A stretch of DNA of 64,000 bases from Candidatus Poribacteria bacterium. Its GTDB lineage: Bacteria; Poribacteria; WGA-4E; PCPOR2b. How positions within the stretch are numbered: the stretch's first letter is position 1; each line of letters opens with the position of its first letter. The notes beneath the pieces are model-generated. The model was not told the origin of the DNA. It was given only the letters and a program-made list of their open reading frames with translations, and ran no database searches. Made by a program: the position numbers and the translations under genes. The stretch lies in the NCBI GenBank assembly GCA_022822005.1, contig JAJECO010000053.1, forward strand, positions 62,001 to 126,000, read 5' to 3'. Shown here one piece after another: positions 1 to 64,000 of this stretch.

Positions 1-503
1 ACAGCGAGGAGAACCCGGACCACTATGTAACTGCACAAGCAGTCGAAGCCGCACGTTGGATGGCTGGCATGGGCAAGGATTATCCAGAACAGGTAGCACT
101 CGGCGTTGCACCGCACACAGTGAAAGAGCAGTATTATTGGGTTGCGCGCCAAGGACAGTCCTACAATCGCGTGGTGGACATCAGCGATTATATGGAGGAA
201 AAGGTGGCTTCGATGAGCGTCAATAAATCGCAGGGACCGGCAGGCTCAAGCGGATCGAGGCTCAAGACGCGACTCTCAAAACAGGGACTACGCCTGCCCG
301 CGCTCGACGGCGATGACGAAACGGCAGACCGTGCGTACATCAGGCTGTTCGGTCTAAAAGCGTACCAAGAAATCGGTCAGGAGTACGGGCTTGAATATGC
401 GGAAAATTTCTACTATGTCGGTCCCGGAGGGACCTTTGTGGGTTGTGTGGAGCAAGAAGAGGTTGAGCAGTATATCGCCGAAAACGCAGCGCCCATCAAA
501 TAG
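1..503 (+). CDS. PIG-L (LmbE) family deacetylase, C-terminal part
   Basis: The frame is open from the left edge, so the gene starts outside the window; the first ATG in view (60) is internal. The visible part contains a NPDHYVTAQA stretch followed by a DISDYMEEKVASM segment, both typical of the C-terminal half of PIG-L/LmbE zinc-dependent N-acetylglucosaminyl deacetylases. The family's N-terminal zinc motif (HPDDE-like) is not in view. Family members remove acetyl groups from GlcNAc-type substrates. It lies 37 bases before a PhyH dioxygenase on the same strand, so the two may be cotranscribed. The substrate cannot be told. Confidence 0.75.
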   Translation, partial: SEENPDHYVTAQAVEAARWMAGMGKDYPEQVALGVAPHTVKEQYYWVARQGQSYNRVVDISDYMEEKVASMSVNKSQGPAGSSGSRLKTRLSKQGLRLPALDGDDETADRAYIRLFGLKAYQEIGQEYGLEYAENFYYVGPGGTFVGCVEQEEVEQYIAENAAPIK

Positions 504-540
504 CGGAGAAGCCAAGCGAACTAAAGAGAGGTAAATTCAG

Positions 541-1347
541 ATGAAAACCGACGCAAAACTAACCCCGGCACAACGCTACTTCTACGATGTAAACGGCTAC
601 GTCCTACTCAAGGGTATCTTCAGTCCAGCGGAATGTCAACATCTCATCGATCTCGCGGATCAGATGGACACCGATGACGGGTGTGCCTACAAACACGATG
701 GATATCCGAAAACGCCGATACTTACTGTTCTTTCACGGTGCGCTTGGTATCATCCGCATCTGCTGGAGACAGCGATGCACCCGATTTTACTCCCTATTAT
801 TGAGGAAGTGGTCGGCGGTGACGTGCGCCTTGAGGAGCATCAATATCTGATTAACTATCCAAATGTAACGGAAAATGGAAACGGCAATAAAGCGTCCGAG
901 GTCAAGGACGAAGGATGGCACCGGGGCACCGCCCCGAACTTCGGCAGTTTTGAGGCGGACGGGCACTATCACTGTATGTTCAGCAAAGCCTTCATCTACC
1001 TGACCGACAACGGTCCGGGTGAGGGCACTTGGGTGGTGCCGGGCAGCCATCGAATAGACATGCCCACAAAAGCACTGCGCGAGTTCATGGACGAAACCCT
1101 GGCGAAACAGCTACAATCCCAAGCCGGGGATGTCCTCATCTTGAGCGAAACGCTGATCCATGCCGGTCCAAAACTCAAAGCGGGTTCATCTCCGCGCTAT
1201 TCATTGGTCTACGGATACACCCCGCCGTTCATGCAAACGTGGCGGCGCTATGATCCGCCGGAAGATCTGGTTGGACGGGTGACACCGGAGCAACAGCAGT
1301 TTTTGACAGGTGAGATTCGCTACGGATTCCGTCGAGGCGAATTTTGA
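541..1347 (+). CDS. PhyH-family dioxygenase-like protein with HxG metal motif
   Basis: A 268-residue protein with the phytanoyl-CoA dioxygenase fold signature: a PGSH turn (167-170), distal His207 in IHAGP and Arg219 as candidate 2-oxoglutarate anchor. Known PhyH enzymes are Fe(II)/2-oxoglutarate hydroxylases with an HxD...H triad. Here the first motif reads H127-R-G129, so the usual iron-binding aspartate is a glycine. This resembles the HxA/HxG site of non-heme iron halogenases, but the activity is not shown by sequence alone. A ribosome site (GAGAGG) precedes the ATG. The gene follows the PIG-L gene closely. Three genes at 43-46 kb carry a related HxG site. Confidence 0.8.
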   Translation: MKTDAKLTPAQRYFYDVNGYVLLKGIFSPAECQHLIDLADQMDTDDGCAYKHDGYPKTPILTVLSRCAWYHPHLLETAMHPILLPIIEEVVGGDVRLEEHQYLINYPNVTENGNGNKASEVKDEGWHRGTAPNFGSFEADGHYHCMFSKAFIYLTDNGPGEGTWVVPGSHRIDMPTKALREFMDETLAKQLQSQAGDVLILSETLIHAGPKLKAGSSPRYSLVYGYTPPFMQTWRRYDPPEDLVGRVTPEQQQFLTGEIRYGFRRGEF

Positions 1348-1367
1348 TAGGCAGGTTTCACAGTGTC

Positions 1368-1506
1368 AGGACTTACACAAATTTAGCAGGCGGCGCGAGA
1401 TTGTTCTATTTTTAACCCCCTAAATCCCCAACCCCCTAAATCCCCCTTGTCAGGGGGACTTTGGAAAATCAGGGGGACTTGTGAACCAATTGCATACGTA
1501 AGCCCC
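1368..1506. mobile_element. Family-1 MITE-like element, copy A
   Basis: Begins AGGACTTACACA and ends TACGTAAGCCCC, imperfect inverted copies of each other. The inside holds C-rich direct repeats (CCCCCTAAATC) and a CCCCCTTGTCAGGGGG hairpin. The flanks CAGTGTC and AAGTGTA agree at 5 of 7 positions, a worn target duplication. The reverse complement is clearly related to the copy at 19112. It lies just after the PhyH gene and ends 7 bases before the stop of the convergent gene at 1514. It is too short to encode a transposase. Confidence 0.7.
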
Positions 1507-1513
1507 AAGTGTA

Positions 1514-3352
1514 TTAGATGCCGGGTGAAAAGACGAAAATCGCTTCGCGGAACTGTCCGAGCGGACGTCCATGATAAGTTACCTCCAGCGGAATAACGGT
1601 GCGTTGTACGCCGTTAGCGTGTATCGGAATTGGGATCGAAAAGGTGATATGACCCTCCTGCTTGGGTGGGATAGTCGCCGTCTGTTCGGGAACGTCCACG
1701 CCCCACGCTTCAGGCAGGATCAGACGGCAACTCGCAACCCGTGCCTGTGAGGAATGATTGGTAACAGTCAGCTGCAAGGTTGCTGTCTCGCCGGGGATAA
1801 CATCTTGCTCGTAGGGAGAGGGACGTACCCAGTGTTCGTCCATTCCGTAGTTGGGATGGTCCCACGGAAAGAGTTCGGCATAGAGGCGTTCTCTTTCAGC
1901 GAGGTTCGTGCGCATCTGCTTAATCTCTTCGTCCGTAAAAGCAAAGGCACACTGCACGTGGCAGTTGAAGATATGGGTCGGTCGTAGTTCAGCAATCCAA
2001 GCAAGGCACCGATCATAACCCACCCCTTCACCGAGCAGGTTGCGATTCCCGGAGCAGTAATCATCAATACCCGACATTGTGAAAGAATCGCCAGCGAAGA
2101 ACAGACGCACACCCCGTCCTTCGACGAGCAATCCGCCGTGATAATAGGTTTGACCGGGAAAGTGGTACGCGGTCATCTCAAATTCGTTCCACGTCCACGA
2201 ATCGCCGTCTTGGGTATGATGATCAATCCGTGCGAGGGCGGGCGAGATGCAGGGGATACGGAAAGCGCGTGGGTTCTCCACAACCTCAGCCACAACTGAA
2301 TCGGTTCGGGTCATGCACGGAAAGCTTTCTTGAAATTCGGGGACAGCGTCCACATGATCGTCGTGATAGTGCGTAATCCAGAACTCTGTCACATCGGAGA
2401 TCTCCCCTTCAGCTTTGAGACGCTGAATCTGTTTCAGGATGCCGGGGCTGCCGCAATCCATTACGAACGCCTCCCCGTTCTCCGAGATAACTATCCATGT
2501 TGTTCCGTAGTGGCGCAGGAATTCCGGCACCTCCTTGCCTTCACGGATGGGCATGTGCCCCGCGTTGCCTTCAAACGCAGTAAACAGCTTCGGGAAGTAG
2601 TATCGGAGCGCGGAAATGGCAACATACTTATCGTAGCAGATATCAAGTCGTGACAGGAGCGCATCAACCGCGCCTGCTGGGTCACGCATAATTTTTCCGT
2701 GTGAGGGGATGAGAACTTCGGGCGACTGTCCCTGTACCTTTTTGAGGCTATGGGTCAAGCGTTCTCTACCACCGAGGAATCCGTGATAATCCGTTGTCTC
2801 TCCCCCTTTTTGGAGGCTATACAGTTCCCAGATCTGTCCCGTGTCGTAAATCAGATCACCACAGAAAGCGTAACAGATTCCATCAATTTCGACCATATAA
2901 GATACACTTCCGTCGGTGTGAGCGGGTGTATCAATTACACGAATTTTTGCGTTTCCCCATTGGAGGCTTTCTCCCTCGGCATAGACATCGGTGACGGGAA
3001 CAGACTCAGCGAGCATTAGGTTGTGCGGGTGATAGTTGTAGAGATGCCAGCGCATCTGTGGATCGTTCCAGAAGGTTTCGACCGACTCGAACCATTGACG
3101 TTCCTGCGAGGGGACGCCAATGCGGGCGTTATCTGACGTTACGAGTCCAATCCCCGACGCTTGATCGCGGTGATGATGTGTGAACAGCACCATGTCAACA
3201 GCCGAAATTCCGAGCGCATCAAGGGTTGAGCGCACACTGTCATCGCCACAGTCAATCAACAAGGCACGATTACCGTCGCGCAAAATGCCGACATTGATAG
3301 AACCGTGATGAACGAAAAGTTGGTCGCTAAGTTGAGAGTATTGGTTTGACAT
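1514..3352 (-). CDS. Tandem metallo-beta-lactamase-fold hydrolase with C-terminal Ig-like domain
   Basis: A 612-residue protein with two MBL-fold domains in one chain. The first (about 1-230) has H59-H-H61-R-D63-Q, where the usual last histidine of HxHxDH is glutamine; later it has TPAHTDGS and FCGD metal-site motifs and a PSHG motif. The second (about 280-490) has a canonical THYHDDH around residue 327 and FFAGDS. The last 110 residues are strand-rich and look like an Ig/NEW3-type domain. Family members hydrolyse esters, thioesters or phosphodiesters at a di-metal site; the substrate here is unknown. There is no signal peptide. It is divergent from the DUF523 gene. Confidence 0.75.
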   Translation of the reverse strand: MSNQYSQLSDQLFVHHGSINVGILRDGNRALLIDCGDDSVRSTLDALGISAVDMVLFTHHHRDQASGIGLVTSDNARIGVPSQERQWFESVETFWNDPQMRWHLYNYHPHNLMLAESVPVTDVYAEGESLQWGNAKIRVIDTPAHTDGSVSYMVEIDGICYAFCGDLIYDTGQIWELYSLQKGGETTDYHGFLGGRERLTHSLKKVQGQSPEVLIPSHGKIMRDPAGAVDALLSRLDICYDKYVAISALRYYFPKLFTAFEGNAGHMPIREGKEVPEFLRHYGTTWIVISENGEAFVMDCGSPGILKQIQRLKAEGEISDVTEFWITHYHDDHVDAVPEFQESFPCMTRTDSVVAEVVENPRAFRIPCISPALARIDHHTQDGDSWTWNEFEMTAYHFPGQTYYHGGLLVEGRGVRLFFAGDSFTMSGIDDYCSGNRNLLGEGVGYDRCLAWIAELRPTHIFNCHVQCAFAFTDEEIKQMRTNLAERERLYAELFPWDHPNYGMDEHWVRPSPYEQDVIPGETATLQLTVTNHSSQARVASCRLILPEAWGVDVPEQTATIPPKQEGHITFSIPIPIHANGVQRTVIPLEVTYHGRPLGQFREAIFVFSPGI

Positions 3353-3377
3353 TTGTGGGCCTGAATTTAAAAAGTAA

Positions 3378-3397
3378 GGAACGCAGATCTGCGTTCC
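3378..3397. repeat. 20-nt perfect palindrome, copy 1
   Basis: GGAACGCAGATCTGCGTTCC reads the same on both strands. The same 20 bases occur at 16813 and inside the restriction-modification gene at 25794. Copies 1 and 3 also share the flanks TAA before and CTACA after. Here it sits between two divergent genes. Confidence 0.9.
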
Positions 3398-3447
3398 CTA
3401 CATCGGGAGGGTTGGACGTTGCTCAAGTCCTTAACTGAGAAATTGTT

Positions 3448-3909
3448 ATGAAAAAAATTGTCATCAGCGCGTGTCTCATCGGTGAAAAGTGCCGCTATAA
3501 CGGTCGCGACAGCAAGAGCGATGTAGTCACGAACAAATTTGAAGCAGATTCACTGATTCAGATCTGTCCGGAGCAGATGGGTGGGCTTTCGACCCCTCGA
3601 CCGGCTGCGGAAATTGTCGGCGGAGATGGAGAGGCTGTTCTCGACGGAAGGGCGCGAGTCATCACAGTCGATGGTGAGGACAAAACCGAGGCTTTCCTAG
3701 GGGGTGCATATCGTGCATTAGAAATTGCTCAGGCACATGGTGCGACCTATGCCATCCTCAAGTCGAAGAGCCCTTCCTGCGGTTGTGGAAAGATATACGA
3801 CGGATCTTTCACCGGCAAGCTCACCGATAGTGATGGCGTTACTGCGGCCCTATTTCGTCGGCACGGTATAGAAATTATGACGGAAGAGGATCTGGAGAAC
3901 GAGGCGTAA
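3448..3909 (+). CDS. DUF523 family protein
   Basis: A 153-residue protein matching the DUF523 family along its length: N-terminal SACLIGEKCRYNGRDS with conserved cysteines, a CPEQMGGLSTPRP block, and KSKSPSCGCGKIYDG. The four or more conserved cysteines suggest metal or Fe-S binding. Family function is not established. The ribosome site before the ATG is weak. It ends 45 bases from the convergent PhyH gene and is divergent from the MBL-fold gene, with a palindrome in the shared upstream region. Confidence 0.85.
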   Translation: MKKIVISACLIGEKCRYNGRDSKSDVVTNKFEADSLIQICPEQMGGLSTPRPAAEIVGGDGEAVLDGRARVITVDGEDKTEAFLGGAYRALEIAQAHGATYAILKSKSPSCGCGKIYDGSFTGKLTDSDGVTAALFRRHGIEIMTEEDLENEA

Positions 3910-3954
3910 AAAAGACGGATTTTCTTCCGAAAACCAAAATAGAGCGATGAACGC

Positions 3955-4857
3955 TCAAGCCGCCACCGCCTCCTCGCCGAGATGCTCCGCCAACCAAAGC
4001 TTCAGTGGGACATCTTCATCGGTCGGTGATGTATAGCCATGTCCACCTGTGCTGGCACCGAGTAATTGTCGTCGAATCGGATCACAGCGATCCATAAAGT
4101 GATCCACGGTCATGTCATCTCTGGGTCGCAACCACCGGTAGCTGTAGCCGTAGAAGAGCACCTTTCGCGGGATCTCGGAATAATTTGGACTGGCGGAATG
4201 CCAGAGTCGGCGATCAAAAAATACCGCTGAACCGGACGGCACCTTCACAGCTAATGCCTCTTCAGGATCCGAAACGCCATCTGAGGGAAAGTCAGGTGTT
4301 TTCCTTAGCTGGCTGCCGGGTAGGACATAGAAATTACCTCTACCCTCTTCTGTGGTATCGGTCAGAAAGAAAGCCACTTTGAGGGAGATGCGCGGTTGAG
4401 GAGTGGTCTCCAACTCATGATTCAAACGTGCACTATCCTGATGCCATCCCAAACGCTTCTTCACCGCCCCTTCGTCAGGTGGTCCCGGAGGGGTGACTGT
4501 CATATGGGAGTGGTAAAGCTGGATGTTCCATCCCAAGAGCCCCCACACCTTCGGGAACGTCTTATACCAATCGAGCAGTTCCAGAAAAATTTCGTCCTTC
4601 CCCACAAAGTCCATCAAGTTCAGGCGGTCATACGGACCTACTAGCTCCGCTGGCGGTCGGTTCGGATCGATTGTAGCAGGCTTTTGATTTGGTGAGGCCC
4701 CTGTGCTCCGGTATTGAGCATCGAGCCGGTCTACTACAGTCGTGAGGTCTTTGACCATCTCCGGTGGTAAAACGTTTTCTACTATAAAAAAACCGTTCTT
4801 CTCAAATTCAAGATGTTCATCTTCAGTCAAGCAATAATCAAAACACGATGTGTCCAT
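3955..4857 (-). CDS. PhyH family dioxygenase, canonical
   Basis: A 300-residue Fe(II)/2-oxoglutarate-dependent dioxygenase of the phytanoyl-CoA hydroxylase family. All key residues are visible: H139-Q-D141 and distal His220 for iron, Arg231 for 2-oxoglutarate, plus the LTDTTEEGRGNFYVLPGS core. It should hydroxylate a small organic substrate, which cannot be named. A GGAGGCA ribosome site precedes the ATG. It stands alone, convergent with DUF523 and divergent from the DUF6785-type gene. Confidence 0.88.
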   Translation of the reverse strand: MDTSCFDYCLTEDEHLEFEKNGFFIVENVLPPEMVKDLTTVVDRLDAQYRSTGASPNQKPATIDPNRPPAELVGPYDRLNLMDFVGKDEIFLELLDWYKTFPKVWGLLGWNIQLYHSHMTVTPPGPPDEGAVKKRLGWHQDSARLNHELETTPQPRISLKVAFFLTDTTEEGRGNFYVLPGSQLRKTPDFPSDGVSDPEEALAVKVPSGSAVFFDRRLWHSASPNYSEIPRKVLFYGYSYRWLRPRDDMTVDHFMDRCDPIRRQLLGASTGGHGYTSPTDEDVPLKLWLAEHLGEEAVAA

Positions 4858-5161
4858 ACATGCCTCCTTGATTTATCGCTCATTCTTGCGTGCAAGTCTG
4901 CATTGCAATAAAGTGGCAAACAATCTATCATTTATGGCGTACTTATACATTCAAAGTATTATATCAGATTCAACCAAACCTGTAAACCAGAAAGGTTACG
5001 CGAATTTCGTTTCCAAAGAAGTAGTTTCAGGGTTGAACGGATCATTCTTGATGTTGATTACTGGAACGCTATGTTAGCGTGTTATGGAGTGTAAGTTATC
5101 AAAAGTAAGCGCGACAGTTGAACGGCTACTCCAAGCCGAGCGAGCGTAAAGGGAGGCACCA
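4858..5161. other. Divergent intergenic region
   Basis: No gene is visible in these 304 bases. It separates the divergent PhyH (minus) and membrane-protein (plus) genes, so it must hold both promoters. One possible plus-strand site is TTGCAA (4903-4908), 17 bases, TATCAT (4926-4931). A ribosome site GGGAGG stands just before 5162. No REP palindrome is seen here, unlike most other gaps. Confidence 0.4.
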
Positions 5162-7150
5162 ATGGATGCCTTTAAGGAGAGGGAACTCTCTGACTCTCGA
5201 TTGCAAACAGGAGAAAAGACGGAAAAGCCGAACGCCTTTGGTCCCAATCACACCCAAGGGATTTCATGGAAGGCAGTCGTTTTTGCCGTCGTACTCATTC
5301 CGCTTAATACCTACTGGATCGCTGTGACCGAAATGGTGTGGTCCGGATTGCATTTCACCGCTGTATCACTCCCGCTGAACGTAATCTTCATTCTGTTTTG
5401 GCTCATCGGCTATAACGCGGTTGCGCGTCGAATTTCCCCTCAACTGGCATTTTCACAGAATGATCTCTTGGTAATTTACATCATCTTGGCGACATCAAGC
5501 GCGGTTGCAGGCTACGATAGCCTTGTTGGACTGATAGGCGTTTTGCCACACACGACATGGTTTGCAACCCCTGAAAACGATTGGGGTAATCTGTTCACAG
5601 GGCATCTGCCGACGTGGCTAATCATCACCAACAGAGAAGCCGTTCGGGCTTTTTACATTGGAGAGGTCGATTTTTACGGAGCGAATTATTGGCGATACTG
5701 GTTAACTCCAGCGATCAGTTGGACTTTTCTTTTCCTAATTTTAACTGTCTTGCTACTCTGTATCACGGTCATCCTCCGGCGCCCGTGGACGGAACAGGAA
5801 AAATTGACCTATCCGATCATACAGCTGCCCCTTTCGATGAGCAATCCCAAAACTCGACTGTTTTACAGTAGGTTGTTCTGGATTGGTTTTGCAGTCGCAG
5901 CGATTGTCGATATCATTAACGGACTAAACTACCTCTATCCCAGCGTTCCGTATATTCCAGTACGGGGCATCCGACTCGATCACTATTTCACGGAAAAACC
6001 GTGGAACGCCATCGGGTGGACACCCATCCGTTTCCGTTTCTTCATGATCGGCATGACCTATCTGCTGCCGCTAGATCTATCCATCTCTTGCTGGTTTTTC
6101 TACATACTCCGCAAAATTGAACGGATTGGTGGCGAGATCGCTGGGTGGTCAAATATTCCGGGATACCCCTTTTTGGGGCAACAATCAATGGGCGCTTTGC
6201 TGGGAATCTGTATCATTGCCCTTGTCTCGATCAACCGTCATCTGCGGGAGGTGATCAAAAAGGTCTGCTTCGGCACAGAAATTGACGACTCTAGCGAACC
6301 GTTGCGTTATCGTGGAGCGGTTTTTGGCATTGTGGTTTGTAGTATACTGCTTGGTATTTTTGCACAACGGATGGGATTGTCGCTTTGGGTGGTGGTCGTT
6401 TTTTTCCTTCTTTTTCTGATAATGTGCATCGCCATGGCACGCATCCGCGCTGAATCTGGCGTACCGGAGCATATCATGCACGTAGTCTCGCCACAAGATT
6501 CGCTTGTAAGATTGTTGGGAACTCGAATTTTTGGTCCCCGCAACCTTTCGGGTCTCTCACTTTTCGTGTGGTTCAGTTATCGCAAGAGAAACTACTTGAT
6601 GCCACATCAACTTGAAGGCTTCAAGATTGCCGAACAGACCGGTTTTTCAAGCCGCCCCGTCTTTTGGTTTCTGATCTTTGCAACCGGAATGGGGCTCCTT
6701 TCGGCGTTCATCATTTTTCCGCAGGTTCTCTATCACTACGGCGCCGAAGCGCGCGCCGGTGGGATGAAGGGGGTCGGGTGGAATTCCTTCAACCGCTTGT
6801 CTGACTGGTTGCAGCATCCCCGCTCACCGGATTGGATTGGCAACGGCTTTTTGCTTTTGGGGTTATCATTGACATTTGTTTTAGCCTTTTTACGTCGCAC
6901 CCTGCTCTGGTGGCCATTTCACCCAGCGGGCTATGCGTTAGCGACGAGCCGTGCCATCGACGACTACTGGTTTACGATAGTCTTTGCCTCAACCCTAAAA
7001 TGGGTGATTCTGCGAAGTGGCGGTGCCCGGGGGTATCGCCGATCACTCCCGTTTTTTCTGGGACTGATTCTGGGGGATTACATCCTCGCGTGCGGTTGGT
7101 CGCTGCTTGGGATCGTCTTAGATCGCCCCATGTATACGGTGTGGGTGTAG
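5162..7150 (+). CDS. Polytopic membrane protein, DUF6785/DUF6784-like
   Basis: A 662-residue integral membrane protein with roughly a dozen hydrophobic segments after a soluble 35-residue N-terminus. Recognisable blocks are WFATPENDW, RRPWTEQEKLTYPI and LRYRGAVFG, which recur at the same places in the convergent gene at 7167. I recall such proteins as DUF6785/DUF6784; the layout is transporter-like (OPT-like), but no function is established. Strong GGGAGG ribosome site. It ends 16 bases from its paralogue on the other strand. Confidence 0.7.
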   Translation: MDAFKERELSDSRLQTGEKTEKPNAFGPNHTQGISWKAVVFAVVLIPLNTYWIAVTEMVWSGLHFTAVSLPLNVIFILFWLIGYNAVARRISPQLAFSQNDLLVIYIILATSSAVAGYDSLVGLIGVLPHTTWFATPENDWGNLFTGHLPTWLIITNREAVRAFYIGEVDFYGANYWRYWLTPAISWTFLFLILTVLLLCITVILRRPWTEQEKLTYPIIQLPLSMSNPKTRLFYSRLFWIGFAVAAIVDIINGLNYLYPSVPYIPVRGIRLDHYFTEKPWNAIGWTPIRFRFFMIGMTYLLPLDLSISCWFFYILRKIERIGGEIAGWSNIPGYPFLGQQSMGALLGICIIALVSINRHLREVIKKVCFGTEIDDSSEPLRYRGAVFGIVVCSILLGIFAQRMGLSLWVVVVFFLLFLIMCIAMARIRAESGVPEHIMHVVSPQDSLVRLLGTRIFGPRNLSGLSLFVWFSYRKRNYLMPHQLEGFKIAEQTGFSSRPVFWFLIFATGMGLLSAFIIFPQVLYHYGAEARAGGMKGVGWNSFNRLSDWLQHPRSPDWIGNGFLLLGLSLTFVLAFLRRTLLWWPFHPAGYALATSRAIDDYWFTIVFASTLKWVILRSGGARGYRRSLPFFLGLILGDYILACGWSLLGIVLDRPMYTVWV

Positions 7151-7166
7151 CACTTTGAGAAAAGTA

Positions 7167-9080
7167 TTACCCGGGCAGCGCGCCTCGATAGTCCACCCCT
7201 GTGAACATGCCGATGACCATCCACAACCCAACGATACCATATTCACCGAGAATCAACCCCATAAACAGCGGTCTGAGTTTACGGTAGCTCCCAACCCCTC
7301 CGGTCTTCATAATTACATACTTCAAAAGCCAACCGATAAACATCGACGCCCAAAGAAAATAGGATGAATAGACCGCACCCATGACATAGCCGATTGGGTG
7401 CAACTTCCACCAAATAAATTGATGCCGCATGACGAGGAGAAAAGAGATAATTCCGGTACCGACAAGCATGCTGTAAACTTCAGCCCATTTTGGGCCCTTT
7501 GGAAACTGTATCACCGACGTTATGTGGTTAAAATACCTGGGAGACCTGATGAACGGTCCCTGTTGTAAGTTTAGCGCACCTTTGTCATAAATCAGCGGTA
7601 ACGACGCAACATAGGAAACGCCTATCGAAAAGAGAATAGCGAGTGCCATCGCCCAAAATAGACCTCTTCGATTAAGTTTCACAGGGTCTGCAGCTTTGAA
7701 TCCGTGTAGAATGCTCGGCATCAAAATCCCGCCCCAATCGCGCATCATGACCCGTTGGAATCCCAAGAAGCTCCAACTATTCGCTCCGATGATTCTCGTG
7801 CCGACTGTAGTCTCGAAGTATTCCGAGGGGTACATTGGGGCTTGGATGAGCAATAGTCCGCCATTGACGACCATCCATGTCAAGGCGGTAGAAACGATTA
7901 GAAAGAGAGCGATAATGCTCAGTGCAACCCAGAGCGTCATCCCGGCGTAGGCACAGAGGAGCCCCAGTAGCAGAAATCCAAAAATCAATCCCAGCAATGC
8001 CCATCTATAAGGGAGCGGTTCGTTGGAATCGTCAATTGCTCTGGTTGTAGATCTTTCGGCAAACGTCTTTTTCAGTATGTCGCTGAGATGGCGACGACTG
8101 TTATATATAAAAGCCAACGCAAGCACCACGTAGACCGCCATCGTTTGCCCCCGCGCACAGATCCACGGATTGATTGGGATGGAAAGCGCATTGATTATCA
8201 AATACTGAACTTTGAAGAACAAAAAGAAGAACCAGCAACTGAAGGAAACTTCCATGCTGAGAAGATATGTGATACCGATAACTGAGAAATAGAGAAACAA
8301 GCGGAGTTGGGGCCACCAGCGCATCACAATCCACGGCCTTTCGGTGAATGGTCCGTAGAGGTCGTAGCGATTCGGAATGCGGGGAAGTGCAGGGAAGTAT
8401 TCGTGAAAACCGTTGAGCAGATGAAATATGGCAGCAATCGCAAATCCTACCCACATCGCTCTGCTCTTGAAAAAGCCGCTGAGTAGCGAATTAGGCTGTG
8501 TGCGCTGCACCATCTCGGCGGGCACGGCAACAAGCGGGAAGATGAACCGTTCGTGCTCAACCCACTGCTTCCGCAGAACGACCGATAGACAGATTATGAC
8601 CAAGTATAGGATGATGATAAATATCGTCCAAGTAAAAAGTGGCTTTGCCCACAGTGCCCATGGAACGAACGTTTCGCCGCTGTAGAAATCTGAAGCCGCT
8701 TGTTTGTCCCAGATCACAAGCCACTCTGGCAGGTGCGGGTAGAGCGTATCGACCCATTCGTTCTCTGGCGTAGCAAAATAACGTGGTGCGACTATATAGG
8801 GAAGCAGGTACCCCATCATCCCTTTGGAAGGGATAGCGGAAGTTACAATTAGCATCACCCATACAGTCATCAATTCACCGGGATTCAACTCCGCTTTCGG
8901 TGTTATCTTTTTGAGGACAGGGTTGATGCCAAGGGCAAGAACAACTAACGCAAATAGCGCTCCCAGAGGGAAATGACTGCCGGAAATATCTGTCCCTTGA
9001 AGGTAGTAGTCATTATACGGTGTAATCGCTGTCTGTGTGATGACCAAGGCGATGCCAATGATAATCGCTCTTAAAGACAT
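7167..9080 (-). CDS. Polytopic membrane protein, paralogue of 5162-7150
   Basis: A protein of about 637 residues with many transmembrane segments and the same blocks as its convergent neighbour (YFATPENEW, LRKQWVEHERFIFPL, LPYRWALLG). The frame is open to 9140, but the extra 20 residues are polar. The ATG at 9080 opens straight into a hydrophobic segment (MSLRAIIIGIALVI) and has a GAGAG site before it, so I take that start. Function unknown; transporter-like by layout. Tail-to-tail paralogues suggest an old inverted duplication. Confidence 0.7.
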   Translation of the reverse strand: MSLRAIIIGIALVITQTAITPYNDYYLQGTDISGSHFPLGALFALVVLALGINPVLKKITPKAELNPGELMTVWVMLIVTSAIPSKGMMGYLLPYIVAPRYFATPENEWVDTLYPHLPEWLVIWDKQAASDFYSGETFVPWALWAKPLFTWTIFIIILYLVIICLSVVLRKQWVEHERFIFPLVAVPAEMVQRTQPNSLLSGFFKSRAMWVGFAIAAIFHLLNGFHEYFPALPRIPNRYDLYGPFTERPWIVMRWWPQLRLFLYFSVIGITYLLSMEVSFSCWFFFLFFKVQYLIINALSIPINPWICARGQTMAVYVVLALAFIYNSRRHLSDILKKTFAERSTTRAIDDSNEPLPYRWALLGLIFGFLLLGLLCAYAGMTLWVALSIIALFLIVSTALTWMVVNGGLLLIQAPMYPSEYFETTVGTRIIGANSWSFLGFQRVMMRDWGGILMPSILHGFKAADPVKLNRRGLFWAMALAILFSIGVSYVASLPLIYDKGALNLQQGPFIRSPRYFNHITSVIQFPKGPKWAEVYSMLVGTGIISFLLVMRHQFIWWKLHPIGYVMGAVYSSYFLWASMFIGWLLKYVIMKTGGVGSYRKLRPLFMGLILGEYGIVGLWMVIGMFTGVDYRGALPG

Positions 9081-9334
9081 ATCACTCTCGCTGACTAGTA
9101 TTTCTGCGGGCCGGTTCGATGATGCAGTGCGTCTGACCATCCACGCTCGGTCAACCGATCACCCAAAGGATGAAGGAAGTAAAGAGGTAACCCCCTTTTT
9201 TCCAATCTTCCCATCTTCGATTCGATACCATCAACGTGATGCAACATCAAAATTATAGCACTTTTCTCGCTAAACACGGCGATAAAAAATACCGAACTGA
9301 GCGCGACATATACGGAAGATTAACCACTATACTG

Positions 9335-9358
9335 TAGGCAGGGCATCTTGCCCCGCCC
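9335..9358. repeat. REP palindrome of the RAYT-flanking type
   Basis: GGGCATCTTGCCCC core with GC-rich arms, matching the palindromes around and inside the RAYT gene at 51.4-52.0 kb. This copy lies 42 kb away from that gene. Confidence 0.8.
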
Positions 9359-9365
9359 GAAAAAT

Positions 9366-9532
9366 TATGGTGAACTTTAGAATTACTTGGATACTCTGTA
9401 CCGGCGATGGGAAAATCCGGGCTATCACCTCGGTAGGTGCGGTTTCTAACCGCACCGCATAGGCGCAGTTAGAAACAGCGCCTACCAAACATGGGGAGCG
9501 AAAGTGTATACATATTTTGATAATTCACTATA
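9366..9532. mobile_element. Family-2 MITE-like element, copy G
   Basis: Left end TATGGTGAACTTTAGAATTA and right end TAATTCACTATA are imperfect inverted copies. Inside are GGTGCGGTTTCTAACCGCACC and a GGCGCAGTTAGAAACAGCGCC palindrome, followed by GGGGAGCGAAAGTGTATAC. The same parts occur in the copies at 11354, 40389 and 45940. No coding capacity. Confidence 0.7.
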
Positions 9533-9704
9533 AATGACCCTACGTTTTGAATTAAGAAATCGTTACAAAGCGTATAAAATGCTACAATGATTAAGCCGAT
9601 GGATATTCAACTAGCAACTTGCGTTATCTTAATGCCGACATGCGGAATGGAGAAGTCACCATCCTAATGAAACAAAAACGCTAACCATAGAAGGAATACA
9701 ACGA

Positions 9705-10970
9705 ATGAGACATCAACGAATGAGACATCATTTAACTTCCACAGCTTTTGCCGTAAAATTGTTGTGTATCGGTTTCGTATATCTCATATCAATCTCCCTT
9801 TGCGCTGCACAGGAGACAGGACAAGAAAGTGTTGCCGAACTTATTGACAAACTTTTCTCTGATGAAGGGAAAATCTGGCGGTTGGCTGTACATCCTCTCG
9901 CCCAGCTAGAGGAGCAGATTGTACAACCTTTGGCTGAAGAGGCGAAAAAGAGGGGGGCAGATTTCTACAGAGTGCAGAGGGTTTATGAGCATCTGACAAC
10001 AGCAGCGGCAAAAAAAGAACTTATCGCACTCCTCGACGAGAAAGATGAGCGAATTTGCCAGATAGCGGCTGAGGCCTTATGGAAAGTCGGGCCGAATGAC
10101 CAATCTGCCCAAGCAATCTTAAACGTCGCCAGAAAATACAAAGGACAAGACAAGGAAGCATTGTTTGAGATTGTAGATAATCCGATTGGTCGCAGACACA
10201 TGACTGAAGCAGAAAGGTTAAATTTTCTGCTTAATTACAAATTGGGAATGATCGTTGGCTATCCTGAAGCCCTGGCTATTAGTCTGGATCCCCCGAAAGA
10301 ATATGAACAGGACTTATTGTCCGATAATGATGACCGGTTGTTCTTGGAGAAACACCGGTCCCAGGTGATTGATATTATGCTTGTCTGCCTACGCGATAGC
10401 GGTTCAACAGTGGCGGCTTTGCTACTCGGCTACTTTAAGGAATCAAAGGCTCTTCCAGATCTCCAAAAATGGTTTATTGAATCCGACAGTTTCTATGGGT
10501 GGGAAGGCAATTGGAATGAACTGGACTACTATCAATTCCCCGACCGTCATTGCTATGAGGAAGCGATCAAGCACATCACTGGAAAACCGATCAACGAGGT
10601 CATCAAGTTAACAGATGAACAGGTGATGCAACTGGTCCAAGGATACCGTCAAGCCAAGTCTTATGAGCGGAGATCTAAACTCTACGTGTTGTTTCGGTTA
10701 AAACCGCATATTGCTCGCGAGGAAGCCACTCGGAAATTCAGGAATGCAACGAAGGAGGAGCGTTTTAGATTTTGTCACTTGATGCCAGATCTCTTGCCAA
10801 GGGAACTTTTGCTAACCGAAGTCCGTAGGCTATTGGGAGAACCGGACAAAGTTCGGGAGTCATCATGGTTGTACGACTGTGGCAACAGCCCGATTGCCAA
10901 CAATCCCTATGTTTTGACGATTACTTTTGGCAATGATAGGATTATAAAAATAGACGCTGATCGACACTAA
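9705..10970 (+). CDS. Secreted HEAT-repeat-like protein
   Basis: A 421-residue protein with a Sec signal peptide (basic start, hydrophobic stretch, cut near SLCAAQ). The next part has repeated helical pairs such as AKKELIALLDEKDERICQIAAEALWKV that look like HEAT repeats, a protein-binding scaffold. The last 50 residues (RRLLGEPDKVRESSWLYDCG) resemble an SmpA/OmlA-like beta domain. A duplicated GAATGAGACATC makes two possible starts, 9705 and 9720; both keep the signal peptide. Likely periplasmic or exported. No partner gene is adjacent; repeats flank it on both sides. Confidence 0.6.
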   Translation: MRHQRMRHHLTSTAFAVKLLCIGFVYLISISLCAAQETGQESVAELIDKLFSDEGKIWRLAVHPLAQLEEQIVQPLAEEAKKRGADFYRVQRVYEHLTTAAAKKELIALLDEKDERICQIAAEALWKVGPNDQSAQAILNVARKYKGQDKEALFEIVDNPIGRRHMTEAERLNFLLNYKLGMIVGYPEALAISLDPPKEYEQDLLSDNDDRLFLEKHRSQVIDIMLVCLRDSGSTVAALLLGYFKESKALPDLQKWFIESDSFYGWEGNWNELDYYQFPDRHCYEEAIKHITGKPINEVIKLTDEQVMQLVQGYRQAKSYERRSKLYVLFRLKPHIAREEATRKFRNATKEERFRFCHLMPDLLPRELLLTEVRRLLGEPDKVRESSWLYDCGNSPIANNPYVLTITFGNDRIIKIDADRH

Positions 10971-11075
10971 GATGAGCAGAAATAACGGCACATTTGAACG
11001 TATTGGCACACAAACTCACAGTTTGCACGACTTAAAACTGCGTTGAAAAAAAATAAAAAATAATCTTAACATTTT

Positions 11076-11258
11076 AGAGGTTACGCAGTTCCGTTTGTAG
11101 TAGCGCAATTCATTGCGCGTCGCGACGGGCGATAAATCGCCCTACTACAAACCTAAAATCTTCCCCTAGTTGGCTGATTCATTGAGGGTTGGAGCCGGTG
11201 TCTAGCGGTGATTCATTACTGAACTACAAAGCTTTGAGCGTTCAAGTGTGTAAACCCT
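11076..11258. mobile_element. Family-1 MITE-like element, copy B
   Basis: Ends AGAGGTTACGCA and TGTGTAAACCCT are inverted copies. Exact 7-bp direct repeats ACATTTT flank it (11069-11075 and 11259-11265), a target-site duplication. Inside is a palindrome bounded by GTTTGTAGTAG and CTACTACAAAC (11093-11152). 183 bp, no reading frame of note. Confidence 0.85.
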
Positions 11259-11301
11259 ACATTTTTGAATAATCTTCCAAAGGCTAGTGCAGCCTCATCG
11301 C

Positions 11302-11340
11302 AAAAAAATAGCCCTCAGTCGCATCCACGACCGAGGGCTA
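11302..11340 (-). terminator. Rho-independent terminator
   Basis: On the minus strand a 13-position stem (TAGCCCTCGGTCG paired with CGACTGAGGGCTA, one mismatch) with a 6-base loop is followed by seven Ts. It would end transcription of the NHL gene, about 200 bases past its stop. Confidence 0.8.
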
Positions 11341-11353
11341 AACAATAACCAAT

Positions 11354-11527
11354 TATAGTAAATCCTAAAAACAGATAGACGCTTTCGCTCCCCGTGTATG
11401 GTAGGCGCTGTTCCTCCCGACAGGTCGGGATCCCGATTTATCGGGACGCGCCGATGCGGTGCGGTTAGAAACCGCACCTACCGGGCATAGGGGCAATGTG
11501 ATTCGGTTTGGACTAAGATCTACTATA
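11354..11527. mobile_element. Family-2 MITE-like element, copy H
   Basis: Starts TATAGTAAATCCTAAAAA and ends GATCTACTATA. It contains GCTTTCGCTCCCC, GGTAGGCGCTGTT and a GGTGCGGTTAGAAACCGCACC palindrome, plus an inserted CCCGATTTATCGGG hairpin. It runs in the opposite sense to the copy at 9366. It abuts the NHL gene's stop. Confidence 0.75.
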
Positions 11528-11535
11528 AAATCAAA

Positions 11536-12531
11536 CTATTCTTGATGAAGCGTCGGCGACCGCCTCGGGGGACCGAACTCTTGTTCCGTTAGCGGAATGG
11601 CGTGCTTCTTATAGACCTGCACCCGATAGGAGCAATTGTCCGCTACGAACAGCAGCCCATCTCCATTGATTGTCACTGATATCGGGCGCCTGAACAATTT
11701 CTGTGGCTCAAGATTCGCCATATCTCTCATACGATTAGGACCAGCATTGGTCATCATATAATCAATCGCGGTTTCTGACAGTGTTGCATCTCCCAAGAAT
11801 TTTTCCACGTACCTCGATTCGGAATTGAACAGTTGTACGCGGTCATTTCCACAGTCAGCCACGTAAATGTCGCCGTGTTCGTCCACCGCAACGTCAGTCG
11901 GTCTATTCAATTCGCCATCCTCACAGCCGGACTTGCCAAATGCAAAGATAAACTCCCCCTCAGAATTGAACTTCTGTACCCTGTCGTTACGCCAGTCTAC
12001 AACGTAAACGTCTCCTAACTCATCCACGGTTATGCCCCAAGGCATATCGAATTCGCCTTCTCCATCACCATGGCTGCCCCATTTCGAGATAAACGTGCCG
12101 TCCTTGGTGAATTTCTGGACTCTGTGATTCAGGGCATCGGCAACGTAGATATTCTCTTCGGCGTCGAAGGCAATCCCTGCGGGAGCATTGAGTTGTCCGT
12201 CTCCATCGCCATGTTCGCCCCACGTACCGAGGGACTCACCATCTGCATTGAATGATGCGATACAGTGCTTCGCTTCGTCGGAGATGTAAAGATTCTCCTC
12301 ATTGTCGGTAATAATCGCAACGCCCCACGTAGCCACGCCACCAATCTCGCCTAAGTTATCCTCATCCACGGTGTATTTTCTAACCATCGATGCGTCGCCG
12401 TTTCGACATAATATGTACAGGCGGTTTTCCTTTCCAAGTGCAACATCAACAGGAAAGTTGGTGTGTCGCCGCATACCTACAGTCTTGAAAAATGGGAAAC
12501 CTGCGCGTAGCAGTCCGTACGGCCTACCCAT
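11536..12531 (-). CDS. NHL-repeat beta-propeller protein
   Basis: A 331-residue protein made of repeated NHL units, recognisable by the recurring pattern GDIYVADCGNDRVQLFNSEG, seen about five to six times, enough for a six-bladed propeller. NHL propellers bind proteins or other ligands and are common in planctomycete-like genomes. There is no signal peptide. A perfect AGGAGGTG site precedes the ATG. It is the last of three same-strand genes with DUF1800 and DUF1501 upstream, about 116 bases after DUF1501. Confidence 0.85.
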   Translation of the reverse strand: MGRPYGLLRAGFPFFKTVGMRRHTNFPVDVALGKENRLYILCRNGDASMVRKYTVDEDNLGEIGGVATWGVAIITDNEENLYISDEAKHCIASFNADGESLGTWGEHGDGDGQLNAPAGIAFDAEENIYVADALNHRVQKFTKDGTFISKWGSHGDGEGEFDMPWGITVDELGDVYVVDWRNDRVQKFNSEGEFIFAFGKSGCEDGELNRPTDVAVDEHGDIYVADCGNDRVQLFNSESRYVEKFLGDATLSETAIDYMMTNAGPNRMRDMANLEPQKLFRRPISVTINGDGLLFVADNCSYRVQVYKKHAIPLTEQEFGPPRRSPTLHQE

Positions 12532-12647
12532 GATTCACCTCCTGAAATCTGTGACGAGTGATGAAAGGGAGTGGGGAAACAGGGGAAAACCCAACGCCTC
12601 GAAATAAAAACGCCTCCCTATTTCCCACCGCTCCACTGTTCCTTGCC

Positions 12648-13787
12648 TTACCTGTCAGCAAAAGGATGGATCTGTTCAAAAGTTCCATCCACAACTGGGG
12701 TGGGATCGAGACCCATCCACTGTTCAAGGACTGTCCCGTATATGCCGCGGAAGTCTATCGTATGCTCAAGATCTTCGCCGTTTGCCCACCGAGCAGGGTC
12801 GAGGGACGGATACTCAGCATACAGCCCTCCTTGGACATGGTCGCCTATGATGAATGCGCCACCGCCTGTACCGTGGTCGGTGCCGCTGGCGTTGTCCCTG
12901 ATACGTCGTCCGAACTCTGAGAAGACCAGCATAACCACCTCGTCGGAGGCGTCATGATCGCGCAAGTCCTTGAAGAAATCGCGAATCGCTCCCGATAGCT
13001 CTGCGAGCAGCTTCGGATGCGACGGAACCTCATTTGCATGGTGATCGTAACCGCCGTGCTGCGTGTAAAAGACTCGCGTTCCAAGATCGGCAAGATGTAC
13101 TCGCGCAACATCCCGCAAACTCTTGGCGATTGGGTTTTCCTCGTACTCGACCTCAGAGGTGTACATCGCAGGTGCTTTCTTCAGTGCGTCAGAGCCTTTA
13201 ATCACATCAAGGCCTGTCTGCGATAGATAATCCATTACAACACCGGTGCCGATAGCGGGACTGTACATCTCCTTGAATATCTCAAGGGCTTGGAGGCGCT
13301 GCGGGTCAGCCTCTATATCAGTCATCAACCCGTAGGTGTCGAGGTTGTCAATAGAGGTAGCCGGCACACCGGAAAGGGCGAGCGCCCTCGGCAGTCCTTT
13401 GCCAAAGGAGACACCCGTTAAGACGTTCTCCCCGTTGGGGTCGAGTTCCCGAATCACTCTGCCGACCCAACCCTCCGTGCCGATCTCTATCGGTTCGCAG
13501 GTATGCCATACATCCATCGCTCGGAAATGGGAACGACTGGAATCGGGATAGCCAATCCCCTGCACAATGGCGACCTCGCCTTGGTCGTACATATCTTTGA
13601 GGGGTTCGAAGTTTGGATTCCAGGCTAAAGTATCGTTGAGAGGGAGGACTTCTTCCTCCTTGAGCCCCACCACTGGACGGGAATCGTAGTACACGCCCTC
13701 GGTATAGGGAATAATTGTGTTCATGAAGTCGTTGCCACCCTTCAGTTCAACAACGACAAGGACAGGATCTTTCTGACTGACTGCCAT
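12648..13787 (-). CDS. DUF1501 family protein
   Basis: About 379 residues, with the family's GGNDFMNTIIPY opening, SRSHFRAMDVWHT, GYDHHANE and VMLVFSEFGRRI motifs. DUF1501 proteins belong to the alkaline phosphatase/sulfatase-like superfamily and usually sit next to DUF1800, as here; substrates are unknown. The frame is open 33 residues further upstream, but the ATG at 13787 has a GGAAGGAG site and starts at the conserved domain. There is no Tat signal, although many relatives have one. Confidence 0.85.
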   Translation of the reverse strand: MAVSQKDPVLVVVELKGGNDFMNTIIPYTEGVYYDSRPVVGLKEEEVLPLNDTLAWNPNFEPLKDMYDQGEVAIVQGIGYPDSSRSHFRAMDVWHTCEPIEIGTEGWVGRVIRELDPNGENVLTGVSFGKGLPRALALSGVPATSIDNLDTYGLMTDIEADPQRLQALEIFKEMYSPAIGTGVVMDYLSQTGLDVIKGSDALKKAPAMYTSEVEYEENPIAKSLRDVARVHLADLGTRVFYTQHGGYDHHANEVPSHPKLLAELSGAIRDFFKDLRDHDASDEVVMLVFSEFGRRIRDNASGTDHGTGGGAFIIGDHVQGGLYAEYPSLDPARWANGEDLEHTIDFRGIYGTVLEQWMGLDPTPVVDGTFEQIHPFADR

Positions 13788-13898
13788 GTGACTCACTCCT
13801 TCCCCGCAGAGCGTCTCACCCTGCGGCGCGTAGAACCTGAAACGTGAAGACAATTGACTCATTAATGAACTAATGAAACAATGCACTAATGAACCAAA

Positions 13899-15287
13899 TT
13901 AGGCAAACTGATATTCTCTCGAAGATACAATTAACTGTAGCATACGCACCACGCGAGCGTTGTTCTCTTCCGCAGCGTCATCGGCACCTATGTTGAGATC
14001 GCCCTGAGATGCTGCAAACCGGCTTAAAGACTCGCGCGTTGTCTCGCCGACATCTAACGGACCCACCAATTCAAGACATCTGTCCACAAACTCGTCGGGA
14101 GATAGAGCACTCCCATTCGATTTAAGCCGACTGATGATCTGTCCAATACCCGGCTTGCTGGCGTCGCTAAGTTCACCGACAGAGAAATTAATGCGCTCGG
14201 TAAGTGTACCGCCATCAATCCACTCTCTACCGGTGTGCCAACCTTCCACAGTCGGAGGATTCAATAGTTCCTGCCCCATCAGCGTGGTGGCTCCCGGATA
14301 TTTCGCCATGCCCAGTTCGGGCTTCTGATAAGTCCCTACCAACTTCAGGATACCTGTGACAAGCTCGGTAGGACTCTTAACCTTTTTGAATCGCGCTTCT
14401 TTGAAGAAATCGGAGTTAAAGAGCGTTCTGAGTATATGACGTATATCTCCATCCGAGTCCAAAAAGGCGTTTGATAGCGTATCAATGGCGTCTGGGTCTT
14501 GCGGCGGGGTCACGCTCCAAGATGGGACCTGCGGTTCATCGGCAACAAAGAAGTTGTAAAGGTGCCTGGATATAAACTCCGCGCAGGCTGGCTGCTTCAC
14601 GATGATGTCGATTATATCATCACCGTTAAGATTACCTGTATTCCCCAAGAACGTCTTTTCGCCATTGTCGTGCTCCTCTTCGATGAAGGCGAAGTGTGCA
14701 GGATAGTAACCTTGTGGGTACAAGGGCGGGGGCTGGGTGAATGTCCATCCCGTAAAGGCGCGGGAACAATCTTTAATATCGTCCTCTGAATAGTTTCCAA
14801 CGCCCATTGAGAACAGTTCTAATAGCTCTCTGCCGTAGTTCTCATTCGGTTCACCTTTTCGGTTCTCGTTATTGTCAAGCCAGAAAATCATCGCAGGATC
14901 TTTCGAGAGCGCGAGCAGAATCTCCCGCATGTTTGAAAGCCCTACACCCCGCAACATATCAATCTGCATGGAAGAAGCAAGTATATGCTGATTTTTCCCA
15001 ACACCTGTAGCAAATACATGGTGCCAGAAAAGCGCCATTTTTTCTTCAAGCGGGCGCGGACTATTAAGCATACGATACATCCACGTCGTCCGATACCCAC
15101 CCTCAGACGCACCGAAGTAACGATCCACAACGTCCTCGTCAATCGGCGGACAACGTTCTATATCTACCAAGTCTTCCACAACATTTTCGTAGCCCTTCTT
15201 GACATACTCTTCTAACTCTGTTAGCGTTGTGCCAAACCCCGCACGACGCATTAGATGAGCAGTTAAAGCAACATCGGCATTCGACAT
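13899..15287 (-). CDS. DUF1800 family protein
   Basis: A 462-residue protein matching DUF1800: LMRRAGFGTT near the start, MALFWHHVFATG, NYGRELLELFSMGVG and FTGWTF blocks, and PPTVEGWHTGREWI near the end. The biochemical role is unknown; the family nearly always pairs with DUF1501, which follows after 111 bases on the same strand. A GGAGGA ribosome site precedes the ATG. DUF1800, DUF1501 and the NHL gene form a likely operon. Confidence 0.87.
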   Translation of the reverse strand: MSNADVALTAHLMRRAGFGTTLTELEEYVKKGYENVVEDLVDIERCPPIDEDVVDRYFGASEGGYRTTWMYRMLNSPRPLEEKMALFWHHVFATGVGKNQHILASSMQIDMLRGVGLSNMREILLALSKDPAMIFWLDNNENRKGEPNENYGRELLELFSMGVGNYSEDDIKDCSRAFTGWTFTQPPPLYPQGYYPAHFAFIEEEHDNGEKTFLGNTGNLNGDDIIDIIVKQPACAEFISRHLYNFFVADEPQVPSWSVTPPQDPDAIDTLSNAFLDSDGDIRHILRTLFNSDFFKEARFKKVKSPTELVTGILKLVGTYQKPELGMAKYPGATTLMGQELLNPPTVEGWHTGREWIDGGTLTERINFSVGELSDASKPGIGQIISRLKSNGSALSPDEFVDRCLELVGPLDVGETTRESLSRFAASQGDLNIGADDAAEENNARVVRMLQLIVSSREYQFA

Positions 15288-15716
15288 TTTCTCCTCCTTG
15301 GACTGACGAACAACTGTCGCCCCAAAAATATCAAGGGATCTGGATAAAAGACATCCCCTCCGATACCATAGCGTGGGAGATTATGCTATCAACCGGCGTC
15401 AATCCGTGCATCGGGCTAAGGATACCTGTTCTTGGATCCCAACCTGGGCGATTTTGGATGATGATCTCCAATCATATTTGAACCGTGTAAAGTTTTTTCA
15501 TTTTATCGCAGTTGCCAAAAACTGTCAATCTTTTTCTATTGTCTGTTTCGCCTGTGTCAAATCGGAAAGCGGGGAGTGGAACAGTGCAATCTCCCGCATC
15601 CCTATTGGATCGAGGGAATCCACAAATTCTGTAGATCGGCTGCCCCCGTTGTGCTATAATGGATCGATCGCTTACCCAAGAGAATATCGCTGAGACAAAG
15701 TGAGAAGGAGGCATTC
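15288..15716. other. Divergent intergenic region
   Basis: No gene between the divergent DUF1800 and oxidoreductase genes. I see no REP palindrome or MITE-like end. Its only clear signal is the extended -10 site listed separately. Confidence 0.5.
15652..15660 (+). promoter_or_regulatory. Extended -10 promoter element
   Basis: TGCTATAAT matches the extended -10 consensus (TGnTATAAT). No good -35 box lies 17 bases before it. It would start transcription about 50 bases before the oxidoreductase ATG. Confidence 0.5.
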
Positions 15717-16805
15717 ATGGCTGAACCCAAATATACCGTGGCAATTATTGGTTGCGGACGCCTCGGTCAGCACTACGCGGAGGTGTATCAGACACTGCCC
15801 AATACCGAGTTGGTCGCCATCGTCGAACACAATCCGGAGAGATTGCGTGCTGTCGGGGAACGTTTCGGCATCAAGGCGCTCTACCCGGATGCCGAAGCGA
15901 TGTATCGGCAAATCGTTCCGGACATTGCGGCTGTCGTTTTACCCGGCAAGTATATAAAAGAGGCGGTGATCGCGAGTGCCCAAGCGGGTGTCAAAGGCGT
16001 GTCCACTGACAAACCGATTGGGGCATGTCTGGCAGACGTTGATGAGATGGTGGAGGTATGTGAGGAGTGTGGCGTGGTTTTTGCCGGTGGTAATCTCCAG
16101 CGTGCAATGTCGGAGGTTCAAGAGGTTGCCGGTTGGCTTCGCGCTGGCAACTACGGCGAACTACGCGGTGCCTGCGTCCACCGCTGGAACGGCGAGATAT
16201 CGGGCGGCGGGTGTCAGCATATCGCCGTGCTGCGGCTTCTGGCACAGGCAGAGATCACCGAGGCAATCGCTTGGGGTACACCCGAAGCAGCCCTCCAAAG
16301 CGACAACGACGAGGATTTAATCATCAACGGACAATTTCGTCTGAGCAACGGTCTCATCTGCCCAGTTTTCGGTCAGGAGACCCCTTACCGTGGTGTTGAC
16401 GTATGGACCGACGATACACTCATTCGATGGAATTGGGGACCACCCGAAATCTATCGTGGCTTCGATCAGAACGGGGCGCGGATTAAGGAGGAAACCTCCT
16501 ACACACCGGTACAATATCCCCGCTTCTCCTATATGGTAACGTCAATCATCTCTTTCCTTGACGTGATATCAAACGGAGGAGACCTGGCTATATCCGGGCA
16601 TGATCTGCGGCAGTCCCTTGAAGCGGCAGTTGCCGCCAAGTATTCCGCTCTATGGGGCAGTGCTCCGCTAAAGCTACCGCTGGAAGATCGCTCACTGACG
16701 CTCTATCCGCGGCCCTACCGATGGCTCGGCGGCGATCAGTCGGGACGACGGCAAACCTATCAGGAGGCGTTGTCGGATCCCCTATTTCCTAAGTCCACTG
16801 GATAG
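15717..16805 (+). CDS. Gfo/Idh/MocA family oxidoreductase
   Basis: A 362-residue NAD(P)-dependent dehydrogenase-like protein. The Rossmann motif is GCGRLGQHY near residue 12, and the family's EKP motif appears as DKPIG around residue 100. The C-terminal part has the mixed alpha/beta substrate domain with HRWNGEISGGGCQHIAVLRLL. Such enzymes act on sugars, inositols or derivatives; the substrate is unknown. A strong GAAGGAGG ribosome site fixes the start. It stands alone on this strand. Confidence 0.85.
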   Translation: MAEPKYTVAIIGCGRLGQHYAEVYQTLPNTELVAIVEHNPERLRAVGERFGIKALYPDAEAMYRQIVPDIAAVVLPGKYIKEAVIASAQAGVKGVSTDKPIGACLADVDEMVEVCEECGVVFAGGNLQRAMSEVQEVAGWLRAGNYGELRGACVHRWNGEISGGGCQHIAVLRLLAQAEITEAIAWGTPEAALQSDNDEDLIINGQFRLSNGLICPVFGQETPYRGVDVWTDDTLIRWNWGPPEIYRGFDQNGARIKEETSYTPVQYPRFSYMVTSIISFLDVISNGGDLAISGHDLRQSLEAAVAAKYSALWGSAPLKLPLEDRSLTLYPRPYRWLGGDQSGRRQTYQEALSDPLFPKSTG

Positions 16806-16812
16806 TTCGTAG

Positions 16813-16832
16813 GGAACGCAGATCTGCGTTCC
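16813..16832. repeat. 20-nt perfect palindrome, copy 2
   Basis: Same GGAACGCAGATCTGCGTTCC as at 3378 and 25794. It sits just after the oxidoreductase stop, between two convergent genes, where it could also form a hairpin in RNA. Confidence 0.9.
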
Positions 16833-16874
16833 CTACTAAGAATCGGCAAGTCTTTGTGAGATTACGTCGGAGGC

Positions 16875-18083
16875 TTAGTCGAACTGTTCCTTACTCTGGC
16901 GAACCGCTTTACCTTTGCCCCGAATGATGTCGTCTCTGTGCCATGTGTGAATGGCGCGACTGATATAGTCGTCATCACCAAGTAGCTGTTCCACACGATC
17001 TTTCGAGACCCAGTCATAGCGACCATCGGTGAGCGGCTTGGATCCTAACGCCCCGTCGGAGTAGCCGTACACACGGCAGATACCGTCCGAATCTTCGGCA
17101 TCTTCGATATATGACATCCACGGGACTTCCAATCCGAGCTGTGTTTCTGTGAGATCCTGCAGCGAGGCGATACGTGCGCCGATATCCCAGCCGACCCCCT
17201 CTTCTTCTTCCCAACCCGCTCCACCGGGCAATTCCCAACGGTCATTTTCGCTATCGTGGTGGAGCAAGTACTTTGATTCACCGTCAGACGGACACTCAAT
17301 GAGCAGGCGTGTCGTCGTGATGGGTTTGTCGAAACAGACAGGGATAAGGCGTTTACCGGTGTTGCTCAATGAGCCAAGTGCCGCGGGATTATAGGGATAG
17401 TAGCCTGCGGCGGGAGGCGCGTTGATCGCACAATATTTGTGAAAAATCCCGCAACGATCATCCGTAGCGGTGCCCGCGGGTGCTCTGTGCCACGTATGTT
17501 GGTTTGTGATAAGCAGGTCGCCTGCCTTGAGCTCCGGATCAATAAAAGGCGCGAGTTGCTTGGCGTCGGGACGGGTGAGATCCAAGATATGCGCTTCCTC
17601 GTCAATGACCTGAACCAACTTATGAGATCCGGGGGACACCATGAAGGGACCATACACCTCATCGAAATCGGTCAGTGGGATGATAGCGAAAACCCAGTTC
17701 ATGGATGAACCGACCGGGCGCCAACGTTTGTAGTCACAATGACCGCCAGAGCCTCTATCACCCGGGCTCCGTAGGTACGCAACGAAAGCGGTCAGATGCG
17801 CTGGCTGACCGAGCGCACACTCAACAGCATTCACAACCGTTGGGTGTTCCGCAATCGAGGCAAGGCTCGACTCCGCCATCTTATTGCCGGCGATCGTATA
17901 CTTCCCCGGTTCAGGATACTTCAGCGAATCCGGGTACGAATTGCATTGCGCTTGTTCTCGAACAACACGACGATATTCGTCCGCTTCGTCAGGGGACAGC
18001 ACATTACGAACAATCGCATAACCGTTCTCATGGAAGTCAGCTATCTGTTGATCATTAAGAATTGGAGTGTTAGTCGTAGTCAT
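16875..18083 (-). CDS. PhyH dioxygenase fused to a degenerate Nudix-like domain
   Basis: About 402 residues from the ATG at 18083, which has a GAGGTG site; the longer frame lacks a good start. Residues 1-235 are PhyH: iron ligands H115-C-D117 and His199, Arg210, PGSHK at 151-155. After residue 255 the chain has strand TTTRLLIECP, then WELPGG followed by LTETQLGL, the layout of a Nudix box (Gx5Ex7REUxEExGU) with several catalytic glutamates missing. So the oxygenase half looks active and the Nudix half looks inactive or binding-only. The substrate is unknown. The NodB-like gene is upstream by 88 bases on the same strand. Confidence 0.75.
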   Translation of the reverse strand: MTTTNTPILNDQQIADFHENGYAIVRNVLSPDEADEYRRVVREQAQCNSYPDSLKYPEPGKYTIAGNKMAESSLASIAEHPTVVNAVECALGQPAHLTAFVAYLRSPGDRGSGGHCDYKRWRPVGSSMNWVFAIIPLTDFDEVYGPFMVSPGSHKLVQVIDEEAHILDLTRPDAKQLAPFIDPELKAGDLLITNQHTWHRAPAGTATDDRCGIFHKYCAINAPPAAGYYPYNPAALGSLSNTGKRLIPVCFDKPITTTRLLIECPSDGESKYLLHHDSENDRWELPGGAGWEEEEGVGWDIGARIASLQDLTETQLGLEVPWMSYIEDAEDSDGICRVYGYSDGALGSKPLTDGRYDWVSKDRVEQLLGDDDYISRAIHTWHRDDIIRGKGKAVRQSKEQFD

Positions 18084-18171
18084 AATGGAAGGCACCTCGC
18101 AGGGGAAAATGGTGAAACATTGTAGTGGTCGCTTTCGAGAATCGTGAAGCCGCAACCATCTGCTATCCTCG

Positions 18172-19047
18172 TTAAGCTGCCGCGGCTAAATCTCGATACG
18201 TCTCATAGAGTTGATGGCAGTTCATAATTGGTACGTTCTCTTCCTGTGCCATCTCAATCAACCATTGGATGTGCTTCAGTTCTGGGTCAAAGCGGTATAC
18301 CGACCACGGGTGCATTGCCGGCGAATAAACGAGATTGCGATCAATAGCGTACTGAAATTCCTTTCTTCGTGCCCAAAACCCCTCCTCTATCGTTGCGGGC
18401 AACGTTTCCAGAACCGTTCCGTCCGCAAATCCGGGAGCAGGTTTCCAGCTATCGCTCTGATGTCCCGTATTGAACAGTAGATTGCAATGCCACCCAGTTA
18501 CCGGTATTTCAAATAGCTCTGGGTATCCATCCTCAACATACCAGTACGGTTGGGTGAAAGGTGCAGGCATCGGCTGCTCCGGTGGTCCTATACCATCGGT
18601 AATAATAAACTGATATTCCTGCTCCGACAAAATAGCGAGCTGCTTCGGGTGTCCCTGTAGTCCCCGGTAAAAACCGCCGGGCGCACAAAAACCGATAGGA
18701 CCGGTCCCAAAGTATCGCGCAATAAGGTCTGATGTCTGTTCGAGTTCCGCGCTGAACTGTCGGAGCACCGTGGGCGCATCGCTTGAAATTCCCATGTGGC
18801 TGTAGGTATGCGATGCAATGTCGAAGAGGGGATTGTCTTTTAGCAACCCGGCGAGATCATCGCCCGCCCTTTCGAGCACTTTACCCACAATACAAAAGGT
18901 CGCTGGCGCATCATACCGGTTCAAAACCTGTGTAATCTGCTTGACGCTGGCAAGGGTTTCCTGCAGCCAGATCTCCCAGTTTTCGTCGGATTCAATACTT
19001 GGATGGAGCGCGTACGCGCTCTCGACATCAAATCTAAGAACAAACAT
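18172..19047 (-). CDS. Polysaccharide deacetylase (NodB) family protein
   Basis: A 291-residue protein with the NodB-fold motifs: FDVE at residues 6-9 (catalytic/metal Asp), SHTYSH (two metal histidines) and FCAPGG. There is no signal peptide, so it should act in the cytoplasm, unlike chitin or peptidoglycan deacetylases. Carbohydrate esterase family 4 members remove N-acetyl groups; related cytoplasmic proteins act on small amides, so the substrate is open. A GGAGGAGG ribosome site fixes the start. It may be cotranscribed with the PhyH-Nudix gene. Confidence 0.8.
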   Translation of the reverse strand: MFVLRFDVESAYALHPSIESDENWEIWLQETLASVKQITQVLNRYDAPATFCIVGKVLERAGDDLAGLLKDNPLFDIASHTYSHMGISSDAPTVLRQFSAELEQTSDLIARYFGTGPIGFCAPGGFYRGLQGHPKQLAILSEQEYQFIITDGIGPPEQPMPAPFTQPYWYVEDGYPELFEIPVTGWHCNLLFNTGHQSDSWKPAPGFADGTVLETLPATIEEGFWARRKEFQYAIDRNLVYSPAMHPWSVYRFDPELKHIQWLIEMAQEENVPIMNCHQLYETYRDLAAAA

Positions 19048-19111
19048 AGATCCTCCTCCGATGTTTCCCCAATTGTATCACGATTCTGTTAAAAATCAAA
19101 CCAATATTTAT

Positions 19112-19225
19112 AGGACTTACGCAGCGCGTTCGTAAGTCCCCCTGACAAGGGGGATTTAGGGGGTTGGGGATTTAGGGGGTTAAAAATAAAAATCTACCCC
19201 CGTGTGCTAAATTTGCGTAAGTCCT
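19112..19225. mobile_element. Family-1 MITE-like element, copy C
   Basis: Perfect 12-bp inverted ends AGGACTTACGCA and TGCGTAAGTCCT. Inside are GGGATTTAGGGGGTT direct repeats and the CCCCCTGACAAGGGGG hairpin. It is the reverse-complement relative of the copy at 1368. I find no clean target duplication. At 114 bp it is the shortest copy. Confidence 0.8.
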
Positions 19226-19308
19226 GACTTTATTTAAGTCGTTATGTCTGATAGGCGTCTCATTCAGAAACTTCAAAACAGCATTTCAAATCGATAAGGA
19301 GTCCTCCC

Positions 19309-20208
19309 ATGGGCGCATGGAACTGTGTCTTGGAACTCAACACAGAACGTCATACGGTAACGGGCAGCGAAAAAGCCCTCACCGATGCCATAAGACGTGG
19401 CTGCGATCTACGGATCTACACCGAATTTATCCATAACGAGCACATCGATGTCACCTCTGACAGCACCGAGCGCATACGCGAAGTTGCCGAATTCGGCGTC
19501 ACCTATCTGCTTGAGGATTCTTGGGCAGCGGGCATAATGAGCCTGCGTCAACCCGTTTCGTTGCCCGATGGCTTCGGTCCCCGGGCGTCAATGTCGTTTT
19601 TCCTCTACAATCAGAACGGACAGCAGGCGATTGCCCGTCCACATCTCGACGGACAGCAGGCAGCGCAAGCCCCCAGCGCCTTACATATTGACGACAATAC
19701 AGACATGCCAAAATACCACCCGCACGATGGTTGGGATGGGCAGACCAATGCACCGAGCCAGAACTTTATCTACGATTTTGACCTATATCGCTTCTATGTG
19801 CGTGACGAGTGGCGTGAGGTGCTCTCCCACGACGCCGAAGGAGCGGTTCAGTCCGGATCGGTTCGCGACCTTGCCGATGCCTTCTCGCAAGGATGCGAAG
19901 TGAAGGTTGGGGTTCGGGGGTTGTGTGCTGATCTGGCAACGGATCCGGCTACAACAATAGATCATGAGATGTTCGTACAAACCGGATCATGCTACTACTA
20001 CACGGCCCAGGAACTGTTTATTGCCGGAACGCATCCAGCCATCCGGGTTAAGCCTGCTGTGCCTCTGATATACACGAGCCGAGGTTGGGACTTTGGTTGG
20101 CTGATGGTACGGACGGATGGATCGGTCGTATACAGACGTTGTGACCCGTACACCTTGGCGTTCGAGGGCATCGTGGGCAATTATGCTTTGCGTTGGTTCG
20201 TCCGCTGA
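19309..20208 (+). CDS. Unknown protein with internal duplication
   Basis: A 299-residue protein that I do not recognise. It has two related halves. Residues 22-120 (ALTDAIRRGCDLRIYTEF, later ASMSFFLYNQNGQQAIARP) align with residues 187-290 (DLADAFSQGCEVKVGVRGL, later GWLMVRTDGSVVYRRCDP). The linker is rich in His, Asp and Asn (ALHIDDNTDMPKYHPHDGWD) and could bind metal. There is no signal peptide or membrane segment. A GGAGTCCTCCC stretch precedes the ATG. It has no same-strand partner nearby. Confidence 0.6.
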   Translation: MGAWNCVLELNTERHTVTGSEKALTDAIRRGCDLRIYTEFIHNEHIDVTSDSTERIREVAEFGVTYLLEDSWAAGIMSLRQPVSLPDGFGPRASMSFFLYNQNGQQAIARPHLDGQQAAQAPSALHIDDNTDMPKYHPHDGWDGQTNAPSQNFIYDFDLYRFYVRDEWREVLSHDAEGAVQSGSVRDLADAFSQGCEVKVGVRGLCADLATDPATTIDHEMFVQTGSCYYYTAQELFIAGTHPAIRVKPAVPLIYTSRGWDFGWLMVRTDGSVVYRRCDPYTLAFEGIVGNYALRWFVR

Positions 20209-20648
20209 CAGGAGAAAGTAAGAGATAGTAGGGTCATTTAGTTTTTCTGTAGGTGCTTGCATCCCGCCTGTCCCGATTCATCGGGGATTTATCGGGGAGG
20301 GATTTCCAAATCCCGACACGTCGCTCTAGGAGCGACTTCCAGACTCCGACTTTTCAAACAAAATGCGTAATAAGCCTAAAACTGAATAGCCCTATTATAC
20401 GCCTATAAAAAGTATTGACAAATTAACTATCAATCTGTATACTAGAGAGAGTTATCACTTAATCTATCTTTCGTGTTAAGGGTTTTGAATTTCAGCTAAT
20501 ACTACAATGTCACCCCCTACGCAGTGAAAGTCCTCACAATGGCGCGATTTTTCGTCTCAACGAGAATGGTAGCCTGAGTTTTGACTGCTCCCCAGCATTT
20601 TAACAAACGACTTGATATTGTAGTCCAAACGTTCAGGAGAAAAAGCTA
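20209..20648. other. Intergenic region with promoter and long leader
   Basis: No gene. The first 150 bases hold CCCGATTCATCGGG and GTCGCTCTAGGAGCGAC hairpins of the dispersed type. The promoter at 20415 follows. The roughly 200-base leader after it is unusually long and could fold, but I cannot match it to a known riboswitch. Confidence 0.6.
20415..20443 (+). promoter_or_regulatory. Strong sigma-70 promoter for the lipoprotein genes
   Basis: A consensus -35 TTGACA (20415-20420), exactly 17 bases, then TATACT (20438-20443). Transcription should begin near 20450, giving a 5-prime leader of about 200 bases before the ATG at 20649. Confidence 0.85.
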
Positions 20649-21560
20649 ATGAAAACACTCAGAAATATTTCAACAGTTATCGCATTTGCATTTATATTGG
20701 CAGGGATCTCCGGATGCAGCGGCTGCAATCCGCCCCCTGAACCAGTCAGTTTCAGCCCAACGGAAGGTCCCGAAACAGGCGGGACAACCATCCGAATTAC
20801 GGGCGACAAGTTCGATATGAAAAATGGCGTTACGGTGAAAATCGGTGGGAAGAATGCCGCAAGCGTAAATGTCCCCAGTAAGATGGAGATTACAGCAGTG
20901 ACACCGGCGGGGATGGCAGGCGAATCGGTTTCAGTCGTTATTACCAATAATGGCAACACAAAACCGGAGGGCACTGTCACACTGAGCCAGCAATTCACCT
21001 ACACCGATGCAACCGCCCCGACAATCACGGCAGTCAGTCCCGCAGCTGGAACGGTCATATCGGAATATGAAGACTCGTTGAGCGTGACTGTTCCTATCTC
21101 AATCACCTTCAGTGAAGACGTTGATAGCACATCTGGGAGCTTGACCGTCTCCGTTAAATCAACGCCGGACTCTGCCACCGAACAATCTGGCGAGGTCACC
21201 GGTACCGTTTCCGGCAGCGGAAACACAATGACATTTACTTCCAATGAACCGTATCGGTCAGGGCGTAAGTATACTGTCAACATATCGGGTGTCAAAGATA
21301 CCGCCGCCGCGGGGAATACCCTTGAGGAGAGTCACACCTTTAGTTTTACAATCACCTTGCCGGAGAAAGTCAGTCGATACCTCGTGAAGGAAGGCGACAC
21401 GCTTCCAATCATTGCTTCACGTCCAGAGGTATATGACAACGAAGAACTTTGGCCCAGGCTCGCCGAAGCCAATCAGGACGATTATGACTTCGATCGTCAG
21501 CGGCTCTATCCGGGACGGCAATGGTTGTGGGTGCCGCGCGGATCCGCTTGGGGAGAGTAA
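20649..21560 (+). CDS. Lipoprotein with IPT/TIG, Ig-like and LysM-like domains
   Basis: A 303-residue surface or periplasmic lipoprotein. The signal sequence ends in lipobox GISGC (Cys23). Then come an IPT/TIG domain (about 33-120, FSPTEGPETGGTTIRITG), an SbsA-type Ig-like domain (about 125-230, ITFSEDVDSTSG) and a C-terminal LysM-like module (about 240-300, YLVKEGDTLPIIASRPEVY). IPT and Ig domains bind proteins or glycans; LysM binds peptidoglycan, so the protein may link the cell wall to an outside partner. A second lipoprotein gene follows after 33 bases. Confidence 0.8.
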   Translation: MKTLRNISTVIAFAFILAGISGCSGCNPPPEPVSFSPTEGPETGGTTIRITGDKFDMKNGVTVKIGGKNAASVNVPSKMEITAVTPAGMAGESVSVVITNNGNTKPEGTVTLSQQFTYTDATAPTITAVSPAAGTVISEYEDSLSVTVPISITFSEDVDSTSGSLTVSVKSTPDSATEQSGEVTGTVSGSGNTMTFTSNEPYRSGRKYTVNISGVKDTAAAGNTLEESHTFSFTITLPEKVSRYLVKEGDTLPIIASRPEVYDNEELWPRLAEANQDDYDFDRQRLYPGRQWLWVPRGSAWGE

Positions 21561-21593
21561 TAGTCAGCAAACTCCACAAAACAGGGGGCTATC

Positions 21594-22139
21594 ATGAGAC
21601 CTCGTTACCTCATTTATACCGTGCTGGTAGCTTCGCTTGCAGCCATATTTTTGGCGGGGTGCAGCGTCCGCACAGTTCCTCTTGAAGAGGAACAGATCGT
21701 CTATGAAGATGAGTATTATCGAGGGTATGATCGCCTCCCACCCAGTCTCCTCTATGATACTTGGCAGCTGTCCCAGTACCGTCATTACTACGGTGCCACA
21801 GCTGCATTGGGATATCCACCGCCCTATCGGATGAATTTCGACCCGAACCCGCACGATAGCTACCGTGCAGATGAGCAGCCGGTTCAACGTGCTCCCGCTC
21901 ACACATCAATCCAGTCAAACCGGCGCGTTGGAGAACGTCGGGATCAGACCGAATTCCAACAGCGGGTAAGTCGAAGCAGACATGCGCGCTCGAATCGTCT
22001 GACGGCTGATTCTACAGAGGACAGGAGCCGTTTACGGAAACAGTTGCAACGACGTCACCGCCAACGGAGGACAGACACGGCGGATGATGAGGATCGCAAG
22101 ACCCAGCGACGAACCACTCGCCGCCGCGCCAGACGGTAG
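21594..22139 (+). CDS. Small lipoprotein with Arg-rich tail
   Basis: A 181-residue predicted lipoprotein with lipobox LAGC (Cys23). The middle is rich in Tyr, Pro and His, and the last 60 residues are dense in Arg with some Asp and Gln, so low complexity. I know no family for it. It follows the IPT/LysM lipoprotein by 33 bases and is followed by a perfect terminator, so the two form one transcript from the promoter at 20415. Confidence 0.7.
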   Translation: MRPRYLIYTVLVASLAAIFLAGCSVRTVPLEEEQIVYEDEYYRGYDRLPPSLLYDTWQLSQYRHYYGATAALGYPPPYRMNFDPNPHDSYRADEQPVQRAPAHTSIQSNRRVGERRDQTEFQQRVSRSRHARSNRLTADSTEDRSRLRKQLQRRHRQRRTDTADDEDRKTQRRTTRRRARR

Positions 22140-22174
22140 CTTTTGGTAGTTTTGAAGAAATAGGTTAATGCAAT

Positions 22175-22212
22175 AAAAAGAGCCATGTAGAACCCTCTAC
22201 ATGGCTCTTTTT
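22175..22212. terminator. Bidirectional Rho-independent terminator
   Basis: A perfect 17-bp stem (AAAAAGAGCCATGTAGA and its complement) with loop ACCC, with Ts following on the plus strand and As before it. It ends the lipoprotein operon and, on the other strand, the HEPN-like gene that stops at 22293. Confidence 0.93.
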
Positions 22213-22292
22213 ATTTGTGGAGTTCCCCAAAGCAAAACTGAAGAGCTAAATCCAGTGCGGGAGAGATGTTATATTGGAAAGACTGAAGGTGA

Positions 22293-22682
22293 CTACGGAA
22301 GCGTTTGGATGTATTTTTCAATATCCGACGCATGGTTGACTAGCTTTGTAACATCTTGAGAATTGTGAATATATGCATGGTATCGTGCCCTTATGCTCGC
22401 TGTGTACAGTGCAGAATACTTACCGTGTATATTCCCAAGATAGTACTTGACCTGTCCATCCCTTTCTGGGTGGCTTTTATCGTGCCTTCCATGGTCAATC
22501 CCCTGTTTTGCAAAATAAGAATCAACAGCGTGTAAGGCTTTATAGAAGGCAAGCGTCACAATCCAATCACCATGTTGAGGACTATTTTGAGATTGTCGAA
22601 GATCAGAGAGGGCGACCTGTGTTCTGTTTTGCTTATTTATATGTACTTGCTCTGTTGGCATACGGATAAGCCCTGTTTTCAT
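22293..22682 (-). CDS. HEPN-like domain protein
   Basis: A 129-residue all-helical protein. HGDWIVTLAFYKALHAVDSYFA is typical of HEPN domains that act in nucleotide or RNA defence or as toxins. Near the end, SIRARYHAYIHN contains an Rx5H motif, close to the HEPN Rx4-6H RNase motif. The partner expected for a HEPN toxin is an MNT nucleotidyltransferase; the gene upstream by 69 bases is a different, unrecognised protein that might play that part. No signal peptide. Confidence 0.5.
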   Translation of the reverse strand: MKTGLIRMPTEQVHINKQNRTQVALSDLRQSQNSPQHGDWIVTLAFYKALHAVDSYFAKQGIDHGRHDKSHPERDGQVKYYLGNIHGKYSALYTASIRARYHAYIHNSQDVTKLVNHASDIEKYIQTLP

Positions 22683-22751
22683 CCCTCCTCAACAGGGAGT
22701 TTAGAAGGAAGCAGGCAATATAGGAAGGATAGGAGTAACTTAAGAACGAGT

Positions 22752-23336
22752 TTAATAAAGACATTCAAAATCGTTCAACTCCAAGTAATCTTCTGAAAAC
22801 TTATATTCCACAAAAAAAGAGAGAGGACGAAATTTCAGATTTATCTCCAGATCGATTTCAGCTAATTTTTCGATTCGATCCACAGAATATTCGGAAAGAA
22901 CGATTACGACTTCTGCGTCGTTGCCATCAATTTTTATATAGCCTTCTTGGACATAAGGGATTTCTTCCAATTTCTTCTTATAAAGTTGCTTCAGCTCTTG
23001 CCAGGCCGGGGGCTCGACTTCCTCAATAATTCGTTTGAGGAACGTATACTCCTGAGACATTGCAGCACTTTCCCCCAACCCCTTATAACGGGCAACAATT
23101 TTCGTGCATAAGTCCGAAATTGCCGTTTTCACACTGTCGCCTGTGCCGCGGAGTTCGACATCATTGTAGGTGGCGGTCACGGTATCGTCCGCTCTTTCGA
23201 TCAAGACCGGAATTGGCTGCTGTAGGTGATAAGAGGGATGCCGCAGATTCTGGACCCAATGGGTTTCAGGCAGTTGGCGCAACTCCGAACGAATTATTTC
23301 CTTTATCTCTGAAGGTTTGAAATCCTCAAGTGTCAT
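22752..23336 (-). CDS. Unknown protein, possible partner of the HEPN-like gene
   Basis: A 194-residue protein that I do not recognise. Residues 40-95 (TATYNDVELRGTGDSVKTAI) resemble the strand-helix unit of HicB-like antitoxin domains. Residues 130-185 (IKIDGNDAEVVIVLSEYSVD) faintly recall a nucleotidyltransferase core without the GS motif. Both are weak impressions. GTTGCCTCC on the plus strand gives a GGAGGC ribosome site. It is the first of two same-strand genes with the HEPN-like gene, so a toxin-antitoxin or abortive-infection pair is possible. Confidence 0.4.
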   Translation of the reverse strand: MTLEDFKPSEIKEIIRSELRQLPETHWVQNLRHPSYHLQQPIPVLIERADDTVTATYNDVELRGTGDSVKTAISDLCTKIVARYKGLGESAAMSQEYTFLKRIIEEVEPPAWQELKQLYKKKLEEIPYVQEGYIKIDGNDAEVVIVLSEYSVDRIEKLAEIDLEINLKFRPLSFFVEYKFSEDYLELNDFECLY

Positions 23337-23390
23337 CGTTGCCTCCTAATAAATGTTTAAGACAATTACCAACGCAGTCGAATTTATGGT

Positions 23391-23687
23391 GACATTGCGC
23401 TCCGCTGGAGCGCGGGGTTTGGGGGTATCGGTATTCTATAGACATTGCGCTCCGCTGGAGCGAAAGCACAATCGAATGCCGCTATCTCGGTAATAGGTCT
23501 TCTATATCCTTTGTGTCATCTGCGCTGTCTGTTTAATCTGCGATTCAGACACATGTCGCCCCTCTGGGGCTTAGAAGCAGGCACCTATCGCCCAGCTATA
23601 AACATGTCGCCCCTCTGGGGCTAAATGCACCCATGAATGCCTGACCGTGTATAAAAGTATAATAAATGGGCAGCCCCAGAGGGCAAT
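23391..23687. repeat. Cluster of two short palindrome types
   Basis: GACATTGCGCTCCGCTGGAGCG occurs twice (from 23391 and from 23441). ACATGTCGCCCCTCTGGGGC occurs twice (23551 and 23602), and its core appears inverted near 23671 (GCCCCAGAGGGC). The 23337-23705 gap holds nothing else that I can see. These two types differ from the REPs elsewhere in the window. Confidence 0.8.
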
Positions 23688-23705
23688 CTAAAAGCAACGA
23701 CCCTG

Positions 23706-26700
23706 CTATGTGCTGTGAGCATCGGTAGAGAGGCCCAGATCGGGCAGCCCCTCCACAATCCCAGCCGTCTCCAAACTGACCGCGATCACCTGCCCAATCA
23801 ACCTAACAATGTACTGAGGATCGTCTGGGCGGTTCGGATCGTTGACGATGCCGCTGCGTTTGTCCGTCTTGACGCAATACTGATCTATCACCCATTCCAA
23901 CGCCGACCGATTTCCAAGCCGATAGTCAAACGCCTTTGCGGGTATTCCGTCGAGGGTCAGGAAATCGTTGTAGGCCAGCTGCGTTTTATCTTTGGACAGC
24001 TTCATCTTTTCCACACGCCAATCGAGCGGGGTTTCACGGTTTTCGATGAATGCCAACGGATATTCGGGCACCGCTTCATAGCCGATGTGAATTTCCCCTA
24101 ACCGTTGACCCGCTTTCGCAAACCTCCAGAAGTCCGGCGTATACGGCAGACGCGGCAGGTCCCGCTTGAGGTTGGCTTCATATCGTTCCCGATAATCGGG
24201 GTGGTGTAGGATGCCGTAGACATAATGGAAGATGTCCCATTTGGTGATTGTCTTGTCTCGGTAATGGGAGCGAAATTGTTCCAACACCCAATCGGTGATG
24301 TTCTCCCGGCGGTTTGCGCCATCCTCATCGTAGGTGTAGAAGGGAAAGCATTGGGTCTTTTCAAGTATATCAAGCGACGGTATCAGGGAACTCATCAGGG
24401 TGTGAAAAGGTTTTTTGCTTCCAATGCCACTGACACAAATCACACGATTTTCCACTTCTGTTCCAGATACAGGGAAGATAGACGGGAAAACATAAACCTC
24501 CTCGTTCATCACACGATCAAGGAACAGGTTAGATTTTGTGAAGGGACGATACTGTGAAACCCTCACTTTTTGTTCATTATACTCGGCGATTTTTCCTCGC
24601 TGCAAGTCTGATTTTAAGTCACGGCTCCACTTGATTTTTGCATCGTCAGAAATCACAAAATCGTCAACGTTTGCATCCTGATTTTCTCGACGTTTCCACC
24701 TGTCAACTTCCGCATTGTAAGTTTCAATCATCCCGCTCATGTTCTCAGCCAAAGCGTTTCGATTAAAGTTGTACGCCCACGCGCCGCGGGAGGTTGCGAC
24801 ACCACGACTATAGTCTTTGAAAATCACCTCCACTGCCTCACCTTCAGCCGCTTTCGTTTCCTTAGTTCCCATCGGACTAAAGGTCTCAAATTCGGCGTGG
24901 ATCCCTTCCGTCAGCCATGTGTGCCTTGCATCAACGGTAACTTGTTTCATTGGGACTTTTGTATAATCACCGAATTGAGTTAAAATTGCCTGCTTATCGC
25001 GGGCTTTGAGATAGTCGTCGATAGCGTAAATCCAAACTTCAGCCCCTTCGGATTTCGTTCTTGCTTTTTTAATGAAGAAACTGATTCCAACTCCCACACG
25101 GATCTGGTCATCAAAAATATTTCCGCCCTCTTTTCGGCGACGCTCCCCGGATGTGCGAGCATTGCCTTTGAGGTCAACATGATAAATTTTGGTAAAATCC
25201 TGTGCAAGATGTTTTCGCATCCCATCAAACGCCACGCCATCAAGAAATCCGTTGTTTGTTACGAGGGCGACAACCCCCTCCTCTCCAATCCGGTCCGATG
25301 CCCACCGAATTGCTTTCACATACGGATCAGCAAGGGCGTTTTTATTCGTTGCTGTGGAATCTTTCGCGTATGTCTCCGCGACTCGTGCATCCATCGTTGG
25401 ATATTTTCGATTTTTGTTGTTGTCGTTCTCGTTGACCTGACCAACGTTATAGGGTGGATTGCCGATAACCACAAACATCGGGGCTCCCTTTTGGCTCTCA
25501 ACACGCTGGGTGTTCTCCGGCGCGAATAGCGGCAACTGTCGGTCCTCTGCCAGTTCAAAGGTATCCACGAGGCAGATGCCCTCAAAGGGAAGATACGCCC
25601 CCATCGTCTCATAAAATTCATGCTCGATGTTCATCGACGCGATGTAGTACGGCAGCAACATCACCTCGTTGCAGTGGAGTTCCCCCCTGTATTTATCCTC
25701 AAGCGCGGTTGGGCGAATTTCTCGTATCGTCCGCACGATGAAATTACCGGTCCCCACAAACGGATCAATAATGTGAACATCCGGAGAAGATAAGGAACGC
25801 AGATCTGCGTTCCCTACAGATGGGGAATGCCCGTTCCCAAATTCAGTCTTTAATATCTGATCGACGCTTCTCACCATGAAATCGACAATCGGCTGCGGCG
25901 TGTAGACCACCCCGTGCGTATCGGCGACCTCCACTGAAAAGCCCTGAAAAAACTGCTCGTAAACCGTGTTGAGGAAACTCTGTTTTTGGGAGAAGTCGTT
26001 GATGGTTGCGGCTGCCCGTTCAATTGCTTGGTAGAAGCGATCGAGGCTACGGAGAAAATCGTCACGGCTAAATGCTTGTTCGGTGAGTGCCTTGATAACG
26101 GTCTCAATCTCGCGGGCGATGACATTGCGGTCGGTGAAGTCGGGGTTGCTAAAGACGGTTCGGAAGATCCGCTCGGTCAGCAGATGTTGGATCAGCATCT
26201 CCTCAACCGCCGCCTCGGAGAGGTTGGGATTGATCGATTGGCGGCATTTCTCGTAAAAGCCCTCAAACGTGGTGGTAAAGTGGGGGTTGGCATCCCGTTC
26301 CTTTTGGATCAGGGCTGCCAAGCTGTCTCCGAGCGCAGGCACTACCCCCTTGAACTGTGCGACTGCCTCCTCCCACTCGGTGTATTCTTGCGGACGGTGG
26401 GAAAAGAAGGTCTCAAGGGCTTCTATCAGTTGGATCGGGTCATTCAGATCGGCATCAAGCGTCTCTTGACCGTTCTGCCAAAGGATGGCGCGTTGTGGGG
26501 TTTGGAAGAGGATGTTGTCACGGGGGTAGCCTTTTTCAAATTTGCTTAGGACTTCGGCCGGTAGGTCGTCGTGGATATCCTTTGCCTCCCAATAGCCGTG
26601 GGGCAGTTGGAAATCGTCGATCAACACACCATCAACCACAATCCTCCTATTACGATGGACGGTTATGGAATGCTCAGGCACCAGGGTCAAGTTAAACTGC

Positions 26701-26840
26701 CGCCCACACTGTTCGAGCAGGGATTGAAATGCGGATCGGACAGCGGTTTCGTGTGTAACGCCGAGCCGATCGAACTGCTTGAGTGCAGCGTAGTAGGCTT
26801 TGATCGATTTGTGGGTGGGTTTGAGGGTGAGGGAGGGCAT
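23706..26840 (-). CDS. Single-chain restriction-modification enzyme (type ISP/IIL-like)
   Basis: A 1044-residue protein with nuclease and N6-adenine methylase parts in one chain. The N-terminus has a PD-(D/E)xK-like site (D70, E85-A-K87 in YWEAKD). A helical linker follows, then methylase motif I (DPFVGTGNF, about 355-363) and catalytic NPPY near residue 460. The last 400 residues should hold the target recognition part. Such enzymes cut and methylate DNA from one polypeptide; the recognition site is unknown. A 20-nt palindrome, also found between genes, lies in frame just before motif I (residues 342-349). No separate restriction genes are adjacent. Confidence 0.85.
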   Translation of the reverse strand: MPSLTLKPTHKSIKAYYAALKQFDRLGVTHETAVRSAFQSLLEQCGRQFNLTLVPEHSITVHRNRRIVVDGVLIDDFQLPHGYWEAKDIHDDLPAEVLSKFEKGYPRDNILFQTPQRAILWQNGQETLDADLNDPIQLIEALETFFSHRPQEYTEWEEAVAQFKGVVPALGDSLAALIQKERDANPHFTTTFEGFYEKCRQSINPNLSEAAVEEMLIQHLLTERIFRTVFSNPDFTDRNVIAREIETVIKALTEQAFSRDDFLRSLDRFYQAIERAAATINDFSQKQSFLNTVYEQFFQGFSVEVADTHGVVYTPQPIVDFMVRSVDQILKTEFGNGHSPSVGNADLRSLSSPDVHIIDPFVGTGNFIVRTIREIRPTALEDKYRGELHCNEVMLLPYYIASMNIEHEFYETMGAYLPFEGICLVDTFELAEDRQLPLFAPENTQRVESQKGAPMFVVIGNPPYNVGQVNENDNNKNRKYPTMDARVAETYAKDSTATNKNALADPYVKAIRWASDRIGEEGVVALVTNNGFLDGVAFDGMRKHLAQDFTKIYHVDLKGNARTSGERRRKEGGNIFDDQIRVGVGISFFIKKARTKSEGAEVWIYAIDDYLKARDKQAILTQFGDYTKVPMKQVTVDARHTWLTEGIHAEFETFSPMGTKETKAAEGEAVEVIFKDYSRGVATSRGAWAYNFNRNALAENMSGMIETYNAEVDRWKRRENQDANVDDFVISDDAKIKWSRDLKSDLQRGKIAEYNEQKVRVSQYRPFTKSNLFLDRVMNEEVYVFPSIFPVSGTEVENRVICVSGIGSKKPFHTLMSSLIPSLDILEKTQCFPFYTYDEDGANRRENITDWVLEQFRSHYRDKTITKWDIFHYVYGILHHPDYRERYEANLKRDLPRLPYTPDFWRFAKAGQRLGEIHIGYEAVPEYPLAFIENRETPLDWRVEKMKLSKDKTQLAYNDFLTLDGIPAKAFDYRLGNRSALEWVIDQYCVKTDKRSGIVNDPNRPDDPQYIVRLIGQVIAVSLETAGIVEGLPDLGLSTDAHST
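25794..25813. repeat. 20-nt perfect palindrome inside the RM gene, copy 3
   Basis: Identical to the intergenic palindromes at 3378 and 16813. It is read in frame and adds VGNADLRS to the protein just ahead of methylase motif I, probably in a surface loop. Confidence 0.9.
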
Positions 26841-26867
26841 GGTGTGGATTTCCGTAAATCGTCTAAT

Positions 26868-27042
26868 TATGGTAGATTTTAGAACCGCTTAGACCCTCCC
26901 AATGCACAGCCAACCCCTTAACCCCCCTAGCCCCCCTTGTCAGGGGGGAAACCCTTGCCAGGGGAGTTGTAGGGGGACTTTGGAAACTTGGTGAAGGTCG
27001 CAGATATTAGTAGATATTTCCTTATTTCGCTAATTCACCATA
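26868..27042. mobile_element. Family-2 MITE-like element, copy K
   Basis: Ends TATGGTAGATTTTAGAA and AATTCACCATA are inverted copies. Inside are CCCCCTTGTCAGGGGG and GGGGGACTTTGG, parts shared with family-1 copies, so this is a mosaic. The right end supplies the last codons and stop of the DUF2283 gene. Confidence 0.65.
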
Positions 27043-27254
27043 GATAAATCCGCATTCGGCGTTTCTATCCGCTCATAGGACAGATCTGGCAGACTTGCCT
27101 GTTGTTGGGCATGTTCAATGGTCATCGCCACTAGATTGCCGAGGGCATCCAGATCGATATAGATATTCTCGTTAATCTCTTTCGTTTCAGTCACTTCACG
27201 CTCTGAGAATTCAACCAAGGCGGTATCCGTATCATGAAAATATTTAACTTTCAT
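27030..27254 (-). CDS. DUF2283 family protein
   Basis: A 74-residue protein with the DUF2283 pattern: VKYFHDTDTALVEFSE, then IYIDLDALGNLVAMTIEHA. Members are small, often next to toxin-antitoxin or HEPN-type genes, and have no proven function. Its last residues (MVN and stop) come from the end of the repeat element at 26868-27042, so the C-terminus may have been changed by that insertion. A GGAGAAGATC site precedes the ATG. It stands alone. Confidence 0.8.
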   Translation of the reverse strand: MKVKYFHDTDTALVEFSEREVTETKEINENIYIDLDALGNLVAMTIEHAQQQASLPDLSYERIETPNADLSMVN

Positions 27255-27290
27255 TGATCTTCTCCTGTCGCAGCCTGCCCATGGCTGGTA

Positions 27291-27374
27291 GGGAATAACG
27301 ATCGTTATTCCCTGCGAAACCTACTATGAATCCGCCGCTTGTAGTAGGGCACGCAATAAATTGCGCTACTACAA
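27291..27374. repeat. Two REP-type palindromes before the DUF2283 gene
   Basis: A perfect palindrome GGAATAACGATCGTTATTCC with one more G/C pair outside (27291-27312), then TTGTAGTAGGGC paired with GCGCTACTACAA (27339-27374). A third small one, GTCGAGATATGAATCTCGAC, follows near 27387. No gene in the 264-base gap. Confidence 0.75.
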
Positions 27375-27518
27375 ACCCAAGGAATTGTCGAGATATGAAT
27401 CTCGACCTACATAAATTTAACGCAAAGGCGCAAAGACGCAGAGGTACAAAGAAGAACGGGCAGCTATTTTCCTTTGCGTCCTTGCTTCCTAGCGTCCTTG
27501 CGTTTTATGTTATCTATC

Positions 27519-30155
27519 TTAGGACTCATCAGCGACAGCGGCTTGCGCTGCAGCGAGTCGCGCAACCGGCACGCGGAACGGCGAACAGGAAACATAGTCC
27601 AAACCTGAGTCGTGGCAGAAGACAACGGAACTCGGCTCACCGCCATGTTCGCCGCAGATGCCGACTTTGAGGTCCGAGCGCGTTTCGCGTCCCTTGTTCG
27701 TGCCAATTTGTACCAGCTGACCGACACCGCCCTGATCCAGTACCTGGAACGGGTCATGCTCAAGAATACCGCCATCCACGTAATCACCCAGGAACTTGCC
27801 CGCATCGTCACGGCTCATCCCGAAAGTGGTCTGTGTGAGATCGTTCGTCCCGAAGGAGAAGAACTCCGCTTCCTGCGCGATTTCGTTCGCGGTGAGCGCG
27901 GCTCGCGGCAACTCGATCATCGTTCCGACGAGGTACTCGACCTCAGTCCCGGTCTCCTCGAATACCTTGTTCGCAGCATCGACCACTACCTCACGCTGCA
28001 ATGCCAGTTCTTGGACATGACCGACCAGCGGAATCATAATCTCGGGGATAGCCTTTACGCCACGCTTGGTAACTTCGACAGCCGCCTCAAAGATTGCCCG
28101 CGCCTGCATCTCCGTAATCTCCGGATAGATGATACCGAGACGACACCCACGATGTCCCAGCATCGGGTTAAACTCGTGCAACGCCTCCCGTTGCTGGTAC
28201 AATGTCTCAGCGGAAACACCGATCTTACCCGCCAGTTCCTGGACATCTTCATCCGTGTGGGGTAGGAACTCATGGAGCGGTGGATCAAGCGTCCGAATTG
28301 TGACAGGGTAGCCGTCCATCGCCTCGAAGATGCCGACGAAATCCTCACGCTGATACGGAAGTAACTTGTCGAGCGCTGCCTTACGTCCCGCTTCATCCTT
28401 AGCGAGGATCATCTCGCGGACAGCATCAATCCGCTCTCCCTCAAAGAACATGTGCTCGGTACGGCAAAGACCGATTCCCTCCGCGCCGAACCCTCTCGCA
28501 GTCCTGGAGTCACCCGGCGTGTCTGCATTCGTGCGCACGCCGAGTTTACGGAACTCATCCGCCCACTCCATGAGCACCCCAAAGTCGCCACTCAATTCAG
28601 GATCAATCAGCGTGACCGCCCCCTCAATCACCTCGCCAGTTGAACCGTTGAGCGTGATGTGGTCTCCCTCCGTCAGCCGAAGTTCCCCAGCCTGAAACTC
28701 CTTCGCTGCCTCGTTGACGGTGATGTCACTGCAGCCCGCAACACAGCATTTTCCCATACCCCGTGCGACAACAGCCGCGTGTGAGGTCATCCCGCCACGC
28801 GCCGTTAAAATGCCTTCTGCGGCGTGCATTCCGCCGATATCCTCCGGCGATGTTTCGGTGCGCACCAGAATTACCTTTTCGCCGGCAGCGACCAGTTCTT
28901 CCGCACGATCCGCTGTGAAGACCACTTTACCCACAGCAGCCCCGGGGGAGGCGGGTAGCCCCTTTGCAATCGGGTCAACTTGGACATCAGGATCAATCAT
29001 CGGGTGAAGAAGTTGCTCCAGATCATCCGGCGGGATACGGGTTAGGGCGGTCGCTTTGTCAATGAGCCCCTCGTCAACCATTTCAACGGCGGTGCGCACC
29101 GCAGCGGCGCCGGTTCGCTTGCCGTTACGGGTTTGGAGCATATAGAGGCGTCTATCCTGAATTGTGAATTCGACATCCTGCATATCGCGGTAATGCGACT
29201 CTAAGGTTTCCCCAATAGACGTCAACTGCTCATAGGCATCCGGCATGACCCCCTGAAGCTCATCGATGGGCTGTGGCGTACGGATTCCTGCAACAACATC
29301 CTCACCTTGCGCGTTCATGAGGAATTCGCCGTAAAAAGAGTTCTCGCCGGTCGAGGGATCTCGTGTGAACGCAACCCCCGTTCCCGACGTTTCGCCCATA
29401 TTTCCATAAACCATCGCTTGGACATTGACCGCCGTCCGTCCGAGTTCTTCAGAGATATTGTTCAATCGGCGGTAGATAAGCGCCCGATCATTGTTTGACG
29501 ATTCAAAAACAGCGTCCCTCGCCATGTCGAGCTGCCGACGTGGGTCATCGGGGAAATCCGCCCCTGTCTCCTCTTTGACGAGTGCCTTAAACTCGGAAAC
29601 CAGTTCCGCTAAATCACTCGCGTCTAAATCTGTATCAAGTTCGACACCTTTTGCGGCTTTTTTCGCTTCCAAGAGGTGCTCAAACGCATCGTGTTCAACG
29701 CCAAGGACCACATCTCCGAACATCTGCACAAATCGACGATAGGCATCATAGGCGAAACGTTCATTCCCCGACCTCGCGGCTAATCCTTTGACCGCATCGT
29801 CGTTCAAGCCGAGGTTGAGGATGGTGTCCATCATACCGGGCATCGACACTGCTGCTCCAGATCTGACAGAAACGAGCAGTGGATTCTCGGTATCCCCGAA
29901 CTGTGCATCCATCGCCCCTTCTAACTTTTGCAAATTTTCATCAATCTGTCCGTCAAGTCCATCTGGATATTGGTTACCGTTTTCGTGATATAACCTGCCA
30001 GTTTCCGTCGATATTGTGAAACCGGGTGGAACCGGGATACCCAAGCTGGTCATTTCAGCGAGGTTGGCGCCTTTACCGCCGAGCAGGCTTCTCATCTCAG
30101 CGCTGCCATCGGTCTGACCGGTCCCGAAAAAGTAAACGTATTTGTCTTGAGCCAT
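27519..30155 (-). CDS. ppdK: Pyruvate, phosphate dikinase
   Basis: A full-length 878-residue PPDK, which interconverts pyruvate, ATP and phosphate with PEP, AMP and diphosphate, in the cytoplasm. The N-terminal ATP-grasp domain begins [12 protein letters not shown] with [12 protein letters not shown]. The phosphohistidine domain has [16 protein letters not shown] with catalytic His near residue 455. The C-terminal PEP/pyruvate barrel has [10 protein letters not shown] and [12 protein letters not shown] strong AAGGAGG site fixes the ATG. It suggests gluconeogenic or PPi-based central metabolism. It stands alone on this strand. Confidence 0.96.
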
Positions 30156-30602
30156 TAAAAACCTCCTTAAAAGAATAACGCGTAACGAGTTATACGTACG
30201 AGATTATCTCTACAACCATCATTACTTCGTCTTCAGGATTATCGTTTCCTCAATAACGTGAGTACGTAAGAAATTGAACAAAGAAAATCCCTCCACAAAG
30301 GGAGGGATACTTGTAAATGAACCTACTTGCACATCAGTTAGGCGGACCACTGCTGCGATACTGAAATGGCTAGTGCTCTGTCAAATAAATGCTAATGGTC
30401 CTGCTCGTTGTGAATTGACAAATCCACAACACCGCCGCAAGTCGGGCTTGGATATGGCTATCCAAGTCTCGGACTCTCCCCGATAAATCGGGACAGGCGG
30501 AACGGAGCCGAGCAGGGAGTAAATTATGATAAGTACGTTCATTGCGATGTCCGGTGCGGTTACAAATCGCACCTACCGGGCCTGGGGAACTCTGACAATG
30601 TG
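30156..30602. other. Intergenic region with repeats
   Basis: No gene. It holds a minus-strand terminator (30281-30308), a short GAATTGACAAATCCAC repeat also seen near 48778, a CCCCGATAAATCGGGG hairpin and a worn GTGCGGTTACAAATCGCAC palindrome near 30556. Confidence 0.6.
30281..30308 (-). terminator. Probable Rho-independent terminator
   Basis: On the minus strand an 8-bp stem (ATCCCTCC with GGAGGGAT), loop of six, then TTTTCTT. It lies downstream of the cytochrome-like lipoprotein genes and upstream of ppdK. Confidence 0.55.
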
Positions 30603-31082
30603 CTAGTTATTCTCGGCGCCCTCATTTATCCAATCGATGATACTTTGAATTTGAGCTGCCTCTAAAGGTTCGCTTGGAGGAGGGGGCATCCTGCCTTGAA
30701 CAATCTGTTCGACTATTCCGCTCTCTCTCGCATTGCCTGCAATGACAACAGCCCCATCGTCCCCTCCCGCACTGATGGTGTCATACGTGCGGAGATCAAC
30801 GCCGTGCGGTCCCCCAGCAACATGGCAACCCGGGATAGCACATCGGTTTGTCAGGACAGGCGAAATATCGGCACTAAAAGAGGGGCTCGGTCTACCAGCT
30901 GCCACTGGGTTGTCAAATGCCAAACCAAGATTACTCACAGCATCATTAAAATCATCGCCTTCATCACCGTGCACATGGTCATGGCCATGACCATCGTCTG
31001 TTGTTACGTCATCACCGCCACATCCAAACATCAACCCAGCGACAAGTAGTAGCACAATTCCTATTTTTATTCTATACACCAA
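30603..31082 (-). CDS. Cytochrome c-like lipoprotein with CX4CH motif and His-rich linker
   Basis: A 159-residue predicted lipoprotein (lipobox MFGC, Cys21). A linker rich in His and Asp (DDGHGHDHVHGDEGDD) may bind metal. The rest is a cytochrome-like domain: ADISPVLTNRCAIPGCH, then GRMPPPPSEPLEAAQIQ and a final IIDWINEG helix. The heme motif is C-x4-CH rather than CxxCH, as in a known cytochrome subgroup with SGCH-type motifs. A close paralogue lies upstream on the same strand, separated by a MITE-like element. Likely a membrane-bound electron carrier. Confidence 0.75.
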   Translation of the reverse strand: MVYRIKIGIVLLLVAGLMFGCGGDDVTTDDGHGHDHVHGDEGDDFNDAVSNLGLAFDNPVAAGRPSPSFSADISPVLTNRCAIPGCHVAGGPHGVDLRTYDTISAGGDDGAVVIAGNARESGIVEQIVQGRMPPPPSEPLEAAQIQSIIDWINEGAENN

Positions 31083-31347
31083 TCATTCCCTCCAGTTGGA
31101 TTCCTCAAATTTTACCTGTAAAGGCTGCGTAGAAAGGAAACATTCTTGATAAGTTAGGAATTACGCACTTGAACACTCAAAACTTTGTAGTTCAGCGATT
31201 CATCACCGTAGGGCACCATTTCCAACGCCCGATGAATTGGGCAATTACAGTAAGGTCTTAGGTTTGTAGTAGTCCCGATAAATCGGGACGTCCGGACGCG
31301 CAATTCATTGTGCTACTACAAACTGAACTGCGTAACTCCTATAAGTT
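31083..31347. other. Gap between the two cytochrome-like genes
   Basis: No gene. Nearly all of it is the family-1 element at 31156-31340 and its target duplication. The upstream paralogue's stop overlaps the right-hand duplication region. Confidence 0.6.
31156..31340. mobile_element. Family-1 MITE-like element, copy D
   Basis: Ends AGGAATTACGCA and TGCGTAACTCCT. Exact 7-bp direct repeats ATAAGTT flank it (31149-31155 and 31341-31347). Inside are CGCCCGATGAATTGGGC and a TTTGTAGTAG/CTACTACAAA palindrome carrying a CCCGATAAATCGGG insert. It splits two paralogous genes. Confidence 0.88.
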
Positions 31348-31761
31348 TTAATTATTCTTGGCACCCTCATTGATCCAATCGATGATAAGTTGGATCTGGG
31401 CTGCATCCAAAGGTTGCCCTTCAGGAGGCATTTTGCCCTCTGCAATCTCTTCGACTATTTCGCTCTCCCTTGCATTGCCTGTAATAACGATAGCGCCTTC
31501 ATCCCCACCCTGCATGAGCGTGTCATACGTGCGGAGGTCAATATCGTGCGGCCCATCAACGACATGGCACTCTGCAATGGCACATCGTTTTGTCAGGATA
31601 GGGGCGATATCAGCACTAAAAGAAGGACTCGGTCTACCAGCATCCGCGGGATTGTCAAAAACCAGACCGAGATCCTGAATAGCACTTCCACATCCAAATA
31701 GCCAAAACATCAGTCCAGTGGCGAGCACCAAGACGATTCCTATTTTTATTTTATACATCAA
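31348..31761 (-). CDS. Cytochrome c-like lipoprotein with CX4CH motif
   Basis: A 137-residue predicted lipoprotein (lipobox LFGC), closely related to the 30603-31082 protein along the whole length but without its His-rich linker. The heme-type motif is RCAIAECHV (C-x4-CH). It shares ADIAPILTKRC, GKMPPEGQPLDAAQIQ and IIDWINEG. The two genes arose by tandem duplication. Probably exported and anchored in a membrane. The sodC gene is upstream on the same strand, which hints at a redox role, but this is inference. Confidence 0.75.
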   Translation of the reverse strand: MMYKIKIGIVLVLATGLMFWLFGCGSAIQDLGLVFDNPADAGRPSPSFSADIAPILTKRCAIAECHVVDGPHDIDLRTYDTLMQGGDEGAIVITGNARESEIVEEIAEGKMPPEGQPLDAAQIQLIIDWINEGAKNN

Positions 31762-31871
31762 TCATTCCCTCCGGCTGGTTGCTCCACATGCCGCTCGTCA
31801 AAAGCGGTATTGAGGACGCTCGGTGCAGACGCGCTGGAGCCTGTCCCGATTCAAAAATGTAATCGTCGGGA

Positions 31872-32444
31872 CTAATCTAATAATACAATTACCCCGCAGC
31901 CGATGCGTGCGCCAGCATTACCCGAAGGCTGCGAAATAAAATCGTCGGCATCTGCATGGACAATCATGCCTTTGCCAACAACATCTAGGATGGAGCCGGT
32001 GCCCATTTCCCAAAGGTCTGTCGTCAACTCAATTTTACCTGTGCCATCCTCACCGACATTTATATTGCCAATGTCTCCGAGGTGGAATTCACCTTCTCCC
32101 CATTTTCCGTGAGCAACGTTGGTGGGATTCCAATGGCCTCCGGCGGATGTGCCGTCGGGTGCACTACAATCGCCATACTCATGAATATGCACGCCGTGAA
32201 GCCCCGGAGATACGTTCTGAATCTCAACAACGAGCGTGATTGTATCACCGCTCTGTGTAAAAATTGCTGTTCCGGTCAGGTTACTTCCGCTCGCCGGACC
32301 GAGGACTGCAATCGCTTGTTGTGATGGTATCGGAGGGATTACTATCTCCTGTGCTATATCGCAACCCATCCAAGCAACAGAAACACAAACTAACAATAGT
32401 AACCATATCGCCTTTATACCAAAAGCAGCTAAACGCTTGTTCAT
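31872..32444 (-). CDS. sodC: Copper/zinc superoxide dismutase, lipoprotein form
   Basis: A 190-residue Cu/Zn SOD, converting superoxide to oxygen and hydrogen peroxide outside the cytoplasm. Copper ligands appear in GVHIHEYGDC and the later IVHADADDF; zinc ligands and the bridging His in SAGGHWNP and GEFHLGD. The signal sequence ends in lipobox WMGC. The frame is open to 32507, but the ATG at 32444 has a GGAGGATTT site and opens with the signal peptide. It would protect the envelope from superoxide and indicates an aerobic life. Confidence 0.9.
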   Translation of the reverse strand: MNKRLAAFGIKAIWLLLLVCVSVAWMGCDIAQEIVIPPIPSQQAIAVLGPASGSNLTGTAIFTQSGDTITLVVEIQNVSPGLHGVHIHEYGDCSAPDGTSAGGHWNPTNVAHGKWGEGEFHLGDIGNINVGEDGTGKIELTTDLWEMGTGSILDVVGKGMIVHADADDFISQPSGNAGARIGCGVIVLLD

Positions 32445-32594
32445 CTTTAAATCCTCCATAGTTAAGAGATTATTTTTAAAGTAGGTGAAACAGTCATCTT
32501 TCGCCATTTTAGGGGCAAAATTAACCGATTTTGAGGGTATTTACCCGTAAAATGACAATTTTCAGAAATTAATTTCGATTCATCGGGACAGGCT

Positions 32595-33953
32595 CTAAAT
32601 TGAATAGATCATTCGGCTGGCTTCTTCATATTCGGCTTGCAGGGGATCCGTGGAGAGGAAGAGTTTTTGGTAGGGTTCGTAAAGTTGGATATAACTCCAA
32701 TTAACACCGCACAGAATCTTTCGTTCATTCGCCAGCTTCACAAAACGGCCACGAAATTTCGCTCGCGTAGTCTCCGGTGGGTGATGCATCGCATGTTCAA
32801 CCTCACTATCGCTGACAATTCGTTCAACGCGTCCATCTTTTTCGAGCTTGTAGTACAATCCAAGCTCGGGCCGAATATTGTGGTACTGTAGATCCAGCAT
32901 CAGCACTTTGGCGGAATTCCATTTGAGTTGCCGGCTTTCCACATAGGTTTCAATCAATTTTTTCTTGATAACCCAATCAAGTTCTCGATCAAGCTGCATC
33001 GGATCGGTTTCCAAACAGGTCAACACATATTCCCATCGCGCCATAATCTGATCGGTGACCGGATCCGATTCCACCTGCTCAAAATACTGCTTGGCGCATT
33101 CGAGGTATTCCCACTGCATCTCAACCCCTGAAAGCCGTTTGCCGTTTTCCAACTCAATTTTGCGGGTGCAGGTAATATCTTCGGAGATCTGCTGAATCGC
33201 GCGGACGGAATCACGCAACGCGAGGCGCTGCTTGATGAAGTTGTCTTCGATCATCCGCAAAACGATTGCTGTCGTACCGATCTTGAGGTAGGTGGCAAAC
33301 TCCGACATATTGGAGTCACCGACGATCACGTGTAGCCGACGATATTTCTCTCGGTCCGCATGCGGCTCATCACGCGTGTTGATGATGCCCCGCGCGGTCG
33401 TCGTTGCAATTGAGATCTCTTCACGGATATGTTGTGCGCGTTGGGAGATTGCGTAGGAGCCACGGTTGGTGGATTTGACTTTCCCCGCCCCGGCAAAGAC
33501 TTGGCGCGTTACAAAGAAGGGAATGAGTTGCGCAGCGAGTTGCCGAAAACTCACACGGCGATCCATCAGGTAGTTCTCATGGCATCCATAGGTGTTGCCG
33601 GGCGTATCGGTATTATTCTTGAAAACCGAAATCCGCCCAAGAAACCCATCGGCTTGCATTTTCCGCTCTGCCGCAACAGATAGCCGCTCGATAATTCGTT
33701 CACCAGCCTTATCGTGGCTCACAAGGTCGGCTACGTTGTCGCATTCGGGGGTTGCATATTCGGGGTGGCAACCGATGTCCTGATAGAATCGAGCACCGTT
33801 CTCGAGGAAAACATCTGGATACATCCGCCCAGAAATGATTTCCCGAAACAGATACATCACCGCATTTTGGATCGATAACGCTTTGCCGCCGCGCCGATCC
33901 GACGTGCAGATGATCCCATACTCGTTTTCCAGACCATAAATCCTTCGGTTCAT
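32595..33953 (-). CDS. pafA: Pup--protein ligase PafA
   Basis: A 452-residue glutamine-synthetase-like ligase that joins the C-terminal glutamate of Pup to lysines of target proteins using ATP. Matches to the mycobacterial enzyme run end to end: RIYGLENEYGI, HPEYATPECD, FKNNTDTPGNTYGCHENYL, IINTRDEPHAD and RLHVIVGDSNMSE. The length equals that of the M. tuberculosis protein as I recall it. Its ATG overlaps the prcA stop by four bases (ATGA), so the two are translationally coupled. It is last in the operon. Confidence 0.96.
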   Translation of the reverse strand: MNRRIYGLENEYGIICTSDRRGGKALSIQNAVMYLFREIISGRMYPDVFLENGARFYQDIGCHPEYATPECDNVADLVSHDKAGERIIERLSVAAERKMQADGFLGRISVFKNNTDTPGNTYGCHENYLMDRRVSFRQLAAQLIPFFVTRQVFAGAGKVKSTNRGSYAISQRAQHIREEISIATTTARGIINTRDEPHADREKYRRLHVIVGDSNMSEFATYLKIGTTAIVLRMIEDNFIKQRLALRDSVRAIQQISEDITCTRKIELENGKRLSGVEMQWEYLECAKQYFEQVESDPVTDQIMARWEYVLTCLETDPMQLDRELDWVIKKKLIETYVESRQLKWNSAKVLMLDLQYHNIRPELGLYYKLEKDGRVERIVSDSEVEHAMHHPPETTRAKFRGRFVKLANERKILCGVNWSYIQLYEPYQKLFLSTDPLQAEYEEASRMIYSI

Positions 33954-34660
33954 GCGCTCAAAATCTCACTCAGTTCATCGGGAAGCAAACGTTTAAATTT
34001 CCGCCGATTTAGAGTTTCGTCAAGTACAGCTGCTTCGATTGTCTCAGCCGTCACTTGGTACCGCTCCGCCTCGTCGACCTCTGCTTCGATCGTTTCAAAG
34101 GTCCTTGCCGCAAGCCTCACAGCACCATTCAGATCTAAGCCACCGCTATATTCATCTTCGAGGATACCGGAGATTTCATCTGCCCGCCCACCTATAACGG
34201 TATATTCATTGTCTTCCCAGAACGTCCCATCAAAAGACAGATGATAGATCCTGTTGCTCGATGAAGAATCTTCACGGATTTCGCACAGGAGAAGTTCTAC
34301 CTCAAGCGGTTTCGCATCAGACTGTCGATATATTGCACCGATCTGCTGTGAATACTGATTTGCCAGCCATCGCGCCGTAACATCTTCACGGTTGAAGGTA
34401 AACCCTTTGATTTCGGCACCCTGAATCCCAGCGTATCGTAAGGCTTCGTAGTCGGGGTAAAGCCCGGTCGCTGCAAGTGCGATCCGATCATAAATTTCCG
34501 AAATCTTGAAAACCGTCGCCAACGGATTTTCTGCAACCATCAGAATACCGTCGCAATACTCTAAAACAATAACCTCTTTGGCTTTCTCGATCCCCTTCCG
34601 AGCAAAATCCTCCTTTTCCTGCATGATTTGCTCGGGCGACACGTAATACGGTGCGGGCAT
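33950..34660 (-). CDS. prcA: Proteasome subunit alpha
   Basis: A 236-residue alpha subunit of the bacterial 20S proteasome, forming the outer gated rings. The start MPAPYYVSPEQIMQEKEDFARKGIEKAK matches the H0 helix of bacterial PrcA. It lacks a catalytic threonine, as expected. A GGAGGGG site precedes the ATG. It follows prcB after a 139-base gap with no gene and overlaps pafA. The C-terminus (LLPDELSEILSA) differs from the actinobacterial tail, where HbYX-independent docking occurs. Confidence 0.93.
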   Translation of the reverse strand: MPAPYYVSPEQIMQEKEDFARKGIEKAKEVIVLEYCDGILMVAENPLATVFKISEIYDRIALAATGLYPDYEALRYAGIQGAEIKGFTFNREDVTARWLANQYSQQIGAIYRQSDAKPLEVELLLCEIREDSSSSNRIYHLSFDGTFWEDNEYTVIGGRADEISGILEDEYSGGLDLNGAVRLAARTFETIEAEVDEAERYQVTAETIEAAVLDETLNRRKFKRLLPDELSEILSA

Positions 34661-34799
34661 CTACCCCTCCCTCAAATAGCAGGTGTCGATTATCAGTAGT
34701 CCTCAATGCGGCTGAGCCACGATAGACACACCCTGATTTTCTCGCTGGTTTTGCCAATCCAGCGGACACCCTTGTGGCAAACTGATTGCCAATCCTGAA

Positions 34800-35687
34800 T
34801 TATCCATTGCGGAGTCTGTCGAGTAGCTCCGTATAGAGTTCCTTAACCTCTGAATCCGGTATATCTGAGATTCCCGTGGAGTCAATGATCTTGATTGTTG
34901 GGAAAATCTCTCGAATAAAATCGGGACCGCCTGTCGCTACATCTTCATCAGCGGCATCCCAGAGTGCCTCAGCGACTATCTGCAGGGCACCATCGCGGGA
35001 CATATCGGAGCTATACAGCTTTTTCAGCGTTGCTTGCGCATCCTTGCCACCGGATCCGGTCGCATAGTATTCGCTCTCTTCGTATTGCCCCCCTATCGCA
35101 TCGTATTTGAAGATCTTTCCCTCTTTCCGTTTGAGGTCATACCCTGCGAAGATCGGTACGACTACCAATCCCTGCATCGCCATAGGTAAGTTGGACTTGA
35201 CCATATTTGACAATGAATTGGCTTTGCCCTCAAAACTTAGCTGTGAGCCCTCTATCTTTTCATAGAACTCCACCTGGACTTGAAAGAGCTTCGCCATTTC
35301 CATCGCTGGCCCGGCGACGCCTGCAATAGCGATCGCCGAATAACTATCCACCTCATAGACCTTCCGGATACGCCGCTCCCCCACCTGAAACCCCGCCGTT
35401 GCCTGACGGTCTCCTGCGATGATAACCCCCTCGTTATAAACGACAGCCAATATAGTTGTCCCTTCAAGCAGGTTATCGTAAAGATCCATCAAACTGGTAG
35501 CTGGCACATGCTGTCCTTTCAGTTCCGCGTAGCGGAATGCCCGAAAATCGGCACTTACAGCGGGTGAGTCTGGCAGGGACGTTATGCCGAACGCCCCTGT
35601 ACCAAACTTTGATAGAAGCTCCGGGCGTTCCCTTTGCAAAAGCTCAAGGAAATCGGAGGTTCTATGGTCGGAGCCACTAAAGACCAC
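34800..35687 (-). CDS. prcB: Proteasome subunit beta
   Basis: A 295-residue catalytic beta subunit with a propeptide of about 76 residues. The expected self-cleavage site is LLEG|TTILAVVY, making Thr77 the N-terminal nucleophile. Lys33-type and Asp17-type residues lie in GDRQATAG and the following strand. The start is GTG at 35687, one base overlapping the pup stop (TAGTG), with GGAGGGGAG as ribosome site inside the end of pup. This coupling implies fixed expression of substrate tag and protease. Confidence 0.95.
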   Translation of the reverse strand: MVFSGSDHRTSDFLELLQRERPELLSKFGTGAFGITSLPDSPAVSADFRAFRYAELKGQHVPATSLMDLYDNLLEGTTILAVVYNEGVIIAGDRQATAGFQVGERRIRKVYEVDSYSAIAIAGVAGPAMEMAKLFQVQVEFYEKIEGSQLSFEGKANSLSNMVKSNLPMAMQGLVVVPIFAGYDLKRKEGKIFKYDAIGGQYEESEYYATGSGGKDAQATLKKLYSSDMSRDGALQIVAEALWDAADEDVATGGPDFIREIFPTIKIIDSTGISDIPDSEVKELYTELLDRLRNG

Positions 35688-35884
35688 TACTCCCCTCCTC
35701 GCTGAATGTAATTCTCGACAAATTCTTCTGAATCCTCTTCCAAGATTTCGTCGATTTCATCAAGGATTTGATCGAGGTCTTCTTTAATCTCTTCGCCTTG
35801 CTCTACGACTTCTTGATCCGGCTGAACTTCCTCAGTTTCCTGAGTCCGTTTGTCTTTTTGATCCTGTTGTTTTTCGGCTGGCAT
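35687..35884 (-). CDS. pup: Prokaryotic ubiquitin-like protein Pup
   Basis: A 65-residue, highly acidic, disordered-helical protein ending in Gly-Gly-Glu. Pup is joined through this terminal Glu to lysines of proteins sent to the proteasome. Because the codon is already Glu, Dop need not deamidate it first, unlike mycobacterial Pup, which ends in Gln. The C-terminal helix (EEDSEEFVENYIQRGGE) would bind the ARC/Mpa coiled coil. GGAGGAAAG precedes the ATG. It lies between dop and prcB, as in Actinobacteria. Confidence 0.95.
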   Translation of the reverse strand: MPAEKQQDQKDKRTQETEEVQPDQEVVEQGEEIKEDLDQILDEIDEILEEDSEEFVENYIQRGGE

Positions 35885-35899
35885 GTTGCTTTCCTCCTT

Positions 35900-37390
35900 C
35901 TAATCGTTGGATGTCAGAACGGCTTGCACCAGTTCTGCAGCCGTGCAGTCTCGCAATAGATCGCCCGTCATCTCCTGTGTTCCGAAGTGCGGCCGATCCA
36001 TCAAGATTTTATCTAGAGAAGAATCGTCAGTACAAAAAATCATTGAATTCCAGCTTGCGCTGTGAATTTCGTTGGGGAATTTTTGTAAACACATGCCGCG
36101 AAAATAGGCACGTGTATCAACAGGTGGATTGTTAATCGCTTGAACAATCTCCTCATGTTTGAGGAGTCGTTCAACACGTCCATTTTTCAGCAACCTCGCA
36201 TACAACCCCTTATTCGGGCGGATGTCATGATATTGCAAGTCTAACATCCGAATTTGGTGATCCGAATGGGTTAAATTGTGGCGTCGCAGGTACGCATCAA
36301 TCAGTCGCTTTTTAATCACCCAATCGAGATGCCGATCTAAACTCATCGGATCCTCGTCGAGACGGTCGAGAACAAATTCCCACGTCTTCATCACGTCGCT
36401 CACGACATCAGACATATCCGCTGTAGAGATATGTTTGTGCGCCAACTCAAGATATGCGCGCTGAACCTCAATCGGCGTCCATTCCCGACCATCTTCCAAA
36501 GCTAAAGGCTCTTTGCAAGACAGATCGCGTGATACGGTCTTGATCGCCAAAACAGGGTCAGAGAGCCTGAACTCATCTCCGACAACATCCTGTTCGATAA
36601 GCTGTAGTACAATTGCCGTAATTCCCACCTTCAAATAGATGGAAAACTCCGACATATTGGAATCGCCGACAATCACGTGCAGGCGACGGTATAACGCCTC
36701 ATCGGCGTGCGGCTCGTCCCGCGTATTGATAATCGGACGCGCCACCATTGTGCTCAGACCAACTTCAGTCTCGAAAAAATCGGCACGCTGTGAGATTTGA
36801 TAATCCGTTTCCGATGCGCCATTTTCAGCGCCGATTTTACCACTCCCTGTGATGGGCTGCCGCGTCACCAGGAAAGGCGTTAGTCCATCGACGATATCTT
36901 GGAACGGAACATTCCGAGACATTAGATAATTTTCGTGAGCGCCGTAGCTGTGTCCCTTATAATCACTGTTGTTCTTATAAATAATAATCTCTTGATTCGT
37001 AGGCAACAGCTCTTGGGCAGCCAGACGGCTCAAATCTAATATCAGGTCCCCCGCCTTCTCATATTTGACCAAATCGCGCGCATTGGTGCATTCCGGGGTG
37101 CAATACTCTGGGTGCGCGTGATCGACATAATACCGGCCACCATTGGCGAGAACATCATTGATGAGACTATTATTTTCTTGATCTGGGATGTCAGTTTCCC
37201 CTTCAGAAACGAACCCCCTCGCGTCCATCAATGGACTTTCCTGATCATAGTCCCAAGTGATCCCCTTGATCCCACGGTCTTTATAGATATTGACGACAAG
37301 TGTTGAGGCCGCAACCGGATCCGGATCTCGCGCATTTTTGACCGAAATGCCATATTCGGTTTCGGTCCCCATAATCGTTGGTACGGTCAT
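35900..37390 (-). CDS. dop: Pup deamidase/depupylase Dop
   Basis: A 496-residue paralogue of PafA. It opens MGTETEYGISV and has the longer loop typical of Dop (RGFVSEGETDIPDQENN), followed by HPEYCTPECTNARD, YKNNSDYKGHSYGAHENYL and IINTRDEPHAD. Dop removes Pup from proteins and, where Pup ends in Gln, deamidates it. Since Pup here ends in Glu, depupylation should be its main job. The arc stop is 8 bases upstream; pup starts 15 bases downstream. Confidence 0.94.
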   Translation of the reverse strand: MTVPTIMGTETEYGISVKNARDPDPVAASTLVVNIYKDRGIKGITWDYDQESPLMDARGFVSEGETDIPDQENNSLINDVLANGGRYYVDHAHPEYCTPECTNARDLVKYEKAGDLILDLSRLAAQELLPTNQEIIIYKNNSDYKGHSYGAHENYLMSRNVPFQDIVDGLTPFLVTRQPITGSGKIGAENGASETDYQISQRADFFETEVGLSTMVARPIINTRDEPHADEALYRRLHVIVGDSNMSEFSIYLKVGITAIVLQLIEQDVVGDEFRLSDPVLAIKTVSRDLSCKEPLALEDGREWTPIEVQRAYLELAHKHISTADMSDVVSDVMKTWEFVLDRLDEDPMSLDRHLDWVIKKRLIDAYLRRHNLTHSDHQIRMLDLQYHDIRPNKGLYARLLKNGRVERLLKHEEIVQAINNPPVDTRAYFRGMCLQKFPNEIHSASWNSMIFCTDDSSLDKILMDRPHFGTQEMTGDLLRDCTAAELVQAVLTSND

Positions 37391-37398
37391 AATCTGCC

Positions 37399-39219
37399 TT
37401 AGAGGTAAGCACCACCTTTGACGGTTCTTACATCCCGTCTTTTCGGCTCTGGCTCGTGGGTCAACGCTTTAATGTTAACGATCCGATCGCCTTTCCGTCC
37501 CGATATCTTCGCCCAATCGTCGGGATTGGTGGTGTTAGGCAGATCTTCATTCTCCTTATATTCTTCCTGGATCGCCATTTCAAGGTCTTCGAGGGTCATG
37601 CCTTTTTCTTTCCCGTCAGAATCGATCAACCGCTTGATTGCCATCTTCTTGGCACGATCAACGATGTTTTCAATCATCGCACCGCTCGCAAAATCCTTGA
37701 AGTAGAGCGTCTCACGTTCTCCACGATTGTAGGTTACCTCAATGAACTTGTTCTCGTCGGTGGTCGCGTACATCTTCTCAATCGCTTGGGCAGCGAGAGC
37801 GTCAGCCGCTTTTTCCCGATCACCATCAAATTTTTCCAGCATGGACGGGGCAATTGGAAGATCTGGTGTCAGGTATATGGCGAAAATATCCTTTGCTCCC
37901 TCAGCTTCGGGCCGATCGACCTTAATCTTGATATCCAACCGACCGGGACGTAAAACAGCGGGATCCAGAAGATCTTGGCGGTTGCTCGCACCGATGACAA
38001 CCACATCTCTAAGCCCTTCGACACCATCGATCTCAGCGAGGAATTGAGGCACCACCGTTGACTCCATATCGGACGAAATGCCCATGCCTCTGGATCGGAA
38101 AAGCGAGTCCATCTCATCAAAGAAGATGATGACCGGCACCCCTTCTTTGGATTTATCCTTGGCTTTCTGGAAGACTTCTCGAATCTTTCGTTCCGTCTCA
38201 CCAACATACTTATTTAGCAGCTCGGGTCCTTTGATATTGATAAAATAGCTTTCAACATCATCTCTACCTGTCTGTTCCCTAACCCGCGCAGCCAAGCTGT
38301 TAGCGACCGCCTTGGCGATTAAGGTTTTGCCGCAGCCGGGGGGACCATAGAGTAGTACACCTTTTGGAGGCTTTAACTGGAATTCCCTGTATTCGTCGGG
38401 ATAGAGGTAAGGCGTTTCAATAGCGTCCCGAATCGCCTCAATCTGTTCATTCAATCCGCCAATATCCGAATACTTAATGTTCGGCACCTCTTCGAGCAGC
38501 AGGTCTTCAACTTCAAGTTTGGGTAGCCTCTCCATAACCATCCCTGTGATCGGATTCAGCATGACATTATCCCCGAACTTAAGCTCCGCCTCATTGAGCG
38601 GATCCGATACTTCCACGACTCGCTCTTCATCGGCGCGTAGAGTCACAAGCACACGGTTATCATCAAGCATCTCCTTGACCTTGACCACTTCGCCCTGCCG
38701 CTCAAACTCCCTAACACTCACAACATTCATCACGCCGTTGACGATAACCTCTTGACCTTTTTGGAGCTGATCGGCGTCGATTTCCGGATCCGCATTGACA
38801 CGCCACCTTTTGCCACCGAGGTCGATATCAAGCGTCCCGTCATCGTTGGATTGGAGGTATACGCCGTAGTTGTTCGGTGGGGCACTGAGTTGTTCGACCT
38901 TCTCCTTCAACTGCTCCAACTTCTCTTTCGCTTCTTGAAGGGTACCAGTCAACTTCCGATTTCTACGGTGGGCGTGCATTAAGTCGCGGGTCATTTCATA
39001 GAGACGAACTTCAACATCGTCGGAAGGCGCAGCGTTTAAGCGTCTTCTCAAGTCATCAATTTCGCTCTCCAGCGACTCGATAGTGAATGTCAACTCACGA
39101 ATCTTTCTTTCGTAGGATATCCGCTCTGAGGAAGGCGCGGACAGATTCGCTTGATCTTCCATCTCTTCAAGGGCATCTCCCGAATCTTGCTTTTCAGATG
39201 GGTTCTTGATGGTAGCCAT
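37399..39219 (-). CDS. arc: Proteasome-activating AAA ATPase ARC/Mpa
   Basis: A 606-residue ring ATPase that recognises Pup and feeds pupylated proteins into the 20S core. An N-terminal coiled coil (about 35-110) for Pup is followed by tandem OB domains. The AAA module has Walker A GPPGCGKT and Walker B IIFFDEMDSLF. The C-terminus GGAYL gives the penultimate-Tyr motif that docks on PrcA. First gene of the six-gene operon, with a consensus promoter about 210 bases upstream. The symbol is mpa in mycobacteria. Confidence 0.95.
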   Translation of the reverse strand: MATIKNPSEKQDSGDALEEMEDQANLSAPSSERISYERKIRELTFTIESLESEIDDLRRRLNAAPSDDVEVRLYEMTRDLMHAHRRNRKLTGTLQEAKEKLEQLKEKVEQLSAPPNNYGVYLQSNDDGTLDIDLGGKRWRVNADPEIDADQLQKGQEVIVNGVMNVVSVREFERQGEVVKVKEMLDDNRVLVTLRADEERVVEVSDPLNEAELKFGDNVMLNPITGMVMERLPKLEVEDLLLEEVPNIKYSDIGGLNEQIEAIRDAIETPYLYPDEYREFQLKPPKGVLLYGPPGCGKTLIAKAVANSLAARVREQTGRDDVESYFINIKGPELLNKYVGETERKIREVFQKAKDKSKEGVPVIIFFDEMDSLFRSRGMGISSDMESTVVPQFLAEIDGVEGLRDVVVIGASNRQDLLDPAVLRPGRLDIKIKVDRPEAEGAKDIFAIYLTPDLPIAPSMLEKFDGDREKAADALAAQAIEKMYATTDENKFIEVTYNRGERETLYFKDFASGAMIENIVDRAKKMAIKRLIDSDGKEKGMTLEDLEMAIQEEYKENEDLPNTTNPDDWAKISGRKGDRIVNIKALTHEPEPKRRDVRTVKGGAYL

Positions 39220-39521
39220 AGTAACCTTACCTCGGTATTATCTTTAGAATTACGGGATGGAGGCTATCACTATACCGGTGGGAAATAGCATACCATCTCG
39301 TTTTATTAGCTCCAAAAGGATCTTGCTTCTAAGATTTGAATCTGTAACCGATAATTCCTCCGGGTTTTGAGTAGATCAATTTCTGTCATAATCTCACTCC
39401 CGGGCGTCACCATACTGCTCAAGAATAGGGTAGATTATAGCATTCGACTATAGTGGTGTCAAGTAAAATACTGCCGTATCAAGGCTCAAACGTGAGTTCA
39501 AGCCTTTATGAAACCTGAATC
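39220..39521. other. Proteasome operon upstream region
   Basis: No gene in 302 bases. It holds the promoter at 39434-39462 and a leader of about 200 bases leading to arc. No REP palindrome is seen, unlike most gaps of this size. Confidence 0.6.
39434..39462 (-). promoter_or_regulatory. Perfect consensus sigma-70 promoter of the proteasome operon
   Basis: On the minus strand TTGACA, exactly 17 bases, TATAAT. Both hexamers are perfect. Transcription should start near 39427, giving a leader of roughly 208 bases before the arc ATG. It implies strong constitutive expression unless the leader or a repressor limits it. Confidence 0.85.
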
Positions 39522-40376
39522 TTATTGCCCTGCGTTGAATACCTCGCGCAAGAACTGAATCGACGGAGGAACTTCCTTATCAAAATCCCTAAAGTTGCAC
39601 TCCACAGAGACCCGCTTATTGTATCCCGCGTCAGCGAGGCTCTTGGCAAAACGCTGATAATCGTATTTACCGCTGCCCGGATAGAGCCGATCCGTGTCTG
39701 CGACATGCACATGCACAATCCGCTCTCCCGCACGAACGATTTCATCAAACGCTTCCCCTTCAAGCATCTGGTGATAAAAGTCAACGAGCACTTGGACTTC
39801 CGGTTGCATCAATTCATCGGCAAACTGGACAGCCTCGGCGATGCTGTTAATCATGTTTGTCTCCGCGCGGTTAAGGGGTTCTATAGCGATGACAAGTCCG
39901 TGTTGACCTGCGTAATTCCCGGCAGCCTCCAAGAATTCAAGGATCTGGTCATGCGCCCGTTTGCGAGAGAACCCTTCCGGCACACCCCGTGCACCACCGC
40001 TCCCGAATACAATAATCTCACCGCCAAGTTCGGCTGCACGTTCCGTCGCACTCGCCAGGTAATTGTCCAGTCGGGCCTTGTCAACATCTGGACCGGTCAC
40101 CTTTAAGTCGGCGGGGATAAAGCTATTAAAGCATTCGGCTCGCAGCGAGTAATTGGATAGCATCTCCTTGAAGTCCTCGAAAAGGGATTTTGGGGATTCC
40201 GGGCAGAGCATTCCCACGCCGAACTCGAAAAAATCACACCCCGCCTCCGACAAAGTTTTGAGCGTTGCAGGTGCTTTCTCTAACTTCGCTCTGTAAGCCG
40301 AACCGGTGTCCAACTGTTTGGCGTCAACCGTCTGTGGAACAAAGGAGGCGAGTCCTGCACAGCAGCTTAGTTTCAT
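39522..40376 (-). CDS. Sugar phosphate isomerase/epimerase (xylose isomerase-like TIM barrel)
   Basis: A 284-residue TIM-barrel protein of the AP-endonuclease-2/xylose-isomerase-like superfamily. Metal-site residues are visible in IAIEPLNR (Glu), VLVDFYHQ (Asp, His), HVHVAD and VSVECNF (Glu). The start MKLSCCAGLASF lacks a clear signal peptide. Members isomerise or epimerise sugars or inositol derivatives; the substrate is unknown. It stands upstream of the proteasome promoter on the same strand and after a family-2 repeat element. Confidence 0.8.
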   Translation of the reverse strand: MKLSCCAGLASFVPQTVDAKQLDTGSAYRAKLEKAPATLKTLSEAGCDFFEFGVGMLCPESPKSLFEDFKEMLSNYSLRAECFNSFIPADLKVTGPDVDKARLDNYLASATERAAELGGEIIVFGSGGARGVPEGFSRKRAHDQILEFLEAAGNYAGQHGLVIAIEPLNRAETNMINSIAEAVQFADELMQPEVQVLVDFYHQMLEGEAFDEIVRAGERIVHVHVADTDRLYPGSGKYDYQRFAKSLADAGYNKRVSVECNFRDFDKEVPPSIQFLREVFNAGQ

Positions 40377-40388
40377 GAAGTCTCCTTT

Positions 40389-40550
40389 TATAGTAGATTT
40401 TAGAATTAATGAGACACTCCAAACCGGTGCGGTTAGGAAAACGAAACTACCGTTTGGTAGGCGCTGTTTCTAACTGCGCCTATTCGGTGCGGTTGCAAAC
40501 CGCACCTACCGGGAGGCGAAAGTGTCCATTTATTTTTAGAATCCACCATA
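40389..40550. mobile_element. Family-2 MITE-like element, copy I
   Basis: Starts TATAGTAGATTTTAGAATTA and ends AGAATCCACCATA. The inside has GGTAGGCGCTGTTTC, GGTGCGGTTGCAAACCGCACC and GGCGAAAGTGTCC. It touches the stop codon of the PhyH gene at 40551. Its right part matches the uninterrupted form of copy J. Confidence 0.75.
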
Positions 40551-41309
40551 TTACACAGTTTTCCCAATAAGGTGTTCCCACATTTCCATCCGCAACCCGC
40601 GTTCCTTGTAGTGATCGGATTGGGAACAGGCGCATGCTCTCTCGAAGCTGAAGCGACGCATTGATGCAGCGACTTCCTCCGGATGGTGGTTCCAGCTTGG
40701 CGATTTCGGCTCGCTGCCGCGAGTGAAAAGAAACTTGAGCATGTAACGTGTCTTTGTTCCACGATTCGCTGATGCAGCGTGCCAGATGTCGTAGTGTGTG
40801 ATCGCCACTGTGCCTGCCTTGACGGTAAGGGGGACCTGCTCGCGGAAGTTGGCGTATGTCGCCATGCGGTCGGTCGGGGCATTGCGGAAGTGTGTTCCGG
40901 GCATGATCACCGTCGGTCCCAGTTCTGCTGGCACATCTTGGGGATAGTACATTGCCAAGACAGTTTGGATGTGATGATGCCGTTTGTTTGTGCCGTCTTG
41001 GTGCCACGCTTGGCTCCGTGTGCCGGGCGGGTTCACGTGACAGTGGCGGTGACCGTTCATCTGCATATCTTCGCCGAGTAAGCTTACCAATGCACCGCGT
41101 ACCTTGGGATGATCGTAGACCTGATAGAGTTTCGGGACTTTATCCAGAATCCCATCGCCCGGATTGTTTCGCGGGATATCTAACGCCTCAAGCTCTTCGT
41201 AGATCGATTCGTTGAAGCCGTCAGGGAAATCTGCTTCAACAATATGGGAGCCGTGGATGATAAAAGAGATGATTTCGTCGTCACTCAATAGATACGGTTT
41301 GTCAGCCAT
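40551..41309 (-). CDS. PhyH family dioxygenase, canonical
   Basis: A 252-residue PhyH protein with iron ligands H103-Q-D105 and His177 and Arg188 for 2-oxoglutarate. Its core (YYPQDVPAELGPTVIMPGTHF) is close to that of the gene at 58431 (YYPQDTPIEMGPTQLVPGTH), so these two form one subgroup. The substrate is unknown. Its ATG overlaps the stop of the upstream unknown gene by 8 bases, so they should be translated together. Confidence 0.87.
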   Translation of the reverse strand: MADKPYLLSDDEIISFIIHGSHIVEADFPDGFNESIYEELEALDIPRNNPGDGILDKVPKLYQVYDHPKVRGALVSLLGEDMQMNGHRHCHVNPPGTRSQAWHQDGTNKRHHHIQTVLAMYYPQDVPAELGPTVIMPGTHFRNAPTDRMATYANFREQVPLTVKAGTVAITHYDIWHAASANRGTKTRYMLKFLFTRGSEPKSPSWNHHPEEVAASMRRFSFERACACSQSDHYKERGLRMEMWEHLIGKTV

Positions 41310-41697
41310 CGTAAACCTCCAATTTTTGTAGGATAAACTCGTAGCCTAAGATGTCAATCTCCCGGTCATCAAATTCTGTTCGTTGATCCGGAAAGTGGAT
41401 GACCTGCCAGCCGTCCAGAACCGCGTCGTGCACGGTATTGTAGAGCCAATCCTGCTCCTCTGTCACAATCTCCGTGACTGAACCTTGCACCGGTTCGTGT
41501 AATGCCAACCCGATAACCTGAGAACGGATGTTCGGTGTCACTGCATGGAGATAGAGCAGGCGCTGTCGCGTGTCTTTCCGGTTTGTGCTGATAATCTGGC
41601 GGAGTTGATCTAGATCGCCGCCCTGAATCCCGCCATTATCCAGTTTGGCACGTGCCTCGTCGATCCATCCCTCAATTGCTGCAAAAGCGGTTGGCAT
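41302..41697 (-). CDS. Unknown protein coupled to a PhyH gene
   Basis: About 131 residues from the ATG at 41697; the frame is open to 41736, but that adds only a lysine-rich stretch. I do not recognise it. It is mostly helical, with LRQIISTNRKDTRQRLLYLHAV and a Trp-rich end (DGWQVIHFPDQRTEFDDREI). Its last codons overlap the following PhyH gene by 8 bases, which suggests a shared job, perhaps a small partner subunit. No signal peptide. Confidence 0.55.
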   Translation of the reverse strand: MPTAFAAIEGWIDEARAKLDNGGIQGGDLDQLRQIISTNRKDTRQRLLYLHAVTPNIRSQVIGLALHEPVQGSVTEIVTEEQDWLYNTVHDAVLDGWQVIHFPDQRTEFDDREIDILGYEFILQKLEVYDG

Positions 41698-41833
41698 AGC
41701 TTTCTCTTTCTTTTTTTTCGCGGCGCAAAGAACCATTTATAGTAAATCTGTAGGTTTGTAGTAGGGCGATTCATCGCCCATCCTAACGGTCAATCAATTG
41801 TGAATACTACTAACCGCGCAATCGGTGGCACCG

Positions 41834-42073
41834 TTACGACTCTAAATCTGTTTTATTGCATGTTGACTCAGCCCACCAGTCTAACGCTTTTTTTTGAAGT
41901 GCAAGGGCAGTATACTGGTCCCGATATTCTTCTAAGCCACCAACCCAATCCAATTTCAGTCTCTTTTTCCGCTTTGAAACCTTTTGGGTTAACAGGAAAT
42001 CAATGAAGTCGACTACCTCTTTACGGAGATCTGGTGGCAGTTGGTTGAATTTTTTAACAATATTAGGTTCCAT
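41834..42073 (-). CDS. DUF2281/VapB-type antitoxin-like protein
   Basis: A 79-residue protein: LPPDLRKEVVDFIDFLLTQK is the DUF2281 helix, typical of antitoxin-like proteins beside PIN toxins. The second half (LDWVGGLEEYRDQYTALALQKKALDW) is nearly repeated by the small ORF at 42521-42634 on the other side of the PIN gene. It lies 71 bases after the PIN gene on the same strand. Together they look like a VapBC locus with a duplicated antitoxin end. Confidence 0.75.
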   Translation of the reverse strand: MEPNIVKKFNQLPPDLRKEVVDFIDFLLTQKVSKRKKRLKLDWVGGLEEYRDQYTALALQKKALDWWAESTCNKTDLES

Positions 42074-42144
42074 CTTTACCTCCTAGAAGATTCCCTTGAT
42101 GGGGCTCTGCGTTGGTCTACCATACATTTCTTCAATCAAGCGTT

Positions 42145-42543
42145 TTATTCCAGAACTTCGGCAGGTTCCTTACGTTTTCTCTCTGTTCGATCGAAATCCT
42201 TATCAAAACTGACGAGTTGCAGATCGTATTTCTCAGCGACAGCATATTGGTAGGCATCGTCAAAATCAAGGCTGAATTGCTGAACTGACTGGTCTAATGT
42301 CTTGAGATCTTCCGGGTCTAATGAGAGGATATCAATACCATCAACAACGATATCTTCCAAAAACGAGATAAAGAGCGCAAACTTCTTTAACCGGAACAGA
42401 GTGATACCAATGGAATAAAGGGAGAAATCCGTCATGAAGACTATATTCAAATCAGTCGAGCGCAAAAATGATTGGACTTCGGCGGCTTTGTCTTGATTCA
42501 ACAGTGTTTCCAGAAAAATATTAGTATCCACAAGGTACATCAT
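42145..42543 (-). CDS. PIN-domain toxin (VapC-like)
   Basis: A 132-residue PIN-domain protein. The acidic residues of the nuclease site are visible: YLVDTNIFLE near the start, DDAYQYAVAEKYDLQLVSFDKDF near the end. VapC toxins cut tRNA or rRNA and are held in check by a VapB. Its start overlaps the end of the 37-codon ORF before it by 23 bases in another frame, and a DUF2281 antitoxin-like gene follows. Which of the two is its antitoxin cannot be told. Confidence 0.8.
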   Translation of the reverse strand: MMYLVDTNIFLETLLNQDKAAEVQSFLRSTDLNIVFMTDFSLYSIGITLFRLKKFALFISFLEDIVVDGIDILSLDPEDLKTLDQSVQQFSLDFDDAYQYAVAEKYDLQLVSFDKDFDRTERKRKEPAEVLE

Positions 42544-42634
42544 CCCTCCAGTCTAACGCTTTTTCCTGAAGTTCAAGGGCGGTATACTGGTCCCGATATT
42601 CCTTTAAGCCTCCAATCCAATTTTTGATGCTCAT
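42521..42634 (-). CDS. 37-codon VapB-like ORF overlapping the PIN gene
   Basis: From the ATG at 42634: MSIKNWIGGLKEYRDQYTAL, continuing to ALDWRDDV and a TAA at 42521. It copies the C-terminal half of the DUF2281 protein at 41834 (WVGGLEEYRDQYTALALQKKALDW) and lacks the N-terminal half. AAGGTAG precedes the ATG. It could be a working toxin-binding peptide or the leftover of a duplicated antitoxin. Confidence 0.5.
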   Translation of the reverse strand: MSIKNWIGGLKEYRDQYTALELQEKALDWRDDVPCGY

Positions 42635-42656
42635 ATCAAAGTCTACCTTGTTGAAT

Positions 42657-43397
42657 TTATGCATTGGTATTCGGCATGGAATCAAAGCCGAGCAGCCGCT
42701 TCATCGTCGGTGTCGCACGCGAAACAACCTCCTCAGAGACGATTTTCTGTTGATCTTGCTGCGGCTTCATAAAAGAACGACAGAAGAAACCGAGCAGACA
42801 GACACGCGCGCGGTCGGTGTGGTTCGCGGAGGAAGCGTGCCAGAGCGATCCGTTGATAATCATCACAGAGCCCTTTGGACCGGTGATCTGTGCGGCATCA
42901 TCGTAGTTGACACCCGGTTCTGGACGGGAGCTAACCCGGAGGTGGCTGCCGGGGACGCAACGGGTCGCGCCGTTCTCAGGTGTAAAATCGTCGAGAAACC
43001 AGACACTATTAGCTGAGAGGGCAAAACTCGGGCGGGGCGTCGGCATCGCACCCAGCGGGTGATCAATGTGAAATCCGCCATCCGGCGCGCCGGCCCCGAT
43101 AATGTTCACAGTGAACGAACTGAGCGTGCAGTCCTCACCGAGTAGGTACTCTATCGCGTTGAGTACACGCGGATACTGGATAGCGTCTTCAAATATATCG
43201 CCTTTGTCCACCAGATTCCACACCCGCTGTGCCCTGTCTTCCATGTACACATGCTCCGTTAGCACCTCTCGCTCCTGCTCAGCGAGTGCCATCGATCGCT
43301 CGCGTAATGCGTCCGCGTGATCGGCTGTTATAGCGTTTTTCAGAAGTACAAAGCCGTGTTCATCAAGGTGGGCTTTCTCTGCATCTGTAAGCATCAA
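42657..43397 (-). CDS. PhyH family dioxygenase, canonical
   Basis: A 246-residue PhyH protein: iron ligands H110-I-D112 and His187, Arg198, and VPGSHL at 148-153. It opens LTDAEKAHLDEHGFVLLKNAI, the usual family start. Its core (NSVWFLDDFTPENGATRCVPG) is like that of hydroxylases acting on small acids or lipids, but the substrate is unknown. A GGAGATATTG site precedes the ATG. It is the first gene of a set of four same-strand PhyH genes running to 45919. Confidence 0.87.
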   Translation of the reverse strand: MMLTDAEKAHLDEHGFVLLKNAITADHADALRERSMALAEQEREVLTEHVYMEDRAQRVWNLVDKGDIFEDAIQYPRVLNAIEYLLGEDCTLSSFTVNIIGAGAPDGGFHIDHPLGAMPTPRPSFALSANSVWFLDDFTPENGATRCVPGSHLRVSSRPEPGVNYDDAAQITGPKGSVMIINGSLWHASSANHTDRARVCLLGFFCRSFMKPQQDQQKIVSEEVVSRATPTMKRLLGFDSMPNTNA

Positions 43398-43437
43398 TAT
43401 CTCCTTTGTTACGTTTCGTGTTTCATGTCCTCTCGCT

Positions 43438-44244
43438 TCAAGGCTGGTGGTCTGTATTCACCGGAGGTTCATCGTTACCCATAAAGCGTTCCATCGTATT
43501 GATGGTTGCGGGAGAGGTTCGGAAATCGGCGACCCACGGCTCACGGAAATAAGCCAGTTTCTCGCGTGGTAGACCCGCCATCACTTCGGGTGGAATCTTC
43601 AACCGATGCCAGTGGGTGGCGAGATGCGCGTAGGCGTGGAGAATAGCGACACGCGGTGTATCCCGTTTCCAGATAGGTCCCGCATGACAGAGGTTTTCCG
43701 TAAAAAAGATCGCACTGCCAGCCGGGCATTCGTAGCGCACCAAAAATTCGCTCTCCTTCCCATCCTCCCATGACATATGATCCGGGTGCATTGGGAAGTT
43801 TGCCTTGTGGCTGCCGACGATAAAGCAGGTCGCACCGTCCTCCTTCTTCACATCGGTCAGTTCAAAGACGACCCGCACCATACCCGCATGGATTCGTCCG
43901 TTCTGGACACGATAGCCAAAGATGGGGTCTGCCTGTCCCGGCCCCCCGCCGTGCAGTTCGCCGTGGCACTCACCCTTCAATCGCCACGTCAATCCACACC
44001 CCTCCAGTCGAACATCGGGACCGATGATTTCGTGCAACACCTCAATAACCTTTGGGTGATCGATCAGCAGGCTTGCAGCCCCTCCCGGAATGGCTCGATG
44101 TTCCGGCGGCAGCGACTCAGGATTGTGCTGAATTCGATCAGCTTGGTCAATAATTGCAGCAACTTCATCGGGCGTCAAAATCGCCGGACGGACTAAAAAA
44201 CCGGTTAAGTCAAACCGGAAACGTTCCTCTTCGGTCAACCCCAT
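43438..44244 (-). CDS. PhyH-family protein with HxG motif, tandem copy 1
   Basis: A 268-residue protein. The expected iron motif region reads H94-G-E96-L-H98-G-G100. Aligned by distance to LTDV, His98 takes the family's first ligand place and Gly100 replaces its aspartate; H94-G-E96 is an alternative HxE. Distal His187 and Arg198 are present, as is VGSHK. It may be a halogenase-like or otherwise unusual oxygenase, or use H94/E96. By eye it is about nine-tenths identical to the next copy. Confidence 0.83.
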   Translation of the reverse strand: MGLTEEERFRFDLTGFLVRPAILTPDEVAAIIDQADRIQHNPESLPPEHRAIPGGAASLLIDHPKVIEVLHEIIGPDVRLEGCGLTWRLKGECHGELHGGGPGQADPIFGYRVQNGRIHAGMVRVVFELTDVKKEDGATCFIVGSHKANFPMHPDHMSWEDGKESEFLVRYECPAGSAIFFTENLCHAGPIWKRDTPRVAILHAYAHLATHWHRLKIPPEVMAGLPREKLAYFREPWVADFRTSPATINTMERFMGNDEPPVNTDHQP

Positions 44245-44274
44245 ATTGCTTCCTCCATATTCGCGTTTTCAGGT

Positions 44275-45081
44275 TCAAGGCCGGTGATCGGTATTTACCG
44301 CTGGCTCATCGTTACCCATAAAGCGTTCCATTGTATTATGAGTCGCCGGGCGAGTTCGGAAATCAGCAATCCACGGCTCACGGAAATAGGCTTGCTTTTC
44401 TCGTGGCAGACCCGCCATCACCTCCGGCGGAATCGTCAACCGATGCCAATGGGTGGCGAGATGCGCGTAGGCGTGGAGAATAGCGATGCGCGGTGTATCC
44501 CGTTTCCAGATCGGTCCCGCATGACAGAGGTTCTCCGTAAAAAAGATGGCGCTGCCAGCCGGACATTCGTAACGCACCAAAAACTCGCTTTCTTTCCCAT
44601 CCTCCCACGACATGTGATCCGGGTGCATTGGGAAGTTCCGCTTGTGACTGCCGACGATGAAACAGGTTGCACCGTCCTCTTTCTTCACATCAGTCAGTTC
44701 AAAAACAACTCGTACCATCCCCGCGTGAATCCGACCATTCTGGACACGATAGCCGAAGATCGGATCCGCCTGTCCCCGCCAGCCGCCGTGCAGTTCGCCG
44801 TGCGATTCACCCTTCAACCGCCAAGTCAATCCACACGCCTCCAGCCGGATATCGGGACCGATGATTTCGTGTAGCACCTCAATGACCTTTGGGTGGTCGA
44901 TCAGCAGACTTGCGGCGCCTCCCGGAATTCTCCGATGCTCCGGCGGCAGGGACTCAAGGTTATGCCGAATACGGTCGGCTTGGTCAACAATTGCAGCAAC
45001 CTCATCGGGCGTCAAAATCGCCGGACGGACTAAAAAACCGGTTAAATCAAACCGGAAACGTTCCTCTTCGGTCATCGCCAT
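44275..45081 (-). CDS. PhyH-family protein with HxG motif, tandem copy 2
   Basis: 268 residues, nearly the same as copy 1 at 43438, so a recent duplication. Motif H94-G-E96-L-H98-G-G100 is kept; the following residues differ (GWRGQADP against GGPGQADP). Distal His187 and Arg198 are kept. The C-terminus (MERFMGNDEPAVNTDHRP) is shared. The gap to copy 1 is 30 bases, so the copies are probably cotranscribed. Substrate unknown. Confidence 0.83.
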   Translation of the reverse strand: MAMTEEERFRFDLTGFLVRPAILTPDEVAAIVDQADRIRHNLESLPPEHRRIPGGAASLLIDHPKVIEVLHEIIGPDIRLEACGLTWRLKGESHGELHGGWRGQADPIFGYRVQNGRIHAGMVRVVFELTDVKKEDGATCFIVGSHKRNFPMHPDHMSWEDGKESEFLVRYECPAGSAIFFTENLCHAGPIWKRDTPRIAILHAYAHLATHWHRLTIPPEVMAGLPREKQAYFREPWIADFRTRPATHNTMERFMGNDEPAVNTDHRP

Positions 45082-45112
45082 ATTACTATCCTTCGTATCC
45101 GCATTTTCGTGG

Positions 45113-45919
45113 TCAGGGACGGTGATCGGTATTCACCGACGACTCATCATTGTTGATAAAACGTTCCATTGTGTTGTGAGTTGCTGGACGGGTACGGAAA
45201 TCGGCAATCCACGGCTCACGAAAATAGGCCTGCTTTTCTCGTGGCAGTCCGGCGATCACTTCAGGGGGAATCGTAAGTCGATGCCAATGGGTTGCGAGAT
45301 GGGCATAAGCGTTCAGCACCGTTACGCGCGGTTCTTCCCGTTGCCACACGGGTCCCGCGTGACAGAGATTCTCCGTGAAAAAGACCGCACTGCCAGCTGG
45401 GCAGTCGTAACTCATTAAGAACGGGCTCCGTTTTTCCGGCTCCAACGACAGATGATCTGGGTGCATCGGAAAATTCGACTTGTGGCTGCCCACAATGAAA
45501 TGCGTCCCACCATCTTCCTTACCGACATCAGTCAGTTCAAAGACGACCCGCACCATACCCGCGTGAATCCGTCCCTCCCTAACACGGTAGCCGAAGATAG
45601 GGTCTGCCTGTTGGGGGCCCCCACCATGAAGGTCCCCGTGCGCCTCCCCTTTCCGACGCCAGACACAATAGCTGTTTTCAAGCCGAATATCGGGCCCGAT
45701 AATGTCGTGCAGCACGTCAATGACCTTTGGATGATCTATCAGTACGCTGGACGGGCCGCTCGGCACAGCACGATGTTCTGGAGGCAATGATTCCACATCG
45801 TGTCTGATATGGTATATCTGATCTCTAATCGCAGTAATCTCTTCCGATGTAAGAATAGCTGGACGGACCAGAAAACCGGTCAAATCGAAACGGAAGCGTT
45901 CCTCTTCAGTCATCCCCAT
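45113..45919 (-). CDS. PhyH-family protein with HxG motif, tandem copy 3
   Basis: 268 residues from the ATG at 45919, which has GGAGGAGAG before it and matches the start of the other copies (MGMTEEERFRFD). The longer frame to 45985 runs into a repeat element. The motif is H94-G-D96-L-H98-G-G100, so the acidic residue at 96 is Asp where the other two have Glu. This copy is the most diverged of the three, roughly three-quarters identical by eye, and would be the oldest branch. Confidence 0.83.
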   Translation of the reverse strand: MGMTEEERFRFDLTGFLVRPAILTSEEITAIRDQIYHIRHDVESLPPEHRAVPSGPSSVLIDHPKVIDVLHDIIGPDIRLENSYCVWRRKGEAHGDLHGGGPQQADPIFGYRVREGRIHAGMVRVVFELTDVGKEDGGTHFIVGSHKSNFPMHPDHLSLEPEKRSPFLMSYDCPAGSAVFFTENLCHAGPVWQREEPRVTVLNAYAHLATHWHRLTIPPEVIAGLPREKQAYFREPWIADFRTRPATHNTMERFINNDESSVNTDHRP

Positions 45920-45939
45920 AGTTCTCTCCTCCATCTGAA

Positions 45940-46248
45940 TATAGTAGATTTTAGAATTAATGAGACACTTCAAACCAAATCGCATTGCCCCTAGGCCCGG
46001 TAGGTGCGGTTTCTAACCGCACCGCATCGGCGCAGTTGGAAACAGCGCCTACCATATATACGAGGAGCGAAAGCGTCTATTTATTTAGGACTTACGCAGT
46101 TGAACGGTCAAAACCAACCCCCCTGTCCCCCTTATCAAGGGGGTAGTTCGGCGATTCATCACCACTGGACACCGTTGCTAACGCCTGATAAATCAGGCAA
46201 CTACAATCTGAAGTGCGTAACTCCTATTTATTTTTAAGATTTACTATA
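45940..46248. mobile_element. Family-2 MITE-like element, copy J, interrupted
   Basis: Starts TATAGTAGATTTTAGAATTA and ends AAGATTTACTATA. The inside holds GGTGCGGTTTCTAACCGCACC and GGCGCAGTTGGAAACAGCGCC palindromes, then GGAGCGAAAGCGTC. A family-1 element is inserted near its right end. Without the insert it matches copy I. Its right end encodes the last residues and stop of the nucleotidyltransferase gene. Confidence 0.8.
46087..46225. mobile_element. Family-1 MITE-like element, copy E, inserted in copy J
   Basis: Ends AGGACTTACGCA and TGCGTAACTCCT. The host sequence ATTTATTT is repeated on both sides (46079-46086 and 46226-46233), an 8-bp target duplication. Removing the element and one repeat restores the sequence seen in copy I. 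Inside are CCCCCTTATCAAGGGGG and GCCTGATAAATCAGGC hairpins. Confidence 0.9.
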
Positions 46249-47087
46249 GTTGATACGTTAATCAGCATCTCAATCTCGGTGACAAGGATTTCTAATTCAC
46301 GAATGGCTCGCCCCCTCCCGTTCTTGTCGAAGGGTCCCTCAAGAAGTGTGGTGTATCTTTCAAGAAAATTGGGAGGCAATATATCCAGTTTTTCGTATTC
46401 AACTTCTGGTCGCTTGGTAGCTGAATCATATTTTTCATTAATGGCAAAAAGAAGGGTGTAAAGTGCATCACACATTCTGTTAAAAAAGAAATGAAAGAAC
46501 GTAAGACCAAATCCCCTTTTAACCCCGTCTTTAAGTTCTGCGAGACAATCTTTCAGAGTATCCAAGCTGTTCGAAATCAGCCGCCCCTTGAGTTGAACCG
46601 GATAAGGATAGAGACAATCGATAAGATGTCTCAAAAATGAATCGGGATCGTATAGAACAATTCCGTTCTCCAACAGCCCAAGCATCGTATAAGGGCGAAA
46701 CTTTTGCTCAGGAATAGATGTCGCACCCTCCTGTGTGACTCGCTTGACAACGGTGCGAATCCAAGTCACTGTGTTGTACGAAATCTCAAATCGAGTCTCA
46801 TTCATACAGAACCGATCAACTTGGGGAGACCACTGATTATCCCACCCCAATGCGCCCTGGCTGTTCTCAAAGTCGGTAACACCTTCAACGCTTTTCAAGA
46901 CGCGCCGTCGATCTGCGGCAGGAACAATTTCAGGCTCACAGAAGGCGAAAAGGTCAAGATCCGAGTATTCATCAAACGTGCCCATCGCATACGAACCGAA
47001 GCACAAGATCGCTCGCACACCGTCTAGCCTTGCGAGGCTCTCAACGATAGGGGTAGTTTTGTTGTGGATAAGATCGATTGGGTCCAT
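46224..47087 (-). CDS. Nucleotidyltransferase-fold protein
   Basis: A 287-residue protein. The nucleotidyltransferase motif is CFGSYAMGTFDEYSDLDLFAF (GS and DxD) around residues 29-49, a pattern of aminoglycoside-type and MNT-like transferases. The remainder is helical with the conserved FFHFFFNRMCDALYTLL, possibly a substrate or HEPN-like helper domain. The substrate is unknown. The last eight residues (TIVNLKNK) and the stop come from repeat copy J. No toxin-antitoxin partner is adjacent. Confidence 0.75.
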   Translation of the reverse strand: MDPIDLIHNKTTPIVESLARLDGVRAILCFGSYAMGTFDEYSDLDLFAFCEPEIVPAADRRRVLKSVEGVTDFENSQGALGWDNQWSPQVDRFCMNETRFEISYNTVTWIRTVVKRVTQEGATSIPEQKFRPYTMLGLLENGIVLYDPDSFLRHLIDCLYPYPVQLKGRLISNSLDTLKDCLAELKDGVKRGFGLTFFHFFFNRMCDALYTLLFAINEKYDSATKRPEVEYEKLDILPPNFLERYTTLLEGPFDKNGRGRAIRELEILVTEIEMLINVSTIVNLKNK

Positions 47088-47122
47088 TTCCCACGTCGCT
47101 CATATTAAGAAATCGTGCGACA

Positions 47123-47154
47123 GAAACCGAGTTTTCAAGAAAAAACTCGGTTTC
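47123..47154. repeat. 13-bp stem hairpin between genes
   Basis: GAAACCGAGTTTT and AAAACTCGGTTTC with a 6-base loop. It lies between the minus-strand PhyH gene (stop at 47210) and the nucleotidyltransferase, and could serve as a weak terminator or be another dispersed repeat. Confidence 0.55.
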
Positions 47155-47209
47155 TCTTCGAGCATTGCACTTTTCTTTTACATGAAGCCTCCACCTATAG
47201 AGTCCTCTT

Positions 47210-48100
47210 TCACGCTTCGGCGTAGGGACGGAAGCCGCGAACCATCAGCCCGCGCTGTTCATTCGTTTTCTTTGCCTCAGTAGCGCGTTTCTCCGCCTCC
47301 GCCCGATTTGCGGTGGTAGTACCACCAATAACAACGTAATCGTCCACCCGCCGGTAACGGTTAATGAACACCGGACGCGGCTTGTCCGAGTGATTCTGCT
47401 TGGACCCGTGAATCATCTTGACGTGGAAAAAGATGGAATCCCCCGCGCTACCGACGATCGGCAGCGCCCGCTCCCAGGGCCATTCATCATCATCCAAGCC
47501 GAGATGCGAAAAGGTGTCAACATGCCTAAGTTGACCGAGCCGATGTGAACCGGGCACGACATGCAGCGCGCCGTTTACCAGATCTGTATCCACCACATAG
47601 TTCAGAATCCCTACGGGACCTTCGTAACGGTGTTCAAAGTATGCGGAATCTTGATGCAGATGTTTCGGATGCCCACCGACCGGCTCTTTATAAAGGCACT
47701 GTCCTTGCCCGTAGACCTCGACATTCTCTCCCAGAATCGCCTCTACGATATCTATCGTACGCTCATCGAGTGCAGAGCGGAAAAACGCAGCACTGGTAAA
47801 ATAGTTAATTGCCAAGACCATGATCTGTTTATCGCGAGAGTAACCGGGCGGTGCTGGCAGGAACAGGGTTCCATTCGGTGTTCGCCACCCTTCCACAATC
47901 TTCTCTGCACAATCAAGTGAAGCGATCGACTCAGCGGCAGCCGCCTCAATGTCTCGATGGATTTCATCGATGTACGGTTTCATCAAGCCGCGGACGACGA
48001 GTGCACCGTGCTTCTTAAATGTTTTCGCAGCCGCTTGGGGATTCAAGTTGTCTGCAAATACTTCGATATCTTCAACTGCCACAGCCGAATCTGTTGCCAT
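47210..48100 (-). CDS. PhyH family dioxygenase, canonical
   Basis: About 296 residues from the ATG at 48100 (GGAGATT site); the upstream extension to 48166 is unlikely. Iron ligands are H149-Q-D151 and His231, Arg242 is the likely 2-oxoglutarate anchor, and VVPGSH occurs at 181-186. The region HPKHLHQDSAYFEHRYEGP and KQNHSDKPRPVFINRYR resemble hydroxylases of small polar compounds such as the ectoine hydroxylase group. This is the sixth PhyH gene between 40.5 and 48.1 kb. Confidence 0.86.
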   Translation of the reverse strand: MATDSAVAVEDIEVFADNLNPQAAAKTFKKHGALVVRGLMKPYIDEIHRDIEAAAAESIASLDCAEKIVEGWRTPNGTLFLPAPPGYSRDKQIMVLAINYFTSAAFFRSALDERTIDIVEAILGENVEVYGQGQCLYKEPVGGHPKHLHQDSAYFEHRYEGPVGILNYVVDTDLVNGALHVVPGSHRLGQLRHVDTFSHLGLDDDEWPWERALPIVGSAGDSIFFHVKMIHGSKQNHSDKPRPVFINRYRRVDDYVVIGGTTTANRAEAEKRATEAKKTNEQRGLMVRGFRPYAEA

Positions 48101-48189
48101 AGGTGAATCTCCGTTTTGAAATGAGGATGCTGTTACCACGTCAAGAGCATAGCATACCCATCCCAATTTGTCAAAAATTCGATATCTTT

Positions 48190-48372
48190 AGGAGTTACTC
48201 AATTCAGTTTGTAGTAGCGCAATTTATTGCGCGTCTGGACGGGGCATAAATCGCCCTATCACACACCGAATACCCTACTATAATTGCCCGATTCATCGGG
48301 CGTTGAAGATGTTGTCCTGCGGCGATAAATCGTTGAACTACAAAGTTTTGAGCATTCAACTGCGTAAGTTCT
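48190..48372. mobile_element. Family-1 MITE-like element, copy F
   Basis: Ends AGGAGTTACTCA and TGCGTAAGTTCT. The 7-base flanks TATCTTT and ACTCTTT agree at 5 positions. It carries GTTTGTAGTAGCGCAATTTATTGCGC and GCCCGATTCATCGGGC palindromes and closely resembles copy B at 11076 in length (183 bp each) and parts. Confidence 0.75.
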
Positions 48373-49265
48373 ACTCTTTTTGATTAGGATCTAACAATTC
48401 CGAATATTATACCAATTCCTGATTGAGATATGTCAAAATTTTCTTTTATCAAAAAGTGTTGATTTTTAGAACTTGTTTGAAAAGTCATTGTGGGTAAATC
48501 CAGATGGACGTACACGATTCAACGGTATATTACCACTATATTCAGTAAACCGTGTCAGGTCAATGGTAGCTGCTCCGTTCCGTCCGGCCTGCCTGCTCTT
48601 GGCTTGTCGGAGTCCCGCCTGTCCCGATGTAATCGGGGATGCAATCGGGGAGAGTTTTCAACCTGCATCCCGCCTGTCCCCCTGGTCTCAATTTATCGGA
48701 CGATTTAGCGGCTGCTTGGTTTCAAAGTTCGATAGGTTGGAAGCCTCCAACCGCTATCTCCCAATATAGCTCGCTGTGGATTGACAAATCCACAGCACTT
48801 GGGGATAATTTTTTGCTTCTTAAAACAGGTTCTAAGAATTTTCTCGCTTTTTTAATAAAGGTCTGTTAGTTTAACGCAAGTTGTAGTCAATAAACCAAGC
48901 ACTAGAAACTGAAGCAACAGGCGGGAATTGGAATTCCCGCCTATAAAAAACGGACGGTAGGGGGCGTACCCTCCGAATCGCGCTTGGCTTGACTACGGCT
49001 ATATAGTAACTTGGGTAATCCTAACGCAAGTTGCTAGTAGTATAGAAAAACTGAGTTTTTCGTGCTCATATTGTCTGATTTTGGGAAAATGGATTGAATT
49101 TTTCCTTTAGTAATTTAAGTTAATATATTCAACTGACATGTCAGCGTCAATCGGTTGAGCCAGCCTTGATGCGGCCTCCGGTGTGTCATTGGTGGAGAAT
49201 TAGGCACTTGGTTATATGTGACGCATCAGTGTCAATTGGACATCGGTCCACCTATTGGGCAATCG

Positions 49266-49424
49266 GGGGTTGTGGTCGTCCCATCGCGTTGGCTTGTGGA
49301 GCGCCCCTTTTCTTGGTTCGGTGGATTTCACCGATTGATTTTGGACTATGAGCGCTCAGCTGAGACCGCTGAGGCTATGGTGTATATTGCTTCCATTTAC
49401 TTAATGCTAAACCGTATCAAATGA
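49266..49424 (+). pseudogene. IS5-type transposase C-terminal remnant
   Basis: The frame reads GVVVVPSRWLVERPFSWFGG and goes on to DYERSAETAEAMVYIASIYLMLNRI, then a stop. This is the C-terminal end of IS5-like DDE transposases (VERTFAWL... with the catalytic Glu in VER). The N-terminal and middle parts are missing, so it cannot be active. It marks an old IS insertion in the gene-poor stretch before recQ. Confidence 0.75.
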
Positions 49425-49457
49425 CTTTTAAAACAGATTCTTAGCGATCTATCGCTT

Positions 49458-49517
49458 GTTTGTAGTCGCACGATTCATCGCCCGTCGAAACGCCCAATGA
49501 ATTGGGCTACTACAAAC
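49458..49517. repeat. REP palindrome of the TTTGTAGT type at the recQ start
   Basis: GTTTGTAGT at the left and ACTACAAAC at the right, with CGATTCATCG and GCCCAATGAATTGGGC hairpins inside. The same block forms the middle of family-1 copies B, D and F. The ATG at 49497 that would begin the longest recQ frame lies inside it. Confidence 0.75.
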
Positions 49518-49589
49518 CGTCAACGGCTAACCAATGGCACACCTACGAACCGCCGATTCATCGCCCGTTTAGCCGAGGAAAGGAACTTC

Positions 49590-51383
49590 TTGTTGATTAT
49601 CGAAGCCATCCGTAGAATAATTGACAATTTGCTTAATCGAGGGAGTAAAGCATCGAACAGTGCGCCAAGCGATCTTCCAGATCCACGCGTAGCGTTGAAG
49701 GAACATTTCGGGTATGACGACTTCCGCGAAGGTCAACGTGAGGTAGTTGAGAAGCTTCTATCTGGAAGAAACCTGCTCGGTGCTTTTCCAACTGCGTTTG
49801 GGAAATCCATCTGCTATCAGTTGCCGGGACTGATGCTCCCGGGGCTTACGGTGGTGATTTCGCCGTTAATCTCGTTGATGAAAGATCAGGTAGATGCCTT
49901 GCAAGAGAGGGGGATTGATTCGGTAGGCTTACTGAACAGCAGTTTGACTCCTGAGGAGTATCAACAGGAACTGAAACGATTAGAAAACGGTGAGATGAAG
50001 CTGCTGTATGTGTCGCCTGAACGGTTTCGCAGCCGCCGTTTCCTGAACACCTTAAAATCCCATAAAATTTCGCTGTTCGTGGTTGATGAAGCACATTGCA
50101 TCTCTCAGTGGGGTCATGACTTTCGACCAGATTACCTTGCGCTTCGGACTGCTATCCAAGCGGTGAATCCCTATTCAGTCGCGCTATTCACGGCGACGGC
50201 AACGCCCGATGTGAGAGAGGACATCGTAAAACAGCTCCGAGTTGAGAAGTGCGACATCTTAATCCAGAGTGTAGAGCGTCCCAATCTAAAATTCAGTGTC
50301 TGCGAGGTGCCGGGCGAACCGGAAAAGTATCAGTTGCTTGCAAAGCAGCTGGAACAACTCACCGGGAAAGGGATCGTGTATGCCGGTACGCGGCGGCAGA
50401 CTGAAGAGATTGCGGCATATCTCAAGGGTGAAGGCTATCGCGTCGATTTCTATCACGGCGCTAGGGAGGAATCGGAACGGACGCGGGTGCAAGATGCGTT
50501 TTTCGACGATACAACGGCTGGCATCGAAATCGTAGTAGCGACCAACGCATTCGGGATGGGGATTGATAAGCCCGACATCCGGTATGTTATCCATTGGTCA
50601 ATTTCGGGATCGCTCGAACACTATTATCAGGAAGCGGGGCGCGCGGGACGGGACGGTAAGGATTCACAGTGTATCCTATTCTTCAGTTCAGGTGATCGAC
50701 GTTTGCAGGAACATTTTATAGAGCAGAGTGCACCGAACAAGCCGAACCTTTTAAATGTGCTGAAACTGATCGAGGACTCGCCATCGGTCGGTAAGTTCCG
50801 GTTGGTCAACACGCAGGAGGTGGAATCCAGAGGTGATGTTGATGAGAGTAGAATTCGGGTGGGGATTAGCTATCTCGAAAAACTCGGTTTCCTCGAAAGG
50901 AGGTCCAACAGCCCATCGAACATGTCCGTGGATCTTATCAACGATTCAAACGGCGAGTCGAGGATATTGGAGAGTCTACGGGATCAGCCAGAAATTCGGA
51001 CAATCGATTTCTGCCAAGAACATGACCTACCTCCAGATGAATTGATAGAGGAATTGAGTGATCTACAAAGCGACGGGGATCTAAGATACTCGGGGGCGGA
51101 GGATACGATGTTGATTAAGTTGTTTCACGGCAGCAAACTGTTCGGGAACATGTCCGAGAACGAGGTAGGAGAGAAGCAATATATCCAAAACAAGCGGGGG
51201 CAGCTCGACCAGATGATTCTCTATGCGAAAACGGGCAGTTGCAGGGGCAAGTGGGTGAGACAATATTTCGGGGAACGGGTCGATGACGACTATCGCTGCA
51301 ACCTCTGTGACATCTGTGATCCAAGCCTCCTTGATGCTTACAACTCACTCATCGAAGAAGTCATGCAGCACCACACCCCGTAG
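49590..51383 (+). CDS. recQ: ATP-dependent DNA helicase RecQ
   Basis: A RecQ-family 3-prime to 5-prime helicase for recombination and repair. It has FRxGQ (FREGQREVV), Walker A PTAFGKS (most RecQ have TGGGKS), DEAH box VVDEAHCISQWGHDFR, ATATPDVR, GRAGRDG, and the zinc site WVRQYFG...CNLCDIC. No HRDC domain. The frame runs back to an ATG at 49497, but that ATG is in a REP repeat; TTG at 49590 with GAGGAAAGG before it is more likely. The stop TAG is the first triplet of the REP at 51381. Confidence 0.9.
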   Translation: MLIIEAIRRIIDNLLNRGSKASNSAPSDLPDPRVALKEHFGYDDFREGQREVVEKLLSGRNLLGAFPTAFGKSICYQLPGLMLPGLTVVISPLISLMKDQVDALQERGIDSVGLLNSSLTPEEYQQELKRLENGEMKLLYVSPERFRSRRFLNTLKSHKISLFVVDEAHCISQWGHDFRPDYLALRTAIQAVNPYSVALFTATATPDVREDIVKQLRVEKCDILIQSVERPNLKFSVCEVPGEPEKYQLLAKQLEQLTGKGIVYAGTRRQTEEIAAYLKGEGYRVDFYHGAREESERTRVQDAFFDDTTAGIEIVVATNAFGMGIDKPDIRYVIHWSISGSLEHYYQEAGRAGRDGKDSQCILFFSSGDRRLQEHFIEQSAPNKPNLLNVLKLIEDSPSVGKFRLVNTQEVESRGDVDESRIRVGISYLEKLGFLERRSNSPSNMSVDLINDSNGESRILESLRDQPEIRTIDFCQEHDLPPDELIEELSDLQSDGDLRYSGAEDTMLIKLFHGSKLFGNMSENEVGEKQYIQNKRGQLDQMILYAKTGSCRGKWVRQYFGERVDDDYRCNLCDICDPSLLDAYNSLIEEVMQHHTP

Positions 51384-51406
51384 GCGGGGCATCTTGCCCC
51401 GCCCTA
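51381..51406. repeat. REP palindrome upstream of RAYT
   Basis: GGCGGGGCATCTTGCCCCGCC core, flanked by TA on both sides. It begins with the recQ stop codon and lies 28 bases before the RAYT start. Confidence 0.9.
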
Positions 51407-51434
51407 TGCCAACATATGATCCAAAGGAAAAACC

Positions 51435-51977
51435 ATGAATATTCTTCCAAACCGAAAAAGTCATCAATTACGACAAGGACGACATGCAATATCTGGCGCA
51501 TACTACTTTTTAACGACTGCCACATTCAAACGGAGGCACATTCTCTCAAATCCCCAAGTTGCACAAATTATTTTCGATTCCCTCCAATGGCTGGAAAACA
51601 AAGACCGAATCAGATGGGTATGTATTATGATAATGCCTGACCATATTCATGCGGTTATTCAACTAGGCTGTAACCAAACCCTGTCAAGCGTTATGCATTC
51701 CTTTAAGAGTTTCACAGCGAAGAAGATTAACGCGCTGCATAGCCATATAGCGGGGCAAGATGCCCCGCCTACGGGAGAGGGGCATATAACGGGGCAAGAT
51801 GCCCCGCCTACGGGGGCTGGCGCGGTATGGCAGGAAGGATATTATGATCGTGGAATTCGAGGGGAAGAATCGTTGAATGAGATTATACGATATTGCTATG
51901 AGAATCCTGTTCGAAAGGGTTTGGTGAAATGGGCGAAGGATTACCCATATTGGTGGTGTAAATTTAAGATGGAGTAG
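51435..51977 (+). CDS. REP-associated tyrosine transposase (RAYT, IS200/IS605-like Y1)
   Basis: A 180-residue Y1 HUH transposase of the RAYT group. It has the HUH metal motif in MPDHIHAV and the catalytic Tyr region (YDRGIRGEESLNEIIRYCYENPVRKGLV) with the closing WWCKF. RAYTs are domesticated single-strand transposases that move REP palindromes. Here REPs flank the gene on both sides, and two more REP units lie inside the gene in frame, each adding GQDAPPTG between the HUH and Tyr parts. AAGGAAA precedes the ATG. Confidence 0.9.
   Translation: MNILPNRKSHQLRQGRHAISGAYYFLTTATFKRRHILSNPQVAQIIFDSLQWLENKDRIRWVCIMIMPDHIHAVIQLGCNQTLSSVMHSFKSFTAKKINALHSHIAGQDAPPTGEGHITGQDAPPTGAGAVWQEGYYDRGIRGEESLNEIIRYCYENPVRKGLVKWAKDYPYWWCKFKME
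51751..51814. repeat. Two in-frame REP units inside the RAYT gene
   Basis: CGGGGCAAGATGCCCCGCCT followed by ACGGG occurs at 51751 and again 39 bases later at 51790. Both keep the frame (39 is a multiple of 3) and each encodes GQDAPPTG. The core is the same as in the flanking REPs, in the reverse sense to the one at 51381. Confidence 0.93.
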
Positions 51978-51983
51978 GGAATC

Positions 51984-52009
51984 GGCGGGGCAAGATGCCC
52001 CGCCTACGG
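51984..52009. repeat. REP palindrome downstream of RAYT
   Basis: GCGGGGCAAGATGCCCCGCC followed by TACGG, 6 bases after the RAYT stop and inverted relative to the upstream copy. A weaker relative, GGTGCCCGCACCTATGGTGC, follows near 52040. Confidence 0.9.
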
Positions 52010-52148
52010 AGATGGGAGTTGATTAATCGTGGGATAAGGTGCCCGCACCTATGGTGCGAGAATGAAAATGAGGATAGAGTCGGGAGGTTCCATCTACGGG
52101 GACAGGAGACGTTTCCTACGGAGAAGGGATTTCGTTAACAGTCTATTA

Positions 52149-52484
52149 CTAAGATGAGCGGCGAGTTTTCAGTTGTTCAAGGTATTCCTGGGTACGTTTA
52201 ATCTCTCGACGCGCAGCGTCGTCGGCTTTGCGCTTTGCTGCTGTTTTAGCGTTGTACTCAAGTCCCCACGAACCTTTTCTGAGGCGTTTGAGAGTAAATT
52301 CCCCACCCGCCTGCTGGTTCACGTAATCGAGCAGATTTCGCAAAATCCAGTAGACATCTGACGCAGCATACCGGAGATCGCTGTCAGCCCCCTGTTCCCC
52401 GATAAAATCGAGGGCGAGTCTCGCCAATTCAACAGCCTCTTTCGCGGTGTAATGCTTGTCACCGTCTAACTGAATGGTTACCAT
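52149..52484 (-). CDS. Unknown small helical protein
   Basis: A 111-residue protein that I do not recognise. It begins with a short strand (MVTIQLDGDKHYTAKEAVELA) and continues as helices, ending in a charged stretch (AAKRKADDAARREIKRTQEY). The start suggests a small DNA- or protein-binding module, but nothing proves it. It follows the XdhC-like gene by 18 bases on the same strand, so both may be one transcript. Confidence 0.5.
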   Translation of the reverse strand: MVTIQLDGDKHYTAKEAVELARLALDFIGEQGADSDLRYAASDVYWILRNLLDYVNQQAGGEFTLKRLRKGSWGLEYNAKTAAKRKADDAARREIKRTQEYLEQLKTRRSS

Positions 52485-52502
52485 TGCTCTGCCCCGTGGA
52501 AA

Positions 52503-53633
52503 TCATGCACCGACCTTAATTGTGGGCATTCTCGCTGGCTGTGCATCAAAGTGGATGTCTGGCTTCGTACTATTGCGCACCTGAATGAGTTGTGCAGCGA
52601 TACTCACTGCAATCTCCGGCACAGTCTTGGAGTTGATATCCAACCCAATCGGCGCGTATACCTGCGCCAGCCTCTCTTCAGGGATACCCATGTCTCTCAA
52701 ATCGTCATAGATCAGCTTAATCTTCCGACGGCTGCCAATCAGACCAACATACCGTGCATTCGACTCAATGACACTGTGGAGGGCTTCCTCATCGTGCTGA
52801 TGTCCCCGTGTGACAACGACGGCGTAGGTCAAATGGTCGACGGGATACTTACGCAACTCCTCCGCAATGTCACCGATGATGATTTCGTCAGCTTCGGGGA
52901 GACGCTCTTCAGAGGCGAAATCAACCCGGTCATCAACGATCGCAACATCAAAGCCGAGCCATTTTCCGAGATGACACAGCGCTTGTCCGACATGTCCTGC
53001 ACCGGCAATAAGCAGTGTCGGACGTGGCTGTACTGCATCCATAAAGACCCAAACCGCTCCCTCTTCGTCTTGATCCCGTTCGACCTGCCACCGAAACACA
53101 CCGGGGGCATCCTTCTCTAAAACCTCGATCAGTTCATCTTGGAGCGCGGTCTCTAACGCCGCATCCCCTAACGAGCCGACCTTTTCGCCATTCGCTGGAA
53201 ACAGCATCTTCGCGCCGACGTGAATATGGTCTATTTCACTTTTGACGACTGTAGTGGAAACAAGGGGAACTTTTGCCTCCGAGAGTTCCTGCAACCGAGT
53301 CAGTATCAGTGATTCCTCTTCGGTTTGGGGTAGGTCAATGAAGATCTTCATATTTCCGCCGCAGATAAGACCATCGTCCCATCCGTAGTCGCTGTCTAGC
53401 TGAAAATCGAGCAGACGTGGGCTTCCACCTTGCATCAAGCCGATTGCCTGTCGCCGCGCCTCCGCTTCCACGCAGCCACCGCCGAGCGTTCCAACATTGC
53501 GCAAGTCTGGCAAAATTAGCAACTTAGATCCCGGCTTTTGCGGGGTCGATCCCTTTGTTTCTACGACCGTACAATAGGCACCAATCTCCTCAGACTCAAT
53601 TAGTTCAAGAACTTTTTGATATATCTCTCTCAT
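52503..53633 (-). CDS. XdhC/CoxI family protein
   Basis: A 376-residue protein with both family domains. The N-terminal CoxI part has ETKGSTPQKPGSKLL and LGGGCVEAEARR. The C-terminal Rossmann part has LIAGAGHVGQALCHLGKWLGFDVAIVDDR and VVVTRGHQHDEEAL, then YVGLIGSRRK. XdhC binds the molybdenum cofactor and helps insert its sulfurated form into xanthine dehydrogenase-type enzymes. No molybdenum hydroxylase gene is in the window, so its client lies elsewhere. It follows the MDH-like gene by 24 bases. Confidence 0.9.
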   Translation of the reverse strand: MREIYQKVLELIESEEIGAYCTVVETKGSTPQKPGSKLLILPDLRNVGTLGGGCVEAEARRQAIGLMQGGSPRLLDFQLDSDYGWDDGLICGGNMKIFIDLPQTEEESLILTRLQELSEAKVPLVSTTVVKSEIDHIHVGAKMLFPANGEKVGSLGDAALETALQDELIEVLEKDAPGVFRWQVERDQDEEGAVWVFMDAVQPRPTLLIAGAGHVGQALCHLGKWLGFDVAIVDDRVDFASEERLPEADEIIIGDIAEELRKYPVDHLTYAVVVTRGHQHDEEALHSVIESNARYVGLIGSRRKIKLIYDDLRDMGIPEERLAQVYAPIGLDINSKTVPEIAVSIAAQLIQVRNSTKPDIHFDAQPARMPTIKVGA

Positions 53634-53657
53634 TTTTCTTTCCTCGCATCAGGCCAA

Positions 53658-54557
53658 CTAGTATGTACGTTGTTCTTTAACGCTTTTCGCTACCAATTGA
53701 GTGAACTGTTCCTGCTGAACGTCAGTCAAATCGAGCTGAAGAATTGATTCGGCTCCCTCACCACCAATCTGCGTCGGAACATTGAGGTACACCTGCGCCA
53801 CACTCGATTGAATGAGGGAACTGACGCACATGATTCGTTTCTTGTCCAAGCCAATTGCCGTAACAATTTGTGAGATCCAAGTAGCCAACGCATATGGTGC
53901 ATCTGTGGTACCAGATTTTTTATGTGTGTCCTGTGTCGCTTCCGTCAATGCCTCAATCTGCCCAATATCTAATAACTCTGTCAGCGGTATGCCGTTTACA
54001 CGGCAGTATTGCGGGAGCGGGTAGGTTACCTCATCATTCCCGATGGCAAGAACTGTGACATCTCCCACAGAGACATTCAGTTGATGGGCAATTTGGACCT
54101 TCAGATATGCAGACCCTATCCCACCAGAAAGTCCAATGACCTGGTTCGGCTCCGCTGCAAGTGCACGATAGACGTAAAAAGCGATCAAACATGCTGAAGG
54201 CGTTGCGACGATGACTCGCGCCTTCGGGGCATGACGTTTGATGTGCTGAGCAGAACGTTGAGCTAACGAGACATTTGCTCGGCGCTGCGCTTGAGTAGGA
54301 CGTGAGGTGCGGGGAAGTAAAATCACAATCTGCGAATCTGCCAATGCCGACCAATCGTAAGTCACACGTAGTTCAGTGTCAGCGCCCCCAATGGCAGCTG
54401 CTTGTTTCAGGTCTTGCAGCGTATCCTGGAGTGGTACTGGCTTATCGTCCACCCAAACAACTTCAGAGAAGAGGTTTAAGTGACAGATCGTTGATGCAAC
54501 AGGAGCAATCCAACTTCCCCCTCCGAGGAGGCATATCTTCATCTCAGTAGCGACCAT
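53658..54557 (-). CDS. Degenerate malate/lactate dehydrogenase-like protein
   Basis: A 299-residue protein that aligns over its length with LDH-type malate dehydrogenases (NVSVGDVTVLAIG, NGIPLTELL, YLNVPTQIGGEGAESILQLDLT). The catalytic residues are gone: the GGHGDDMVPL His is Asn174 (AIGNDEVTYPL), and the LDxxR Asp and Arg are Gly148 and Tyr151. The nucleotide loop reads LGGGSWIAP, also like GH4-family enzymes. It is probably not a normal dehydrogenase; it may bind NAD(H) or use other chemistry. Same-strand set with XdhC. Confidence 0.7.
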   Translation of the reverse strand: MVATEMKICLLGGGSWIAPVASTICHLNLFSEVVWVDDKPVPLQDTLQDLKQAAAIGGADTELRVTYDWSALADSQIVILLPRTSRPTQAQRRANVSLAQRSAQHIKRHAPKARVIVATPSACLIAFYVYRALAAEPNQVIGLSGGIGSAYLKVQIAHQLNVSVGDVTVLAIGNDEVTYPLPQYCRVNGIPLTELLDIGQIEALTEATQDTHKKSGTTDAPYALATWISQIVTAIGLDKKRIMCVSSLIQSSVAQVYLNVPTQIGGEGAESILQLDLTDVQQEQFTQLVAKSVKEQRTY

Positions 54558-54593
54558 CCAACAGTTGGGACTTTAAACCTTTAGCAAGCAGGT

Positions 54594-57452
54594 TCACAAA
54601 ACTGTTTCAACGAGCATCTGGAAGTTCTCTTCCAGCAATTCGCGTTGTTTATCCATGTCAGATTCAGGAGTCAGCTTTGCTTCAAATAACCGCTCGTAAC
54701 GTTCAACGTACTCTAGGAGTGTTTCTACCTCCTTTTCGTAACAGATTATTGAGGATAACACCTTCTCTTTAATCAGGATTGGCAATTCCGTCTCTGTAAT
54801 CTGCGTCAGTTCCCAGCGCCACAGCTTTTCAGAAACGTAGCTCGCATATCGCTCCAACGTATCGCCCTCATACCCAGCGTCTTGGAGCGCTTTTAACTCC
54901 AGCAGTAAGTCTACGGCGATATTAAATACATTTATCGAAGCGTCCTTAGACTCGGTAGGATCAGGAAAAATTCGTCTCAACTTCGTCAATGTGCGTCCAG
55001 TGGTTGAAATAGGCAACTTGTTTTCAAACAGGAATGCACGCAGATTCGGATATTCATCGGGAGATTTCATGTTCTCCAGCCATGTATCCTCAATGGGCGG
55101 CAGCGATTGCAGGTCGAAGTTTAGCACCTGATGCTCCCGTATCTGATTGATCTTCTGAGAATGTGGAGTTATTGCGGTCTCCAGCAGCGTTACCGGTGCA
55201 TTGGTATACGAGGTCAGAAACTCTATCAGCTCCTCAATCTTCGGTTTTTCCTCTTCGATTGCTGCTATGACTTTTGCAGCGGCTTCGGGGGACTGTCCCT
55301 TTTTCCGTCCCTTTTTCCCCTTGCCCCGCCTTTTCGACGCTTTGGGATTCGCTGCACGGACCAACTGTTTATCAAGCGTCTGCTGGTATGTCAGCAATTC
55401 CTCGCGAAGTGTACGCAAGGTGGTATCACTATGCATTTGCAGCATATTGGGCGTACTAATTTCCTGTAGCCCTCGACCAATCCTCGCTTGTAAGGCGCGG
55501 TCAAGGTTCCGTTTCAGGGTATTTAGATCTTTCTCATTACGTATAACAATTTTTCCACCAAGTACAAGATCCATTAATCGCTTTGACTCCAGCGGGAGAC
55601 TGAGATTGATGTCGTAAATTGGCTGAAAGTCTTCGCAGAGATACTCTCGAACTATCCCTTCAGTGAGTATTGCCCACAATGTCCTATAATAGGATTCATG
55701 CTCGCTTCGTTCTTCCGGAGTATTCTGAATCCACCGCTTAATCATAGGGAAATTATCGTGGACGCGACTCAAGACCGACTCAAACATCCTGTCCGAAATA
55801 CCAAACCCTTCAAAAGTATTCCCTCTCCGGAGCGAGATGTTGCGCGGGCCCGACGCAGTGGAGTGCTTAGGCATCAACAGAATGTCAGCCAGTGGTTTGA
55901 GAATGGATTCAAATTGTTGATGATATCTGTGTGCAAAATTCGCAATCTCTATCAATTCTACCCATAAGTCCCGGAGCCTTTCGGTCTGTTTGGGATGGAT
56001 CGCTGGATTCAACCCAAGGAGGTGGAGCCGGTCGCGTACCGTTTTGTCCGTCCATTCCGGCAGGCGAATTTCATCCAGAAGTTCCTCTTCCTCAAGTACC
56101 ATCAATTCCACTGTCTGGAGCAGATCGGTTTCGATAAAATGCTTCTCAAATACAAGGTCGTAGAACAATCCAGTCGCTTGATCCAGCACTTGATTCGCCA
56201 ACTTGTAACCAGCCAAAATGAGGTGTCTGATAGTGGTCTGACGCGAATCCTGGAGTTGCCATGTTTCGATAATCGAATCGATACTGTGTCTAAGCGATTC
56301 TTTTCTATACGCTACATTATCCTCATCTAAGTGTTCACCGACATATTTCCCAAAAAATTCGCTAAACTCAAATAGCTGATTCCGCAGCTCGTCAATCGCT
56401 AAGTCATCCCAAACCTTTTCGTAAATCCGTTGCCCCGGTTGGAGTGTAAGTGCCTGAAGGCGACTATCAATACGACCTTGGAAATTCGTCATAATTTCGT
56501 GCGCCCGCTGATTTGCCTGCGACACGTACTCATCAACGATTGAGGAGGATTCAGTAACGGCTTCACGAATGGCTTCGTAGTCGCCATTGAGCGTAGTAAC
56601 AATGAATTCGACACCGTCCGGAGACAGCGGATTATAGACCGCTGCCGTTGGAAATACCCCTATCGGTCTTAAGCCCTGTGCGGGATGAGGTGATCTGCTT
56701 TGCCCCTCCTCCTCTGGCGTTGGCTTCCCTTGGAGATACTCGCTAAGCCTTAAACAGTAGTTAATGTCGAACAGATCGGGATAACGCTTGATGTGCGTAC
56801 GATGAACAACCAAGAGCTGATCGTAGTCACTCTTAGCAACTGAATCGAGCAGTTCATCCTCGTTTAGATGCACACCGTGAATATTTGTCTGTTCCGGAAT
56901 GATGACCTTCGTTGGGACGGACGAAGTTTCTTGCGATGATGCGAGGACATATCCACCGGTTTTGACGGTGGTCGGTATTGTGAACTCAACATTCAAAACC
57001 TCTTGGACCATCTCTGACAACGTGAGAGATTTGCCTAAATGCACGGTGATGATATCTTTGAGAACACCATCAGCGAAGTCCGTCACTTGACGTGTGTTGC
57101 GCTCTAACTCCTGTACACTCCTGCGGACACGGTCATGGTCATCCTTCGCTTCCGTGGCGATCTGTGCCTCGTCGATCCACGAGATCCAAGCACCGGGGCG
57201 AGGTCTCATTTTGAGTGTGAGCTGCCCGTCCTCTGAGTCAAAGCCGGGGAGAATTTGCCCTTCGGACGATTTCTTTGGCGTCCAAATGAGCAAGTATTTG
57301 TCATTCTTCGCGCCAAGCCCCATCCCAAAAGTGTCACCCCAACTGATCCGCCCTTCAACGCTCGATTTTATTTTATCTGTTAAAGCGAAAAGTGAATCTG
57401 AGCTAAAGTTTAGGGATAGGTCTTGAATTTGATTCGGTTGGTCTTTGTCCAA
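54594..57452 (-). CDS. Large unknown helical protein
   Basis: A 952-residue protein that I do not recognise. The first 110 residues are mixed strands with several Trp (ISWGDTFGMGLG, PRPGAWISWIDEAQ). The rest is mostly long helices with acidic and basic residues and coiled-coil character. A basic patch (KASKRRGKGKKGRKKGQ) lies near residue 710 and could bind nucleic acid. There is no signal peptide or membrane segment and no known enzymatic motif. The MDH-like gene follows 36 bases downstream, so it may lead a four-gene operon. Confidence 0.6.
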   Translation of the reverse strand: MDKDQPNQIQDLSLNFSSDSLFALTDKIKSSVEGRISWGDTFGMGLGAKNDKYLLIWTPKKSSEGQILPGFDSEDGQLTLKMRPRPGAWISWIDEAQIATEAKDDHDRVRRSVQELERNTRQVTDFADGVLKDIITVHLGKSLTLSEMVQEVLNVEFTIPTTVKTGGYVLASSQETSSVPTKVIIPEQTNIHGVHLNEDELLDSVAKSDYDQLLVVHRTHIKRYPDLFDINYCLRLSEYLQGKPTPEEEGQSRSPHPAQGLRPIGVFPTAAVYNPLSPDGVEFIVTTLNGDYEAIREAVTESSSIVDEYVSQANQRAHEIMTNFQGRIDSRLQALTLQPGQRIYEKVWDDLAIDELRNQLFEFSEFFGKYVGEHLDEDNVAYRKESLRHSIDSIIETWQLQDSRQTTIRHLILAGYKLANQVLDQATGLFYDLVFEKHFIETDLLQTVELMVLEEEELLDEIRLPEWTDKTVRDRLHLLGLNPAIHPKQTERLRDLWVELIEIANFAHRYHQQFESILKPLADILLMPKHSTASGPRNISLRRGNTFEGFGISDRMFESVLSRVHDNFPMIKRWIQNTPEERSEHESYYRTLWAILTEGIVREYLCEDFQPIYDINLSLPLESKRLMDLVLGGKIVIRNEKDLNTLKRNLDRALQARIGRGLQEISTPNMLQMHSDTTLRTLREELLTYQQTLDKQLVRAANPKASKRRGKGKKGRKKGQSPEAAAKVIAAIEEEKPKIEELIEFLTSYTNAPVTLLETAITPHSQKINQIREHQVLNFDLQSLPPIEDTWLENMKSPDEYPNLRAFLFENKLPISTTGRTLTKLRRIFPDPTESKDASINVFNIAVDLLLELKALQDAGYEGDTLERYASYVSEKLWRWELTQITETELPILIKEKVLSSIICYEKEVETLLEYVERYERLFEAKLTPESDMDKQRELLEENFQMLVETVL

Positions 57453-57474
57453 AGTCGTTTCCTAACATATTATA

Positions 57475-57533
57475 ATAAAAAAATGGGCAATTCTTTCCCG
57501 TACTACACCTCAGAGGTATGGAAAGCCTTGCCC
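57475..57533 (-). terminator. Probable Rho-independent terminator of nuoI
   Basis: On the minus strand GGGCAA..CTTTCC pairs with GGAAAG..TTGCCC around an inner ACCTC/GAGGT stem, then ATTTTTTTATTATAATA follows. It lies between nuoI and the 952-residue gene. Confidence 0.55.
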
Positions 57534-57670
57534 TAAAAGTTTCTGTCGAGATGTGCCTATTTTTTGTTTAAGTATCTGACTAAAAACCGCTGCACATTCT
57601 GTCGGGTGAGGTCTACCCTTCACACGCTTGATAGGCAGCCATCACCCCAAGTAAACTCATGTTCGGGTAC

Positions 57671-58216
57671 TTACGAATTCGGATGAAGTCCTTGTTCGGG
57701 AATGTCATTATTATCTATCAACATATCTCGATCAAAGATGAAATCTTTCCGCGAACCGCCGAGAACTTCACCTTCTGTCTGTCTTTCTCTAAAGTATTGC
57801 GGGAGCGTAATTCCAGTCATCTGGATTGCATCCTCTGGACACGCTTCGACACAGTATCCACAGAAGATGCAGCGTAGCATATTGATCTCAAAAACTTCCG
57901 GGTATTTTTCGCGTTGATAACCTTCTTTCGTTTTCCAGCCTTCGGGCGCAGGACCGCCTTGAATAGTAATACAATCCGCCGGACAAGCTGTTGCACACAT
58001 AAAACACGCCACGCACTTGACATTTCCCTCCGGGTCTAACGGCAGCTTATGCACACCACGATAGCGATCGTTACGCTCTTCAACACTACGGGGGTCTTCG
58101 GGGTACTGATAAGTAAACTTCTTTTTGGGGATATGTTTCAGTGTCGTAAGCATACCCTTGATAAGTCCAGGGAGGTAAAGCCTGTCCCAAAACGACATCT
58201 CTTCATTTACTCTCAT
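57671..58216 (-). CDS. nuoI: NADH-quinone oxidoreductase subunit I
   Basis: A protein with two 4Fe-4S clusters: CVACFMCATACPADC and CIFCGYCVEACPEDAI, spaced as in NuoI of respiratory complex I, which passes electrons to the quinone site. The N-terminal GLIKGMLTTLKHIPKKKFTYQYPE and NDRYRGVHKLP match the family. The frame is open to a TTG at 58318, but the ATG at 58216 (or 58198) is nearer to family length. No other nuo gene lies nearby, so the operon is broken or scattered here. Confidence 0.88.
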   Translation of the reverse strand: MRVNEEMSFWDRLYLPGLIKGMLTTLKHIPKKKFTYQYPEDPRSVEERNDRYRGVHKLPLDPEGNVKCVACFMCATACPADCITIQGGPAPEGWKTKEGYQREKYPEVFEINMLRCIFCGYCVEACPEDAIQMTGITLPQYFRERQTEGEVLGGSRKDFIFDRDMLIDNNDIPEQGLHPNS

Positions 58217-58430
58217 AAAAACGGTGTCGCGGCTTTGACGATTAAGCGAAAAATCTTTGCTGGAAAGCCGTTCTCCTTTCGGTAATAGAATACAAATCGA
58301 ATAGTAGCACAATTTCAATATTAATGCAACAACTATTTTCTATACATTCCCCATCACGGGTGGGAAACCTTCAGTATTATAGCGACTGTCGCACAGCAAT
58401 ACTCCCAACTCGAGGTGAAATGGATAGCAG

Positions 58431-59312
58431 TTACTCTGATAAATACTCCTTTTTCAATCCTTCAGGAAACCCATAGGGCGTGCCGGTTCGGGGTACAGGT
58501 AGTGGGAAACTCTGTCCCCCTAAGTTTTGGAACATCTCATGTTTACCACATAACCATAGAAACATCTCCGCCACCTTCACCGCGCTTCGGAATTGTTCAA
58601 CAAGGCCAGAGGCTGGACTGTCATAATCAGCGGTGGCAAAATCGAAGTTAGGATCAACTATCCAATCCCTCGTAGGTGGACGGGTTCGCCAATAGAAATA
58701 CTTTAACAAGTTACGGGTCGCAGTTACAGTTGACGAGGGACGACGATGCCAGATATGGTAGACTGTGATAAACACAGAACCTGCTGGCGCATCAGTCGAT
58801 ATTGTATTCTTGATATTTCCTAAATGCCCCATGAGTCTCGACTTCTGCCGAACAAGATGGGTGCCGGGCACAAGTTGCGTCGGGCCCATCTCTATGGGTG
58901 TATCCTGTGGGTAGTAGAACACCTGAAGGAAGTTTAATTCGTGTGTATACTTGTAGTTCCCATCAACATGCCAGCCCCCAACTGATGCGATAGGGCATTG
59001 AACCCGATGGTTCACCATCTGGACAGGCAGATGGAAATCCCTACCCAACAATGACCGCACAGCACCTGCAACTTCAGCATTTCTCATCACCCCTTCAACA
59101 AACCATTCCTCATATAAGATGCCATTCATGTAGGGTACGGTAGGATGTGCGTCACAATACTCCGCAACACGCTGGTTAATCTCATCAGGCACAACTCCCT
59201 CAAGCCTGAGATACCCATCCTTTAGAAACTCAAGTATCTCTGTGTCTGATAGGGTTGGCTCACAGTCATGTGTGGTAGGGTGAATCAATGTCTTGTCTGA
59301 AAAGTTATTCAT
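58431..59312 (-). CDS. PhyH family dioxygenase, canonical
   Basis: A 293-residue PhyH protein with iron ligands H115-V-D117 and His189 and Arg200 as 2-oxoglutarate anchor. Its YYPQDTPIEMGPTQLVPGTH core and the IWHRRPSSTVTATRNLLKY end place it with the protein at 40551. Substrate unknown. The ATG at 59312 follows the guaB stop by about 70 bases; no strong ribosome site is seen. It may be read from the guaB transcript. Confidence 0.86.
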   Translation of the reverse strand: MNNFSDKTLIHPTTHDCEPTLSDTEILEFLKDGYLRLEGVVPDEINQRVAEYCDAHPTVPYMNGILYEEWFVEGVMRNAEVAGAVRSLLGRDFHLPVQMVNHRVQCPIASVGGWHVDGNYKYTHELNFLQVFYYPQDTPIEMGPTQLVPGTHLVRQKSRLMGHLGNIKNTISTDAPAGSVFITVYHIWHRRPSSTVTATRNLLKYFYWRTRPPTRDWIVDPNFDFATADYDSPASGLVEQFRSAVKVAEMFLWLCGKHEMFQNLGGQSFPLPVPRTGTPYGFPEGLKKEYLSE

Positions 59313-59381
59313 AACTTAAGTTAAACAGGTGACTCAAATAAAACTCAAAACGGTGGGCGTCACGATTGGACGACCCCCATC

Positions 59382-60959
<1,578 letters not shown>

Positions 60960-60971
60960 TTATTAGACAAG

Positions 60972-61000
60972 ATGTTATCATATCACATGCATATTGTCAA
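60972..61000 (-). promoter_or_regulatory. Probable guaB promoter
   Basis: On the minus strand TTGACA, 17 bases, TAACAT. The -35 hexamer is perfect and the -10 is 4 of 6. It would give a leader of about 90 bases before the guaB ATG. Confidence 0.6.
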
Positions 61001-61043
61001 AAAAAATCCCTGTACCTAACACCTACAAATTGTTGGTTCATAT

Positions 61044-62996
61044 TCAACTTCCATCTCGCTCTCGTGCCATCTCATTTCCTTCAAACAGATCGTGAGCAAC
61101 CGTACCTTGACTTTGCGCCGGTGGGGCGACTCCAAAAATATGACAAAAAGTGGGAACAACATCAGCAGCGTGGATATAGCCGTGTGAATCATAATCGCGT
61201 TCATACCCCTTTTTGATTCCCGGTCCAGCCAATAGGAGTGTTCCAAAGCTGGAGGAGATATCCTCGTTTCGGGTAGGGAGAAAACCGCCGTGGTGTGCGC
61301 CATATACCTCGGGCGCCCCAGCTGCACCGCCACCAACGATTCCCTTCCACTGACCGTAGTAACCGCTGACGTAGCCGTGGTCCCAAGCAAAGATGACATC
61401 ACCGCACTGATCACCCCACTGACCGAGGATGTAAGCATCACGCTTCGGCAGCGCAATCGCAATGGGCGTTCGCCCAACCTCTGCATCAACCCACGTACGC
61501 AATGCCAACAGAAGTTCCCCCTCGATTTCGTCGAATATGGGTCCAGGTTCAGCGTTGATGTAGATGTCGAAACCTTTGTCATCCTTGAGATAGGCGCGGG
61601 TATGCTCCCAATCTATGTCCTTCTCCAGCACTTCATCCTGCTCAACGCCTTCCGCACCTTCCTTAAGGGCAGTGAACCCCTCATCGACGAGGAATTTCCG
61701 GATGTTAGCGATACGAATGTCGGGGTAGGCTCCATGGTCGCCGAGGACTCCAACACAGGTTTCATCGTCGGCAGCCTCCCAGATACGTCCCAAGACCCGG
61801 TCGCCGACCTGATACGCCCGACGGAAGTAGTCCATCGCTTCGTCCACGTTATTTGGGTCGTAGCCCGGACAGACGGGATCCACATCGTTGAGATGGATAT
61901 GGTTCAGATAGTCGAAAAGATGCCAGTGACAGATAAAAAAGGAGCACCCGTGCTCATGTAGCATGTAGTTGGCAACATCAGCAAACCAGATACCCTGATA
62001 TTCGCATTCTTCGAGCGCAGTATCAAAATCCGCCATGCCCGACGTATAAGGCGTCATAGAGGCGTGCTCCTGATAGGGACCAAAGCGTTCAATCAGCTCC
62101 GCAGCGAGGTCAGCCGGATAGGTGAATCCGTCGGCGTAGGTGACCTGTGAACGGTAGAGTTTCAAATTGCTCCCGTCAGGCGTGAGTTCCATCAGCTTAA
62201 ACCGAATCGACGCATCCTGCCTTCGACCATCGATCTGGAAGGGTTCAATCGCCCAATCGCTCCATTGCCCGACTGCTGTTTCGGCGACTCGTGCGCTCCC
62301 GTCCTTCTCCTGACAGATCTGTATGCGATCATACCCTTGCCCACGGCTGTCGATCGCAAGGAGATGAAAGGTGTTGACCTCGTCGCCGAGACGCGCATGG
62401 ACTTCGATCACGGATTCAAGAGGCGGCGATTGACTCGACGGAAGATTCTCCCATCCCGCAGCGGGACGTAGCGGGGGAATCGGTTGAACGCTGCGCTGGG
62501 TCCGACGGACAGCCGTTCCATCATGGTCCATCTCAACAGTAGCAACCTGATCGCTCGTGGTATAGGCTTGGCAAGACGCCACCTCATAGTCGGTGCTCGC
62601 ATGACCGGGGTGACCAAAGCCATCGACCACAAAACCGGATTTTATACCCGATGGATGGGCTGCTGGATAGTGGACCGCAACGCTTGTTTTCCCATCACGC
62701 TCCAGCGCATTCCAGATCCGATCGGCATTCGGGGCGCGCCCGTCGAAGCTGTTAATTCGTTCACCGGGGGCAATCTCCACACGCCACCGGGTGACGCCAT
62801 GTGTGCCGGTGTGAGCGCCGGTAGACAGGGTCGCCCAATTCGTCGGTGTCCAGACGGGGAAAGAGGGAAACGTCTGGTTCACCGTGCCGTCTGTGAGCAT
62901 CCTCTCAAAGTTCGGCAAACACCCTTCAGCAACAAATTTTTTCATCATCGGGACGATAAAACCATCCATCCCGTAGGCATAGATTTTTTTTGACAT
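61044..62996 (-). CDS. Type I phosphodiesterase/alkaline phosphatase-family protein
   Basis: A 650-residue protein of the alkaline phosphatase superfamily (AP/nucleotide pyrophosphatase type). The start KIYAYGMDGF holds the first metal Asp; the nucleophile is expected at Thr in TPTNWATLSTGAHTGTHGV. Later metal motifs appear as VCHWHLFDYLNHIH-like text (FFICHWHLFDYLNHIH), GVLGDHGAYPD and AHHGGFLP. It should hydrolyse a phosphate or sulfate ester or diester; the substrate is unknown. There is no signal peptide. An unusual 150-residue insertion (about 185-290) rich in strands separates the two halves. Confidence 0.8.
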   Translation of the reverse strand: MSKKIYAYGMDGFIVPMMKKFVAEGCLPNFERMLTDGTVNQTFPSFPVWTPTNWATLSTGAHTGTHGVTRWRVEIAPGERINSFDGRAPNADRIWNALERDGKTSVAVHYPAAHPSGIKSGFVVDGFGHPGHASTDYEVASCQAYTTSDQVATVEMDHDGTAVRRTQRSVQPIPPLRPAAGWENLPSSQSPPLESVIEVHARLGDEVNTFHLLAIDSRGQGYDRIQICQEKDGSARVAETAVGQWSDWAIEPFQIDGRRQDASIRFKLMELTPDGSNLKLYRSQVTYADGFTYPADLAAELIERFGPYQEHASMTPYTSGMADFDTALEECEYQGIWFADVANYMLHEHGCSFFICHWHLFDYLNHIHLNDVDPVCPGYDPNNVDEAMDYFRRAYQVGDRVLGRIWEAADDETCVGVLGDHGAYPDIRIANIRKFLVDEGFTALKEGAEGVEQDEVLEKDIDWEHTRAYLKDDKGFDIYINAEPGPIFDEIEGELLLALRTWVDAEVGRTPIAIALPKRDAYILGQWGDQCGDVIFAWDHGYVSGYYGQWKGIVGGGAAGAPEVYGAHHGGFLPTRNEDISSSFGTLLLAGPGIKKGYERDYDSHGYIHAADVVPTFCHIFGVAPPAQSQGTVAHDLFEGNEMARERDGS

Positions 62997-63124
62997 AGTG
63001 ATTTCCTTTTTAGATCCCTTGAATAATCCTAAGACTTCGCCTTGGGTTAACAGAAAAAGTGGTTTGAGAGGTTAAACCCATATAACAAGAATTTATTTGA
63101 CAATAGACGCATTTTCTACCTTCG

Positions 63125-63505
63125 CTATGCGGGAACGCCGACCGAAGCGTGAATCTGAACAAACTTCCATGTCTCGCCCTCTTTTTCGAGTACACCCGTC
63201 AAACGTACTGCCAATTCTTCGGGGTTACCGAGCCACTTGAGCCGCCATATCTGTCGTGTGTAGAACCACGCCACATCGCCCCGTTCCTGAGTGTCAAGAT
63301 GTTCGTACTCAATTGTAATATCTGCTGCGTTTGCGACGATATTCTGGTAGTAATCTCTTGCATTTTCGCCACCTTCAATATGCTCCTCCGGCTCCGTGCC
63401 AATCTTTACATAATGATCCGCCAAGGACATCATATCGGCAAGTCGATCTGTGTCTCCTGCGATGAGTGCATCAAAGTAGGTTTTAACTGTTTGGCAGGCA
63501 TCCAT
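63125..63505 (-). CDS. SnoaL/NTF2-like protein
   Basis: About 126 residues from the ATG at 63505. The helix CQTVKTYFDALIAGDTDRLADMM and the strands VAWFYTRQIWRLKW and WKFVQIHASVG fit the NTF2-like cone fold of the SnoaL_3/DUF4440 group. Family members are small hydrolases, isomerases or binding proteins; none can be named here. The partial gene upstream ends 23 bases before this ATG, so they may be cotranscribed. Confidence 0.75.
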   Translation of the reverse strand: MDACQTVKTYFDALIAGDTDRLADMMSLADHYVKIGTEPEEHIEGGENARDYYQNIVANAADITIEYEHLDTQERGDVAWFYTRQIWRLKWLGNPEELAVRLTGVLEKEGETWKFVQIHASVGVPA

Positions 63506-63528
63506 CACTGTTTTTCTCAAACGTTTGA

Positions 63529-64000
63529 TTAGATCGTTAAGACAATCTCGATTTCGTTTTTTCCTACCTGTAGATTGACCCGAGCAAACAATAACTGATC
63601 ACCTAACCACGTTATCTCCTGTGCATTTGAGGAGGCCAACGTGAGTCCAGCGTGATTTCCCCAGACAGCCAATCCGTACGGCATCGCTTTTGTGGATTCC
63701 AAGGTGAACTGCATTCGCAACCGGCTGCGCGAACGAGAAGGACGAAACTGTTCAATTTGTGGGATGTTCACTTCTGCACCGTTGCGTGAACTAACTGGCG
63801 GCGAGATGTAGTTTGTTACCTGAATCGGTTCTATCTTGCCTTCTTCAAAAACCAACTGACATTCGGTATCGTAATAGGAGAAGATTGATTTGTCCGAATT
63901 GGTTGACGCTCCCGCCTCACCTTCTAACTTGGGATTATTGAGCAGAAAAGTTGGCTGTGTCTGCTCACCGGCTTCTTGGCAGGCACCAACAAGGGCGGGC
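63529..64000 (-). CDS. Unknown protein, C-terminal part
   Basis: The frame is open from the right edge to the stop at 63529, with 157 residues in view; any start inside it (TTG at 63855) is internal. It is strand-rich (LRMQFTLESTKAMPYGLAVW, LLFARVNLQVGKNEIEIVL) and could be a carbohydrate-binding or Ig-like end domain. I know no family for it. The gene upstream is outside the window. Confidence 0.5.
   Translation of the reverse strand, partial: PALVGACQEAGEQTQPTFLLNNPKLEGEAGASTNSDKSIFSYYDTECQLVFEEGKIEPIQVTNYISPPVSSRNGAEVNIPQIEQFRPSRSRSRLRMQFTLESTKAMPYGLAVWGNHAGLTLASSNAQEITWLGDQLLFARVNLQVGKNEIEIVLTI

Follow-up and report, generated by a model that had tools for sequence, protein, structure and literature searches.

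A family-1 MITE nested in an older IS630-type MITE of a Candidatus Poribacteria genome, and the IS701-related transposase that very probably moved it

How one short element with inverted ends came to lie inside another, which of the two was there first and which enzyme carried the second are the questions raised by positions 46079–46233 of the window, that is, the whole stretch of 64,000 nucleotides analysed here from the genome of a Candidatus Poribacteria bacterium, a host that we take to be related to sponge symbionts. The preliminary description saw at this place a family-1 MITE-like element (E) within a family-2 element (J), and this is borne out by the sequence, where E sits inside J. 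On sequence grounds, E is very probably a MITE moved by an IS701_2 transposase into an older MITE of IS630 type; the part given to the transposase is deduced. The elements concerned are the following.

45940–46248, forward strand: element J, a family-2 (IS630-type) MITE split by E, with TA outermost at both ends
46086–46226, forward strand: element E, a family-1 MITE of 141 bp, its boundary set from 48 and 67 family copies
46080–46085, forward strand: TTTATT, left copy of the 6-bp target duplication (from sequence and family boundary)
46227–46232, forward strand: TTTATT, right copy of the 6-bp target duplication (from sequence and family boundary)
40389–40550, forward strand: element I, an uninterrupted family-2 copy of 162 bp

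E ends in terminal inverted repeats of 13 bp with one mismatch, TAGGACTTACGCA and TAGGAGTTACGCA (the right one given as its reverse complement), within which the motifs AGGACTTACGCA and TGCGTAACTCCT are read at 46087–46098 and 46214–46225. The repeat is written TAGGA(C/G)TTACGCA because the duplications start one base outside AGGA...TCCT. The features expected of a MITE are present: inverted ends with a target duplication, a short length (141 bp) without a transposase-like ORF, and a probable partner element with the same ends, which is found in a sibling genome (L166 in G002), the own genome holding remnants only. As RNA, E folds better than its shuffled versions on both strands (z of -4.3 and -3.7); the inverted ends go far to explain this score and no function is claimed. 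Promoter and terminator scans of 45900–46300 returned nothing.

Removal of E and one repeat joins the two parts of J, which then align with copy I through to its end. The claim that this excision rebuilds the right end of J in the form seen in copy I stands as regards the end itself and fails as regards letter-for-letter identity: the string quoted earlier for copy I, CCATTTATTTTTAGAATC, occurs once in the window, within copy I, while rebuilt J reads CTATTTATTTTTAAGATT, so that one end is present in both, differing by a few substitutions. The ends of J and I have the form TATAGTARATYTTA with TA outermost. An IS630-type element of 908 bp in G002 (L250) has ends resembling those of family 2, with 24 of 32 bases equal to the left end of J and 22 of 28 to the right end of I; J thus has both the outer TA at each end and the ends common to an IS630-type element that mark an IS630-type MITE. 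From these similarities, elements of the L250 type are the likely partners of family 2. In L250 the transposase is split into two pieces that are read in different frames, and neither reaches the NF033545 cut-off, so this copy may be inactive; PF13358 has no match in the own genome. The module GGTAGGTGCGGTTTCTAACCGCACC recurs in family-2 copies of the window (9431–9492, 11448–11485, 30543–30580, 40455–40516 and 45998–46059), and family-2 interiors resemble a mosaic of exchangeable hairpin modules.

The partner of family 1 was sought with a PF01609 profile search of six genomes of the genus, which gave 43 matches, 30 of them made into loci. Close pairs of family-1 ends surround a 336-aa transposase at two of these 30 loci. 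The first (L166, in G002) is 1,047 bp long, with ends TAGGAGTTACGCAGTTG, a perfect terminal repeat of 17 bp and the duplication ATCAGC; the second intact sibling IS (L178, in G003) measures 1,044 bp and has an inexact duplication. The L166 transposase passes the NCBIfam model NF049921, transpos_IS701_2 (397 bits, cut-off 250), and scores 99 with the older model NF033540, below its cut-off of 150. IS1634, a family that also makes 5–6-bp duplications, was rejected as the partner (NF033559, 15 bits, cut-off 100). An IS with the ends of E and 7–8-bp duplications had been proposed as the thing to look for: the IS exists in a sibling, and its duplication is 6 bp. The protein of L179, a Candidatus Poribacteria locus, is identical to that of G002.

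A search of the genome collection gave 22 transposase loci, of which the 11 with a near-full-length match were examined. All 11, from several phyla, have recognisable family-1-type ends; they come from Poribacteria, a UBA proteobacterium, Electronema, Pyrinomonadaceae, Anaerolineae/Anaerolineales, Armatimonadetes, Thermoflexus and Thermus. Both flanks are readable in ten, four with exact 5- or 6-bp repeats and six with none; a further IS701_2 copy with a 6-bp repeat lies in G006, and a locus in G003 (C111) repeats the 5-bp case of L180. Transposase matches, many of them distant, occur in 37 of the 58 genomes around the window. One contig of the same order (G019:C1) holds 28 matches to a distant relative (~36% identical), most of equal score, which looks like a recent burst.

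Profile and protein searches of the own genome found no intact partner IS; three partial transposase remnants are present, on C77 (two stops), C63 (73 residues, no stop) and C93 (one stop). In G001, an internally deleted IS701_2 element of 406 bp (L243 256–661, G001:C1:1722855–1723260) keeps both ends, the duplication AATAA and transposase residues 207–274 and 296–330, one fragment with two stops. It is an intermediate between IS and MITE of the kind expected if MITEs arise by internal deletion; the descent of E itself does not follow from it, since the interior of E is unrelated to that of the IS, ~17 bp of ends being what the two have in common. That dissimilarity, together with the presence in the own genome of other genes for PF01609-domain transposases, is what speaks for a different enzyme having moved E by means of similar ends. 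We regard this as improbable, for among the 30 transposase loci none but the IS701_2 copies has its gene enclosed by a close pair of family-1 ends, and in all 11 near-full-length relatives the ends go with this transposase.

How widely these ends are spread, and what length of target they duplicate, can be read from the family. Exact AGGASTTACGCA sites number 136 in the 6.0-Mb own genome, far more than chance would give, since the reversed control pattern occurs 3 times. Three further family-1 copies lie in the window.

19111–19226, forward strand: family-1 copy, no exact 5–6-bp repeat
31155–31341, forward strand: family-1 copy, duplication TAAGT
48189–48373, forward strand: family-1 copy (L069), no exact 5–6-bp repeat

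Unique copies with both ends were taken from the loci at hand, and flank agreement was scored for each boundary and length. One base outside AGGA...TCCT, exact repeats flank 29 of 48 copies (20 of 5 bp and 9 of 6 bp), against 0.77 expected from shuffled flanks (0.62 at 5 bp and 0.15 at 6 bp), and no copy has an exact repeat of at least 7 bp. In a larger set the corresponding figure is 38 of 67 (29 of 5 bp, 9 of 6 bp), which leaves 29 without an exact 5–6-bp repeat. The outer base is T on the left in 38 of 48 copies and A on the right in 40 of 48; A and T make up 73% of duplicated bases, the window having 50% G+C.

The preliminary description gave E an 8-bp target duplication, which the sequence corrects to 6 bp (TTTATT), in keeping with the family repeats of 5 or 6 bp. 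The claimed ends and the flanking ATTTATTT are literally present on both sides (46079–46086 and 46226–46233). This string is TTTATT plus the outer T or A of E meeting identical flank bases, and the 8-bp reading arose because the bases adjoining TTTATT happen to match E's own outer A and T. A true 8-bp duplication, which would assign E to an IS family that repeats 8 bp of its target, is thus very hard to uphold, even with the literal repeat and a second copy (L008) agreeing at 8 of 8 positions at the inner boundary: exact 7–8-bp repeats at that boundary occur in 3 of 48 copies, against 29 of 48 at 5–6 bp one base out, the IS that shares these ends has a 6-bp duplication, and in E and L008 alike the 8 bp consist of a 6-bp repeat extended by outer bases of the element itself.

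Elements with longer interiors were also met. Pairs of ends spaced 750, 1,060, 1,941 and 1,961 bp apart in the own genome were considered as autonomous copies and rejected, no transposase ORF being found on reading. One non-coding element of 1.06 kb (L050 465–1526, G000:C35) has family-1 ends, a 5-bp duplication and an unexplained interior. In G001, no autonomous family-1 copy flanked by an exact repeat emerged from forty regions around most unpaired ends.

Six close copies of E lie in different flanks, one in the own genome (L002, G000) and five in G002 (L089–L093), each with its own 5–6-bp repeat. They are 93–97% identical to E over the matched stretch, L093 being 84% identical over a longer one. 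Exact 6-bp duplications flank L002, L089 and L090, and L093 has the 5-bp repeat AATAA; ACCTTG (L091) and GAACGT (L092) are 6-bp repeats recognised by eye, both outside the count of 48. The finding that was to overturn the nested reading, namely E as part of an intact longer element devoid of a duplication, does not occur, these six copies being separate insertions. That E and J form a standing composite moving as one unit is correspondingly far-fetched: an E-type element does adjoin a family-2 end at L093, and at L038 in the own genome the right end of a family-2 element carries a family-1 element, but the former differs from E in J in orientation, position and duplication (AATAA), the latter in its family-1 interior and surroundings, the other close copies of E are devoid of J sequence, and at no second locus among those examined does E interrupt J at exactly this base.

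E as a separate insertion in J gives the order at this site, where J as the earlier of the two is supported by the nested structure and by the sites with neither element; extended to the two families, that order does not hold. At L052 (2048–2411, G000:C33) the nesting is reversed, a family-1 element being interrupted by one of family 2; when the latter is cut out together with one TA, the family-1 end that results equals that of L064 at 27 of 29 bases. An apparent second family-2 end is itself nested within this family-2 element. At L038 (1415–1705, G000:C22) the family-1 element occupies nearly the place that E has in J. Since nesting is found in both directions, neither family is simply older, and the two were active in overlapping periods. 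Of the 67 family-1 copies, 8, E among them, have a family-2 end within 40 bp, where random positions in the same loci would give 1.4; with 73% A/T among duplicated bases, AT-rich family-2 ends are plausible targets. A loose scan had also proposed L034, L065 and L256 as nested pairs, whose family-2 ends were judged false on reading and left out; L235, from the same scan, is not included among the nested cases. Two MITE families with different transposases have thus been inserted into each other, and because the insertion is mutual, one nested pair cannot date the families.

The surroundings of J bear on what the locus was before either insertion, and two genes adjoin it.

45113–45919, reverse strand: downstream neighbour gene, its start put at 45919 by comparison with relatives; product presumably a PhyH-like dioxygenase, judged from the protein sequence
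46224–47087, reverse strand: upstream neighbour gene, in which J supplies the last codons and the end of E the stop codon; product presumably nucleotidyltransferase-like

In G002, G003 and G004 the sequences that flank J join directly, so that three of five same-genus genomes have neither J nor E; compared for the TA duplication, these sites differ from the rebuilt G000 site by at least one base at the junction. G005 has another insertion at the locus, with a run of N, and G001 aligns on the downstream-gene side only. The comparison of empty and filled sites that had been proposed therefore yields sites without both elements, and no site with J but without E among the five relatives. In G003 the two neighbour genes overlap by 14 nt, and in G000 they are separated by J, GGAGGA ahead of the downstream start staying intact. 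The upstream gene terminates early in G002 without any insertion, which suggests that its alteration by J and E in G000 is probably mild. The window also holds three tandem genes at 43437–45930, spaced by ~837 bp and taken by us to be PhyH-like from their sequence; the last of them has E and J at its start.

The course of events would then be as follows. J, a MITE of IS630 type, would first have inserted at a TA where two neighbouring genes meet. E, which is non-autonomous, would have come later, at the right end of J, where the sequence is AT-rich. Its mover would be a DDE transposase related to IS701 (NCBIfam IS701_2), one that acts on ends of the form TAGGA(C/G)TTACGCA and leaves duplications of 5 or 6 bp in AT-rich targets; the source copy in the own genome has presumably decayed or is missing from the assembly. 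In this account the mover is what we infer; the anatomy, the 6-bp duplication, the sites free of J and E, the sibling IS and the intermediate are read directly.

In the searchable, mostly open-access literature, no report of this family came up in connection with MITEs of Poribacteria, with MITEs of IS701 or with either end sequence. Compared with known prokaryotic MITEs, the family of E is alike in being short, without a transposase gene, bounded by inverted repeats and target duplications, present in many copies and related to a partner IS; there is no basic difference, two-way nesting of two families being a detail and not a new kind. As a nested MITE, E in J is of an ordinary sort, with unusually full documentation, and for one MITE family of a little-studied phylum it brings together most of the chain: likely partner IS, deleted intermediate, miniatures, nested insertions and insertion-free sites. 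J resembles the TA-flanked MITEs of the IS630 family in its outer TA on both sides and in ends like those of the G002 element, which differs from that family in a transposase split over frames, with pieces under the NF033545 cut-off. Less ordinary is the existence of a short IS701-related group with 5–6-bp duplications, against the 4 bp published for IS701. The partner transposase passes the IS701_2 model, as a member would, but the elements differ from IS701 in end consensus, in length (~1,045 bp, with L166 and L178 at 1,044–1,047 bp, against 1,400–1,550 bp) and in duplication, which is 5–6 bp in the exact-repeat IS copies and in the MITEs, whereas a passage of PMC2266710 gives exactly four bp for almost all members considered and an entry of PMC6352166 lists a Thermus IS701 element with 4 bp. 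It is conceivable, if somewhat doubtful, that the short IS701_2 elements (~1.05 kb, TAGGAGTTACGCAGTTG ends, found from Poribacteria to Thermus, with MITEs of their own and a variable target cut of 5–6 bp) constitute an IS family separate from IS701. The IS701 label, as now applied, takes in elements with different target cuts.

Follow-up and report, generated by a model that had tools for sequence, protein, structure and literature searches.

A RAYT gene of a Candidatus Poribacteria bacterium, whose product is the presumed agent of REP spread, carries, within its own reading frame, two copies of the REP palindrome that also flanks it on both sides. The loop which these copies encode is derived, REP-made, in frame and unique among the relatives sampled, and the catalytic and GTAG-recognition residues of the protein are kept. 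The locus lies in a stretch of 64,000 nucleotides, termed here the window, the nearest named relatives of which are MAGs of Poribacteria, and its features are collected in Table 1.

Table 1. Features of the RAYT locus, with positions in the window.
Feature	Position	Strand	Remarks
recQ-like helicase, upstream anchor of the locus	49497..51383	+	ORF
Upstream flanking REP	51378..51402	-	GTAG on + strand at 51380-51383; ssDNA hairpin -12.7 kcal/mol
RAYT / TnpA_REP gene, 180 aa	51435..51977	+	PF01797; 4ER8 by sequence and fold; invariant columns
Inserted 69 nt, residues 105-127 (IAGQDAPPTGEGHITGQDAPPTG), direct REP doublet	51747..51815	+	Without counterpart in 22 aligned relatives; boundaries inferred
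In-gene REP 1, full 25-nt core	51750..51774	+	GTAG on - strand; ssDNA hairpin -11.0 kcal/mol
In-gene REP 2	51789..51813	+	First stem base G->A, end pair lost; ssDNA hairpin -9.0 kcal/mol
Downstream flanking REP, in inverted orientation to its upstream counterpart	51985..52009	+	ssDNA hairpin -12.9 kcal/mol
Small conserved ORF, 111 aa, second (downstream) anchor of the syntenic locus	52149..52484	-	ORF

REP copies at the locus and in the genome

Four exact copies of GGGGCAAGATGCCCC were detected, at 51386-51400 (-), 51752-51766 (+), 51791-51805 (+) and 51987-52001 (+); by chance, 0.19 occurrences would be expected over the whole window if two mismatches were permitted. Around the outer two, the sequence forms a perfect inverted repeat of 26 nt (51378-51403 against 51984-52009, 100% complementary) that encloses the RAYT gene, and the inner two stand in direct orientation, 39 nt apart, where they encode IAGQDAPPTGEGHITGQDAPPTG. 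The cores within the gene and those flanking it have the same sequence. An earlier note on this DNA had described the four REPs, the outer two as inverted to each other and the inner two as in frame and 39 bases apart, and the places it gave proved exact. The GTAG of the upstream REP supplies the stop codon (TAG, 51381-51383) of the recQ-like gene, the C-terminus of which varies among congeners.

In the 6.0-Mb assembly the 15-nt core occurs in 67 exact copies, versus none for the reversed control, and it is therefore a true repeat of this genome. Alignment of 63 copies revealed a conserved unit of ∼25 nt, GCGGGGCAAGATGCCCCGCCTACGG, whose opposite strand reads GTAG and then a hairpin. The unit has the features of a GTAG-REP, i.e., GTAG beside a hairpin of 7 bp or more, a short loop and many copies. 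The contexts of 64 of the 67 copies were surveyed, gene placement being judged from the reading frames without a gene caller. Only for the two REPs of the RAYT gene was a position deep within a credible gene observed. Where another REP falls in a long frame, it precedes the likely start, lies on the opposite strand, or the frame shows no signs of a gene. The position of the RAYT copies in this survey is notable, but it represents one event. Like other intragenic (codogenic) REPs, they lie wholly within an ORF and are missing from the homologous proteins compared.

Many REP cores (L005, L008, L010, L116, L129-L132 and similar) are enclosed by longer palindromes (AGGACTTACGCA...TGCGTAAGTCCT) or are part of a repeat family of greater length (TGTAAAAACAGAGTGCAATTACGG...), and look as if they were nested in MITE-like elements. 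In a relative from the sister genus (G006), the flanking REP bears a compensated stem variant, GCGCGGC/GCCGCGC, which fits cognate REPs.

The RAYT gene and its inserted loop

The 180-residue ORF is a RAYT / TnpA_REP gene. It matches the Pfam family Y1_Tnp (PF01797, E=2.3e-11), and E. coli TnpA_REP (4ER8) is its top match by sequence among solved structures and also ranks first in a fold search with its product (E=3.5e-09). The HUH histidines (H70 and H72) and the catalytic tyrosine (Y153) are invariant across 23 aligned sequences (this RAYT and 22 relatives), and Y153 is aligned with residue 115 of 4ER8. The residues that read GTAG in the E. coli RAYT are W94, Q95 and R104 (PMC6006769); by the alignment offset these are W132, Q133 and R142, all of which are present. 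The locus thus unites the features of a RAYT: the Y1/HUH domain, the HUH pair with a single tyrosine, the W/Q/R set and two inverted flanking REPs. The domain match, 4ER8 and the perfect inverted repeats bear out the identity proposed in the earlier note, a RAYT with inverted REPs on both sides. Cutting of single-stranded REPs by the loop-bearing protein is a putative activity.

At the site of the loop the Poribacteria RAYT has 26 residues, versus three in the 22 aligned relatives, a net gain of 23 codons. The loop was likewise not seen in about 15 further copies, as judged from match spacing. The exact limits of the insert would hold if the three ancestral residues were HSH; they had to be inferred, because the nearest full-length loop-less gene is only ∼78% identical in DNA, and an exact empty site is not visible among the relatives. 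When 65 different RAYTs were scanned for internal REPs (pattern GT[AG]G with a stem of 7 bp or more), a single case was identified, the Poribacteria gene, and a REP-like hairpin was present within 300 bp in 30 of the 65. Longer relatives (L164-L169) differ in length downstream of HUH or ahead of WQ, with no REP hairpin. The possibility that the loop is a conserved family feature is ruled out by its absence from the 22 aligned relatives and from those assessed by spacing. The earlier note had proposed an alignment of relatives and had named two findings that would speak against its claim, namely relatives with the same loop but no neighbouring REPs, and the peptide as a family trait; every relative examined lacks the loop, and neither finding was encountered.

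Structure, reading frame and state of the gene

In the AlphaFold model of the loop-bearing RAYT (mean pLDDT 83), the fold around the loop is confident, while residues 114-128, between helix 83-108 and W132, are predicted to be disordered (pLDDT<50). The REP-encoded loop ends five residues before W132. The model, a check suggested in the earlier note, fits a tolerated, exposed loop. The REP core is stop-free in five of its six frames and the insertion site is a surface loop, so that a foldable protein, with a flexible segment encoded by the REPs, is probably still produced. The gene has stayed open, as the earlier note had stated, with its 180-codon frame and catalytic residues intact.

Comparison of the N-terminal part with the G006 gene gave dN 0.14 and dS 0.92, and dN was well below dS with respect to both the G006 and the G001 genes, values that are not specific to the time after the insertion. 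Versus the remnant of the gene in the congener G003 (see below), four silent changes and one replacement were counted. At the sequence level, the dN/dS values and the mostly silent changes constitute a purifying signal on the RAYT, from which the period after insertion is not singled out. We infer that the RAYT may still be active and its loop neutral.

Origin of the REP doublet

In the syntenic locus of four congeners there is no RAYT between recQ and the 111-aa ORF. The genome of G003, ∼93-95% identical around the locus, contains a 101-nt RAYT remnant at this place, and the gene, loop aside, was therefore present before this genome (G000) and G003 split. At the upstream breakpoint of the remnant, an upstream REP arm (GTAGGCGGGGC) is joined to sequence just past in-gene REP 2.

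The account that we favour, and consider reasonably probable, is that a REP-RAYT-REP module (REPtron) settled between recQ and the small ORF before the two congeneric lineages split, and that a tandem pair of the RAYT's own REPs entered a permissive loop of the cognate gene, in the segment that links the end of the long post-HUH helix to the W-Q motif. With a net gain of 69 nt, the frame would have been preserved. The pair may have come in as a preformed tandem unit, or one REP may have doubled later. In the sister genus G006, direct tandem REP arrays of up to about a dozen units with a 39-40-nt period are evident (L137, L138 and L141), and their spacers, such as GGGAGGCGAGGGCACAT, are close to the in-gene spacer GGGAGAGGGGCATATA. 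A donor doublet with the in-gene spacer was not found in this genome, in which the only comparable doublet (C76:28382) has 84% identity.

The main rival to entry as a tandem unit is the entry of one REP followed by a 39-nt tandem duplication through slippage, in which the RAYT would play no part. We regard it as possible, though clearly less probable than the favoured account. The in-gene copies stand in direct orientation at a distance of exactly 39 nt, match at 31/32 positions and share a CATATA 5' flank, all of which a duplication would explain. However, it also predicts that the spacer should begin like the sequence after REP 2, and the two, GGGAGAGGGG and GGGGGCTGGC, differ. This mismatch, together with the resemblance of the in-gene spacer to those of the G006 arrays, favours the tandem unit. 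As for the route of entry, the RAYT itself may have moved the REP into its own gene by cutting and joining single-stranded REPs, with duplication or template switching as potential contributors. Both cutting and recombination in vitro have been reported for RAYTs (PMC8266576); RAYT-driven REP integration in cells was not found in the literature covered.

It is also conceivable, but unlikely, that the RAYT is a decaying pseudogene with a frame that is open by chance. The remnant in G003 and the four congeners without the gene would agree with decay, and a random 69-nt REP insert would have a fair chance of being both in frame and open; yet the catalytic and guide-binding residues are all kept, the frame is intact over its whole length and the differences from the G003 remnant are mostly silent. 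A mosaic of two RAYT halves, recombined at their REPs so as to leave the doublet at the join, is very improbable. For the N-terminal part of the RAYT, grouping with the G006 gene was recovered (100/99), and for the C-terminal part the G001 gene has the highest identity (85% aa), but grouping of the latter part with G006 was not rejected (AU p=0.46), the maximum-chi-square breakpoint was not significant (p=0.21) and a join at exactly matching codons is in itself unlikely. The identities thus hint at a breakpoint at the loop, for which the tests give no support, and this candidate was set aside. Finally, REPs are repeats, and the assembly is a metagenome bin in 97 contigs, such that an assembly artefact has to be considered. 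We deem this scarcely credible, since the 69-nt insert is short and bounded on both sides by unique RAYT sequence, and the locus is syntenic with that of five congeners.

Relation to known systems

In-frame GTAG-REPs, often in the form of dimers that add 20-30 residues, have been described in repair, replication and RNA genes of several bacteria, as have REPs whose GTAG gives genes their TAG stops (Di Nocera et al. 2013, PMC3733652). The present locus has in common with these “REP-decorated” ORFs the in-frame GTAG-REPs, the dimer and the supply of a TAG stop, here to recQ. In contrast to the targets named in that text, the gene affected here is the RAYT itself. Rickettsia palindromic elements (RPE; cited in PMC3733652) are likewise short palindromes, inserted in frame within genes which continue to be read, but that paper links neither RPE nor CGTC repeats to transposase genes, whereas the REPs described here are linked to a RAYT. 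With the known RAYT / REPtron systems (Nunvar et al. 2010, PMC2817692; 4ER8) the locus shares HUH and tyrosine, WQ...R, inverted flanking REPs and scattered copies; it differs in that substrate units also occur within the reading frame.

In the literature searched, supplementary lists and subscription papers aside, no RAYT with an internal REP was encountered. The view of the earlier note that no such case had been described consequently stands, within that literature, for the RAYT as target, but not for in-frame REPs in genes, which were known (PMC3733652). The new point is limited to the target, a cognate RAYT gene that took up the REPs and seems to have remained readable throughout. An in-frame REP pair in the cognate gene bears on how REPs spread and on the role of the RAYT in that spread. 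The proteins with and without the loop constitute a natural pair for a comparison of REP cutting, and the in-gene pair provides a target site for working out how REPs are joined in.

RAYTs nested in frame inside other genes

A few distant matches, followed by a search with a Verrucomicrobia RAYT, disclosed RAYTs that are read in frame within long genes of unrelated bacteria, mostly with in-frame REP-like hairpins on both sides; by eye, their HUH and Tyr motifs are present. A RAYT nested in a host gene is the mirror image of a REP nested in a RAYT. The occurrence of such RAYTs in leucyl-tRNA synthetase and several defence genes may matter more than the REPs in the RAYT. A more far-reaching reading, which we consider improbable, is that the internal REPs have a role beyond that of cargo: binding or cleavage of its own gene by the RAYT, or a change in REP recognition through the loop five residues from W-Q, would make the spread of REPs self-limited. 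In a broader form of this reading, REP-RAYT modules may be adapted to in-frame life in coding sequence, as the nested RAYTs suggest.

In three Verrucomicrobia MAGs (L040, 947-4291; L043, 986-4252; and L042), a complete REP-flanked RAYT is in frame in the editing domain of leucyl-tRNA synthetase. The surrounding REPs include GTGGGCGGGACGCCCAC, and two direct copies are located downstream in L043. RAYTs with REP-like hairpins were also observed in frame in an HsdR-like type I restriction subunit (L157), in type IIG restriction-methylases (L158 and L160) and in PglX (L041), as well as in HmaB-like methylases (L159, L161 and L162), two of them in one single-contig genome. In L163 (420-3476), a RAYT is in frame in a SNF2-type helicase gene (1019 aa frame). 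In L047, L052 and L058, the open frames upstream of the RAYTs run through tandem repeats (e.g., PVRRESPVGGESFPRF and GCKPRQRWWDGLIKRGEVANLASGAVGSVKGMR).
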